From Thuidium tamariscinum (Eukaryota; Streptophyta; Bryopsida; Hypnales; Thuidiaceae), in NCBI GenBank assembly GCA_947034885.2, contig OX344752.2, positions 23,149,386 to 23,213,385 on the forward strand: a stretch of 64,000 bases of DNA, read 5' to 3'. A program made the translations under genes and the position numbers. This document shows positions 1 to 64,000 of this stretch, piece by piece. Under the pieces are notes generated by a model, which saw only the letters and a program-made list of their open reading frames with translations, was not told where the DNA came from and did not search any database. The number at the start of each line of letters is the position of its first letter. Within the stretch, counting starts at the first letter, position 1.

Positions 1-147
1 AAGACTGTAAAAGTGACAGTGCAGAATAACTGTGCAATTTCAGTTCCCTGCACTTTAATGAGAGAGCAAAGCATTCGAAATTCGAGAGGTTTCGGAAAAG
101 ATGGGACCACTATTGCAACGGCTATGAAGATCCAGAATTTCACTTAC

Positions 148-732
148 ATTGAACGTGGGATCCTTCGACAAGTGTCGCTTAAGAAACATCTCCTCCGTCC
201 AATCCACGAGCGAAAACAGTCTCCGTCCATTATACAAAATCGGCATCAACGCCCTCACCGGCAATGAGAAAATCTCCAGCCCACTGACAAGATTCTCGCT
301 CAGCACCTGGCACGACAACAAAAACAGATGCGGCGTCGCGGCTTTCACACTCTCCTGGTCGTTCCGTGCAAATCCACCCAACACATACGCCAGGGGCAAG
401 AACAATCCGATGATGGTCCCGGACACCACGTATATCTGGAAAGCACGGTTGCCCTTGAAAACCTGAAGCTCCGCGTTCTTGTACCGAGGGAACACGAGCT
501 TGGAAAGGAAGACAGCGTAGAGGCTGATGATGAATGGGAAGAGGATGTCGATGAGGGGGACTAAGCCGCTGGCGGAGAAGACGACGATGAAGGCCATCAG
601 TTGGAGCTCGATCACGCGGAAAGAACCCATCACGCCGCCTAAGCCGCCAAAGTTATCCACGTTCTCGTGTACGCCACCTGGGCGACCTTGCCCTTTCATG
701 CGCGGACCGGCGGCTAAAGTAGCCCCTGACAT
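148..732 (-). CDS. DUF7733-type plant membrane protein (5' exon, 3' end outside window)
   Basis: The first coding exon starts at the ATG read from 732 and runs 195 codons to a GT donor (GTAAGTG) at 147-146. The rest of the gene must lie beyond position 1, because no matching last exon is seen in 1-147. The N-terminus is Gly-rich and polar. Several hydrophobic segments follow (around residues 43-75, 95-120 and 132-150), so a multi-pass membrane protein is likely. The segments FSASGLV, GLFLPLAYVLGGF, AATPHLFLL and SLVDW match my memory of the plant DUF7733 family (Arabidopsis At4g10140-like transmembrane proteins), whose biochemical role is unknown. A longer frame upstream begins with a non-ATG codon and was not used. 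The gene diverges from the NOL10 gene with about 1.1 kb between start codons. Confidence 0.75.
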
Positions 733-1826
733 GGTGGTGGCAACTCCGACGCAGGACAAACAAAAGTCTCAACCAGGTCGACAAGGCAGAAACCCAATAG
801 AGAAACTCCAAGCACCGCAAAATGTTCTCAAACTGAAGTCGAACCCAAACGAGGAAATCCAGGCACCCCAAGAAATCCCAAGTCCTCAAACTGAGATCGA
901 TGATGAAGAAACCCAAACCAGGAAATTCCCAGCACTCCAAGGAATTCTCAACTCCTCAAACTGAAGTCGATGATGAGAAGACCTAAACGAGGAAATCCAA
1001 GCAACTCAAAAAAATTCTCAGCTCCTTCAACTGAGGTTGATGATGAAGGATCTCGAATGAGGAACTCCGAGCACTGGAGTTCTATAGAAGTGGGGGTTGC
1101 ACATCACAGACGAATCGTACTCCAAATGGAAGTAACTTAACCTATGCATGCGAGAGGAGTTGACGAGGTGAGGGCCTCTGGGTCTTCAGGAAAGCTCTAG
1201 CGCTAACTTTAGAGGAGGCAATTATGCCGATGCTGGTGCGAGGAGGTGCTGAGGAAAAGAGAGATTCAGTTTGGCTGTGACTCATGATGCAGGTGGCAGG
1301 TCGGTGATGATGTGTGGGCTGCAGGCTAAAAGAGGTGTGGCGACTGGAGCTGCTTCTGCGGAGACAAGGTGCGCGGTAGAGGTGACGAGTGGCCTGCTTG
1401 CTATAGGTGGTGGGATCTATGACCGCGTCAACTTGAGCTTGAGATAGGATCCTTTCACTTTCCGGTCATACTTTACTTAGACGTTTACTTTTAGAGGCTC
1501 TTTGTGGTTTGTGCGCTATTTTGGGTTTCCTTCGCAGTCTTCCTTGGTCCTACTTCCTCGTTCGTGGAGCACCATGGCTGCTGAACCTGAAACACCCGAA
1601 GCCTGTTTCAGTATTGGAGGCGGGAATGGAAGGAAACTCAAAGGCTTTGCATTTAGAATTGGAGTCATTCAGGAAAAAAGCTAATTAGGGCTCAGAATTA
1701 GGGTTTAGGGTTTAATGTCAATTCTGGTCTCTTCTGCGCCCTTCCACAATCTCTGCGTCGCTATGTGAAATCCTCTCTCCCTGGCATTTTCTCTTGAATT
1801 TCTTCAGTTCTCTCCCTGCTGCCGCC
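733..1826. promoter_or_regulatory. Divergent intergenic region between the DUF7733 and NOL10 genes
   Basis: About 1.1 kb separates two head-to-head start codons and must hold both promoters. It contains the tandem array at 789-1080. A telo-box cluster (TTAGGGTTTAGGGTTT) lies at 1698-1713, about 115 bases before the NOL10 ATG. Telo-boxes are a known promoter element of plant ribosomal-protein and ribosome-biogenesis genes, which fits the downstream gene. No TATA box was assigned. Confidence 0.6.
789..1080. repeat. Degenerate ~66-bp tandem repeat, four to five units
   Basis: Units of the form (A)CCYAAACGAGGAAATCC...CTCAAACTGAAGTCGATGATGA recur about every 65-70 bases. They lie just upstream of the start of the DUF7733 gene, in its promoter or 5' leader. 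Open frames crossing the array are by-products of the repeat and carry no recognisable domain. Confidence 0.75.
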
Positions 1827-4800
1827 ATGGCTGGACCGGCAGGCATGAAGCTGACGGCCATGAACGGTGTCAAGGTGTATACTGTTTCTGGCCACCGCCA
1901 GTTCGCGTCCTGGCTTCCGCCCAACAAGAAGAAGGCTCTTCGCAAAGATCAAGGTCGCTTACCTTGAAATTTTCCGATTAGACAGGCGGTTTATGTCATC
2001 TTTAAGTAATTTTGAGCAACTACATTTGCGAGCGCTGAAACCGCTGCTATCGTTGTGCAGACTATCTACGACGAATCGATTTAGTGCAAGACCTGGAATT
2101 CAATACTGCGGCTACTCGCATGAAGACTACTCGTGACGGGCAATACATCATTGCTTCTGGTTCGTTGCTGGACTCTGAAATGCGATTGCTTTACTTCCTG
2201 CAGCTTCAGTTCCCTGCCCTAGCAATTAGTAGTTTCATTGACCCTGTTCTGCATCCTTAAACCCTAAACCCTAAACCCTAAAACCCCTAAACCAATAGCT
2301 AGGTTTCAATTTTGCTTGGAACAAGTTTGCATGTGATTGAAGTAGGGTTTGAAGTATTCCGGATGGGGCAGTGTATCATTGCTTCTGGTTCTTTTCAGGA
2401 TTGGGAAATGCCTTTACTTCCTAGAGTTTTAGTTCCCTTTCCCAGCAATCAGTAGTTTGATTGAGCTTTTTCAGGGATCTCTAAACCCTTAACCCTATAC
2501 CAATATCTAGATTTTAAATTCGCTGTCAAATGGTTTGAGTTAAAAAGAATTAGTATTTTGAAGCATTCATTTGTTGTTCACAGGTATATACCCTCCGCAG
2601 GTTCGGGTGTTCGAAGTCAGTGAACTGTCACTGAAGTTTGAGCGACATTTGACGTCTGAGATTGTGGATTTCCAGGTACTCCATTGTGATTTTCTTACTA
2701 TTATTGAGAACTGATTGCATTAACGCGTTTTCTGTTTAAGGATTTAGGGTTTAGTGTTTGGGATTCAGTGCAACGTCGTTTTGAATTTAAAATGGCTTGG
2801 TCGTTGCAGGTATTAGGAGACGACTATTCGAAATTAGCCTTTCTGTGTGCAGATCGTTCTGTATGGCTGCATGCTAAATTTGGTAGTTATTTCAGCACAC
2901 GCATCCCGAGGTGAGATATGACCTGAGTGCATCCAGTCCTTGTTTTTCTTAACACGAAGGTGTGAAACTTTAGAAGGCGTCAATATGTACCTGATATCTC
3001 TTTTCTTCTATATGGCTTTGAATTTCAGAATGGGAAGAGATTTGTGCTACGATCGTTGGTCCTGCGATTTGCTTCTCGCTGCTTCATCTCCTGAAGTCTA
3101 CCGATTAAATTTGGAGCAGGTACATTGTTTATCCATGAATTGACTGGATACCATGTCCTATTCGGGAACTGAATAATAACGCAATTGGAGATAATATATA
3201 TTTTTTGCCGCTGATCCAACTCCTTTTGTGAGAGTATTTTCTTGCTTCATTCTCGCAGACTGATCCGAGTCGAAAATCTGTTTCTGTTGTCTATCATGTT
3301 ATTATTTACACATAGCAGCCTTTCAGGTGGTCCAAGGTTCAAATTTTGAAGAATTATTGATACTGATTTTTTGTCATTTTGCAGGGTCGTTTTCTTGCTC
3401 CCCTTACCACTCATTCACCTGGGATCAATGTGATCGGTCGAAGGTGTGTATCTCCTCGTTTCGTTATAATTTGCTCTGCAGCTTTTCTTCAGAGTTTCTG
3501 CAGGTCGTTAAGAGTAGGTATTATTTGTTGTTGGTTGTTTTGTTTTCTTATTCTGCAATGAAGGTCCAGCCTGATACGAGTACCTTGCTTGTGTATAAAA
3601 GCCCAGTGCATGGGTTGATTGCTTGCGGAGGTGAAGATGGGTTTCTAGAGTGTTTTGACCTGAGACAAAAGGCCTCGGTAGGGCGGATTCGTGCTGTAGG
3701 CACTGGCAATGAAGACCAGGTAAGGGATTATCCAACACCCTGTTCTGCTTTTCATGAGGCAGAACAAGACAATTGACTGCGTTAACGAGTACTCTTTAGT
3801 TTGTTGGTATAGCCCTCTTTAACTCAATAATTTTTTTCTCGCTTTCAAATAGAGTTAGGAAACTGGTTATGGTCAAGGGGAACAACTGTGGAGTATGTAT
3901 GACCTGGCTTTTGATACCAGGAGGTGACGGCCCTAAGATTTGATGAGAGCGAGGGCATGCAAATCGCAGTTGGCACTAGTGGTGGCCAGGTATGATTCTC
4001 GTTCAATCTTGCAATGGAAGTATTTTAGACTGCGGTGCCTCCTTGGTTTAATTATTGCACTCATGATAATTGCCTTGACGCATTTACGTTTAGTGGTCAT
4101 TATTGATTACACCTCTCCTGACTTTACATTATGATATCTGGGGGACTAGGTGTTACTGTACGACCTGCGATCATCCAATCCAATCTTGACAAAAGATCAC
4201 ATGTAATATGTCTCAACCTTTTCCTGCTTTGTACATTTTTCTGTATCTCTGTTACCTTCTGGGGTCTCAACCATTGACCATAACAATTCGTAGATGTGTG
4301 TTAGCAACCGTCACCGGTCCTTCAAATATATCATTTTTTTCAGAATTTGGAAGTCCTTCACATTTATTGTTTTATTAATCTGTGGTAACAAATAATATTC
4401 TTCAAATTATGATTAGAACTTTAAAGAGTCGTATTTTTTATTAATAGTTTTACGAGGAAATGACCAGGATCAAAAATTTTCCTTTATTAGGCTATGGCAA
4501 TGAGTATGAATGCGGTGTTTATACTCGGTGAGTAGGTTTGACATCTTGAATTAACATACAATCCTCATCTGTCAGGTATGGTAGTCCAATCACGGATATT
4601 AAATGGCATGAGAGTGTGAGTACTGCTGCCAAGAATTTGATCACTTCAGACAGCCATATTGTGCGTATATGGAACCCACAAACGGTCAGTGACATCCTCT
4701 TTTACCTTTTCATTCTCTAAATTTTATTGAGCTCTTTTTGCACTTCTGTTGTTTCGTTTGGTAGGAAAAGTGGGAGGGCTGTCGTGTGTGTTCCTGAGGG

Positions 4801-7004
4801 AAAGTAAGAATTATTCTGTGCCTGAGTATGTTTGAGTAAACGTTCATTGAAGAAGAAACTGAAGGATGTTCTGTGTGGTAGGGTGACGGCGTGACAACTA
4901 TTGAAGCACCAACTGGCGAAATCAACGACATTTGTGTTGTGAAGAACAGCGGATTGATTTTTATGGCTCTAGATTCACCCCGCATATCCTCGTTTTTTGT
5001 TCCATCCCTTGGTCCTGCCCCTCGGTGGTGTTCTTCTCTGGAGGGTCTCACGGAAGAGCTGGAGGAAGGAAACGAAACGACTATTTATGAGGACTACAAG
5101 TTTGTGACTCGTGAAGATTTGGAGCGCTTGAATTTGACCAATTTATTGGGCACCAACTTGCTGCGCGCTTACATGCATGGTTTCTTCATCGACCACCGTC
5201 TGTATGCTAAGGCCAAGGCCATGGCGAATCCTTTCGCGTATGAGGAGTATCGGCAGAAAACAATACGGGAGAAGATGGATGCTGAGCGGGCGGCTCGAAT
5301 CTCGGTTAAGAAGAAGTTGCCCAAGGTTAACAAGGAGCTCGCTGCCCGTCTTCTTGCTGGTGGTGGCGCTGCTTCGGACGATGAAATGACTGAAACGACT
5401 GAAGGGACGAAGAAGGATGGCCACCGAAAGAAACTCAATACTTCACTACTTAAGGATGATAGATTTGCAGCAATTTTCAAGAATGAGGTAAAGTTTTTTT
5501 CTAGTTTATCTATTGCTTCGTTGTTGTTCAGAGCTTTTCTTTCTGTCGTTGCTTGTATGCACTACCATCTTCTTGTGAGCACATTAGTGCTCTTTGTTTT
5601 CTACTCTTGATCAAGGATAGTGATTGTCTCTTCCAAGTTGTGCTTATTCACCGAATCATTATTACGTACAGGCATTTGAAGTGGATGAAGATGCCCCGGA
5701 ATATCGAGCTCTACACCCTAACAAGCAGAAAAGCAAGAGCTCATTAGTTGCCGAGCATTTTGACCTCGTGTCAGACGGCGAGGAAGAAAGATCAGCTGAA
5801 AGTGGGGATGACTCGGATGCTGGCAGCTCATCTTCGGATGAAGAGGAGAGAGTGTCGTCGAAGAACAAACGGCAGCGGGTTAACGAGACGCCTGATGTGT
5901 CTGGAAAGAAGCGAAAAGGCTCAGAGCCAAGGTTGTCATCTGACCTCCTTTCATGACATGCGAGAGATCTCTATCCTTGACCAACAGATTCTCTTACGAG
6001 ACAGTTTGAATGTTTATTCGGATCGATTCCCTGCATATGCCCGTTTCTAACTCCTGAATGCCCAACGATTCATGGTTTGAAAGTGACCAATTCGATTAAT
6101 CATATTGTGAAGATTATAATTAACTGCGCCCAAACTTTATGTCACCGGAATCAGTAAAGAACATGCCATGTGTTGATTTAATAGAACCTTTAAAATGAAC
6201 CTAAAAAACGCCCTCCTCAAAAATCGTGAAGTTCATATAAGGCTCACCTTGAACCTCATAATTTTAATTTTCTTAAACCAATATACGAATTATTGATCAC
6301 TGAACCTCCTGATATAAAATTTGATCCTGCCTGATCTGTATATTTCCCGTTATGGTTAATAAAATTCATTTTTTTATAACCACGAAACCTCTATTTTTTA
6401 GCCTTCCGGAAATACTTTGTTCTCTTCTACTCCCTGTGTCCCACTAAAAGCTTCCCAAATTCTTCCTGCAAAGACTGTAAATCAGCCTAATTAGGAAGCT
6501 TTTAGTGGGACAGAGGGATTAATAAATAGTTGGCCAACTATTATTTCCACATGAGTCTGGCATATGGACTGCTTGTTTATATTTGTGTACATTGTTGTTG
6601 CCCTTGGAAGGCTTTACGAGGTGAAAGATGAAGCCCATGCTCAAGCATTCAAGAACAAGGTCTCCCTGAAAGCCGAGCGAAGTCGACCTCTGGAGGAGCG
6701 TCTGGCAGCATCAAAGGGTGTGGAATCGAGAGGACGAAGAGATTCGTTCTTTTTGGAGGAAGGAGCTTCTGTGCGAGGTCATGGAGGCAGCAGGCAAGTT
6801 TCCTTCATGCCTCGAGGAGGCTCTGGGGGCGGAAGGGGACGTGGAGGTCGAGGTGGAGCTGTCGATGGGAACCAGGACGGCAGCAGGGACTTTAAGAAAC
6901 GAAGTGTCCAATCTTTGGGGCTGAAAAGTGATGGCGGTGGACGTGGTGGGCGTGGAGGCAGAGGCTTCTTCCGTGGAAGAGGGAGAGGTAGAGGGCGTTC
7001 CTAA
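1827..7004 (+). CDS. NOL10: Nucleolar protein 10 / Enp2 homologue, 13 exons, 725 aa
   Basis: Exons, by frame and GT-AG sites: 1827-1953, 2061-2159, 2584-2675, 2810-2910, 3029-3119, 3385-3443, 3602-3719, 3921-3989, 4150-4202, 4576-4684, 4882-5487, 5672-5931, 6611-7004. All phases close, giving 725 residues, close to the family length. The start MAGPAGMKLT sits in a good context (GCCGCCATGG). The first ~370 residues form the WD40-like Enp2 propeller (KTTRDGQYIIASG, PPQVRVFEVSELSLKFERH, HGLIACGGEDG, DIKWHES). A NUC153 motif (LLKDDRFAAIF, then a boundary with FEVDEDAPEYRALHP) is split by intron 11. After it come an acidic/Ser-rich stretch, a basic stretch and a C-terminal RGG/GAR tail (GGRGGRGFFRGRGRGRGRS). 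Family knowledge: Enp2/NOL10 acts in the nucleolus in early 40S (SSU processome) assembly. Intron 12 carries a MITE and intron 2 a telomere-like repeat. Confidence 0.93.
2258..2293. repeat. Interstitial telomere-like repeat in NOL10 intron 2
   Basis: Three consecutive AAACCCT-type units plus degenerate copies lie inside the intron. The unit is the plant telomere repeat, but the array is far too short and internal to be a telomere. Shorter copies recur near genes in the window (1698, 7330, 45047, 45120). Confidence 0.85.
6430..6519. mobile_element. Stowaway-type MITE (Tc1/mariner), 90 bp
   Basis: The element starts CTCCCTGTGTCCCACTAAAA and ends with the near-perfect inverted copy TTTTAGTGGGACAGAGGGA. 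It is flanked by TA on both sides (6428-6429 and 6520-6521). The CTCCCTCYGTCCC terminus and TA target duplication are the hallmarks of Stowaway MITEs. It sits in the last NOL10 intron, away from splice sites. Confidence 0.85.
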
Positions 7005-8177
7005 GTTGGAAAAGGTCTAACGAAGGTAGTTTTGTCATTACGGCATTTAGTGTGGAATTGAAATTTTTTCTTACCCCCCTGTGAGGATAGAGAGGAGGCC
7101 CCTAAATTATGTGGATTATTTGTCCCATTTTCTGCCTTTTTTGCACTCACTTCTTTTTTGTTGTGTTATTAAGTTTTTTCTTCCTTGTTAGTTCGAAAGG
7201 TCCTATGAAGGTAGTTTTATCGTAACGGCATCTAGTGTAGACTAGAAGGGAGCGTGTTGCAATACAACAACGCCAAAGAGGTTTTACCAAGTTGCAAGGT
7301 TCATTGAGAAGATGTTTGGATGTTCTTAGGGTTTAGGGTTTAGCAAGAAGGAAAAAACGAAACACTGTGCACATGAAAACGTGAGACATTGCGCATTTAA
7401 TATAAGTGATATAAGAGCCTATGCTTTTGATAGGGAACGGTGGGGATGTATAAGCTGAAATTCAGAGCATTGGAATACACTCGATAGTGTACCATTTTTT
7501 TGACAAACAATCCCATATAAGATAAAAAAACAAATAAAATGTCTTCAGTTGAACTGAACTTAATGATGTTTATCAAGTTGCACACAAAAATTTGGATGAA
7601 GATGTCAATGTGCACAAAGCAGCTTGGTAGACCATCCAAAGGACAAAAAAGCTATTGAAATTCAAGAGCACAAGCTACTGATTCTTTTTCTCCATTCACC
7701 AGTGATTCATTCATTGACTACGACACCACTGATGATATCCAGCAACACAGCCTCTCGGCCCACAAAAAGTTCGTGTTGGCACACGAGCAATCCATGTCGG
7801 TATCACAGCAATGGAATAAGCAATGACCAGCTGAATAAATTACTGAGATTGATTTCTTGGGCGCCCTAACAGCAGTCCTAGGATTTGCCCAAGTTCTGTT
7901 TTGCTTTTTTGATAATTTCTACAATGCAATCTCTATCACTAAATTCTGTCCAGATTTCTAATTATTAAAGACGGACCTGGCAATCCGCAGCTGTTTCCAC
8001 GTAGAAACATTCTCACGAGTTAGAAAAAAGGTCCCTACGAAATTCATTAGAATCAATTTAGATCAACGATTTGTACGTCAGCCCATGCTAGTCCTCACAC
8101 ACTTACGACAGCAGGGAATCGAACATATCATGCACAAAGAGTTCAAATTTAAATGTACACTCACGTGTAAGAGGGTG
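7005..8177. other. NOL10 3' flank, no gene recognised
   Basis: The first few hundred bases hold the NOL10 3' untranslated region, with a short internal repeat (AAGGTAGTTTTGTCATTACGG near 7022, again near 7208). A stretch at 7785-7850 is about 80 percent identical to 9396-9455. Short open frames here show no known domain. Confidence 0.5.
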
Positions 8178-9301
8178 GTGGAAACATTGCTACCCCAAGG
8201 TAAGTTATTTCCAAGGGAGTGTTGCCAGAGGGCATTTCTCAGCATTTCTCAGATTCCTTGATTCCGGTTTTAGAGATACCTTGAGCTGAAGCGGCCATTG
8301 ATAACGATCTCCTGTCTCCAGAAAGCACAACATTTAACAAATGACTTTCGTTCTGATGAAGCTTGTACCTAATAAATCATAGCAATTCTAAAATAATTAC
8401 ACACTTAAACTTTATGAAAGAAATATTTAGCATCGACTACAAAAGGTCAACTTAGAATTCCTGTCCTGTGACTCGAAAATGTCAGATTCATTAGACTCGA
8501 GACATGGCGAAACTTTGGCATTACTCAGGCCGGGCGGCCTGAAAGGTCAATCTACACTTCTCAGAGTTTTGGAGCATAGTGTAAATAAATGTCACAATTT
8601 GTCACCCAAAATCGCACCAATTTTGCAAAATTGGCGATCTCGTGTCCATCGATCCTCCCATCAAGTGTTGATTTTTCACGAACCCCTCCTAGTAATTGTG
8701 TAGAAACTCAAAAATGTCATGTCGAAGGATGTTCAAAAATCTAACAAATCAGCGAATCACTAAGTTCATCGATTACTATCTCCACTTGGTATCGGTTACA
8801 CAATGAAATTTAAAATGAATTAGAAGTGTCCAGTGGTAATTCACACTGAGAATTGGTTCTAGGCTTTTCCTGCTCATCTTACAAATTCACCCTTACTCAC
8901 CAATTCGGAGACTCGATCGTTGCCTACACCGATCCGTTGATTCCTCTCAGTAGTATAACCCCTAGCACATCTCAGTAAATTGCAATGACACAAGCAGTCA
9001 AACCTTTCAGCAGGATCACGCTTGAAATTTTTTTCTGTTTTCTTTCCCTTATTTCCGCCCAACATGTATATTTCTCCATTTTGAGTTGTAATGTCGCTGA
9101 CAGTCACCTCTGTCGTGAAGGAAAGACTGCAAAGATATCGCATATGCAGTTCATATCTAATAACCAAAAAAAAGAACAACAGCAATTGCAAAACAAAAGT
9201 CGTAGAATTTGATGAGGCCACTAAATGCGCATGGCGTGAGGGAGATTAAAACGTCTACAGGAGTCTGCTATCTGTGCAGGGTCCGAAAAAACCAAGATCA
9301 A
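8178..9301 (-). pseudogene. Inverted, broken copy of the metallo-beta-lactamase gene (intron 1 + exon 2)
   Basis: Read on the minus strand this segment matches 43155-44262, where it forms the distal part of intron 1 plus exon 2 of the chloroplast metallo-beta-lactamase-fold gene. The copy of exon 2 (8190-8315) keeps a start-like ATGGCCGCTTCAGCTCAAGG. It has a premature stop because GAAATGCTGAGAAATGC replaces the parent TGC TTC GAA. No other exon of the parent lies nearby, so this is a fragment and not a second gene. Identity is roughly 80-90 percent by eye with small indels. Confidence 0.85.
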
Positions 9302-9395
9302 AATAACAGAGCAGCACTTAAGATTCTCCTTCAGATAATCAGATAAACTTCCTAGGGACCTCGCAGGTTATCTGAGGTGAAAAGATTTTAGATTT

Positions 9396-9455
9396 GGCAC
9401 ACGAGCAATCCGTGTCGACACCACAGCAATGGAAATGACCTGCTGGCTAAATTGC
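9396..9455. repeat. Diverged direct repeat of 7785-7850
   Basis: Both copies contain GGCACACGAGCAATCC followed by TGTCG, CACAGCAATGG and a CTGAATAAATT/CTGGCTAAATT end. They flank the broken metallo-beta-lactamase fragment at 8178-9301. They may be remnants of what was duplicated with it. No coding function is evident. Confidence 0.6.
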
Positions 9456-9559
9456 AGAAAGCCTGGACTCAAGTTCAAATAAATTTGAAGCGAAAAAACT
9501 CGAATGCGTTGTGTACACAATAGTCCCACATTGAAAAAATTGAGAAACCTAATAACTGT

Positions 9560-10780
9560 TTAGAGTATAACTTTCTCCTTCTTTACGAGCAGAGGGGGGT
9601 CGATATCGATTCCCATGTTGGCTGCTGTTCCGGCAACAATTCTCATGGCGGACTCGATTGTCGTACAGTTCAAATCAGGCATCTTCTCCTGTGCAATGAC
9701 CCTAAGCTGGTCTATGGTGACCTTACCAACCTTCAATTTCTGTGGGTCGTTGGAGCCCTTGGCAGCACCTGCACACCAAGTATTAAGTTTTTAATACAAG
9801 ATGACGGAGAATCCAAGGAAATCGGGTCCTGTTACAGCAACGACAAAACATGGAGCATATAAGATCCATGTACCTGCTGCTTTCAATAGAAGAATTGAAG
9901 CCGGGGGAGTCTTCAAGATAAATGTGAAACTTCTATCCTGTAATCACAGTTACAGGTTGACCCATTAACGACACTGGCATGAATTTCACTTCACAGAGAG
10001 AGTACACCCTCGACTCATCTACTAATGGATACTACCTCGATCGAGAGGAAAATTGACAAGAACGTAAATCAATCCACGTCAGTTGGTTCCCTACCTTCAA
10101 CAAGCATGCAATTCACTTCAAAAACAATCTAAAAATTTATTGACGAGAGTATTCACAAAAATCTTCGATCAACGCACACACAAATGGCAAACTAACATTG
10201 AATCAACGGAAATTGACGAGGGATTTGAAGTCCATACATCAAAAACGGTGATCTCAACGGGAATAACGTAGCCAGGCTTGTCAGCAGTCTTGGCATTGTA
10301 TTCCTTGCAAAACGCCATAATGTTGACACCCTTGGAACCAAGAGCAGGACCAACGGGAGGCGCAGGGGTGGCCTTTCCAGCTTCCAACGCGAGCTTCACA
10401 ATTCCAACCACTGCAATCCTCCGCACCAAACGAAAACCATGCCCGTTTCAGTTGGCGTGTACAACCTAAATTAGGCCTGAACATCCTCAATGCCAACAAC
10501 TGAAACCAACCCCACAAAAAGCTCAATTTCCTCACGCCCTAGTTCTCCCCAGGCAATTCATACCTTTCTTAGCCTTTCCCGAAGGCTTGGGAGGCGCCAT
10601 AGACACGACGTGCAACGACTTGCGCAATGGCATTGACACCACGGCAGCAGTCCGGAATGCGCCATTGTTGAGTCCGCAAGAAGACGACGACGAGAGCCCG
10701 CCGGTGCGAGGGAGGAACGACGACGCCAGCTTGGAATCCAATCTGGTGCCCGAGAGAGCGGTTCCGCAGGCAGCCGCCAT
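9560..10780 (-). CDS. PRPL11: Plastid 50S ribosomal protein L11, nuclear gene, 4 exons, 220 aa
   Basis: Exons on the minus strand: 10780-10564, 10410-10238, 9937-9874, 9768-9560. Phases close to 221 codons including stop, matching the usual ~220 aa of plant plastid L11 precursors. Residues 1 to about 60 are Ser/Ala/Arg-rich, as in a chloroplast transit peptide. The mature part begins around [11 protein letters not shown]11 signatures follow: [59 protein letters not shown] in the N-terminal domain, then the RNA-binding C-terminal domain ([29 protein letters not shown]). In bacteria and plastids L11 binds the GTPase-associated region of 23S rRNA. Exon 3 is only 64 bases. Confidence 0.95.
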
Positions 10781-11035
10781 GGAGGAAGGCCTGCAAAGAA
10801 CAACAATCGAATTTCGGGACGCAAAGCTCCAGTATCCTTCAAATTCGACGGGAGCAGGAAGTCTGATAAGCCGAAGGAAGAAGCAAGACAGATAAGGTGA
10901 GGGGAAGAACTGTGGATGAGATCCGTCGGATTGTGGTACCCGGGATACCGGGTACTGTCCCGGTCTTGGCGGGTCTCAAGTTGTGACCTAGCTTACTTTT
11001 TTTGTTCTCAAGTACACAGGCCCTTAAATCCTGAG

Positions 11036-11280
11036 GTTCACCGAAGTGGGCCAAGCAGGGTAGATTTACCTCGGGGAAAAACGCAAGAATTTTTTCTTTT
11101 TTGCGAGAAATTTCTTTTGCCAATTCTGAATTCATAATTGCAATCAAAGACCCCAGATTAGGACGGAAGTGGGCCTGGAAAGAGGGTTTAACCTCGGGGG
11201 GGAATGCAGGAATTTTCTATTTTCTATAAAAAAATTATTTTGCAAACTCTGAATTCTTATTGGCAATCACAGACTCCAAA
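11036..11280. repeat. Two ~118-bp tandem copies upstream of RPL11
   Basis: Both copies run GGAAGTGGGCC... CCTCGGGG ... AATTCTGAATTC... GCAATCA(A/C)AGAC. A related, more diverged stretch occurs around 58640-58860 (TGCAATCAGAGGCCCC and the GGAGTGGCCAAACAAGGGGG block). The family is therefore dispersed. No coding potential is seen. Confidence 0.7.
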
Positions 11281-11289
11281 TCATTTTCG

Positions 11290-11620
11290 ACAAGTCTGGA
11301 ACATATCCTAGACACGGCACAAAATATGGGGCAGAAACCATTGCAGAGTTCCGAGCTACGTGATGAGCGTCATCGAGTCAAAGAGTGTATCTCAAAAAGT
11401 GGCATAGGCTTGAAGCTCTCTCACAGGCACCTTGAACGTGAAGGCCTCTCCCGCCGTCGGCCATAGCTTTTTGTTGTGCTGGAGGGTTGTTCTCATCGCG
11501 CAGTGCGGCCTTCCGTCTGAGTGACAAACCCCTTTTCTGGCCAACGTCGGTCGCTCAGTTGCAGGTCAGGTCCGCTCTCATCCATCACATAAGTTATTCG
11601 CACCCCGCAGACTCCAGTGA
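11290..11620. repeat. Diverged outer flank of the left inverted-repeat arm
   Basis: This stretch matches the inverse of 25699-25903 (for 11430-11620) and of about 26309-26480 (for 11290-11430). Visible substitutions and small indels put identity near 85-90 percent, unlike the core arms further in. On the right side about 400 bases (25904-26308) are present that have no counterpart here. Confidence 0.8.
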
Positions 11621-12331
11621 CAAACTAGCTGCAGAGTCCGTGAGCACTGAAGTTTTTCCCATCCACTCGATCCGTGTCAGCATGCGCAAGCAGTCTCTCC
11701 ACGACGAGGGATTTGCGTTGCACGTCATGCTTGAGAGTGCCGAATCTGTGAATCCGCTGCTGGGATTTATGGGCATGCATACGGTATCATTGCGGGGGCC
11801 CTTCTTTCAATTGGTTGTCATCCATATATCAGCAGGCATTACTTCTTGGCATGCCCATCGTGCAGCCAATCCACGGTGACACATTCCTAGCTTCAATTCC
11901 CCTGATCGAATGAATGTACGGTATGACCTTCTCTGAACTACAATTGTCGTTCTCGAATGTCTTGCCACACCTGCTGTATATGTATGTGCGTGGTGCCAGT
12001 CCCAAATGCCAGTAGAGCGCATGTCAAGGTAGAAGAGATCAGATTGCGGCATTCAGTGCGCTCCTTATATTTCTGGAGCTTATTGCTTCGAGGGACTCGA
12101 GTCAGTGAAGTGAAGTGAGATGTTTTTCCACGAAAGAAACAAGCATCGTTGCTTTCGACGCGGCCTGAAGCGGAGAGGAGCCGGGCCCGGGCAGAGGGCA
12201 GCTTCCCTGGAAAGCTGCCCCCCGTTCTGGTTTGGCCCGGCGGAAGCTGAGGACGGAGCCAATAACCCATAAGGTTAGTCGGGGGTCCCCGAAGTGTGCG
12301 CGTACATGAGCCCCAAGTCCGCCCGCTCTCC

Positions 12332-12492
12332 TCACTTACCTGGGCGGGGTCTATCCATGATCACCAAGGTGGATGGCCTAGGGCAACTGTCTCCATTGCA
12401 CTTCGGTCATGGGAGCTCTAGTATCTTCCTACATGGAGGCATACACGTCATAATTTGTGGCAGCGGGGGCTCGCGTACGCGCGGCCCTCACC
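12332..12492 (+). ncRNA. U1: U1 spliceosomal snRNA gene, left copy, ~161 nt
   Basis: All landmarks of U1 occur in order. The 5' splice-site pairing end (ACTTACCTG) is followed by stem-loop I with ATGATCACCAAGG (the U1-70K site; animals have GATCACGAAGG). The U1A loop ATTGCACTTCGG comes next, then the Sm site AATTTGTGG at 12452-12460, then the terminal hairpin GGGGGCTCGCG-TACG-CGCGGCCC. Length matches plant U1 (about 160 nt). The first two bases read TC where U1 usually has AT, outside the pairing core. I see no clear plant upstream element (RTCCCACATCG) and no TATA box at the usual spacing, so activity is uncertain. An exact inverted copy lies at 24827-24987. The 5' end is placed by alignment from memory to known U1 RNAs. 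Confidence 0.9.
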
Positions 12493-13157
12493 AATGCGAA
12501 ACCCTAAACTGGAGATAAGAAGACCTTTGCACCCTCTCAGGGACTCCAGAGCCCGACAGCCCTCTTGGAAACGCTCTCTTCGATGGAGCTTGAAGTTTCC
12601 GGTGTGCGTTGGCTCCTGCATCAGCAGCTTGTGATTGAAGCGTTAACCCCTGAGCTGAAACTAATAAAGCTTGCTGGAATTCCAACCTGTGAAGGTTTAG
12701 GGTTTGTCCCGACCCACTTCGCTCAGCCAACTCGAATTCAGGGACTCTAATAAATAATGCTGTTTGAGTCTGGGTGTGTATGGATCGGAGCATGTGTTTT
12801 GCCCTGAGATTTGTGGGAAAATAAATGGCCAGTTAATTTTGTAGTTGACCCACACTCGGGCTCCGGTCACGACAACGCCTTGGCGATGAACACTGTTGTT
12901 ACTCTTGTGATTCGGGTCAGACTCTTATGTTCTTGTCAGCCAAGCAAGGAGGATTCGAATGCTCCCAGTAATGAGTTATTTGGACGCTGCATGTCAAAAT
13001 TACAAGGACTCAAAGTACGCCAAAGATGGCCGAAGACCAACAAGAGTTCTTAACCCGTAATGACCCAAGCAACCTTTCTTTGGGTGCTCCCCTTTTTCAA
13101 GCTTCTTTTCAATTTTTGAGTGTTTTCTAAAAATAAAATTTACTCATAGAAACTAGA

Positions 13158-13275
13158 TTGCATTTTGAATCCAATGGGAGTAGTTTCATCAAATTTCAAG
13201 TTAAACTATGCCTTTTGAAGTGGAGTGGTGTAGTGCATGCATTATGAATCCAATGGGAGTAGTTTCATCAAATTC
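13158..13275. repeat. Direct repeat of ~30 bp inside the left arm
   Basis: The phrase GAATCCAATGGGAGTAGTTT plus CATCAAATT occurs near 13168 and again near 13247, separated by a GGAGTGGTGTAGT phrase that recurs near 14260. The same arrangement is present inverted in the right arm. No coding function is evident. Confidence 0.7.
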
Positions 13276-14958
13276 TTGAGTTAACCCCTAAACGACCAAA
13301 TTGCATTTTTTGGCAACATAGAAATTTTGGGTAGGTACTTGAGACCAGAGCTTTTACTATCTTCTTTTGAAATTTTGATACAACACTTTCTCAAGGAGTA
13401 GCTTTTAAGGCCCAACAATTTTCATAGCTTTTGGCTACATGGTTAAAAAGTTTTTGTATGATATGTAATTCTTAGTGATTGGCAGGTAGTCTAGGCAATC
13501 TAAAAAAACTCTAAAAATATACTTTTTTGAGAAATAAAAATTTGCAATTGGTTCTTTAGATTTATATATACATAGGAAGCTTTGCATCATTCCATTTTGA
13601 TTGATGAAACAAAAGCTATAAGGAGTTACAACTTGGGGGTAGTTATGGATTCACTATAGATTCTAAAAGAAACCTTAGAGTCATTTGTTCAACTCAATTT
13701 TTAATATTTTTGGAAAAAAATAAAAACATTGAGTGTAGATTGTTTATTACAACATTACAACCATTGGAATTGGAATTTTTCAATTCCATAAATAATTTAT
13801 TAACAATTTAGTATTTTGAATCATTCTTTACTTCTTTGTACTTCCTATTTTTTTCTATATGTTGCACTATTCTAAATGATCTACAATTTTTCAAGCATTT
13901 AGCCAACTTGCCTTGAAGAATGAATCCAAAGGGATACAACTATTTTGGACATTTTCTCATACAAACATGACCTTGTGAAGTGCAATTGCCCAATTTTTCA
14001 CGAGGCCAAAAAAAGAAATTTTGTCAATTCAAATGCTAATATCTTGCAATCTACAAGGTGGAAATTTCTGAAATTTTTTCCACACCTTCCTAAACTAGCT
14101 TACTACAAATACCTATAGTTACATGTGTCAAAAATGTTGTTTCTTCTTAAATTTTGTACTTATAATAAAAATGGCAGTTTTGGAGCGTTTTTGGTGAAAT
14201 CATAGTCAAAAAACTTTAGGTGTCAAACTATACCTTCTAGAATTTCTTAAGTGGAGTGGTGTAGTAGAATTCATGGGCTCAAAATGCAACTAACATATGT
14301 GATTGTTGCCCACCTCAAACTAGTCAAATCCACCTCAACAAAGGGCAAATCCTAGGAGCTCAACAAAAAGACAAGTATGCATTCTTGTTATTCTCCAAGC
14401 ACTACTCTCATTTCAATGGCCACCATGCATTGCAAGCTACACCATGAATTGGAAAAATGCTCAAAGTATTGTAGAATTTATACTCTTTTGAAGTACGTTT
14501 ATATATTATTCTATTGACCCAAATCAAAACTCAAACTTAATTTTCCATTGATCCAAATTAAACTTCAAATCTAATTCTTTTCAAACTTAATTTTCCTATT
14601 TGAGTTATTTGTAAAGTACTCTAACCGGGGTTTAAACCCGCGAGTTTTGTGGAAAAGCCGGTTGAGTTAAAAATGTCAAAATAAAAGTGGGTATGAAACT
14701 TATTTTTCCATCAAAATGGTGCCTAAAAAAGTTTGGTTCCCACTTTTGAAGTCATGTGACATAAGTATCTTGCAAAAAAGTTTGACGCTTCAACTGTAGT
14801 TGCCTTCTCCACTTCAAAAAAAGTGATGCCCAAAGGGGGGGGGGGACTTTACAAATAATTCAATTGACCCAAATTAAACTTCAAATTTCATTTTCTTCTA
14901 AACTGTGCAAGTGAATAATCTAGATTTTTTGAGAAGCTCACCCTCAATGTAAACTTTA

Positions 14959-17175
14959 GGATCCTATGGTTACATTCTATCCATTCCCAAAGAAAATGAG
15001 TAGACAAAGTAAGCAAGTTTTGAGTTTTTATAGTGAATTTTTAATTTCTAGATTTTGGAGTTCGTTAGGATATAAGTTGGTTTGTATCATGATCCTCAAT
15101 CTATTGTTGAAAAGTTTTAGGAATTGTGTTATGCGCTTATGCCGGTAGAATGTCCTTTTGACTATGAAGGTTTTTAATTAATTTTTCTATTTTTCCATTT
15201 TTTTGCATATAGATGTGATTGGAATTATTAATATGATCTATACATAAGTAAAGCTTACTTTTTCTAGAATACTTGGGATAAAGTGTGAAAAATTTTGACT
15301 GTTTGATTTTTAAATTATAACAATCATAGATGATAAACTTAATAGATAAAATTTATAGATTTAGGAGAAGAAAAATTATAAATGATAAAATATTCTTTTT
15401 TTATCTCCCCTCCAAAAAATAAATTGTCTTTGAATCTATAGAAAATTAAGTTTTGCTTTTATTTAAGAATTTGAAATATAGAAAATTATTTTAAACTCCT
15501 ACACATTTTTAATGAAAAAGAGTAGAAAGTCAAATTCAAAATTGAATGATATATATCCTACAAAATTTTAAAATATTTAGATAGGTGTTAATTTTTTTAA
15601 TCTAACAATTGATATATTATCATATTGTTTAGAATATCTTAAAGATTTGAAATCATTCTAAATTTTTTGTATTATTAATCATAAAAGTTTCAACTTTTTT
15701 CTTTTTTAGAATTCTAAAAATAAAATAAAAATTTAAAAATTCTCCAAATCTTCTTTATTTGTGTAGATTAAAGAATAGAAGTGTCAAAAATAATGTTTTT
15801 TTTTCATCTCCACTATTCCATTCAGTGGATAAACATTATATTTTCTCCCTTTTTCTAATTAAACTGCACTTCCTATATGAATTTTTAAATACTCCTCGCA
15901 TTAAAAATTTTAAAATAAAAAAATCCGGATCTTATATAAATTTGTTACTCTACAAGATTTTAGTTTACAAAATCTGAGATTTATTTCACCCTACGAAAAA
16001 TTTGTCATTGAGTACACACAATACACTATGTCCCTTTGATCCTTGAAGGGTAAAGATACATCACTTAGGAAGTTCTTTGTCTTCCTTGGTTTTAAAGATT
16101 TATTGCACTTTCTATGCATAGATTGGAAAAGAGGGGCTAGGAATTGAAAAGTTTTGGACTAATTAAATACACATCTACAACAAATTCAATCAAGAATTGG
16201 ATATATAGATTTTCTAAGGCTACTAAATTATATAAGTTCATGAAGTTCATTATATAAAAGACACTTGGTTAAATTGCAAGTAAAATTTTCAACCCTACTT
16301 TCTCTACCTTCTACTTTAGCCCCTCTTTTAATGAACTTTTGCTATTCCTCAAATCCTACAACAACATTCCTTAGTCTTATTCTAACTCAATGGCCTCTTT
16401 TTTCTTCAAATCCTCTAAATGATAATTTTTACTTTTTGGTTTCATTTTACGTGTTTTTTTTTATTCAAGTTTAAAAGAAATTAAAAAAGAACAAGGAAAA
16501 TTTTGAATTGGTAGCTAAAAACTTTTAAGGATGGAAAGAAAGAATGATGAAGGAATTTGAAGAGGCAATTTGATTTTGGATAAGTAAAATCTATCAACTA
16601 AAAGAATACTTGATGAAGTTGATTTTTAGTTTAATATTTTTTTCTTAACAAACAAGGATTGAAAGGAAATGGGTTTGAGAGATGGCTATAAACCATGCTA
16701 GGTCAAATCTTCATTGTGATTCTTGTATAGAAGATTAAATACAAAATATTTGAATATAGACTTACTAGATAAGAATTTTTTTTTTAACATGCATGCAACA
16801 AAATGAACAGGAGAAAGTGATAAAAAGTGTATGGTCATCCAATCAAAAGTGCACCAGTGGAAGAAAGAATTGTAAACTGGAGGGCCTGTTGACTGAAGGT
16901 CTTCAAACTAATGGACAGAAGGTAAGCTTCTAGGTCACAACTATGCTTTCAGGAGAATACCGAAAGTCCGGAAATAAACAGAGGTTAAACTACATACAAA
17001 CACCAACTTTCGAGACATTTTGTCAAAATTCAGGATCAAAGTAGCACGGCATTCAAAACTCATACTTAGGATCGTACCTCATCTAGGGGAGTGCCAAAAG
17101 TTTTGTTAGGAATACAGTGTTCTACACCAAATGCATCCTCGTAAAAAAAAGAAACCATCAAGTTCGTCAAGGGAC
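14959..17175. other. AT-rich centre of the large element, left part
   Basis: Low-complexity AT-rich DNA with frequent poly-A and poly-T runs. Open frames are short, Lys/Asn/Ile/Phe-rich and chance-like. I see no gene, RNA or clear repeat here. Confidence 0.6.
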
Positions 17176-17371
17176 CACTATAAGAAACTCCTGTTTTAGG
17201 TGACAAATTTTAGGTGACATCCAATGTAGCAAGTCATGTTTTTATGTCAACAATTATGTCCGCCATAACATCTTGATGTTATGGCGGACATAATTGTTGA
17301 CATAAAAACATGACTTGCTACATTGGATGTCACCTAAAATTTGTCACCTAAAACAGGAGTTTCTTATAGTA
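17176..17371. mobile_element. CACTA-like hairpin element, 196 bp, GAC target duplication
   Basis: The segment begins CACTATAAGAAACTCCTG and is a near-perfect palindrome folding around CATAACATCTTGATGTTATG, ending CAGGAGTTTCTTATAGTA. The direct flanks are GAC at 17173-17175 and 17372-17374. CACTA (En/Spm) elements begin CACTACAAGAAA and duplicate three bases, so both end and target match. A 27-base piece of its right half recurs at 18985-19011. Confidence 0.8.
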
Positions 17372-17684
17372 GACTCAATGTCCAAAAGCAAAATTTTAGC
17401 ATGTTGTAGCAATAACTCTCTAAAGATCCACTCTAATATTATAGTAATTCAAACAACTGCCCATGGTAAAGCCTGCTCAAATTACAATCGTAGATGCCCT
17501 GCCAAGACCATAAACTACAGTAAGACAACTACAGTAAGGAAATTAACAGACATTACAAACTGAAAAAGCAAATCATTCAAATAGGATAACTTTTATACAA
17601 GTAAAAAACAATTCAATGTATTGATCAAAGAAAAAAATTGAATATAAATGAACAACCAAAAAACATGGATAACTTACATGAATA

Positions 17685-17984
17685 TTAGACTTTCAACTTG
17701 CCAAACTTCATCAAATCTTTCCCAATCAATTGGACCAACTCTGGAATGCCCTCCAACTCCAAAAACTTGGAAACTAAAGCTTTGGTCCAATCGGTGTGGA
17801 ATGTTTTGTGCATAGAGTAGTATTCTTCAAAGAGGCACATCATCAAACTGCCTTCAATCTTCTTCGCACCCTGTTGTGTTTCCTGGCCAGGAAATACAAA
17901 CCTAGAGAAGGCCTCCTCCACAACCTTGAGCCGTGTTCGAGCGTTGCCAATGTTCACATCCTCCTGCAAATCTTTTCGTGCCAT
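17685..17984 (-). pseudogene. Gene-like fragment, 99-aa open frame, not recognised
   Basis: This is the best open frame of a higher-GC island (17690-18660) within otherwise very AT-rich DNA. It begins MARKDLQEDVNIGNARTRLK and ends at LMKFGKLKV. Codon use and amino acid mix look protein-like, with amphipathic helices (VVEEAFSRFVF, TKALVSKFLELEGIPELVQL). Frames upstream on the same strand (LFADWMQLKHVRTFLKKV..., 18140-18020) are protein-like too but cut by stops, so I read the island as a degraded gene captured by a mobile element. No homology is recognised. Confidence 0.45.
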
Positions 17985-18257
17985 AGAAATCTCCCGTAAA
18001 AGGGAGGCGTTCTAGCACTGATGCTTGATGCTCTTGGTCTTGAAGATCACGTTTGTCTCATTTCCTACCTTCTTTAAAAACGTTCTCACATGCTTCAGTT
18101 GCATCCAGTCTGCAAACAATTGCCGCATCTAGACGGTGTACTTGATGTTGTCCCGATACGCTTGCAGCTTCTCTATCTGTTCTCCCTGCTCTCTATCTGC
18201 TCTCTCTTCAACTTGTCCCGCACAATTAAATTACGTATCTGTTCTTCTATATATAGT

Positions 18258-18566
18258 CTATATTTGCTCTTTCAAGCCCTTGGCTTCAATTGCACGATCA
18301 ACAGTAGCTTGGAGACTCCGCTTCACACCCAAACCGCGAGTCAAAACCGTTGCAATAGGTCCAGGGGTTGGGGATACGTAAAAACAGTAGCCCTCCGGTG
18401 CCAAGAGAGTCGTAGAAGACATCACCGTGTTGGAAAAGACAAGGGCCTTGAACGGGCAGCCATCCTCTCCGTCACCACCAACCAAGCACTCCATTATGAA
18501 TCCTCCAAAAACGGGATTAGCGCGTCTCCCCTGTCCGCGAACACGATTCCAATGGCTATACTCCAA
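18258..18566 (-). pseudogene. Second protein-like frame of the captured island, not recognised
   Basis: The 102-residue frame contains LLAPEGYCFYVSPTPGPIAT and ends VDRAIEAKGLKEQI, with a normal amino acid mix. It lies upstream on the same strand as the 17685-17984 frame. The intervening 270 bases read protein-like in shifting frames (REQGEQIEKLQAYRDNIKYTV, then a stop). A broken multi-exon gene is plausible. I do not recognise the family. Confidence 0.4.
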
Positions 18567-18984
18567 ATCGGGATACTATGCAATTGCGGAATAAGTGATA
18601 TTAACCGACCACAAGTGCGCAAAAATTATGCACTGACGTGTCAGAAAACAAAAGTAGAAAGAAAACCTTGAGATGCGAGCACAAAATCCTAGCACCACTC
18701 CGCTAGTAATCGGACCGTAAGGTAGAAGGTCCTATAATGGACCATCTAAGGGCTAAAATTGAATTTCAAGGAGGTAAAACTTCTAGAAATGTTTTTCAGC
18801 AAATTTTCCTTCAAAGACAAGTAGAATTGGCATCTAATCCAATTTGTTTTGTATTTTAGGGAGCTTTACGGAATTAGTTATCAAATTTTGAAGTTGAAGT
18901 GCTATAGCTCTAAAATGGAGCATTGCCTAAAATGTACACAATTTTTACACCATTGAAAGCTATGAAAAAGAAACATGTACAAAC

Positions 18985-19118
18985 CTTGATGTTATGGCGG
19001 ACATAATTGTTATATTACAAAGCTATTTTTTAGGAGTTTGAAATATATCCAGGCTTATTAATTTTCCGTGACCTGCTGTTGTAGGATTTCCTTCTCATAA
19101 CTAGAATTTATTATAGTA
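18985..19118. mobile_element. Diverged CACTA-like right end
   Basis: The first 27 bases (CTTGATGTTATGGCGGACAT...) are identical to the right half of the hairpin at 17272-17298. The segment then decays and ends GAATTTATTATAGTA, resembling the hairpin end GAGTTTCTTATAGTA. With the hairpin at 17176 it brackets the gene-like island, so 17176-19118 may be one Pack-CACTA-style element. No matching target duplication is seen at this end. Confidence 0.45.
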
Positions 19119-20917
19119 GTATTGCACGTTGTTTAATTTTTAACAAATCAATTTCTTGCAAATATTATAAGAGCCCCTATGTACAAAGATAATATGTTAT
19201 TTTGCAAAATAACAATTACTAATTAATTACATGTCCTTAAATAATTTATATATCAATTGATATCAAAGAAAAAATATAAATATTTGAATACTATATAACA
19301 ATCTTCATAAAAATATAGAAATATGAAGAAAAAAGGAAAATATATAAATTCATGTACCTTTTATAGTAGCTTGTCACACAAAGGAAAAATTAAAGAAGTC
19401 TTACAAAATCAAAAAAGATTCAAATAGAAGAAAAATAATAAGAATCAATCAAAATAAAATATTATAAAAATAAATATGTAGTAGTTCATTTTGAAAACTT
19501 CTTGGTTTTAGTTTACTTTTATTTTAATTTTTGGAAAGAAATTAAGTAAAGTAAAATTAAATGAATTACTTTAAGCTAAGTTCTTTCACTTTAAAATACC
19601 TAAGTTAGCTTCATATAAATTTGGTACATAGTAATATATTTTTTATTCATTACCAATTCCTAAAACATAGCTTTGTAATTCTTAATATATTAACTTAATT
19701 AACTAAAATCTTGCAATGTAATTTCATTCAATTTATTGAATCTTTAAAAAATTCACAAATATCATCAATAAAATTTCTTCCATTCAACATATTGGCCTCC
19801 CTTGTCATAAAAGCTTTAATTCTAAAGAACAATGGAAAGCTTATAAGGGGGAAAGAAAATACAAATATATTTTTGAAAGAATCAATGAAAAATAAGATAT
19901 CACTTTCAATAATAGCAATAGCATTGATAATGACATACAAAAGTTAAGTGTACAAGGAATATTAGTTCTTAGAACTGTAATCAAAGTCATTCACTATCAA
20001 AAACTAAAAAATCAAGGTAATAGCATTGATATATCTAAAAGGACTGAAATATTCAAGCTGTAGATGTTGATAAAAGGACAAAAAATATTAGTAATATATG
20101 TTGATAATTTTTTCACAAAACAAAAGTGTCAAGAATGATATAATCTCTTAAATTTATCATATGAGTTGTCAAACAAGAAAAAGAAAAGGCCGGAGGAGAG
20201 ATGGGCATAATTGATTGGAAACATGACAAATTCATTCACAAACCAACAATGTAAATACATTCTACCTAATTATATTCTATTTTGTATATTGTAGAAAAAA
20301 ATTTGTTGAATAAGATATATACAATTACATTATTCATCTGAAGTTTGATTAAATAATTATAATTGTAATGTTATGTGAATAGTATTATAATGACAATCAT
20401 ATAATATAATTAATTATTTAAAACCAACGTTTGTAGATATTGTCAATTAAATAGAAAAAATCACAATGCTAAAGCATCAACAAAAGTAATTTACAATCTT
20501 GGAGAATTGTTCACAACAAAGGTCCATAAGGTCTTATAATGTGCATTCAAATCTTGGTTATAATTGTTAGAAAATCTATATCCTCCAACGATTCCAAAAA
20601 ATTATGGCCAAATTGGAGGTACTTCATTTTCAAATATAGATATCTCCAAAAACTGTTAGATATCACTTCATCAAGATTTTGGCAATACTAAATGGAGTTG
20701 AATTTTGTTATGTGATTTATCAAAGGCAATTTTCCAAGTTTTATAAAATTTAGTTTTTTTTATAATTTCAAAGTTGAACGTTGATATTTAGAGTTTATTT
20801 TTTATATTTCTAATGATACATAACTACAACATTTGTATACATTTATCTAAATTTCTCAATTTTTCAAAGTAGAATTTTAACTAGATATATTTATTTCCAT
20901 TAACCCTTTAAAGAGCA
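19119..20917. other. AT-rich centre of the large element, middle part
   Basis: Very AT-rich sequence with no convincing gene. The longest frame (19711-19947) is low complexity and has an equally long antisense frame, which argues against coding. Confidence 0.6.
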
Positions 20918-21248
20918 CATTAGATGAAATTTAAGGGCAAGAAGAGATTGTTTCAAGGTTGTTCCCCTTGCACTTTCCTATGTTGTCCAACAAGTGCAAA
21001 CCAATCCTAATATCCCGATTTTCTAAATTTTTGAAAAAAAATTTCAAAAATTCAAGAGTATTATGAAATTGAAAACTGGATTTAAAAAATAAATATTTCA
21101 AAAAATATATTTGAAAATTAATTAATTAAAGTAATATCTGACATAATATAGTGTAAAGTAACGTCAAATTGTTGATGTAGTACGGTTCCTAAAGTTCCTA
21201 TAGTCTAGGAACTTATAGTCTTTCTTTGCCCTTAACTTTCATTTAATG
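20918..21248. mobile_element. CATTAGA-family inverted-repeat element, copy A, 331 bp
   Basis: Ends are CATTAGATGAAATTTAAGGG and, inverted, CCCTTAACTTTCATTTAATG. Internal phrase GTTCCTA..GTCTAGGAACTTATAGTC resembles GTATAGGAACTCATAATC inside copy C. Related copies lie at 38499-38766 and 60487-61100. It is nested within the centre of the large element. Confidence 0.65.
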
Positions 21249-22353
21249 AATAACCCACTTTTAGGTTTTTTGAGAATTTAGACATGCCTTACTAACTTCA
21301 TGATTTGGAATTTTCGCATGAATGTTGTAAGATGGATGCTATTCATTATAATCTACATGTAAAGCTTTGTTTCACATCACTCTAACAAATATTGCAAAAA
21401 TTAGAATGTTTAAAAAAATTTTTATGTGAAATTAGGCACCAAAAATAATTTTGAAAATTTTAAAAATTATTTCTTAAAATTACAATTGTAAAAATTGATA
21501 CCTACTACCAAAAATTGAACCATTCAATTCCAAATAATTAAATAAAAGTCATGAAGAGATTTAATTTGCAAACAATGAAGGTAGAAAAAAAAAAAAAAAA
21601 TCACCTTTCACTCTCAAATTTGAAAATTTTCAAAAAGAACATTAAGAATTCTAGTTGTTTAGTAAGATATTCTCACCATTGACTGTAATCAATAGTTTTC
21701 AAATTTTACCAAAATCTATTAACATATTGTTTTTATCATTTATTCAATAACACCTTTCATTATACACCTTTTCTCAAAATTAATTGAATAAAAAATTCTT
21801 TTTGGTTAAAATTTTTTTCATATTTTTTCAACTCATTTTCCAAGATATTGACTTAAAAATACAAGTTGTAGGACCTACATGTTTTTCTTTAAAAATGTTG
21901 AAAGAAAAAACTTCACCTTTTGGAAGGATTAAGAAGGCCTATGATTTTGAAGTTCAAGCACATTGATCTTGCAATTGGTGAAGATATTCATTCTAAAATT
22001 TTGGGACAAAGTACTTGGGCAAGTTAAACAAAGTACACTACAATTAGAATTTGTCAAAAAATAAATACTAACAAAGATTTTGCCCTCGCTTTGAGGTGAG
22101 TAGTTTGAAGAAGTTTTGGGTTAACACCTTGGTCTTTTAGGAATTAACCCCAACATGCTAGAAGCAACGAATTGTTAGTTGCATGAATTTGAAGCTAACT
22201 TAAATTTGACCAAGTCATTATTTTTGGTGGTTTATATTTTTGAAAAATTCTAATTGAAAATGAATAATTATGAATTTTTTTCCCAAGCTTTTGTTCAAAG
22301 GAGTCCATTGCAAATCTTGATTTTTGAATGTGATTCATTGTTTTCAAGAAGCA
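21249..22353. other. AT-rich centre of the large element, right part
   Basis: AT-rich DNA, including a 16-base poly-A run near 21585. No gene is seen. Phrases GGGTTAACACC and GAATTAACCCC near 22120-22145 resemble the TTAACCC end motif but no element could be delimited. Confidence 0.55.
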
Positions 22354-25300
22354 TAAAGTTTACATTGAGGGTGAGCTTCTCAAAAAATCTAGATTATTCA
22401 CTTGCACAGTTTAGAAGAAAATGAAATTTGAAGTTTAATTTGGGTCAATTGAATTATTTGTAAAGTCCCCCCCCCCCCCCCCCTTTTGGGCATCACTTTT
22501 TTTGAAGTGGAGAAGGCAACTACAGTTGAAGCGTCAAACTTTTTTGCAAGATACTTATGTCACATGACTTCAAAAGTGGGAACCAAACTTTTTTAGGCAC
22601 CATTTTGATGGAAAAATAAGTTTCATACCCACTTTTATTTTGACATTTTTAACTCAACCGGCTTTTCCACAAAACTCGCGGGTTTAAACCCCGGTTAGAG
22701 TACTTTACAAATAACTCAAATAGGAAAATTAAGTTTGAAAAGAATTAGATTTGAAGTTTAATTTGGATCAATGGAAAATTAAGTTTGAGTTTTGATTTGG
22801 GTCAATAGAATAATATATAAACGTACTTCAAAAGAGTATAAATTCTACAATACTTTGAGCATTTTTCCAATTCATGGTGTAGCTTGCAATGCATGGTGGC
22901 CATTGAAATGAGAGTAGTGCTTGGAGAATAACAAGAATGCATACTTGTCTTTTTGTTGAGCTCCTAGGATTTGCCCTTTGTTGAGGTGGATTTGACTAGT
23001 TTGAGGTGGGCAACAATCACATATGTTAGTTGCATTTTGAGCCCATGAATTCTACTACACCACTCCACTTAAGAAATTCTAGAAGGTATAGTTTGACACC
23101 TAAAGTTTTTTGACTATGATTTCACCAAAAACGCTCCAAAACTGCCATTTTTATTATAAGTACAAAATTTAAGAAGAAACAACATTTTTGACACATGTAA
23201 CTATAGGTATTTGTAGTAAGCTAGTTTAGGAAGGTGTGGAAAAAATTTCAGAAATTTCCACCTTGTAGATTGCAAGATATTAGCATTTGAATTGACAAAA
23301 TTTCTTTTTTTGGCCTCGTGAAAAATTGGGCAATTGCACTTCACAAGGTCATGTTTGTATGAGAAAATGTCCAAAATAGTTGTATCCCTTTGGATTCATT
23401 CTTCAAGGCAAGTTGGCTAAATGCTTGAAAAATTGTAGATCATTTAGAATAGTGCAACATATAGAAAAAAATAGGAAGTACAAAGAAGTAAAGAATGATT
23501 CAAAATACTAAATTGTTAATAAATTATTTATGGAATTGAAAAATTCCAATTCCAATGGTTGTAATGTTGTAATAAACAATCTACACTCAATGTTTTTATT
23601 TTTTTCCAAAAATATTAAAAATTGAGTTGAACAAATGACTCTAAGGTTTCTTTTAGAATCTATAGTGAATCCATAACTACCCCCAAGTTGTAACTCCTTA
23701 TAGCTTTTGTTTCATCAATCAAAATGGAATGATGCAAAGCTTCCTATGTATATATAAATCTAAAGAACCAATTGCAAATTTTTATTTCTCAAAAAAGTAT
23801 ATTTTTAGAGTTTTTTTAGATTGCCTAGACTACCTGCCAATCACTAAGAATTACATATCATACAAAAACTTTTTAACCATGTAGCCAAAAGCTATGAAAA
23901 TTGTTGGGCCTTAAAAGCTACTCCTTGAGAAAGTGTTGTATCAAAATTTCAAAAGAAGATAGTAAAAGCTCTGGTCTCAAGTACCTACCCAAAATTTCTA
24001 TGTTGCCAAAAAATGCAATTTGGTCGTTTAGGGGTTAACTCAAGAATTTGATGAAACTACTCCCATTGGATTCATAATGCATGCACTACACCACTCCACT
24101 TCAAAAGGCATAGTTTAACTTGAAATTTGATGAAACTACTCCCATTGGATTCAAAATGCAATCTAGTTTCTATGAGTAAATTTTATTTTTAGAAAACACT
24201 CAAAAATTGAAAAGAAGCTTGAAAAAGGGGAGCACCCAAAGAAAGGTTGCTTGGGTCATTACGGGTTAAGAACTCTTGTTGGTCTTCGGCCATCTTTGGC
24301 GTACTTTGAGTCCTTGTAATTTTGACATGCAGCGTCCAAATAACTCATTACTGGGAGCATTCGAATCCTCCTTGCTTGGCTGACAAGAACATAAGAGTCT
24401 GACCCGAATCACAAGAGTAACAACAGTGTTCATCGCCAAGGCGTTGTCGTGACCGGAGCCCGAGTGTGGGTCAACTACAAAATTAACTGGCCATTTATTT
24501 TCCCACAAATCTCAGGGCAAAACACATGCTCCGATCCATACACACCCAGACTCAAACAGCATTATTTATTAGAGTCCCTGAATTCGAGTTGGCTGAGCGA
24601 AGTGGGTCGGGACAAACCCTAAACCTTCACAGGTTGGAATTCCAGCAAGCTTTATTAGTTTCAGCTCAGGGGTTAACGCTTCAATCACAAGCTGCTGATG
24701 CAGGAGCCAACGCACACCGGAAACTTCAAGCTCCATCGAAGAGAGCGTTTCCAAGAGGGCTGTCGGGCTCTGGAGTCCCTGAGAGGGTGCAAAGGTCTTC
24801 TTATCTCCAGTTTAGGGTTTCGCATTGGTGAGGGCCGCGCGTACGCGAGCCCCCGCTGCCACAAATTATGACGTGTATGCCTCCATGTAGGAAGATACTA
24901 GAGCTCCCATGACCGAAGTGCAATGGAGACAGTTGCCCTAGGCCATCCACCTTGGTGATCATGGATAGACCCCGCCCAGGTAAGTGAGGAGAGCGGGCGG
25001 ACTTGGGGCTCATGTACGCGCACACTTCGGGGACCCCCGACTAACCTTATGGGTTATTGGCTCCGTCCTCAGCTTCCGCCGGGCCAAACCAGAACGGGGG
25101 GCAGCTTTCCAGGGAAGCTGCCCTCTGCCCGGGCCCGGCTCCTCTCCGCTTCAGGCCGCGTCGAAAGCAACGATGCTTGTTTCTTTCGTGGAAAAACATC
25201 TCACTTCACTTCACTGACTCGAGTCCCTCGAAGCAATAAGCTCCAGAAATATAAGGAGCGCACTGAATGCCGCAATCTGATCTCTTCTACCTTGACATGC

Positions 25301-25698
25301 GCTCTACTGGCATTTGGGACTGGCACCACGCACATACATATACAGCAGGTGTGGCAAGACATTCGAGAACGACAATTGTAGTTCAGAGAAGGTCATACCG
25401 TACATTCATTCGATCAGGGGAATTGAAGCTAGGAATGTGTCACCGTGGATTGGCTGCACGATGGGCATGCCAAGAAGTAATGCCTGCTGATATATGGATG
25501 ACAACCAATTGAAAGAAGGGCCCCCGCAATGATACCGTATGCATGCCCATAAATCCCAGCAGCGGATTCACAGATTCGGCACTCTCAAGCATGACGTGCA
25601 ACGCAAATCCCTCGTCGTGGAGAGACTGCTTGCGCATGCTGACACGGATCGAGTGGATGGGAAAAACTTCAGTGCTCACGGACTCTGCAGCTAGTTTG
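22354..25698 (-). repeat. Right arm of the 3.3-kb identical inverted repeat
   Basis: Reverse complement of 11621-14958, with only homopolymer-length differences found (17 C from 22467 onward, then 4 T). At the outer boundary the arms part abruptly. The right side has about 22 bases (around 25699-25720, TTTGGTTCAAATTGCCACC) where the left has AGTGAC. Homology then continues at lower identity. Confidence 0.95.
24827..24987 (-). ncRNA. U1: U1 spliceosomal snRNA gene, right copy, ~161 nt
   Basis: Exact reverse complement of the U1 gene at 12332-12492, with the same ACTTACCTG 5' end, ATTGCACT loop, AATTTGTGG Sm site and terminal hairpin. The two U1 genes point toward each other across about 12.3 kb. 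About 700 bases of upstream DNA are identical as well, so both share whatever promoter exists. The downstream flank begins GAAACCCTAAAC in both. I find no standard plant snRNA upstream element. Confidence 0.9.
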
Positions 25699-26308
25699 CG
25701 TTTGGTTCAAATTGCCACCGGAGTCTGCGGGGTGCCAATAACTTACGTGATTGATGAGAGAGCTGGCCTGCAACTGATCGACCGACGTTGGCCAAAAAGG
25801 GTTTGTCACTCAGACGGAAGGCCGCACTGCGCGATCAGGCAACCCTCCAGCACAACAAAAAGGTGTGGCCGACGGCGGGAGAGGCCTTCACGTTCAAGGT
25901 GCTCTAATGCATTAAAGGGTGGTCGTGCAAGAGGCATGAACGCAGCCGAGCAAATTCACGCGGAGAATTCGCTCGCTATTTGCTCGTAAGCAGGAGCTGA
26001 ATTGAAGGAAGCCGCGGAGGAAGAGGAGCTTCAGGCGGACGTCACCATTTCCTCAGAGTTGAATCCTTCTTTTCCACCCGATTCCCAACACGCGCGATTT
26101 GGCAATAGATGAAGCTTCCTTCTGAAATGCCCAGGAGTTGTCCTTCCCGTTTGCGCGGATGAACTCCATCACTCACACGCTGTGGTGTGTAACTACGCCA
26201 ACGCCATCTCACAGCCCCTTGATGAATCGCCCTGCAAGGAAATTATCATTGATTGGATCGATTAGTTCCAAAAGGTGCGAGTCCATGAAGAGGCATATGT
26301 GAAGATCA
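25699..26308. repeat. Diverged outer flank of the right arm plus a right-only segment
   Basis: 25699-25903 matches the inverse of 11430-11620 with scattered substitutions. 25904-26308 has no counterpart on the left and looks like an insertion on this side (or a loss on the left). Homology with the left flank resumes at about 26309. No gene is recognised. Confidence 0.7.
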
Positions 26309-26950
26309 CTTCCAAGGTGCCAATGAGGGAACTTCAAGCCTGTGTCACCATTTGATACACAATCTTTGACTCGATGACGATCATCACGTAGCTTGAGATT
26401 TTGCAATGATTTCTGCAAGGAGTAATTCACAACACAGTTTGAGTGGAAAGGGAAACATCGAGTATGGAAAGTTAACTGCGGCACAACAAAATGGAGCTCA
26501 ATCATATCTTGATGATGAACGTGGATGCCTGCGTGCGACGATCATTACCACAGGAGGACCATCAGCACCATGTCACCACTTGTTTCACAACCTTCCACTC
26601 GACGGCGACCATCTCGAAGTTTGGATTTCTGCGATGAATCCTGAAAGGAGATGTGTGGGAAGTGAAGCATTGGGTGTGAGTATGAACTTGAAAGCAGAGC
26701 TCAATCATGCCGTGAAAACGAAAGGTGGATGCCCAAATGGAAAGGCATGTGTGATGATCGCTCTCAAGATGTGCCAAGGAGGGAGCTTCAAGACCTTGTC
26801 ACCAATTGGTTCACAATCACTCCGTCGATAAAGTTCACTGCGTAATTTGGATTTCTGCAATGAATTCTGCAAGATGTTTTTCTGGAAGAAGGGATTCTGC
26901 AAGACGTAATTCTGCAAGGAGTTATGCGGAAAGTGAAGCATCAGGAGTGA
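26270..26950 (+). repeat. Three ~227-bp tandem repeats at the 5' end of the SET gene
   Basis: Anchors TGTCACCA..TG.TTCACAA recur at 26343, 26571 and 26797 (spacings 228 and 226). Each is followed by TGGATTTCTGCAATGAAT-type and GCAAGGAG-type phrases and by (G)AGCTCAATCATGCCGTGAAAAC. The last unit runs directly into the SET-gene coding frame. The first unit is also homologous, inverted, to 11290-11430. Confidence 0.8.
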
Positions 26951-29385
26951 GGATAAACATGTGCTACTTGAAAGCCGAGCTCGATCATGCTGTGAAAACG
27001 AATGTGGATGCGCACATGAGCGGCACTCCGCTTCTCTCCGTCCCTAATGCCAAGACCAACCAGGCTATGGTAGAAAGCGAATGTGACTGCTACGTGAGAG
27101 GGAAGGAGACCTGCTCCGGAACCTGTGCGTGTCGCACGGTCATGAAGGTCTGTGAGGTCACGTGCAACTGCCATGGGTTTTGCTGCAACAGCTTCGTGAC
27201 CATGCCGAAACTGGACGTGCGAGAAGACGCTCTGGGACAGGAAGTGTACACCAGAGACAACCTCACTCAACAGAAACTCGCCTTCGTTGTGTGTGGGCAG
27301 ATTCTCACCGAATCGCTGATCGGTAGTATTGCAATGATCGACCCTCGTCGATGTTACTATGGTGTGCGAGTCTCGTGGCCTGGGTATACCAAGGATGTTC
27401 CTGGTAACCCTGGAGAAGTCAAATTTGTCGTGGATCCGTGGAACCATATCTCCGGAATGGTAAACCACAGCTGCGATCCCAACACGGATGTTAGCCCGTG
27501 GTAAGCAAGCCCTAAAACCCAAAACTCGAAACCCTAAAGAAGAAAGATGATTGCTTTAAACGTTTGAATCAGGAGATCGATGATAGGTTTCATGTGCTCC
27601 CTTTACGCCAACGTTTTAGAGATGTTGGGAATTTTGAATGACATCGGAGATCAAATTCATGAGCTCGATGCAAGAAAGTATTTAAAGTCTATTGATCACA
27701 ATGTTTGATGGGAAATCATCAACAATTTCATGAGTTTGATACATTGTATGATTTGGGTTTGGAATTGGCAGATCGAAAAACATTACGTACCCAGACATGC
27801 AAGCTGATGACAGTCTGTGGCTCATGCAGCTGGGCGAACGGCAAGGTGTATGCTGTCGGAAGGACTCTCCGCAGAATCCTCTCCAAAGAAGCGCTTACAT
27901 TCGATTACAAGTGAGTTACTTGCACACCGACAGCCGAGAAATTAGGGGTCAAATTCTGTATGAATAACAAAGAATTTCCCGACATCAACAGATTAGGGTT
28001 TTAATTCTGCATGAATGTGGGAGGGTTTACCTACAGTCAACGGATTAGGGTATAGATTCTGCGTGTTTAGGGGATTCCTCAACTCCCAATGGATTCTGCA
28101 TCAGTGAAGGTTTAGGAGCACGCTGCAAGGTGCCAAACAGATTGTGTAATGCATAACAGGCGAATCGTGGTGTAAACATGTGTGTAGGTGGACGGGAGTT
28201 ATCGACGGCCCCGCAGCCGAGCTCTGTTTCTGCCGATCCAGTCGATGTCGCGGCTTCATAGCCGACCCCTGCAGCAAACTCATGGAGAGGAGCATCCTGC
28301 ATTTCAAGCACGAGCTCGATCGTCTACAAACTTTCCATGACGACGAGGAGAAGACGCTCCAGGATCAAATTCAGGCCATGGACGCCGAAACAAAAAAGAT
28401 CCCCTCCATCCCCCAGCAACTGAGAATCAACCGACGCTTGGACAAGAACGACAAGCTTCAAGTCGCCTGCAACAACATCGAAGTAGCAGTGAAACGCGCC
28501 ACGGACGCCATGTCCGTCGCTCGCCATGCGAAGTGCATGGAAAGGGCAAGGCAATATGCAAGAAAGCTTCACGATTTGGACTGCAAACCCAGCAAAAAAA
28601 CTTACAATAAATCAAAATCTCCTGATCCGCCCTCGTTCTCAACGCAAGCGAAAGCCTCCTCGTGCTTCGGATGGTTGGCGCAAGAGCTTGGCGAGCCCAT
28701 CGAGCCCTTGCCGCTCTCTCTCGCCCTCGCATCCACTGGGTCCCTCCGCTACACCTCCTCGAAGCCCCCGTGGATACCTTCGGGAAGCAGAGGCCGGCAA
28801 ACCCTGAATTTAAGAAAGTTTCCTTCCCTGTCTCTCCCCTGCTCCCATCTCCCTTCCCCGAGAATCCCCCGCCCGCGACATCCTCGCACGAAAACCCTCA
28901 GTAAACTCCCGGCCAACATCACCGAATGGCCAGATTCCGGCCTGCTCAGCCTCGACGAACGGAAGAAGCTCATGGCGTGGATCGAAGGCAAAATCAGTGC
29001 GCGCGGAGGCTCAAGAGGAGTCTACGCTCCTGAAGGAGCCGTGGAATTCGCGTTTTGGCTTCACACGCGAGTGCGGAAACCTGATGAAAAGAAGATGAGG
29101 ACTTTTCGGAAGAGGTGGTCGGGAATCACCACGCAGGAGTTGCTGGAGAGGTTTGAGGAAGAGAGTGGGGATGGGGGAGGGATGTCGAGAAGAGCGCTGC
29201 ATTGTATATTGGCGGATGTGTTGACGTATACGCCGTGGAAGTGGGAGTTGCTGGGAGAGGTGAAGATGGTGGAGGATCGAGGGGAGGGGGATCGGTGGCC
29301 CCTTTTGTGGAAGGATCTCTTGACGTTGCCGGGGGTGGTGCCGGAGTTTTCTGCTGATCGTGTTTGTGCGAGTCACCAAGCTTGA
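26860..29385 (+). CDS. SET-domain histone-lysine methyltransferase with Cys-rich pre-SET, 3 exons
   Basis: Exons 26860-27500, 27830-27910 and 28188-29385 close in frame (639 aa from this ATG). Starts at 26959 or 27016 are also possible, because the first ~50 codons come from the 227-bp repeat. A Cys-rich block (CDCYVRGKETCSGTCACR, then CEVTCNCHGFCCN) resembles CXC/AWS pre-SET modules. The SET core shows YTRDNL, the cofactor/catalytic motif MVNHSCDPN, and ALTFDYK. A post-SET CFCRSSRCRGFI follows. Such proteins transfer methyl groups from S-adenosylmethionine to histone lysines in the nucleus. The ~375-residue C-terminal part has a helical stretch (HFKHELDRLQTFHDDEEKTL), a Ser/Pro/Arg-rich linker and a Trp-rich end (WKWELLGEV, RWPLLWKDLL) that I do not recognise. 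Residue specificity cannot be told. Confidence 0.8.
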
Positions 29386-29775
29386 CGATGCAAGTCACTC
29401 AGTTCCGAAGAATTTAAAGTTGCCAAAAAAATTAATCAAGAAAACAAGAAATGATTACGTCCACTGGCTCTCTCTGAGATCATATCTTTGACCTCTTCGT
29501 GTGTTTAGGGTTTAGGATCTGATCTCTTCATGTACCTGCACAAACGAAGAAGTCTTCAGTTTTCTGCTGCCACAGGGCTTGACAATGCAAGTGATTGCGC
29601 TCAGTTCAGAAGACATTCAAGCTGCACAAAAAAAATTGTTACCGAAAAATAAGAAGTGATGTCTCTGCTGGTTCTATCTGAGATCATAGCTTTGATCTCT
29701 TCATGTGGTTTGGGTTTGGGATCTGATTTCTTCAAGTAACAGCGCAAACGAAGGGGTCTTCTGGATTAAGCTTCC
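29379..29775. repeat. Two ~197-bp tandem copies after the SET gene
   Basis: Copy one begins near the stop codon (CTTGACGATGCAAGTCACTCAGTT) and copy two at about 29577 (CTTGACAATGCAAGTGATTG). Both continue through GAGATCATA, a TTTAGGGTTTAGG or GTTTGGGTTTGGG phrase, ATCTGAT and CAAACGAAG. They probably form the SET-gene 3' flank. Confidence 0.75.
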
Positions 29776-30203
29776 TTGTGTGACATTTTCCATAGTGGTT
29801 CCATGAGACTTTGAGTCCAATCATCTCGACTCAAAAGCATTAGGGATGCAAAAAAGGCTCCGCGGAGAAAGAAGATTCAGAATCATTATTCGAAACTCTA
29901 CAACTAGAGTAAGCTCGTTGATGAAAACCCAAAGAATTGCGTCATGCTCGATTCGGTAACCAAACTGCAAATTGCGGAGCAGGAATTGCAGAGCTTCGAC
30001 AGTCACAGTAAACCTTGAATTCAATAGACAATTAATTTAGCCTCTAAAATGCGCATCACTCAGAGAGTTTGCGCGCTGCAACCCTAATCACTGCAATCAT
30101 GCCTCGGGCCAAGAGAACGAAGTCCTCTCAGTCTGCCATTTGTCACAACTACACTGCGCGACGTCATCTTAAAATCGACACCTGGCTAGGTCGGTGAGCT
30201 TCC
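29776..30203. other. Intergenic, upstream of the bicistronic locus
   Basis: No gene is seen. This stretch should include the promoter and 5' leader of the locus that starts at 30204. No promoter element was assigned. Confidence 0.4.
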
Positions 30204-31111
30204 ATGGCCGGTGCTACAGTCGACTTGTCTAAGCTTAGTTCAATCTTGCTTGAAAGATTGCAACAGTGTGTGACGAAGTTTCCAATTTTGAGCCTTCTGG
30301 TGGATTTTTGCTCGACACTGGTGTCTCAATTTTTGTTCGGTAAGTGTTTTCGTATGCTTTGGATTGTTGTGTTTGTTTCAGTCTTGTGTTTGAAGAGAAT
30401 CTGGGTTAGTGGTGAATGCTTTCTAGGACTTTTTCACTGGATAGTGGGATTATTCCTGAATGCAGAAATTTAGAAACTCAGTGACTTTGTTGCGATCTTT
30501 CTTGGACGGAGTAACTGGTGTGAGATTTTGTCAAGATTCTCTTCTTTCTGAGCCCTTCTCGATTCTAGTCCGCAAATTCTAACTATCATGCGAGGATATG
30601 AGAACTCTTGATTTCTAATGCGGGATTTCACTCTTTCTTTCCATTGAGCTCTGTTATCTGTTGGGTAAACCATGTTTTTGCGGTCAATTAGAAACCCTAC
30701 TCAGCTTAAAAACCCTAGACGAATTCATGGATGTCACAGCGAGTTTCAAGATTGCCTCACCTAGATTAACTTACTGGTAGATGACCTCCATGGACATGTC
30801 TTGATCATCGTAATGCTTGATTGATTTTAGTTGCACTTCAGTTTTGCGATTCTCAGGGTGTTTCCATCGTAGGTCTGTTTTGTAATTAGCTGTTTGAGTT
30901 TTAGCGGTCATGCCTTAAATTAGAAACCCTGCACAACTTAGAATCCGTTGACGAATTTTTGAATCTCTCAGCGAAACTCGAAATTGCGTTGCCTAGTTTA
31001 CCATTGCGTGACCTCTGTTGACATGACTTTGATCATTGTAATCCTCGATTGGTACCAGGTGCGCTTCACATCGGCGACTGCGAACACATAATTATCTTTA
31101 GTGCACTTTGA
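30204..31111 (+). CDS. Small protein, first cistron of a possible bicistronic transcript, 62 aa
   Basis: Exon 30204-30339 ends at a GTAAGTG donor. Joining it to the acceptor TACCAG before 31059 continues the frame as FGALHIGDCEHIIIF and stops with TGA at 31109-31111. Phase closes exactly (189 nt). The protein has an amphipathic start (LSSILLERLQQ) and a hydrophobic segment (FPILSLLVDFCSTLVSQFLF), suggesting a small membrane protein. The intron holds a two-copy repeat and the acceptor lies at the end of the second copy. The stop is followed by AG and the ATG of the next small protein. I do not recognise the family. The splice is predicted from sequence only. Confidence 0.5.
30680..31068. repeat. 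Diverged ~225-bp tandem duplication in the intron
   Basis: Both copies run TTAGAAACCCT ... GACGAATT ... CACAGCGA/CTCAGCGA ... GTTGCCTAG-like ... GACCTC ... GATCAT.GTAAT and end with AG followed by TTGCACTTC or GTGCGCTTC. The second copy (from about 30918) supplies the acceptor used in the predicted splice at 31058. Confidence 0.65.
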
Positions 31112-31113
31112 AG

Positions 31114-31344
31114 ATGGCGTGCATTCCGATTCCGCTTTGCATCGAGTGCGGCAACACCGACAACCCATGCCGGTGCAAGATCATCGGACCCACGCTGGGG
31201 TTCATCGGCTTTGTGGTGGCCGCAGTAATCGAGTGGCCCATTGGAGCTGCAGTGTGGTGCTGCAATCACAAGACTGGGGAGCGCCTCATGTCCCACCCTG
31301 CCATGGTGGTTCGACCCAGCATCTCGAATTGCATTCCCTTCTAA
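31114..31344 (+). CDS. Conserved small plant protein, 76 aa, Cys-rich start and one membrane segment
   Basis: The frame begins MACIPIPLCIECGNTDNPCR. A CxxC...CxC cluster (CIECG, NPCRCK) is followed by a hydrophobic stretch (GPTLGFIGFVVAAVIEWPIG), then a basic tail with HPAMVVRPS. I remember very similar small proteins in many land plants, annotated only as hypothetical. The Cys cluster could bind a metal. It starts two bases after the stop of the preceding small frame. The stop codon is followed closely by a GTAAGG donor, so an intron in the 3' untranslated region is likely. Confidence 0.7.
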   Translation: MACIPIPLCIECGNTDNPCRCKIIGPTLGFIGFVVAAVIEWPIGAAVWCCNHKTGERLMSHPAMVVRPSISNCIPF

Positions 31345-32729
31345 GGTAAGGTCAAGACCCTGAAATTCTGGTATATTGTTATGATTTTTTGTGTTTTCTA
31401 TCGAAAGAGGATTCTAAATGCTCCCAAGAATGTGGTGTTTGAATTCTGTATGCAAAAGTTATTGATGATTAAAGTTCAGTTGATGGATTTTCTAAAATTA
31501 TTTCTGTGACAAAGAAATCATGGTGTTAAATGCTGACCGTAGGTTTTAGTGTGAGAATAGCTAAACATTCTTATTGCGAGTGAAATTGGGTTCCTACATA
31601 CCGTGTTACTTGAAGGTTACTTGAAGGATGTGTGATTTGGATGTTGGGTGTGTGAAGTTTTATTTGTAAACGTTCTAAAATTTTCTGATTTCTACATCTG
31701 TACAGGTTGAGAAGGGGATGCGTACACAGTTGCACACCTGCTTAACATCTCCAATTGCATTCTCTTCTAGGTTCTGATTCAAGTGGAGTTTTTTCCGGTA
31801 TCAATTGCAGATGAGTCCAGCACAAGATCGATGATTCGTCTTTCCTGTGCACCCAGGGAGGTGGATCTGTATTGATTAGTTTATAGTACTTTTTAGTTTA
31901 ATGAGGAATTACCTGTAAACGCCACTATTGGAGCTTTTTGTAGGGTAATCATGTAAGTAAACCAACTATGAGAGGTTTAATTTCTTATTGTTGTATGAGG
32001 GCATTGCAGATGTAAATTGTAGCCGCTCGTCTCTTGGAAGAGTTATAGACTGCATATAAGAGATCTGCAGCTTCTTTCATAGATGTAGGTTATTTCATGT
32101 TAGAGATTAGGGTTTAGTTTTTTTTCAACAGTTAGGAAATATTGCTCATTAGAACCTACTGAAACTCTCTCACTTCATTGCAGGTGTAGCTTGTAGTGAT
32201 GTAATTGATCTCTACCCTTTTGTTTCAGAGACAACAAAACTCTTGGTTGAGCACATGGATGCTGATAATGTGAGTATTTCGAATTTTTTGTAGTAGCGTT
32301 TCCTCACTGTCAAACATTGTTTCAAAACTCAAATTGAGCTTTTGAATTATATGTATGAGTGGATTTGGGATGTTTATAACATGAGACTTTTGTAATGAGT
32401 TTGATAACTCTTCATTTGAACTTGAGGTTTTTGGAGGTGCATTTTAGTGTGCTAACTCATTTTTTCGTGTTGTTCATGTCACCTTCAATCTCCCTCAACT
32501 CTTAATGTATGCAAATTTCTCAAACATTGAGGAGAGTGGCATAATACTATGAATAGAATATGCACATTTATCTTGTTTTATTCTCGCAACTTCTATGCAA
32601 TATTGTAGTTAATATTGGTTTGTGAATTAATAAGCAAATCCTTTAAACTTCTATATGGTTGGATTTACTTTTTTAAACAATCTTCTTCATTAAGGATTTC
32701 TATAAGTCTACATTGGAAGGCTTGAGAAC
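31345..32729. other. 3' flank of the small-protein locus
   Basis: Contains probable untranslated exons after the small-protein stop (for example the acceptor CTGTACAG near 31705). It then grades into AT-rich DNA after about 32300. No coding region is supported. Confidence 0.4.
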
Positions 32730-35148
32730 TTAACCCCTAAATGCCCAAGACCTTTTTAGAGCTTCTAGAAATTTGCCCTAAAGTGAACAAAAAGTCTACT
32801 TTATAATGAGCTTTATCAATTTTTAAAAAATTATAACCGTACAAATATATACTAGACATGTTAGAGATCACTTAGGAAAATAAAATAAAATAATACTACT
32901 TATGGATTGAAAGATTATAATGTTTGATGATGAGGGTGTTAAATTTGCAAAAGTGATGTGAAGTCTTTCAATCTTATTTCTACTAAGGTAGAACCACCTA
33001 TAACCAGTCGGCCCCCATAGCCAACCTAATGATAGACATATTTCCAACCAAGGCTAGAATGACTTTTTTTCTCATTTTAAAGTTGGGACTAAAAGTTCAC
33101 AGCACATGTTCCAAAGTAATGTGCAAAAAAGTAGAAAAGAGTGGATTAAAATGTAGTTTTTTGCGTGAGTGAAATTAGAAGACTCCATAGATTGGCATTT
33201 GGTCAAGTACACTTTATGGCTTCTAAAATTCATAGTAATTTCAATTCATGTGATAAATTTACCAAAGTTTTTGCAATCCCCATCATTTTTATCTTTACAC
33301 CTTTGAAAATATTTGTTTTACTTTGCACTACACTAGATCATGCCTAAAATACCTTAAATGATCGGTTACAGGTGGTTCTACCTTAGTCAAATCTAAAAAA
33401 TTGGTGACCGAAAAAATATGAAGTGAAAGGGCCTAATATGCATAATCCCAATCAATTTATATCTTCTCAAAATCTACTCTACAATTTTTTGAAATGAATT
33501 TCTAATGTGATTTTTTCTCCAAGATCTAGTGTATTTGAGGCTTATTTCCAAGAATCCTCAACACAAGAAATTCAAGATTGTAATGGATACCTTTGCACAA
33601 AATCTTGAATTAAAAAATCATTGTCAATCATTTTTAAGATCAAGTTTTTGATGCTTAGAATAGACTTCAAAATGAATTCTTTAAAAATACAAAGTACTTA
33701 AAATAGTAACTTGTACGGATTGACCTTCAATATAGTATGTAAAATATTTTAAACAATCAAAGGAATTTAATTGCCTACACAAAAACAAATTGAAATTTTG
33801 GAACAACAGTAAATCTCCACTCAAATAGTTAGGGATTAAATTATATTTTTTGTATTTTAGATTTTGAATTGAATTTTATATATGTTGAATAATTGAGACC
33901 AAATCAAGTAAAAGATATTTTAAGAGATGTAGTTTTTATCCTTTAAAAATTTAATAAACAAAAGTAGGTAAATGATAAAATATAAAACTAAATTGTTTAT
34001 AGTTCTATGATGAAATTAAAACACATTCATTTCAATAATGAGATTGTTTTAGTAAAACACAAATCTTTGAACGAACAGACTAGTAACCATAAAAATCATA
34101 CATTTTGATACTATGTAGATGATTATTACTTTCAATAAGCTAAATATATTCATTAGAAATCAAAGTACTATAGAAGAATTGCCCTTTCTATTCCTAATAC
34201 CAAGGATGGATAATTGCACTTTTGTCCTACATGGAAAGATTCTTTGTCTGTCCTTGGCCACAAAATGTCCTTGTCAACATTCTAAAGCTAAACCATAAAG
34301 AATTTATTTTCCTTGACAATTGTCATAATTGAGTACACAAACAAATCCAACATATTATTTTTTCAAGACAATGTAATAATTACCCGCAACACAAGAAGTT
34401 CCATGACTTTCAATTCAATGATCCAAATGAATCAATAAAAGCTTTCGATGCAAGAAAAAATATAATCTATATAAGGTAAATTTTCTTGTAAACTATTCCC
34501 AAAAAAAATTTGTTGATGTTTGGGCTTGAATTTTTTGAACATAAGAAGGTGTAATTTTTTCTCCTAGTCACTCATTGAAATGAAGATTTTTCTTCCATGA
34601 ATCTATGAAAATACCATCCTAAATTTTTCTTAAATTTTTTAAGAATTACACCAAAAATCAAGATCATAACCTAGCTACCGACTACTTCAAGTGTCCTTAA
34701 AGAGAATATTTGGGACTATAGGGTTTACATTATTCAATTTTTGACAATTCTTGCTGGAAGCCAAAAGATCATTCTAAACTCTCTTCTTATGTATTCATTG
34801 AAGAAAGCGAGAAGAATAAACTATCTATTTTCAAAGTGCTAAAAATATTTATTTCTTAAGTTGACCAGAAGTTCTCATGAATAATAGGAAAATGTTTTTA
34901 GGCAAGATTTTAGAGGGATTGATTTTTTAAAAGGCTTATAATTAGCTATGTAATTATTTTGTGTCCAATTTAGCTTATTGTGCCACAATTTCTGCTTCTA
35001 GGCACTCATCAAAATATAAATTACATTTCCAAGTAGCTTACATGTTTTTCTAGCGTTACAAGAAGTTTCAAAAAATCATAATGAGTATTGAGAACCTACC
35101 CAAAGTTGCATTTTGCCCTTGTAGGGTCAATGGGACTTTAAGAGTTAA
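32730..35148. mobile_element. AT-rich element with TTAACCC-type ends, 2.4 kb
   Basis: Left end TTAACCCCTAAATGCCCAAG; right end, inverted, TTAACTCTTAAAGTCCCATT. The sequence inside the right end (TTTGGGTAGGTTCTC, then AAGCTACTTGG, read inverted) resembles the same zone of the 11.2-kb element (TTTTGGGTAGGTACTT, GGCTACATGG). No open frame of note. A 400-bp TIR element is nested at 32985-33384. Confidence 0.5.
32985..33384. mobile_element. 400-bp TIR element (MITE), copy 1
   Basis: The 21-bp terminal inverted repeat begins AAGGTAGAACCACCTATAAC, with one mismatch between the two ends. A second full-length copy lies at 62853-63254, with shared interior phrases (AAAAGTTCA, TTCCAACCAAGG, GCACATGTT, GTAGAAAAG). 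A clear target duplication is not visible. Confidence 0.8.
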
Positions 35149-38100
35149 TTATTGATAGATCATATAAGACAACTAAAGCAATTTCATTACTTGAGTATGA
35201 ACCTAATTAAAATTTGATAAGCCTTATTAACAAAATAAAGTAAGGTAGGGTGCTCTAAAAGCAATTCATCTTTAATATTGACCTCTAAAATATAGGTACA
35301 TTTTGCTTTTTGCAATGTACTAACAATGTACATTTCAAGAGGAAGTCACTTTTAGTGACTATTGTGCTTCAACTTCAAAAATTTGTAACTTATCCCACAA
35401 AAGTCTAAAAAATATGAAATGACTTGGGTTGAATGCCAATCCCATTATTCTTCCTAAGAAAATTTACTGGTAATTGTTCCATAGAGTATAAATTCCCTCC
35501 AAATGCAATCATCTCCTAATAGGTCACTTTTAGATTACCCTTCCATTCTCTCTCTAGGCAATCCTTCAAAGAAAAAATAAGATGATCTTTGTAGTTTAAA
35601 AAATTTATGTGAGAGTGCTATTCTCCAATATACTTTGATCTTACTAATAACTTCCTATAATGGCGCACAAAAGTTTTATTTGAAAATTGCGTGTTGTTTT
35701 CAGGTAATTGTTTTGTGTCTTGTTATAATCTACAATGAAAATACCATTAAGGCTTTTGTATAGTTTTTGAAATGGTATGAGATTATTAATTATAGTCTAC
35801 AACTCACAATAGAGTCATTCATTGAAATGGATAACGTGATGATAAAGTAGGATGTCAATTTTAAATTTGTTCTAGATATTAGAATTACTATCAAGTTTTT
35901 CAAAAATTTATATTAGTATATTATTTTTGTTTTATAACTAAATGGATACTTTAGTTTAATTTAATCTTTGGATAGTTATATTTATATAAGCTTTAAAATG
36001 GGATATATTTGATTGGCAAAAATCAAGATTTAAAACAATGAAAATACATGCTACATCATATTTCAGTGACTTCATTCATCAATCAAGACTTCTTTGGGAG
36101 TATAGTACCAAGATTTATGAACAAATACAAATTACCTTGATGAAGGTTAGATATAGAACTAGCAATAAAAGACACGCTACTCTTCAAATTGCAAGGCATA
36201 ATCAAAGGCTAGATGCCATACATAAATTGAAAAACACTATAGAGGGTTTTGACATGAGACAAAAGATTGAAAAATTACATTGCTTTAGACCATGTAAATA
36301 TTCAATCATTGAATCACCTAAGAATTTCATTGTTCTATAAATTGGTAATACTTAAGAAATTCACTAATATTGAACACTTATTTTTAAAAGATGAAGAGTG
36401 TTTGTGAATTAATAAGTCTTGAAATTCAATTTGACCTTTAAGTATTGGTGCAATGTTTGTATTTAAGATGTCAATATAGGTTTTAATGTTCTATAGGGAG
36501 CTATAGTCAACTTGCAATGTTCATGGTTGGATGACTTGGATCCTACAAATGGGTGGAATAGTATGGTTTCACAAGCTCATCTTATTGCAACTTTGCTACA
36601 ATTGAAAATCAATTTTAGCATGGTTGGATTGAAATTAGTGTACATCACTTCTTCTATTGCAAGCAATAAGAAAGTCAATGGATACAACTTGACAATCAAT
36701 TCTTTAATTTGAACAAGTACATCATGTCTTTACGTCTTTAGCCATTCTAATAGGTCCTAGTGAGCACTTTGGTAGTACACCACCATGTGTATAGGCTACA
36801 AGAAACATTAATGATTCATCATGGTATAGTAGTATTGCCATACAAATCGAGGCATCTAGTGAGCTTGAATTGACCTTATATAAACAATTACAACTGATTT
36901 TAAAAGTGTCTTTTAAAAATGAAGTATAAAATCTAATTGTAAAGGATTTAGCATTCCTACAAATGTGTTAGGAAGTTCTATCTAGGCACCTTAATAGGTT
37001 GGTTCTTTTCTCTCAACTTACTTGACAAAGTACAAGACTTCAAGCTTCTATATCTAGGGTTGAGCATGATAGAGGAATTTGTGATCCTTACATGATTCTT
37101 GATGTTCAATACATCCTAAAAACCATTCTAGTGCTTCCAAAATTTTGTGAGGATTACATTTATTTTATAAATACCTTCAACTTTTGAGCCAATACTTTGA
37201 TGTTACAACAGCAAAGTGTGATTGATTTAATGCTAGCAAGTACATTTTTCAAGTCCCTTCAAATTAGAGGTTTTGATTTAGTGCATTATCAAGGGATTTG
37301 AAATAGTGTTAACAAGAAATAGATCAAGATTGTCTTCAAATATTGTAAATTAGAAAAATACATAGTCAAAATGTGTCGGTTCAATGGAATTTTCAAGACC
37401 ATATAGATTTCAATTCAATACCAATTTAATAATTCATTGATATGGTGGTGAAATTCAATGTTTGAGAGTTTGAGATGTCTTTAAGAACTCATTTTATTCG
37501 AGTGGAGTTCCACTTTGTAAGTTTGTAAAACAAAGGCTTACTTTTAGAAATTCTTTTTGATGTATTTAGGATAGTCCTCCAAGAATGCATCACCCATTTT
37601 TTGCTTTTAATGTATGAGTTTTCCTTATAAGATTGAAAATAGGTGATGGCAACACAAAAAGAAATTCTAATGTGTGTACATCCATAATCAATAGTTACCA
37701 AAATTTGACACTTGCATTTGGACTAGAAACCATTAGATTTTCTAAGAAATTTATTATATAAGATGTATACAATGAAAACATAAAATTCTGTGAGAGTTTA
37801 GTATTAGTTTTTGAAAAAATTGGAGACAATATTTTAAAAACTCATAACTTACTCATCTTATCAAATTTGAATCTTAGTTGGTCAACTTTGCATTGGTTTC
37901 ATTGTTATTTGGATTGAATTGCTTGTTTCAATGGTATTATGCTTTGTTTGGCAAATTTTGGAAACATTTGTGGCTTAGGGTTGATATTTGTATTCTAGGT
38001 GATTGACATAACTATTTTTTTGTTTGCTAAAGCCTAATTCTTTGCTGGCCTTACGGATTTGGAAAAAGTGGTGGTTGTATTGTTGACATTAGCTTATGTT

Positions 38101-38498
38101 GACATCAATTGTAGCTATTATCCTCCAAACCTATATGGAGTTTTAGTTGACAAAGTCAAATTAGGGTATTAGGTGCAAAGTCGTAGAGTTTAGAGAAGAA
38201 AATATAGTGTCATTACTAGTTTTTTTGTAGCCACTAACCTCCTTCTTGCCAAAATGAAGGTTTGAAAAAATCTCATGAGCATTAAGTGCAATTAATTAGA
38301 TCAACTAAAGCTATAGTTTTGGTATGTTTCAATTGAGTAAAAAGACTTAGCATTATGTATATAGTTACATAATGACTTGTTATGAAATCTTGACATTGGG
38401 AGACAATCCATTTGATGGTACTAGAGCTTCCAATCACAACATGGTTTTGGTCACTTCTAATGCTATAATGATTATACTACTTGTAAGTGGTTTGTACA
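35149..38498. other. AT-rich, probably transposon-derived DNA
   Basis: The only frames of any quality are 36038-36340 (plus, FIHQSRLLWEYSTKIYEQIQ) and 36512-36712 (plus, CSWLDDLDPTNGWNSMV). They have protein-like stretches and could be decayed transposase pieces, but I cannot name a family. The rest is low-complexity AT-rich sequence. Confidence 0.4.
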
Positions 38499-38766
38499 CA
38501 TTAGAGGAGATTTGAGGCCTCACAAGTTCCCACAATTTGAAAACATAGAAATTGTTGTAGGAACGTAGAATCATAGGAATCCTATGCGGTCGAGAGAGTA
38601 CCACGTCATTAAAAAAAATTTGAAATTTTTTTTTGCTTTTTTTCATATTTTAAGAACCCCAATTTTTTTTTGGTAAATGTTGGCCTGACAACAGCCAACA
38701 GTTACAAAAACATTTTCAGGAATAGTCCCAAAACAACCCTTTGGAGCCCTCAAATCCCGTCTAATG
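38499..38766. mobile_element. CATTAGA-family inverted-repeat element, copy B, 268 bp
   Basis: Ends are CATTAGAGGAGATTTGAGGC and, inverted, GAGCCCTCAAATCCCGTCTAATG. The interior contains GCGGTCGAGAGAGTACCACGTCATT, like GTGGTCGAGCGACTGCCACGTCA in copy C at 60628. It is shorter than copy C and lacks its middle. Confidence 0.65.
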
Positions 38767-40374
38767 ACTCATCTTGTATAGTAGCATTGTTTGGAAGTAT
38801 AAGTTTATCTTTGAACCTCACAAAACAAAACATAAAGCAACAACAATTCCTAAATTGGCTAAAACTAGCTAAGTTTCAACAAAAAGAATCCTTGCACCAC
38901 TAATACATTGCAAAAAGAAGGCCTTCAAGAGACATTTTGGTCAGAACTACAAGAAACAATAGAATTAGATAGTGAACTTGTGACCTCTACACTAGAATTA
39001 AAATCTATTAAGTCAATTTTGTATTATAGTACTCCCAATAATCCTTCATAACTTGCAAAATCCCCCTTTTTTCTTTGATACCACTCATTTAAAAAGTACT
39101 AGCCAAAGTTGATGCCTGTTTGTCTTGAAGGTAGCAAATTGCACTAAATTCCATAACCTAGATCTGGGATCCCTTTGAAGGTAGGATATTGCATTATATG
39201 CAGAGTCTCAAGCTTGCAATTTTTGCAAGAAAACAGGAAATGCAGGACAATCGTACATCTCACGGACTGACCACTGCAATGGCTCCAACATGGAAGGCAT
39301 TTTGAATGAGGTCGAAGTTGGGGATTTCAGGGTTTAGAAAAACCCTAAAGCTTCAGAGACCTCCAATTGTTCACTACATTGGATGCTGAGGAACTGTTGC
39401 CAGAAATAGCTTCTTCAAATACCACGAGTAAGAAATAACCGTCATTGTAATACACCATAAAATTCTGATGTTCTCACTTATCAGTATGAGTGCTTGTGTT
39501 AAGGAGCTATTGAAGTGGTTGATATCAAGGTTTCCTTCGTCAACATTCTCGAACTGTGTGTCGAAGTAAAATGATGTCGGCATCTTGGACACCTCGATTC
39601 TTCCACGAATCCAAGCCATTAACAAATGAGTCCAAGCCATTAGGAGCTCCTTTCAAGAATGTTCTCAGGGACGAGAAGCCAGATCCACGGAAGTCCTGAT
39701 GCGAGATCCCATTCTAGAGAGGAGCTTAGAAGGAGCAAATTGTCAGTGGATTTGAACAAAAAAGAGAGCACTACAGACAGAGCTTCAGGAATTCTCTGTA
39801 AAAGTGCTGGCGACTCATTCCGTGCACACGGATTACAAATTGTCATGGCTCGAATCAAAATGAATAGAAAAGGGCTCTTAGATATGTTCAGTACAAAACA
39901 TCAGAGCAAAGCGCAATGATTCCAAACTTTCTGTTAAAGCTGGAAGAAGGCAATCCATCTGGGCCTCGCGCTTACTTCCGTAAGCTCCACGACGGATCAG
40001 CTCCATAAAAATTTAAATATAAGATGCAATAAATCATCTCAGCAACAACAGAAGTATGAACATTTCAGGGGAAAAAACTATGAGCAATTCAGGGGACAAC
40101 AACTGCTTGTGACCTGTTTGCAAAAACATCCCATGTATATTCTCGCCCAAAATTTACTTCTACATACATGAGAACCTAGAGTCGATTTTAGGTTGATTTT
40201 AAGCACACCCATTTTCATCAATTTTTAGAATTCATACTTTATTCATAGGGAGTCCCAAAAATGCATCGTAAGAGAATCTAGAACCTCTTTCAACTACCAC
40301 CCAAACTCAATAAAAGTTAAATAATAGGAACCCTGCTCAAACCCTAATTTTGGACGTAATTATATGCTGTTACC
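38767..40374. other. Intergenic, 3' side of MED32
   Basis: From about 39240 to 40000 the GC content rises and overlapping frames appear on both strands (39659-39919 plus; 39374-39640 and 39640-39858 minus). None has a recognisable domain. This could be a decayed gene or untranslated sequence. Confidence 0.35.
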
Positions 40375-41483
40375 TTACTGATGTGTATCATCTTCTGGTC
40401 GGATGTCTAGAGCGCTACTAGTATCTTCAGGGCGGGGAGTTGCCGAGGCTGCTCCTTGCTGCAATTCGATGACGAGCCATCGCACTGCTTTGCTCATTTG
40501 CTCCAGCCTTAGAGCACTCAAGGAAGGAATGGCCACCCTGTTGTCTGCTGCCCCGTCTTGCCCAGATTTGGCAATTTTGGCTGTCAATGGACCCGTTGCT
40601 TCATCCACCAGGCATTCGGACCCTATCCTGAGTCGCAAATACTCCTGCCAGGCAAACAGTCGCATCAGATTTGGCAACAGAATTCAATAATAAAACACCA
40701 TTCAAGGCCTTGTTATGGCACATTCGCAATGAAAAACATACCACAAACTCTTGGGTCTGATCACAGGCAGCGTGGAACAGCTGCAAGTTGTTGTAGAAGC
40801 GCTCCAATGCATCGTCCGTCTTCGCACTTCTCCTGCGCATAGCCAAGTCCATGCATCGTCCGTCCTTAATAATTAGAATCTGGAAAGAATTTAGTAATAC
40901 AGACTGCATTGCAGACAGTGAAAAAAAACCCAAAACCCCCAGAAAAAAACAGAACTTGGGCAAACCCTAGGCCTGCTCTTACGGCGCCGGAGAAATCAAT
41001 CTCAGACGCTGATGGTTCTACCTTTAAGAAACCCAAAAATGATCGAATTTAGTTCAGGGATTGAGTAGCAGCACCCAGTGTCACAATTCAAACTTCTTGT
41101 GCGAGACCTACGTCAAAAAATTCTAGAATTCCCAGATTCGGATAGGAGTATAAAATATCGTACTCAATATCAGTAACCTCCTTCGCCTCCAAGACAGCAG
41201 ATGCCGCACTTACTAAGTTCTGCAAAGGGGGAGTTCAGTCGAGGTTAGAGGGTTAACCAATCACAGAGATTTGATGCCTAACGATAGAGAATTGAATCAA
41301 AAAAGAAATCGTCTCCATCGATAACCCTCCACAGACTCGAAACTCCAGGTGACGAGCGAAAACACGTCTAAAGTTCTCGTCTTGGGAGGTAAGAGTTCAG
41401 AGTAGAAACCCTAATCGAAGGCTTTTGGTTGAGACAAAGCATACCGAGTAAGCGTTCTCCAGATTCTTCACGAGGTGGTCCAT
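40375..41483 (-). CDS. MED32: Mediator complex subunit 32, 4 exons, 151 aa
   Basis: Exons on the minus strand: 41483-41445, 41219-41164, 40832-40742, 40644-40375. Phases close to 152 codons including stop. The product matches plant MED32 as I remember Arabidopsis At1g11760: MDHLVKNLENAYS, SAASAVLEAKE, TDDALERFYNNLQLFHAACD, QEFV, RIGSECLVDEATGPLT, LSALRLEQMSKAVRWLVIEL. Length is also as expected. Exon 2 could instead end earlier at a GAG/GTTACT donor, but only the chosen donor keeps frame and the family spacing. MED32 is a plant Mediator subunit linking transcription factors with RNA polymerase II in the nucleus. The gene diverges from the metallo-beta-lactamase gene with about 730 bp between start codons. 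Confidence 0.92.
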
Positions 41484-42210
41484 GTCGAAATGCTCACGTG
41501 CAATTGTTGCGTCACGTCATCTGTGCCCATCAGCAGAAACTCAAACACCAAACCCAAAAACTCGGAAGTGGAAAACCCTCAAAGGGAGAAGCTAAAGAAA
41601 AAGTTACGCAACAAGTGCAGAAGCTAAAGAAAGTGCCAGGGGATTGGTGTAAGTTATCGACAAGTTCATCTTCTCTCACCGACTGGTAAAACTGAGAGCT
41701 TGAAAAGGCACGGCAATAGGTGACTGCGGTGAACCGTAAGCCGCGGCCAAGGGGTCCTGAACAAGGCTACTGTTTTGTACTCTGTATTGAATTGGCTACA
41801 GTTGTGAAGAAATTGCTTCAATTTTTCGAAAGACGAGTGGCACTCATCCATCCGATCCGTCCTCGCCATCACTACAGTAGCCATGCAACTCCACCACCTT
41901 GAATTTAAGCTTATGTTCCACCGTTGCACCTCAGCAACTGTCTTGTAGCTGGCCCGCCATAGCCACAGGCACCAGAAAGGTGCCATCTCTTCAATTGTCA
42001 TCGTCCTCCTTCCTACGCCACACAATTTTGGCCGCTGGAACGGACGCCATGTCGACGTCTCCACTTCTGCTTTCCTCCATGGCCATGGCATGCACTCTTG
42101 CCACTTGGCTCGTCGCTTTCCGTCGTCTTCCAATTTCTCTTCCACCCTAACCCAACTTTCGACCTCAACGATGACGAGCTAAGCTGACATTGCGATCTTG
42201 GTTAGTCGGA
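41484..42210. promoter_or_regulatory. Divergent intergenic region between MED32 and the MBL-fold gene
   Basis: The 727-bp spacer has ordinary GC and must hold the two promoters and leaders. Open frames here (for example 41666-42145 minus and 41899-42150 plus) overlap each other on both strands and resemble no family I know. I treat them as chance frames. No TATA box was assigned. Confidence 0.5.
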
Positions 42211-45200
42211 ATGGCTTCCTGTTTGCGTCAATGCGTGGCATCCGTTTCTTCCCTACAGCAGCCTGTTCGTCACCACGTCGGAGTCAGTTCCTGGGCTTCG
42301 CGGCCTTCGCGATTTTTCTGTTTGAATTCATCTGCGGCGTCCCGGCTTGCGTTTGACACTCAATTGCAGATTTCGCAACCATCTGGGAGGTGAGTTTGTG
42401 ACTGCAGTGCTAATGTCCTCGCGGGTATTGAATTTGTTGTGCTTCTTGGCTTGCACGCGTATTACTCTTTGTCTCGATCTCTTGTAACTGATTCTAGCGG
42501 AAGTTTGAACGTTAGGTTTAAGGTTTGGGAGTGTTTGTGTGTGTGCTTGGAGCTTCAGAACGGTGTCTTCGGAAATTGAATCGGAAAAATGGTATTGGAA
42601 GGTGTCGGGGGAATTTGGGAGGACGGGAATATTCTGTTGGTGGAGTCGAGGTGTACACTGTTGTGGTTGAGCGGCTTCCATCGATTACTAGAGCCTTGTG
42701 ACTTCCATTCTTTCAGTAGAATTCTTACGGGAGAATTGAATATCCTAGTTCTCCGGTTCCCAGCGCAAGATCAATAGGAACGATTTTATTTTAATAGAGA
42801 ATTGTGAGAGTGGGAATAACTTTTCTGGTTGTAAGGGACGTGAGGCACTGCTGTTTTTTACGACATTTTGACACAATTATTTCAGGCTGGGATTCGATTA
42901 TGGTGAACAAATGTGAGGCTCAAATGTTGCAGCTTGGCATAGTTCTTTCCGGCTTCTTGATATCAGTTTTACAAGACTCTTTGTTCGTAGTTCATATCAA
43001 AGTTAATCCAAGAATGTAGATTTCTCTTCATTGAGTAGGTGCTTGATCAGAGTAGGTAATTGGAAACTTGTTTCTTTATGACATTGTGAATCCAAAAAGG
43101 AGATAATGAAATTTGTCTGGAGAAAAAACAAAATATGTTTCTTAGTTGGGTCTTGTTCTTTTGATCTTGGTTTCTTTCGGATCCGGCATAGATAGCAGAC
43201 TGCTTTAGGTGTATTAATTCCCCTCTCGCCTTGCGCATTTAGTGGCCTCATCAAATCTTACGACTATTGTTTTGCAATTGCTGTTGTTCCTGTTTTTTTA
43301 TTCGATATGAACGTCGTATGCGATATCTTTTTAGTCTATCCTTCATGAAAGAGGTGACTGTCAGCGATATTACAACTCAAAAGGGAGAAACATATATGGA
43401 GGGCGGAAATGAGTGAAAAGAAAAATACATTTCAAGCATAATCCTTCTGAACGTTTGACTGCTTGTGTCATTGCAAATTACTGAGATGTGTTATGGATTA
43501 CACTACCAGAGAAATTCACTGATCGGTGAGGGCAATGATCGAGTCTCCGAATTGCTAAGTACGGGTGAAATTGTAAGATGAGCAGGAAAAACCTAGAACC
43601 AAGTCTCAGTATGAATTTCACTGGACAGTTCTTGATATTCATAATTTTTTATTGTGTAATCGATTTGAAATGGAGATAGTATTCGATGAACTTAGTCATT
43701 CGCTGACTTGTTAGATATTGAACGTCCTTCGATATGACATTTTGAGTTTCTACATAATTACTAGGAGAGGTTCGTGAAAAATCAACAATTGAAGAGATGA
43801 TTGACGGACACGAGATCGCCAATTTTGTAAAATTGGTGCGATTTTTGGGTGACAAATTGTGACATTTATGTACACAATGCACCAAAAGTCTGAGAGGTGT
43901 AGATTTACCTTTCTGGCCGCCCGGCCTTAATAATGCCAAAGTTTTGGAAGAACCTGACATTCGAGTCACAGGACAGGAAGCCTACGTCGCCCTGTTGTAG
44001 TCGATGCTAAACGTTTCTTTGATAAAGTTGTAAGTGTGTAATTATTTTTTAATTGCTATGATTTATTGGGTACAAACTTCATCTTAACGAAAGTCATTTT
44101 GTTAAATGTTGTCCTTTCTAGAGACAGGAGATCGTTATCAATGGCTGCTTCAGCTCAAGGTAGCACTGAAACCGGAGTCAAGGAATCTGAGAAATGCTTC
44201 GAAATGCCTTCTGGAAACACTCCCTTGGAAATGACTTACCTCGAGGTAGCAATATTTCCAGCACCCTTTTACATATGTGCGTGTTTGATGATGATCGTGA
44301 CACTCACTCTGCTGTTGAATTGCGGCAGCCAACCAATTATTTTGTTATTCTTATCCAGTGCCATGGAGGGTACATTTAAGTTTGTACTATTTGTGCATGA
44401 AATGTTCGATTCCCTGCTGGACTAAGTGTGTGAGCATTAGCATGTGCTTACGTACGAATCAATTTTCTAAATTGATGCAATAGAATTTTGTAGGGTTTTG
44501 TTTTTTTGACTCGTGAAGATCTCTTTACAGGGAAACAGCTGGCTGTGGACATTGAACGGTGTTAACATCCTGGTGGATCCAGTTCTTGTTGGAAATCTAG
44601 ATTTCGGCATCCCCTATCTGTATGATGCTGCCAAGAAGTCGAAGCTGATGAAGGAATTTACTGTAATATGCTCTCCACTTTTCCCATCTTCCTTATATCA
44701 AGAACGTTTTCAGACATGAATTTTCAGTCACCAAATAATCATTCAATTCCCAGCCTTTTAAATTTGAATGCATTCTGAAGATCGGTATGGGATGGCTTGC
44801 TGGTGCAGTTGGACGACTTACCAAAACTGGATTGCATTTTGATTACCCAAGGGTACGATGATCATTGTCACAAATCCACACTGACGGCTATGGTAGAGAA
44901 GTTTGGCGAAGTGCGAATAATTGCATCACCCAATACTGAGCCAATCATTGGGAAAATCGGCTACAAACATGTACGGTCATCAGATTTCATCGGCCTTTGG
45001 CGTACTTTCTGCTGTTGTGGGTCTGTCTTGGGTTTTGTTTTTATCCTAAACCCTAAACTTAACTTGCAATTTGTTGAGTTGATTCAGTGCATTTGAACCA
45101 AATTCTGTTTTTATCTTAAACCCTAAACCCTAAACTCGCAATTTGTCGAGTTGATTCAGTGCATTTGAACCAAATTCTGTCCACTTGGAGTGCCGGTATA

Positions 45201-46794
45201 ATAACAAGTGTCGAAGGAATTCATCTTGCAACAGGTGACGTATCTGGAGCCTCGAAGCAGCACCATGTTGGGCGATATCCGCATTCGTGCAAGTGCAGGA
45301 CCTGTGCTAGGGCCTCCATGGCAACGACCTGAGAACGGGTTGGAGTTTCCACCTTCTCTTATCATTTGTCCGTGCTCAGGTTTCTGAAACAAGAAACTAT
45401 GATACAGCACTCGCATTTTGAATGACTGTAACTTGTATCTTGTAGATTGGGTATCTGTGGGTACAATATCGGTGTCATTTTGGCCAGTATTCATGCCTTG
45501 AAATGCAGCTGATACTAATCACAATACCCTTTTGTTTTGTTGTATGTAAATTAATTTATGGGTAGTTCTTGTTGCTCATGAGTTTCACGAAATATTTGAA
45601 CGATTTCTAATTCTTACAATGCTGCTCCGTGTGCAGGTACTTTGTTGAGGTTCATGACCCCAAATTTGTTATATACTACGAACCTCACTGTGTATTTGGG
45701 AAGGCACCATTGGATAAAGAGAGGGCGGATGTAATTGTGACGCCTGTGAACAAGCAAGTGCTGCCTGGTTACACTCTCGTTTCTGGCCAAGAAGATGCCG
45801 TGCAACTTGCCAAGTTTCTTCAACCCAAGTAAGCTTGCTGTGGATTGTTGTTTTTAGACTATTCAAATGTTTTGTAACAGAACATGGAGCTGCTGCTACT
45901 AAGGATTGTTGGGAAATTTAGTCACTTGAGGAATTGAACTTAAATTGTGCATGCAGCTGTCTAGCTAGGGGATTACTAGCATTTCAAATTATCGTACAGA
46001 GTTTTGCATCCAGGAGACATGCAATTGATGTAAATTGGCATCCTCACACACTTTGCAGTATTTGAAAAGCACAATGCTCGTCAGTCATCGATTTGTAGTT
46101 GATTTCTACATCATAGAGTTAGGAATATTCAGGTTCAGAGATTCTGATATTATTAGGATTAGCATCACTTATTGTGATTAGCATCTTTGAATCCAAATTT
46201 TGTGACTTGAGTCATAAAGAATAGAAAGGGAATGCTCAATGAAAACTCCAAGCAATTTGCTGCGGGTTCACTTCGATCAAACCTGGAAAAAAGCTTCTCT
46301 ATCTAAATGAAGTCATCTTAGAAACTACAGTACATTCTAATATTGGATCTTCTGATTCAAACTTTGGATTTGAGTAGACCAAATGTAGAGGGAAAAACAC
46401 CTCACACTTGAATGTTTCAATATCATTTTTTTCCCTCCACCGTGCAGGTATGTGGTGACAATGCAGAACGCGGAGTTGGATTCTCGTGGTGTTTTGTCCT
46501 TAATTGTCCGCGAAAAAGGAACTGTTGATGCTTTCAAGGTACACAAACTTCTACTTCTCAGTAATAAAAACAAAAAACTAAGAATAAGGTATCTAACCTA
46601 TTTCAGCCTCAATGCATTTGTGTGATGTGTCTGCAACTTGTGGTGATTATTAGCTGCAAATAACATGTGCTTCGTGTTTGGTGCATTAGGAAATGCTTGC
46701 AAAAGAAGTTCCCAATTGCCAAGTGTTGGAACCAAAACCTGGAGTTCCGCTTCAAGTTCCGGTATTGCAAATCAGCAAGATTAGCAAGAATTAA
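42211..46794 (+). CDS. Chloroplast metallo-beta-lactamase-fold protein, 8 exons, 362 aa
   Basis: Exons 42211-42389, 44122-44245, 44531-44662, 44809-44970, 45235-45338, 45637-45828, 46448-46538 and 46690-46794 close in frame. Exon 1 (MASCLRQCVASVSS...) is Ser/Arg-rich without acidic residues, a typical chloroplast transit peptide. The mature part matches plant metallo-hydrolase/oxidoreductase superfamily proteins (like Arabidopsis At1g29700): SWLWTLNGVNILVDPVL, LDCILITQGYDDHCHKSTL, VLGPPWQRPENGY, IYYEPHC, DVIVTPVNKQVLPGYTLVSG. Where classic enzymes have THxHxDH, this one reads TQGYDDHCH, so the first two metal-binding His are replaced. From family memory, plant relatives share this change. Substrate unknown. 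Intron 1 is 1.7 kb and its distal part plus exon 2 is copied inverted at 8178-9301. The exon 5 donor (AACGG/GTTGGA) is the least certain border. Confidence 0.87.
43155..44262 (+). repeat. Parent side of the inverted duplication found at 8178-9301
   Basis: The stretch covers the distal part of intron 1 and all of exon 2 of the MBL-fold gene, ending just after the exon 2 donor. Matching landmarks include TTTGATCTTGG, GATAGCAGACTG, GGCCGCCCGGCC, GTAGTCGATGCTAAA and GGAGATCGTTATCAATGGC. The exon is intact here and broken in the other copy. Confidence 0.85.
45041..45180. repeat. Tandem ~73-bp duplication with telomere-like motif in MBL intron 4
   Basis: Two copies of AACCCTAAAC..., GCAATTTGT(T/C)GAGTTGATTC, AGTGCATTTGAACC, AAATTCTGT lie head to tail. 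The two are nearly identical, so the duplication is recent. It lies within the intron and does not alter coding. Confidence 0.85.
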
Positions 46795-46939
46795 GTTGTT
46801 AAGTGGATTGTAGAGGGATTACTTGATGTCTTTTTCATTTCAAGCCTAGCGTAGGAAATTCTTTTGATGATTATCAATTTTGATATGTCGTTAAACTTCT
46901 TGTAGTTGGTGATAAACTTTGGCATTATTGATGGGATAT

Positions 46940-47490
46940 TTAAGCATATGTTTGAATAGGAGTGGATGGAAAATATGGGACTTTTGCATGGTTATAATTT
47001 TGGCAGGAGTGAGCATTGTATGAGTAGAGAAAGGTGTAAATAAATTTGAAATTTTGAAATTTTATAGATGTGTTTATGAATACAATTTAATAGAGAACAT
47101 CCAAAATTAGTCTATCTTTGTACCTTGGTTCCATCAAAAAATGTCAATTGTTAATGAAATCATTATATTCTGTATTTTATTTTATTTTAATTATCTTTTT
47201 ATTAGGTGTTTCATAAATTTTATATGTTCTTTTAATTACAAGTTTGATGAGGATGAATTTTTAATGGCGTACTTCAAATGAATCTGGCAAAAAATGCTTA
47301 TGTGAGACATGCATTGAGATTTCTTTGAATATTGTATGAGCGAATGGAAAATATGGAACGTCATCATGGTTACAATTTTGATAGGATTGTACAGAGATTG
47401 TGTGAGCAAAGAAAGACATACTTAATTAAATTTGAAAATGTCATTTTACAGGAAAAAAATGTATTTTTGTACCTTCTTGATAGAAGTAAT
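46940..47490. repeat. Two diverged direct copies, ~390 bp apart
   Basis: 46940-47130 and 47325-47470 share GGATGGAAAATATGG/GAATGGAAAATATGG, CATGGTTAYAATTTTG, TAGGA.TG and a TTAAATTTGAAA-like phrase. A 47332-47541 frame across the second copy (RIVQRLCEQRKTYLIKF) may be a decayed mobile-element product. No family was recognised. Confidence 0.55.
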
Positions 47491-47598
47491 AGGCCCAGAA
47501 TTGATAAGAAAACCAACCATCCTTTGCTAATACTAAACTAGTATTCCTTGTCAAATATACTAATTGTGCATTCAAATCTCTTCTCTTTCTACATTGAT

Positions 47599-48936
47599 TT
47601 AGTATTTTGAGTATGAATCTGAAGAATCTGAATTTGATTTGGAATATTTAATTGAACCCAACTTCAAAGAACGTGAAGCTGATGATGCACTCCAATCTGA
47701 ATCTGAAGAATTTGTCGAGCTTGCATATACAGATGTGCTTGGACCTGCAGTGCCGGTACCACGCTTATTATGACCATGGTTGCTTTGTTTTCGCAACTTC
47801 TTGTTTTCTTTGAAGGTTGGATCCCTTGAAGCCCGACTTCGTTTCATGCTTGATTTTGGTTCCTGCTCTCGACGGTCATGCTTCACAGATGATACTTTGT
47901 TGCGTTCATTCAACATAACTTCTTCTTGGAGTGCCACCATTTCATTTCGCTCAATGTTTGCACCTCTCATTTTCTCCTTGACAACTCGTAATTCCTCCTT
48001 GACATTCTTTAGTTCACTCATCACATCCTCCCCAAGATTTATTGCGCCCTTGACACTCCTGAATTCATTCTTTACATCTTGTAATTCACCCTTGAAATTC
48101 TTCAACACAGTATTGAAATCATTCAATTCAGACTCTTGCTGTTCCAAATCCTCCCGTGCTTCACCCAAATCATCGGTTACATTCTCCATGGAGTCCTCTA
48201 CGAATTTCAACATCTCTGCCTTGATCCTATCCGTCTTTATTTGTAGTTTGAAATTCACTTCGCTGTCCAAAGACTTCTTCAGATCATCCTTGATACTCTG
48301 CAGGGCAATCTCAAAGTCAATCAACTCATTCTTTTGGCTCCTCAACTCCTCCTCTACATCGTACAAGTCATCGGTTACATTCTTCAGGCGATCCTTTACA
48401 ACAATAATCTCTTCCTTGGCATTACAATCCGTCTTCATAACTTGGAGCTTGGAATTCAATTCACTCTCCACATTCTTCATGTTGTTTTTTAAGGTCCTGA
48501 TCTCATCCTCCGCCACCTTCTCTTGTAGTTTTGTTTGTAGATCTACGACACGGACGTCTGCCTTCAATGTATGAATCTCATCCTTCATAGCATGAATATG
48601 TTGCGTCTCTTCGCTTGAAATTTTACTTGTCATTGCCACAAAATCCTTCTCGACTTTCTCAACTTTCTTCAAGATGTTGGACATGTTGGTTGTAGTTTCC
48701 TTGGAATGTAGGTCCATTTCTTCGTCGATGGAGCGGATCACCATTGCTAAATTTTGTTCTCTTGCATTATTGAATTCTTTGACTTCTTTTGAAATACATG
48801 AATATAGTGCTTGGAATTGATTCCCGTCTATATCCAAAAGTTCTTGTGCAAGGTTTTTCAATTCCTCCATGTTCTTGCTCAAGACCTCCTTGTTCTCGTT
48901 TTCGACTTGGGTCATTGTGGGCAAGAAGTTTCCCAT
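47599..48936 (-). CDS. Intronless long coiled-coil protein with basic/Ser-rich tail, 445 aa, not recognised
   Basis: The frame from the ATG at 48936 (MGNFLPTMTQVENENKEVL) stays open for 445 codons in AT-rich surroundings, so it is unlikely to be chance. Residues ~10-345 are almost entirely predicted coiled coil, rich in Glu/Lys/Asp/Leu/Val, with an internal repeated phrase (LKNVTDDLYDVEEEL and MENVTDDLGEAREDLEQQ, each followed by an E/N-L-[IN]-DF phrase). A basic region (SSMKRSRASRD, KKLRKQSNHGHNKRG) resembling a nuclear-localisation signal and a Ser/Asp-rich end (SSDSDWSASSASRSLKLG) follow. Absence of introns beside repeats suggests retro-copying or a mobile-element accessory gene. No enzymatic domain is visible. 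The long plus-strand frame at 47780-48574 is its shadow. Confidence 0.65.
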   Translation of the reverse strand: MGNFLPTMTQVENENKEVLSKNMEELKNLAQELLDIDGNQFQALYSCISKEVKEFNNAREQNLAMVIRSIDEEMDLHSKETTTNMSNILKKVEKVEKDFVAMTSKISSEETQHIHAMKDEIHTLKADVRVVDLQTKLQEKVAEDEIRTLKNNMKNVESELNSKLQVMKTDCNAKEEIIVVKDRLKNVTDDLYDVEEELRSQKNELIDFEIALQSIKDDLKKSLDSEVNFKLQIKTDRIKAEMLKFVEDSMENVTDDLGEAREDLEQQESELNDFNTVLKNFKGELQDVKNEFRSVKGAINLGEDVMSELKNVKEELRVVKEKMRGANIERNEMVALQEEVMLNERNKVSSVKHDRREQEPKSSMKRSRASRDPTFKENKKLRKQSNHGHNKRGTGTAGPSTSVYASSTNSSDSDWSASSASRSLKLGSIKYSKSNSDSSDSYSKY

Positions 48937-49071
48937 GGTGGACAAATAAATAGTGTGTGATGAAGAAGGATAGAATGTACTCTTTGCAATATGAAAATGA
49001 ACAATATACGTGTCTTTGTATTTTCTTCTTGTACTATATACAACAAAACAAAAGTGGGTATATATATTCAT

Positions 49072-52000
49072 ATATGCATATATTTATATGTATACATGTA
49101 TGAAAAATAAAGTAAAAGATCAAAGTAAAATTAAGATTTTATTTTAAGACAATGTGAGGACTTTTGTTTTTCATATCTAAGACTTCAATTTTTACAACTT
49201 ATAATGAATATTTTTTAAGAGCCAAAGTAAAAGATTAGAATCTATTAGAAGCTTATGAATTTTGAATTCATTTATATTATTATTGTACACTACTAGTATA
49301 ATATAAGTTTAAAATGTTATACTTGTGAAGATTTGTAAGACACTAGTGTGCTATTAAAGAACACTATTGTGCTAGTTGTGGCACATTTTGTAGCTCTCAA
49401 AAATATAAAAGTATGTGCATTGAAAATTAAAAATCTATCAAATTGTTAGATTTTTGAAATATGCATAGCACATTAGGTGTTTACAATTCTCCCATTGTCT
49501 AATATGACCTATCAAAAGTTAACCTCTAAAGTTTGGGTGAATCACTTAGCCCATTTTTAAGACTACATGCAATACAATACAGATAGAATTTTATTATTTT
49601 CGTATCGAATTTATAAAAGGTTTACAAATATATTAGAAAACATTCAAAGTGAAAAATCCAATATAAATAATATAAATAGTCTACAAATCTAATCCCTTGA
49701 GATTTCTTACATGTAATTAAGGATCATAAGTTTTTCATTCTTGGAATTGTGTAAACTCTACCTTGTTGTATGCAATTGAGTGTACAATTGGGCTAGACCT
49801 AGAACAAATGAAATATTGCAAGATGGATGACTATGGATACATAAAGGATTAATGAGTTTGAATCAATAGAATTTTGTCTTTGGTTTTGTCTAACTTTCCC
49901 ATTGCTTTGTCACCAAAACATTGTAGGAGGGGAGTGTTGAAAAATGTTAGCACAACCTTTGAATTTGAACCAATGTCAAGTTTGCCTTGAAATAACTTAG
50001 GGTTTTAGATTATAGAGGTGTGTTGGTCATTGGTGCAAGACCAAGTGCCATTTGACAACTTATAGCTATGGCAATGTTTAGGGGGGGTCCTAAGTCCAAT
50101 TGTATACAATTGTATACACACCTTTACCTTTAATGTAAATAAATGATGCATTGTAGGGATACTTATACATCCAACATGATTTATAAGACATCTCTAGTTG
50201 ACAAGACCCAATGGTAGATGGTTGTAGTTACTACATTAACATTCAAGTGACAACAATTTGATACCAAAGCCAATCGGCTTTATCTAGTGAGCTTGTAAAA
50301 AGACAAGATACTAAATTTGCTCCGACAAAGGTAGATAGGGGTATTTCCTTCTCATATTCTATCTCCCCCTTGTAGTTCCAAAGTCACTCCATTGAGGGAG
50401 GAAAGCAAGAAATGAGCTTGACATGTAATGCAAGTTCTTCCAAGTATTTAAGATGTTTTGGAGCGTTGTGGAATTAGTTGTGAATTGATGAAATTGCATT
50501 GTTGAATCCTTCAATGTTTGAATTCTAAATATAGTTTCTAATTTTTTTTAGATTCATGACTATAATCAAACTTCATTATAAAATGCACAAAAATAAGGTT
50601 AAATTGCATACATGTATTTGTTCTTTCTTTCCTAAAACTTGTGTTTTTGTTGTGCTTTTCAATTCTCTTTCTTTCTTATAAAGAATATAGCCTAAGAAAA
50701 ATTGTGTTGTCATAGGCAGTATAAGTAATGATAGAGTGATCTAATATAGTCCATTTTCTCAAGTTAATTAATTATAGGGACACTTTCATTTTAGCCTTGT
50801 AGATAAATAGCCTCCTAAAAAATACCCTATTGCCGCACTTAGTACTCCAAATATACAAGGAGACTTTATTATGTTCATACATTTATAAATCTTTGACTTT
50901 AAGGCATTGATATATTCATAAATTTTTTATTTGTTTGAACAGAGGTCTCAAATAATTGGACTAAAGTCTCAAAATGTCTATTTTGTCTCAATTTAATGAA
51001 TATAGCCATAACGTGCAAATTGTAGTGAAACCAACCAAATTGCCATGTATGTGCCACATCTTAAATGTTACATGATCATATTTATTTGTCAAGATGTCCA
51101 TCAAAACATCATGATTCAATCATAACATCTGTCAAGATTATGTAGAAAAATTGGACATTTAAATCAACAAACAAGCTGTCTAGCCAATGGACAAGTAGTC
51201 TAGTTGGTGGACAAGTGATCTAATTGGTAGACAAGTCGTCTAGTTGATAGAAAGGCCATCCAAATCAATGAATAGGCTTTAAGAAAAAATTAATTTTGGC
51301 AAATATGGACATAATGCATCCTTCCTTTGGTCCTTCCCTTCCCATTTTTTGATGTCATTATCATCAAAAGTTCTATGAGAACATCTATTTGGATAACCAT
51401 TGATTCCATGGTTGTCATGGTCATAAGCCTTGCCCTTGACCATGTCCATTATTTCCCCCGGCACTACCATTACTTGCCTTATAAATACTATTTTGAATGT
51501 TAAAAACATTTGCAATACAATGGAGGATGTCAAAAAATATCTTACTTCAAATTATAGTCTTCTAGTATTGAAGAGGGATAACATTTGAATGAGCCCTTAC
51601 AACATTCCTATCTTTTTCTATTATTTTAACAATTGTTACATGATTGAGGACTCCCACATTCTAGAACAACCTTTGAATGAGGCACTCTAGGTTTAATAAT
51701 AGTTGCCATGCTTTCAAGATCTTCAAAATAGTAGTCATAGTGTTCTTCTTCAACATTGAAGAAACAAAGTGAAGTTCATTCTTTCTAGTCTCTATAAATG
51801 ATCCACTTAGTGATGTTGGAAAAACCTATAAATTCCTTTCTCTTGCAATCATAATCTTCAACTAAAACTACAAAAGATGAAGCTTCATAATCATCTTATA
51901 CTTCTACACTTAGCAAGTTGGATTTTATTGCTATTAATTTCATTTCAAGCTGTGTATAGAAGGAGAACACAACACAAATAATTTAGAAACATTCAAATTT

Positions 52001-52639
52001 GATACAAGTCTTCTAATATGGTGAGATAATTCAAGAGAACTCATTTTTGATTGATGACTAGTCCACCAAACCAATTACCGAATACTATCAATTTTGCTCT
52101 TGATGAATTATATGAATACATGTTAACATAGTGATTAAGTTTTCAATGTAAGTCATAGTAGAGATAAAGATTCTAATTTGTATTTCGAATATTGCATTGC
52201 GAGCTTGGATTGCAAATTTGCAATTGTAAATTGAAGTTACAAGCAAGATGACATTGTAGTATAAGAAGTGCAAAAAATTTCACAAATGGTAATCAAAGTC
52301 ATCCTTGAAATTGCAAGACAACACTTAGAAAAAAAAATTCTAAATTTAAATGCTAATGTCTTTAAATTTTATAGCCAAACTTCAAGAAAATTTCACTACA
52401 TGATTCCAAACAAGTGAAATATAAGATCTTACCATTAGATTCTTTCAAAGAAAAAAAATTCTACCCTCTTAGGTGAATACATTATAAATGCTAATTTTGC
52501 ATATTTTTTTGATAGAAAAATGGGCCTTGGTACTTTATGGATTGAAGGAACCGCAACATATGTAGAATATTATATGTAAATATTGTAAATCGGATACATG
52601 GTTTCAAAATGTCTTGAAAAAAAGAATCATTTAAAAAAA
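49072..52639. other. AT-rich intergenic DNA
   Basis: No gene recognised. A short tract at 51170-51250 repeats GTCTAGTTGGTGGACAAGTGATCTAATTGG-like units (about 20-22 bases, four to five times). The rest is unstructured AT-rich sequence with short frames. Confidence 0.5.
51168..51262. repeat. Short tandem repeat, ~21-bp unit
   Basis: Units of the type GTCTAG(T/C)(T/C)GGTGGACAA occur about every 20-24 bases, starting near AACAAGCTGTCTAGCC. Four to five imperfect copies are visible. Function is not indicated. Confidence 0.65.
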
Positions 52640-52830
52640 ACATATTTAACTAATTAATTAATTAATAATTTAAATAATTAATTAATATTATCTAATATGG
52701 CAGTCACTCGACCATGTAATTGTGAGCATGTTGATGTCGCAACATTTACAATGTTTCCAATATTTTGAAACTTGGAATCTTCTAAAACGGCCAAAAATCC
52801 TCTTATACTATTATTCATAAGAGTTTGGGG
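52640..52830 (-). mobile_element. Partial relative of the CATTAGA family (copy D)
   Basis: The stretch AATTAATTAAT..., GGCAGTCACTCGACCA, and CCAAAAATCCTCTTATA matches, on the opposite strand, the left half of copy C at 60540-60660 (GTGGTCGAGCGACTGCC, followed by TTAATTAATTAATT). Recognisable CATTAGA ends are missing. Confidence 0.5.
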
Positions 52831-52907
52831 TCAACAATTCAATATAATTGAAAACAAGTATCTTTTAGCACTTTGAAAATTTATGCTTTCTTCTTTTAGT
52901 ATTCAAC

Positions 52908-53360
52908 TAGCGTTTGGTACTTGCTATGCTATGCAATCATCATTAGAATTTAGAAAATTGATATCATGAAAGCTCAAATCTCACAAAAGCACTAAATCAT
53001 AGAAGTGCAAAGAAGTGTTAAGCCAAGAAAACCAATGGATTTGCTACCTCTATTATATCTTCTTGTAGATCCTCTTTAATATCACCTTCATTGCAACAAC
53101 TAAATTATTTTTATAATATCAGTCTTTGTAAAAAGTGATATTACAAAAGTGATTGCAAATTGCTATTCCTTTTCTGTAATATCACATTGTGTGACAATAA
53201 GATTTTCATGTTTTCATGATTGAAAATATTCTTATAAAATACTTAAAATAATTATTTTAAGGACTTATTAAAATCAATATCATGCATTCTATTAAAATAT
53301 ATCAAAATTTTATTAATATGTGATATAGTGAATGCATAGCATACCAAGCACCAGCCCCTA
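52908..53360. mobile_element. hAT-like non-autonomous element, 453 bp
   Basis: Ends TAGCGTTTGGTACTTGCTAT and, inverted, TAGGGGCTGGTGCTTGGTAT agree at about 26 of 32 positions and include the palindromic GCTATGC phrase. The TAGGG/CAGGG start is typical of hAT elements. The flanks (GTATTCAAC and GTATTAATG) are compatible with a decayed 8-base target duplication. Confidence 0.55.
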
Positions 53361-53644
53361 GTATTAATGGTAGCATTTGTGACATTAGAAGGGGAGTTAT
53401 GATTTTAGTAGTATGATGAATATATATAAGAAGAGAGTCTATAATACTCTTTTGGCTTCCAATAAGATCACACTAAAATTGAATAACTAAACCCTAAAGT
53501 CCCAAACGTTCCTTCTAAGGATACTTTGAGTCTTGGGTGGGTTCTTATGATTATAATTGGTATGGCAAGTTTTTGGAATATCTATAAAGTTCTAGGAAAG
53601 TAATCTAAACTCAATCAATGAGTAGTAGAAAAAATCATAACCTT

Positions 53645-56232
53645 TTAACCCTTAAAGTCCCAAGGCCAATTTCATGTTCAAAAAACATTGAAAATTGCTA
53701 TATTTTGTTGCATTTGCTTCAAGGGAAAAAAAACATTTAAAGAAAATCTAATTATTAGATCTTGTACTTTAATTGTATGATTTTCATGAAGTTTGACCTC
53801 ATTGATTGATAGATATGAGCATTCAAAGTTGGAAATTGTTTGTTTTTATTTATAATTTGCAATTCTAGATTACTTTGACCATCGTTTGTGAGAAATTTTT
53901 ATACTACAATTTTTGAATTAAATTTCTTTTGTATCGATTAATTGACTTGAGAGCTTAAAACAAAATTTCACAAAAAAATAAACTTGATTTTTATTCTTTA
54001 TAAATTTGTTAAGTAGAATTAGATCCAAGACTAAATGAAAACTCAATCATGAATAGTTCTAAGACAAAACTAAAATACAATCATGCTAGTGGTGAGATTC
54101 TTCCAGCAAGCAAATTTAACTATTTGCAACATTTTCTTTTCTTGAAAATTGTAAAAAATTGCATTCAAAAATGAATCCTATAAGTTATTTTTTCAAGAAG
54201 ATAAATTACTCAAAATATAAAATTATCTTAGTTTTCTCATTACTAGTTCAAATAGAATGAATCAAAAATTTACATGTATATAAAAATATAATGTATTGGA
54301 AAAAAATAAAAATATTATGACTTTTTGTGATTTTTTGTATTGCCCACCAAGTTCACTTCTAGGCTTATTGTAGTGTAATTTTTGCTCAAAAACATAAATT
54401 AAAATAATAAATAATAAACCCACAAAACTAATTAAGTTTTTTTTATCTAATTAAAAAACTCTTAATTCTTTTTAGAGTTGCACCAAAAATTGATATCAAA
54501 GGCATTTGCTTGAAATTTACTTCATTTTTCTATTAACTAAGGCCCATAGAACTTTATGCCAACTTAACTCTAAGTATCAACTTCAAGAAAAAATTTGAAT
54601 AATTTTGAAAAAAATTTGCCACATATATATACAGAAGAAAATATATAGAAGCTTTGATTGATTCATTTGGATTTGTAATTGAAAGTTATAGAGCTTCTTC
54701 TTTTATGGGCAATTAATACATCATTTTAGAAAAATAATGTATTTGATTTGCTTATGAGTTTAATTTTTATAATTTAAAAAAAATTATGGTTTATTTGTCT
54801 TGCTAAAGTTAGTGAGTTTCAATTCAATTATACAAGTAATAACAATTTAGTTTTCCATTTTATTTTGAACCTATTTCTAGTTATCAATTTTTAAAGAATA
54901 AAAATTAAATCTCTTTTTCTAAACTTTAACTCAATTATTCAACACATAGAAAAATTAGATATAAATCTATAGCTCATAAATTTATAATTAATTGCTAACT
55001 ACTTAACTACCATATATGGTTGCTCCAAAAAAAATTATATTTGTATATAGGTAGTTAAATTCCTATGACCATTTGAAAAAAATATTCAAGCAATATTGAG
55101 GATTAATCCTTAAGTGACCAAGCTTTTCTAAATACATTTGTCCTATGAAAAGAAAATTTGGATTTATGGTTATCTTCAATAAAGCAAATTGTTTTTTATT
55201 CAAAATCTAACCATATAAATATTCAAAGAACTTTCTTATTTGTATAAATAAAAATTTTGAATGTTAAATTTGTGATAGTATAAAATGAAAATTTGCATAT
55301 TCTATTTTTTGTACTATGCTTCTCTCTACAATGTTTGGAAAATTTCCATTTATTAAGATTTTAGGGGATTATTGGTGCTATGAAAACTAGAAATTGTATT
55401 AGTACACTAAAATGCACTTCCAAAAGCCTTGAAGTTCAAATGAAAAGTTATCAAATCATAACACAATCCTTGTTGCAATTGTAGAAATGAATTTTTTTTT
55501 ATAACTAGAAATTGCAAATATTTCCAAATCAATACTTGCATATTTAAATTTTCAATGGTGAAAATCATAAAAGCACTTTAGTCTTTCCATTGGAACAAAT
55601 TTCATAGCAAATGGATGAGTAATTTTTTAAATTTCAAATCAAGTGAAATTGGCAAGCTTTCCTTGAAGCCATTTGGAAAATGAAGTAAATTTGCCAAGCT
55701 TTACTCTTCTACTAATGTTACATATATGCCTTTGAAGATCTCTCAAAAATCAAATACTTACATCTTTTATTGAAAATAAAAGTTTTCAATAGTTAAACTT
55801 CAATAGTATGCATTTTTGCATTCAAAAAATTGTTACGTGCCCTTGATAAGCAAGCTCTTCAATAATCTATGCAATTAGATTCTGAATAAAAAACAATTGG
55901 CTTCACTAAAGATAACCATAAATCCAACCTTTCTTTTCATAGGAAAAATGTATTTTGAAATGCTTGGGCATGCAAGAGTTAAGAAGATTTAAAGTCTTAT
56001 ATTTGAAATAGTCATATAAGGTGCAAAAATGGGCCTATTTTTTTAAACTTTAATACAAACGTCTTGCAATCTATGTGGTCAAAGTTTTGAATCTTTTATA
56101 CTTCTTCTAGAGCAAGATCCCATAGTTAGATTTGTATAAAGATAAATTTTTGAAAGTTTTGCACTTTACAACAGAAGTCATAGTCTTTAGAAGATATTGG
56201 TGGAAAAAAGGCTTTTGACTTTAAGGGATTAA
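53645..56232. mobile_element. AT-rich element with TTAACCC-type ends, 2.6 kb
   Basis: Left end TTAACCCTTAAAGTCCCAAG; right end, inverted, TTAATCCCTTAAAGTCAAAA. The shared CCCTTAAAGTC places it with the other TTAA-ended segments. No open frame of note. A smaller element of the same type is nested at 55103-55982. Confidence 0.5.
55103..55982. mobile_element. Nested 0.9-kb inverted-repeat element with TTAA ends
   Basis: Terminal inverted repeats extend about 150 bases. Left TTAATCCTTAAGTGACCAAG, then AATACATTTGTCCTATGAAA and GGTTATCTTCAATAAAGCAA; the right side has the diverged inverse (TTTCATAGGAAAAATGTATT, TTGCATGCCC-type end). The interior has no gene. Confidence 0.7.
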
Positions 56233-58083
56233 TGAAGGGAACTATCCTCAATTGTTTATTTTATACATACTATTAGGTGTAGTTGCTTTAATGAATTACT
56301 TCTCTGGTTGAAATTACATTGTAGATGTAGGAGGAATTTAATTTGTAGTAAAATCTCATGGCTATGGTTGTGATTTTTAGGGAAAAAAAATCATGGAATA
56401 TTGTAAGATGTTATCTTTTTTAGAATGGATGTCATCCTCAAAAGTTGCCTTTTATTTTTCTCAAAGTAAAAAGGTATCAACATATTTGGATGAATATACA
56501 TACATTTGGACAAACAATTGAGTTTCATCTTTAACTTAAATATTTAGATGAATGGAAATAGCTTCATCACTCAAATATAAAGAACATAAATTGTACTACC
56601 TTAAAAAATCAAAAATAAATCCTTACGATATGCGTATGAGTCTATGACTTCAAAGGGCAAGTAATGCAAGACAATTTGGCTTTCTTGCATCCTAATGTAG
56701 TATAAATTGCACACATTGTAAAATTAAAACTCAAAGGATTGGATTCAAGTTGAAAAGTCACCATATTATGACTTCTATAAACACCAGCATGCAACTTTTA
56801 CACCATTCATTATTCCATAGTCTCAAAAACACTTTGGGATTGCCAATAGAATGGTGGAGAGTATAATCGAAGAGATTCACATTTGCATCTTCAAGAAAGA
56901 AAAGTAGTTGTCTACAAAGTGAGACTTCATTTTTTTCAAACATGAGTTGACTAAAATAATGGCAAAATGTTCCCTAATTTTCCATTCTTTTGCAAATTTT
57001 AATTTGTGACACCTACAAGAGGAACCCAATCCACAGTGCAATAGGATCTACAATGGGCTTCCTATTTTAGCCTAATAACTATGAAGTCCACCCCGAATCA
57101 TTCTTAGCAATGAATTTCCACAAGCATTTCAGAACACATTGACAAACGCCAATCTACCAACTACATGTCAATGTGGCATTATTTCTACTTTCAACAGATC
57201 CATAGCACGGATAAATACATTTCATTTCTCCTATTGGATTCTTAATACAACATCAATACGACATCAATACGCATTGGAATAGTAAAATCTCACAAAATTG
57301 GCATTTTTTCAAAGCTTAGATGAAATTCAGTCCCAGTTTCAGGATCTCGACACTTGAATTTCACAATTTTAGAATTTGGAACACACGAATACAACCATCA
57401 CTACATACAATGGACCAAGAAGTATTTTAGAAGCTAGGATATAGTCCAGACACAAATTAATAATAACAACAGTCCAGGGATACAACAATTTTTCAAACAT
57501 ACCACATTAGAGATGATGATCTTGATGATATGCAATTCTGACAAGAGAATGCCGAGCACATAGGAGGAAGATATTGAAATTTACCTTTGGATCACGGCAA
57601 AACCTATGAGGACAGAGAGCATGGATTTTGAAGTACTCCCGATCATGAAAATATGGAATTTCAGCTCATGCGAGGGCATCAAATGCGATGAAATGCAAAA
57701 CTTATCTAGAAGCATTGTTTCCTTCAGACACAACTCCTCCTGCTTCATTTTCAAGACATTCAAAATGTGTATACTAAGCCCTAGGAGTATACAATCTCCA
57801 ACTAGAGATCTAAACACTCTTGTCCATTCAAATCCTTTGCCGCATTATCCAACTTGCCCTACATACTGTGTCTTTTGTTAAAGCAATCAAAGGATCAAAA
57901 AGAGTGTACTAAATGTGTCTATGAAAACTCACAGAGAAAAAATTCTATACTCAGCTGACCCACAACTCTCAGTTTCCTATTCCCACCCAATGCAGAAATC
58001 CTAGAATAGCATTATAAACTACATCTAAAGCTCAAAATATTCACACTAAAACCCTATCTACACTCCCACAAAGAAGCCCATCT
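56233..58083. other. Intergenic, mostly AT-rich
   Basis: No supported gene to about 57500. From 57540 the sequence looks more gene-like. A minus-strand frame at 57581-57817 (LMPSHELKFHIFMIGSTSKS...) ends near a GTAAAT donor, which could mark an exon of a decayed gene shared with 58084-58626. Confidence 0.35.
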
Positions 58084-58626
58084 TCAACCATTGTTGGTTG
58101 AACATCGATCCATAACACCATCTTCGTCTGCAATTGCTTGTGGCAATTCCTCCATAGCATTGTCTTCATCTTCTTTGTCTTCATCCTCTTCATCATCTTC
58201 ATCTCCTTCTTTGTCTTCAAGTAATTGTTGCATTGAATACAAGTGCATTGTCAACACAACATCCATGCATAAATCATCCCAGAAATCTTCCTCCCACATG
58301 AACTCGATCTACTGCTCTAAAGCTTTTTGAAAGCTCAGAATGTCCATTCTGAAGTACTCGAGTACACTACAATGCAAAGGCTGAAGAGAAATTTTGATGA
58401 AGGGGGTGGAGCACAATGCACGGAGCAAGTGACCTAAACGAATAGGCATCACTTTGAATTGGAGCGACAATCCGCGGCAATGAGCGTCAGACTCACGTCC
58501 ACCACATGGCAGATGAGGCTGTGCCAGATGATGGATATAGTGCGGCGGGGCTGGTTGATGGAGAACCAATTCCTCCACACGCCTTATGTAAGGGAGGAGG
58601 TCCAAGAGGAAAGAGGGCTCAGTCAC
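58084..58626 (-). pseudogene. Interrupted gene-like frame with acidic tract, not recognised
   Basis: One minus-strand reading frame is open from 58626 to 58084 except for a single in-frame TAG at 58309-58311. The upstream part contains LLDLLPYIRRVEELVLHQPA and the downstream part WEEDFWDDLCMDVVLTMHLY followed by an Asp/Glu tract (EDKEGDEDDEEDEDKEDED). The composition looks protein-like, so this is probably a broken gene or transposase-derived fragment. I cannot name the family. The plus-strand Ser-rich frame is only its shadow. Confidence 0.45.
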
Positions 58627-60486
58627 TTGGGAAAACGTTGGAATTTTTTACTTTTTGCAAGATTGATTTTTTTTAGCAAATTATAAATTGATATTTGCAA
58701 TCAGAGGCCCCAATTAGTGTAGAAGCATGTCTCAGGTAAATTAGATAAGCACAAAATAGGAGACTTTTTTGCTTTACTTACACCCCTGAAATTACTTGGA
58801 GTGGCCAAACAAGGGGGCTAGCTCACCCCGACTGTAGGACAAAGGGTTGATGTGATTTTTTTAGAGAGATTTTTCAAAGAAAGAGAAGTGAAGAGCAATT
58901 TTGATGCAGGTGAAATTAGAATTTTTGGATTCATAGAGAATTAGTTACAATTTTCTAAACAAGGAGCACCATAGGTTGCAAAACTTGCTCATATAGTGGG
59001 TCTGTAATGAATTCACTTCAACTTGTGAAAATAGTAAGTGAGTTTAAGATTTGATTACAAACATAGTGGGAATGATGCTCCATCAATCTTTAATGTGTGT
59101 GCTACATTCTTTAAATGAAAGAAGACAGTAGTAAAAAGCATACAAACCATAGTACTAATTCATTGTTAGTAAAGTTTGACATGTTTCCTAAGCTAATTGT
59201 CATAATTGTGGAATCTTTTTATTTTATGACATTTGAATAATCTAAAATTGCACATCTTCATCCTAATCAATAACATCCCATTAATTGCACTTAACTGTGC
59301 AATAAACTTCGATTTTGCATACTTGTTTCACCTCCTAAATACTCAAAAATCGTTCACAAAGGATCATCTTTTTTTTTTCCTCAATCAATTCCATTTTCAC
59401 ATCCCTCTGCACTATTCATGGCACTTTTGTAAGAGCGGTTCCAAAAGCTTGAGCAATTTTTGAACCTCCACCTATATTGTAGATTTGTTGAGGAGAATGA
59501 AACCCCTCAAATTTTTTAATGTAAATCTGTCATTAGTTACTAAACATTATTTTAGGTTTCCAAAGTAGACGGCTAGAGGTAGAATATTATACAATTCCCA
59601 AACTCTTAACTACTAAATGATTTTTTAATTTCTAAAAATTTACAAGGGTTTATTTTCATATATTATGGAAGGTCATTTTGGAATTGATTTATGTTAAAAA
59701 ATATTCTAGATTAGTAAATTTTTTTAGAGCACAAATTGTGACAAATGTTTATAATAGAATTTCTTTTGTTAGATTTTTTCTTGTAGAATTTTTTCTTTTA
59801 TAACCCCCCCTTCCAAATGCATTTATTTTCAAAATATTTGTCATAAAATTGCTCCTTTTTATTTCAATGTCAAACCAAGGAACAAAAGGTATATTTTAAA
59901 AGAATGTTAATAAATTTTACTTGATTGTATATACTAGTACCTACTTAAATCATTTAAATCCAATTGAAACAATGAAATGAAAGTTATGACAAGTTCTATT
60001 TGGCAATCAATAAAGTTACATAGAAAAAACATGTAAAGTTGTTTAATGAATTCAATTTTGAAATTCTTTAAATAAAGACACAATATAGGATAATTATGTA
60101 TTGCTTACAAGAACATTTTCACAATTGGGATTTATAATCCTAAATTTCTTTTCAAAGTTTTTAGCCATTTAGGTTTTTCTTCCATCAAGCATTGCCTTCC
60201 ACTTCATAATTTTTTTTAAAATGGACATGAAATACTTTTGGATTCAATCTTTTTATATATGTATTCTCCACCCAATTTCCAATATATTCTCTCAAATGTA
60301 CAAGCTCAAGATATACATGATTTTTTTTCTACAACCTTGAAAGACAAAACTTCATCTTCAAAAAGTACTAGAAAAAATCGTTCTTTTGAAGTTTAGGAAC
60401 ATTGAGCTTGAAATCAAAGGAGATATTTTATTTGAAAATTTTATAAAGGTATAGTTATTTGAATAAGATAATTAAAGAATACTATG
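58627..60486. other. Intergenic, AT-rich
   Basis: 58640-58860 contains a diverged relative of the tandem copies at 11036-11280. The remainder is AT-rich with no supported gene. Confidence 0.45.
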
Positions 60487-61100
60487 CATTAGATGAGATT
60501 TGAGGCCTTCAAAGGGCCATTTCAATTTTATTCCTAGAACAAATCTTGAAACATAAGAGGATTTTGAGCTGCTGTATAAGACTGCGAGTTCCCAAATGCT
60601 GGGAACGCTGGGAACGCAGTGCTGATGTGGTCGAGCGACTGCCACGTCAGAAAATACTAATTAATTAATTAATTTTTAAATTTTTTTAAAATAAAATTCT
60701 TGAAATTTTTTAAAAATCATTTTCTTTCTTTTTAAAACATTTTGGAATTTTTTTTAAATTAATTTTTTTTTTTTCAAAATTCGAAAATTCAGACCAGCAG
60801 GGGGCTGGACTGCAGCAGTGGGAACAGTTTCTGGGAACACCCCTAAAACGGTCTTGTTGGGGGCCAGAAATCCTCTTATGTTGTTAGTTGTTGTCAAGCT
60901 AGCAATTACCAAAATAATAATAGTAATAATTTTTGTCTTAAAATGTAAATTTTTTTTTTTAAAAAGGCAAATTTTTTTTAATGATGTGGCATAGTTACGA
61001 CCACATCAAATTCCTGTGTTTTTGCGTTCCTACAAGAGTTTCTGCATTCCCATAGTATAGGAACTCATAATCTCTTGGAGGCCTCAAATCTCTTCTAATG
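60487..61100. mobile_element. CATTAGA-family inverted-repeat element, copy C, 614 bp
   Basis: Ends CATTAGATGAGATTTGAGGC and, inverted, AGGCCTCAAATCTCTTCTAATG. The interior is partly self-complementary: GATGTGGTCGAGC on the left against GACCACATCA on the right, and CATAAGAGGAT on the left against ATCCTCTTATG on the right. It is the fullest member of the family. Confidence 0.7.
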
Positions 61101-62239
61101 GGTTGAATTTACTAAAAAGTAAAAATGTAGATTGTGCTCAAGATTGTGATTTTATCTTTGCTTTTGATGTAGATATTTTAAACCAATTTTGAACTTCAAA
61201 ATATTGAAGAATTTTAGGGATTAGATTTTTAATTTAGATTTAAAAAACTAAATTCATAATTGATATTGATAGCAACTAAACGTACTTATTGTTGCAAAAC
61301 ATTAAGTATATTTATCAAATCTTATAGGTGAGTGAAAGAAGATTTCAACACAATTTAACATGCATTATTTGAACACTTTATAAGTAAGTTTTGAATTTTT
61401 AAAATATTGTCTCTAAGGGTACCAAAAACCAATGGTAGCTAGAATCTCATAGATTTCATAATACTCTTGAAGAAGAACATTAAGGTATTTCATCTATACA
61501 CTTAATGGCATTGCAATACAAATATATTTGTGGTATAGTTGTATAACATAACATTTAGTAGCTAGCCAAAAGAAAGGTTGTTTTTCCTCTCTTTTGGCAT
61601 CATCTAAGAATTTCATCCACAAGAAGTAATATTTAGTTTGTAACAACATGCCTTAAGAAGAATCATTGTGATGATACTGACTAGGAAAAGAAGCCACTAC
61701 CAAAGTTAATTTAAGTAAACATCTCTCATGTTAGCTAATGATGAATGATGATTAATTAAGCCAAGCTTAAGTTCCCATGAAGTTGACATAGATAGGAACT
61801 AGTGAGATTAGATGGCTCTTCTCGTTATAAGGTGATCTAATTTATTAAAAGTATTAATTTAGACACCTTGACTTACCATGTCAAGATACTTCATTCACAT
61901 GGGGGGTTGTTTCCACCCTATCTACCTCTCTCACAATTTGACATTTTTTGACACATGGCTATATAGCTATTGAATGGTGTGGAATATTTCACACCATTTC
62001 ATCTACTAGATGGAATCATGTGGAATATTTTTCATCATTCTATCCTTGGAAAGGCAGGCTTTTAAGAATGGAATTGGAAGAAAATTTGTATTTAAGATTT
62101 CACAAATGGTTTGTAGGTTAAGTGAGTTGGATTGCCTATACTAGATGGCTCTATCAATGTGAAGAAAACTTATATGATAGATTGAGAAGGAATATGGGAA
62201 CTTATTTTAAAGAAGAAAAAATAGAAGTGAGGGTGGAAG
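61101..62239. other. Intergenic, AT-rich
   Basis: No gene, RNA or delimitable repeat was recognised. Confidence 0.45.
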
Positions 62240-62710
62240 CTAGAGAACTACCAAATGCTTGATGTTTAGGAATGTTATGTTATATTCCAAGTATTGATTG
62301 TTTACCATCTTATATAGGATAAGTATGCCATTAACCGCACGCAGCATAAAACTGGGTAGCGACCAAATAATGACTAGACAGTGACTTCTTGCAGTGCATG
62401 TCCTTTGTGAAGAAGGTAGCATGAGCAACCAAACAATGAACAAATACATAGCCACCACATATCCTTTGTGAAGGAGGTAGCACGAGCAACCAAACAATGA
62501 ACAAACACATAGCCACCACACGCTTGTGCGGAGAAGGATTGTTGGTCTTTTAAAAAAAATCAAAATCATGTCTTCATTCACATAGTTTACAATTGCAATG
62601 AATATAGTTTCATTGTCTGATTTAATAATCTTGCAAGAATGTACTTGAAATGTGCCGAAGAAGGCTTCAAAACTTGCATGTGCGGTGATTGGCACGTTTA
62701 CATTAATCAA
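62240..62710 (-). pseudogene. 156-aa frame, possible copia-type integrase scrap plus tandem repeat
   Basis: The N-terminal part (FEAFFGTFQ, then CKIIKSDNETIF) resembles the integrase core phrase of Ty1/copia elements (IRSDNGTEF), with the expected Asp but weak overall similarity. The middle (VWWLCVCSLFGCSCYLL repeated as VVAMYLFIVWLLMLP) is the translation of a 61-bp tandem duplication at 62401-62522. No reverse transcriptase or LTR was found nearby, so this is at most a decayed fragment. Confidence 0.35.
62401..62522. repeat. 61-bp tandem duplication
   Basis: TCCTTTGTGAAGAAGGTAGC...GCCACCACATA is followed directly by a second copy with four to five substitutions. The period of 61 is not a multiple of three, so the two copies are translated in different frames. 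Confidence 0.9.
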
Positions 62711-62852
62711 TATCTAAAAAAAAGTGATGCTCCAAATGTAGGTGCTGTAAGTATAGGTGTCCTATTTGAGGGCAGTGATAGTTAAGGGAGAAACACCCAT
62801 TTCCGTCCCTGTACCTATTCCTAAACTCTAGAGTACCACTAAATTTGTCCGT

Positions 62853-63254
62853 AAGGTAGAACCACCCATAAGCAATTAGCAACCCCTAACCAATCTATCA
62901 ATGAATGCATTTCCAACCAAGGTTAGAATGTTTTTTTTTTTACTTTTCAAAGTTGGGATTAAAAGTTCATGGCACATGTTTCAAAATAGTGTGCAAGAAA
63001 GTAGAAAAGTGTGAGTAAAAAAGTGTGTTTTTAACGTGATTGGAATTAGAAGAGTCCATAGGTTGGCAATGGGTCCAGTGCACCTTTTGCCTTTTAAAAT
63101 TTATAGTAATTCAATTCATAAGATAAAATTCTCAAAGCTTTTGCAATTTCCATCATTTCTATCATTGCACCTCTCAAAATATTTGCTTTACCTTGCACTA
63201 CACCAGTTGATGTCTAGAATACTTTAAGTAATTGGTTATAGGTGATTCTACCTT
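62853..63254. mobile_element. 400-bp TIR element (MITE), copy 2
   Basis: Begins AAGGTAGAACCACCCATAAG and ends with the inverse GGTGATTCTACCTT. It is aligned over its length with 32985-33384, at roughly 80 percent identity by eye and in the same orientation. No protein-coding frame is shared. Confidence 0.8.
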
Positions 63255-64000
63255 AAGCATTCATTAAAGCGTTCGACAAATGTTTAGCTAACGCAGTTGT
63301 AAGACACATGTATAGTTTTCATTCACTGACAACTGATTTCAGTAGGTGTTCAGTTAAAGGTAGACCTATAGGATGGTTCCACTAGTCTAGGGAGCCAATA
63401 CTTTGGAAATTTGTAGAAATTACACACTGATCCGAAAAAATTTGATTTTTTTTTCAATATTCATGATTTTCACTCACTAATACTAAAAAAATATCAGTTT
63501 TAGAAAACGCTGCCTCCAACTATGCTGAATTCCTTATTTGCACGGTTTTGGGTGTTTCCACTGTATGGGCTTACGCACTTTCCACTTTTTTGCTGCAACG
63601 GAGCTTATCACACTGCCAAGTGCCCAAGTCTCACCTCATCCGTTGCCGCGCACAGACGCCCTTTCGCAGCCAAAAGTGCTTCCTTCAACTCCGGCACCAC
63701 GAATTCCAGGCAACATTTAGAAAATCAAAGCTTGCAGTGCCGATCACTCCACCTCCGAAGTGGGTTCTTCGAAATTCCAAAGTTCAAACGCAGAAAGGTG
63801 GAGGGTAACAGTTGGACGCCTCTCTCTAAGCATTCATACAGATTTCTGCAGTGCCCTCATCCCTTCAAATACAAGTAGAGGCCACGTATTCGCTCTTCGG
63901 ACATGCAACAAACAAGAAACTTATAGCAATTCGTACTTGCAATCGCGATCTCTACCCCAGTCGACATTAACGAATCGGAATCCCTCTCCCGCAATGTTTC
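63255..64000. other. Possible 5' region of a gene running out of the window
   Basis: GC content rises from about 63500. Overlapping plus-strand frames (63522-63878 and 63548-63808) include Ser/Arg-rich stretches that could be a targeting peptide. No domain, clear start or supported splice could be established. I give no product. Confidence 0.3.

Follow-up and report, generated by a model that had tools for sequence, protein, structure and literature searches.

Some inverted pairs of spliceosomal snRNA genes in the genome of Thuidium tamariscinum form palindromes that are probably homogenised by arm-to-arm gene conversion, and the palindrome described here would owe its identical arms to the conversion of an older pair of U1 genes. 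At this locus two inverted arms are identical, an older homology extends outside them, the anatomy recurs at a second locus and in part at a third, and a fourth locus contains a patchwork of diverged and identical tracts. We analysed a stretch of 64,000 nucleotides, hereafter the window (C4:23149386-23213385), together with snRNA loci from the remainder of the genome (363 Mb in 19 contigs).

Comparison of the window with itself by BLAST yielded an inverted match between positions 11427-14958 and 25902-22354. Exact extension within this match defined a left arm at 11621..14958 (plus strand; 3,338 bases) and a right arm at 22354..25698 (minus strand), separated by a spacer (14959..22353) at both ends of which the arm homology stops abruptly. 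Positions 11621-14834 are the reverse complement of 25698-22485 (3,214 bases), and 14835-14958 are that of 22477-22354 (124 bases). This self-alignment, suggested as a check in the initial annotation, bears out its claim that the 3.3-kb arms are identical except for homopolymer length: none of the 3,338 aligned bases is substituted, and the sole difference is an A/G run, AAA+G11 on the left and AAAA+G17 on the right. The 95% upper bound for arm divergence is 0.09%, and the chance of observing 0/3,338 substitutions at the divergence rate of the adjacent flank (13/190) is approximately 10^-103. The identity forms a single tract, with one abrupt switch and no gradient. Palindromes undergoing arm-to-arm conversion are recognised by inverted arms of at least 99% identity with a spacer between them, which is the arrangement found in the window.

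Each arm contains a complete U1 gene, as had been proposed. The copies at 12332..12491 (plus strand) and 24828..24987 (minus strand) both scored 112.4 bits against Rfam RF00003, over model positions 1-166 and with a gathering score of 69.5, and the transcription of each is directed towards the other. Both have the full-length U1 fold and the Sm site AATTTGTGG. By eye, we located the promoter-like element AACCCATA, which resembles the USE (upstream sequence element), at 12264..12271 (plus strand) upstream of the left gene, and an identical copy at 25048-25055 (minus strand) upstream of the right one. It occupies the position, around -70, at which RTCCCATA was seen, also by eye, in 13 of 18 further U1 loci. 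A possible but weak TATA-like motif, TACATGA (12303..12309, plus strand), was likewise seen by eye some 25-30 bases in front of the left U1. The full fold and the upstream element at its usual place argue against pseudogenes, which on these sequence features the two copies are unlikely to be, and both are presumably expressed. Dada-U1 transposons insert at a fixed site within the U1 gene, according to the accessible text of PMC3706591; they were rejected as a source of the structure because both U1 genes of the window are uninterrupted across model positions 1-166.

The mirror homology continues in diverged form beyond the outer ends of the arms, which the initial annotation overlooked. The left outer lip (11331..11616) has its partner in a right outer lip (25719..26416), about 400 bases of which (25903-26305) are missing from the left. 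Close to the arms, 11427-11616 aligns with 25902-25719 with 13/188 mismatches; farther out, 11331-11441 aligns with 26416-26306 with 20/111. Because the lips have diverged while the arms are identical, the inverted homology is older than the event to which the arms owe their identity, so that an older inverted homology at this locus has been overlaid by a recent homogenisation. A genome search with positions 25700-26900, in which common words were skipped, found only the query itself and the two pieces of the left lip.

A genome-wide search for U1 produced 23 matches, and a second palindrome was found around two U1 genes on contig C10, 20 kb apart and in divergent orientation. Its arms, 7796491-7798762 and the reverse complement of 7820389-7818118, share 2,272 identical bases; beyond this tract lies an outer lip in which 16/359 positions are mismatched, and the inner end is sharp. 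The U1 gene and short dispersed pieces are all that it has in common with the window. The arms on C10 also carry a ribosomal L31e gene that starts in the lip and has its next exon in the identical tract, with Pfam scores of 109.3 bits for this second exon and 24.4 bits, slightly below the cut-off of 25, for the first. The first 28 codons of the two copies differ at two sites, both synonymous, and a third difference lies just past codon 28, in a presumed intron. Since the codon differences are synonymous only, both L31e copies look like maintained genes that predate the identical tract. We considered an exon that seems to be cut at the inner end on the right as an indicator of the direction of copying at C10, but dropped this argument because the frame has no match in Pfam and is possibly not a gene.

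The third palindrome contains U2 genes and is located on C3. The genome-wide U2 search, in which the best 46 of 22,475 candidates were scored, returned at least 45 matches, one of which lies below the cut-off. The C3 arms (12683871-12685973 and 12693492-12691391) are 2.1 kb long, flank a spacer of 5.4 kb and show no mismatch and one 1-base gap, a short stretch having been left out of the comparison. They share only short dispersed pieces with the window, and no diverged lip was detected in the approximately 400 bases beyond each arm.

Among neighbouring snRNA genes within 30 kb of each other, 3/8 U1 pairs and 5/9 U2 pairs are inverted, that is, 8/17 overall, and inverted orientation as such is therefore not in excess. 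We compared the flanks of six of the eight inverted pairs, and three of the six have mismatch-free arms of at least 2 kb, counting C3 across the stretch left out. The others are less alike: a U1 pair on C1 differs at 107/1158 positions (84.7% identity by gapped BLAST) and a U2 pair on C10 at 43/1616, and a U2 pair at C3:12.50 retains short homology only. A further inverted U2 pair on C1, the members of which are not adjacent, has 95/2161 mismatches distributed as a patchwork, with identical tracts of 399 and 235 bases, neither of which corresponds to one open frame, whereas 12 differences separate the two U2 genes. Divergence in the three diverged inverted pairs with counted mismatches thus spans 2.7-9.2%. 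In a run-length permutation test, which assumes even constraint, the longest run of this C1 U2 pair was reached in 0/5,000 permutations, whether the U2 gene was included or excluded. The longest runs of the U2 pair on C10 (p = 0.11) and the U1 pair on C1 (p = 0.09) were not unusual; the corresponding values for the top three runs were 0.009 and 0.003. For each of the U1 genes on C5 and C7, the surrounding 10 kb that were fetched contained no second U1 copy. For U1 loci on the same strand, compared with 1.5-kb flanks, the best non-overlapping pair reached 89.5% identity over 1,324 bases, at a distance of 60 kb. One 60-kb background sample from C3, a size too small to call snRNA genes special, contained no inverted pair of at least 99% identity, the best being 96.9% over 1.4 kb.

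According to the conversion model, a segment with U1 and its neighbouring DNA would have been duplicated in inverted orientation, and its outer edges would since have diverged by 7-18%. Later, arm-to-arm (intrachromosomal) gene conversion would have overwritten one arm with the sequence of the other over its inner 3.3 kb, making both U1 genes and their promoters identical again; the second U1 locus and the U2 locus, on other contigs, would have undergone the same process. Inverted pairs would then derive from local duplications that happened long ago, and pairing between their arms would lead to mutual conversion, with partial tracts surviving in the patchwork of the C1 U2 pair and near-complete conversion in the window, C10 and C3. 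Such inverted pairing and conversion would amount to a system of concerted evolution for some snRNA genes. The model is supported by the finding of 0/3,338 substitutions in the arms beside 13/188 and 20/111 mismatches in the lips, by the palindromes on C10 and C3, by the patchwork of the C1 U2 pair and by the inverted pairs of other ages. We infer that differences were erased by conversion and not avoided by one fresh duplication, and that the old duplication presumably already contained U1.

Nevertheless, some observations sit less easily with conversion. In all three palindromes (window, C10 and C3), identity ends at the inner side sharply, to the last base, and this counts against steady conversion because some diverged margin would be expected there too; it is the principal finding not predicted by classical conversion. 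Such an end would follow from one-ended invasion at an old lip with inward copying and end joining, which would have both homogenised and lengthened the arms. Additionally, a clear patchwork was found at one pair only, the C1 U2 pair, the C3 palindrome is without a diverged lip in the sequence next to its arms, and inverted orientation is not overrepresented among snRNA neighbours.

The main rival to conversion, which we regard as the less likely account although a serious one, is a single recent event of one-ended copying, either break-induced replication or synthesis-dependent repair that is completed by end joining. A break within the old left lip would have left an end that invaded the right lip, or the mirror of this, and 3.3 kb would have been copied inward through U1 into the AT-rich DNA before being end-joined to unrelated sequence, in which case the second U1 of the window would be new. 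The sharp, non-homologous inner ends at 3/3 palindromes are what such an event would leave, as are the diverged lip on the outer side only, at 2/3 palindromes, and the single gradient-free switch of identity in the window. Conversely, the internal tracts in the patchwork of the C1 U2 pair fit repeated conversion, and the merely synonymous differences between the starts of the C10 L31e copies suggest that more than the lip had been duplicated there earlier. Repeats at the inner junctions of the window were examined for the direction of copying, and none was decisive. The fold-back replication put forward in the initial annotation persists within this rival, which is still live, although the seed would have been the old homology and not the end of an element.

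It is improbable that the palindrome is an assembly artefact, namely a false copy of one arm introduced through a mis-joined repeat. Perfect identity over 3.3 kb is what an artefact would produce, but the A/G run differs between the arms, each arm runs into its own diverged lip and into different flanking DNA, and the assembly, which has 19 contigs, shows a like anatomy again at C10 and partly at C3. The separate lips and flanks and this recurrence are our reasons for disfavouring an artefact.

Least credible by far is the proposal that a single AT-rich element, through aberrant transposition or fold-back, picked up the adjacent U1 and mirrored it. The DNA towards the inside of the arms is indeed AT-rich, with a G+C content of 22-43% between 13 and 24 kb of the window (1-kb steps), but comparable DNA lies outside the palindrome (28-33% at 32-39 kb and 22-33% at 49-57 kb). 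The AT-rich part of the left arm also contains a dispersed repeat of about 945 bases (13281..14227; right-arm copy at ~23092-24038) with at least 39 near-full-length genomic matches of 76-81% identity, besides shorter ones, and smaller segments match elsewhere (14600-14863 on C3 at 88%; 14700-14865 at a place on C1 at 91%). These findings are at odds with the single 11-kb AT-rich element previously postulated, for which we saw neither ends, nor a target-site duplication, nor further copies, nor recognised coding content. By inspection, the arm ends show no target-site duplication, and their outer sides are diverged mirror homology with no direct repeat. Three spacer ORFs had no match in Pfam, although a non-autonomous element would lack a transposase anyway. 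The U1-bearing arm was not found again in a whole-genome query with the entire arm, among the best 40 of 12,348 first-look candidates, which were those scored and did not include the other U1 loci, so that copies lacking U1 may lie below this limit. Between the 18 other U1 loci, compared separately with 1.5-kb flanks, and the U1 loci of the window, no alignment above 180 bits exceeded 198 bases in length. Finally, the palindromes on C10 and C3 have different arms and spacers, and old homology lies outside the arms of the window. The absent target-site duplication, the spacer frames without a Pfam match and the dissimilar palindromes elsewhere together speak against aberrant transposition. The companion argument that ordinary insertion is insufficient holds, since an inverted duplication of U1 goes beyond what simple insertion makes. 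Likewise, the suggestion that the locus illustrates snRNA gene amplification stands in part: inverted duplication appears to be one way in which snRNA genes multiply in this genome, although not by the route of an element and its transposition.

A broader reading, which we offer tentatively, is that many snRNA genes exist as inverted pairs of graded age, both members of which are repeatedly reset by arm-to-arm conversion, as an alternative to tandem arrays. The snRNA tandem arrays of primate U2 undergo concerted evolution. Copies of snRNA genes are homogenised in both situations, in direct tandem there and in inverted pairs here. In titles and the beginnings of abstracts from the open-access literature, no report of snRNA palindromes was found. 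Arm-to-arm gene conversion has been described, in the accessible portions of the respective articles, for palindromes of the human Y chromosome (PMC3723533) and, in a plant, of the willow W chromosome (PMC7023750). As far as those portions go, the sex-chromosome palindromes resemble ours in having genes on inverted arms, a spacer, and arms that are nearly identical in whole or in part; in our case the arms are of 2-3 kb, occur on three contigs (C4, C10 and C3), and so not just on one sex chromosome, and contain spliceosomal snRNA genes. In Caenorhabditis, pairs of paralogous genes form long inverted repeats that are thought to be actively maintained, and conversion has been proposed (PMC1803023, available part). 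They share with the moss loci the convergent and divergent gene pairs, near-identical arms and an identity limited to part of an older duplication, but involve protein genes, such as HSP16, instead of snRNA genes. Gene conversion was put forward by Lang et al. 2008 (cited in PMC3045890) as the cause of the high similarity of tandemly arrayed genes in the moss Physcomitrella. There too, neighbouring plant gene copies are kept alike and conversion is proposed, although the available part of PMC3045890 describes no snRNA genes or palindromes.

Our results bear on the question of what keeps dispersed snRNA genes similar in the absence of tandem arrays. Divergence in the U1 and U2 inverted pairs runs from 9% down to none, and one pair shows tracts that resemble conversion; this graded series would allow the rate of ectopic conversion and the length of its tracts to be measured in a plant. 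Mosses have a reputation for high homologous recombination. If they generally maintain snRNA genes in this manner, that reputation would be tied to genome structure.

The gene content of the window includes DUF7733, NOL10 and ribosomal L11, as would suit a land plant. A wider inverted homology, between 8157-9308 and 44282-43154 (85%), may belong to the old duplication that also gave rise to the lips, or else represent a dispersed repeat.

The arms of the U1 palindrome on C10 (L021; C10:7796129-7798762) also contain a gene for ribosomal protein L31e. Since this protein gene shares its arms with U1, it appears to be homogenised jointly with the snRNA gene. Among the fetched loci, including the window gene at 12332-12491 and the other U1 loci L003-L020, the 5' end of U1 reads NCACTTACC in 14 of 20 and ATACTTACC in only two of 20. 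Loop I is variable too, the version in the window being GATCACCAAG.

Sequence comparison at the U2 palindrome on C3 detected a direct repeat of 88 bases (95% identity), with one copy outside the left arm (12683664-12683751) and the other immediately where the right arm ends on its outer side (12693491-12693578), and this repeat may be relevant to the formation of the arms.

Self-comparison of the window yielded two further inverted repeats. The first (85% identity, 1.15 kb; 8157-9308 and 43154-44282), with an additional 176-base piece, encloses the U1 palindrome, and is either a dispersed repeat or a portion of an old inverted duplication of far greater size. The second, near-perfect and 194 bases long (17177-17370), resembles a CACTA-type miniature element; its left end is CACTATAAGAAA and its right end, by eye, a near mirror of it. 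Visual inspection also indicated a possible 3-base duplication, GAC, at this repeat, and a fragment of the same repeat again near 18990.
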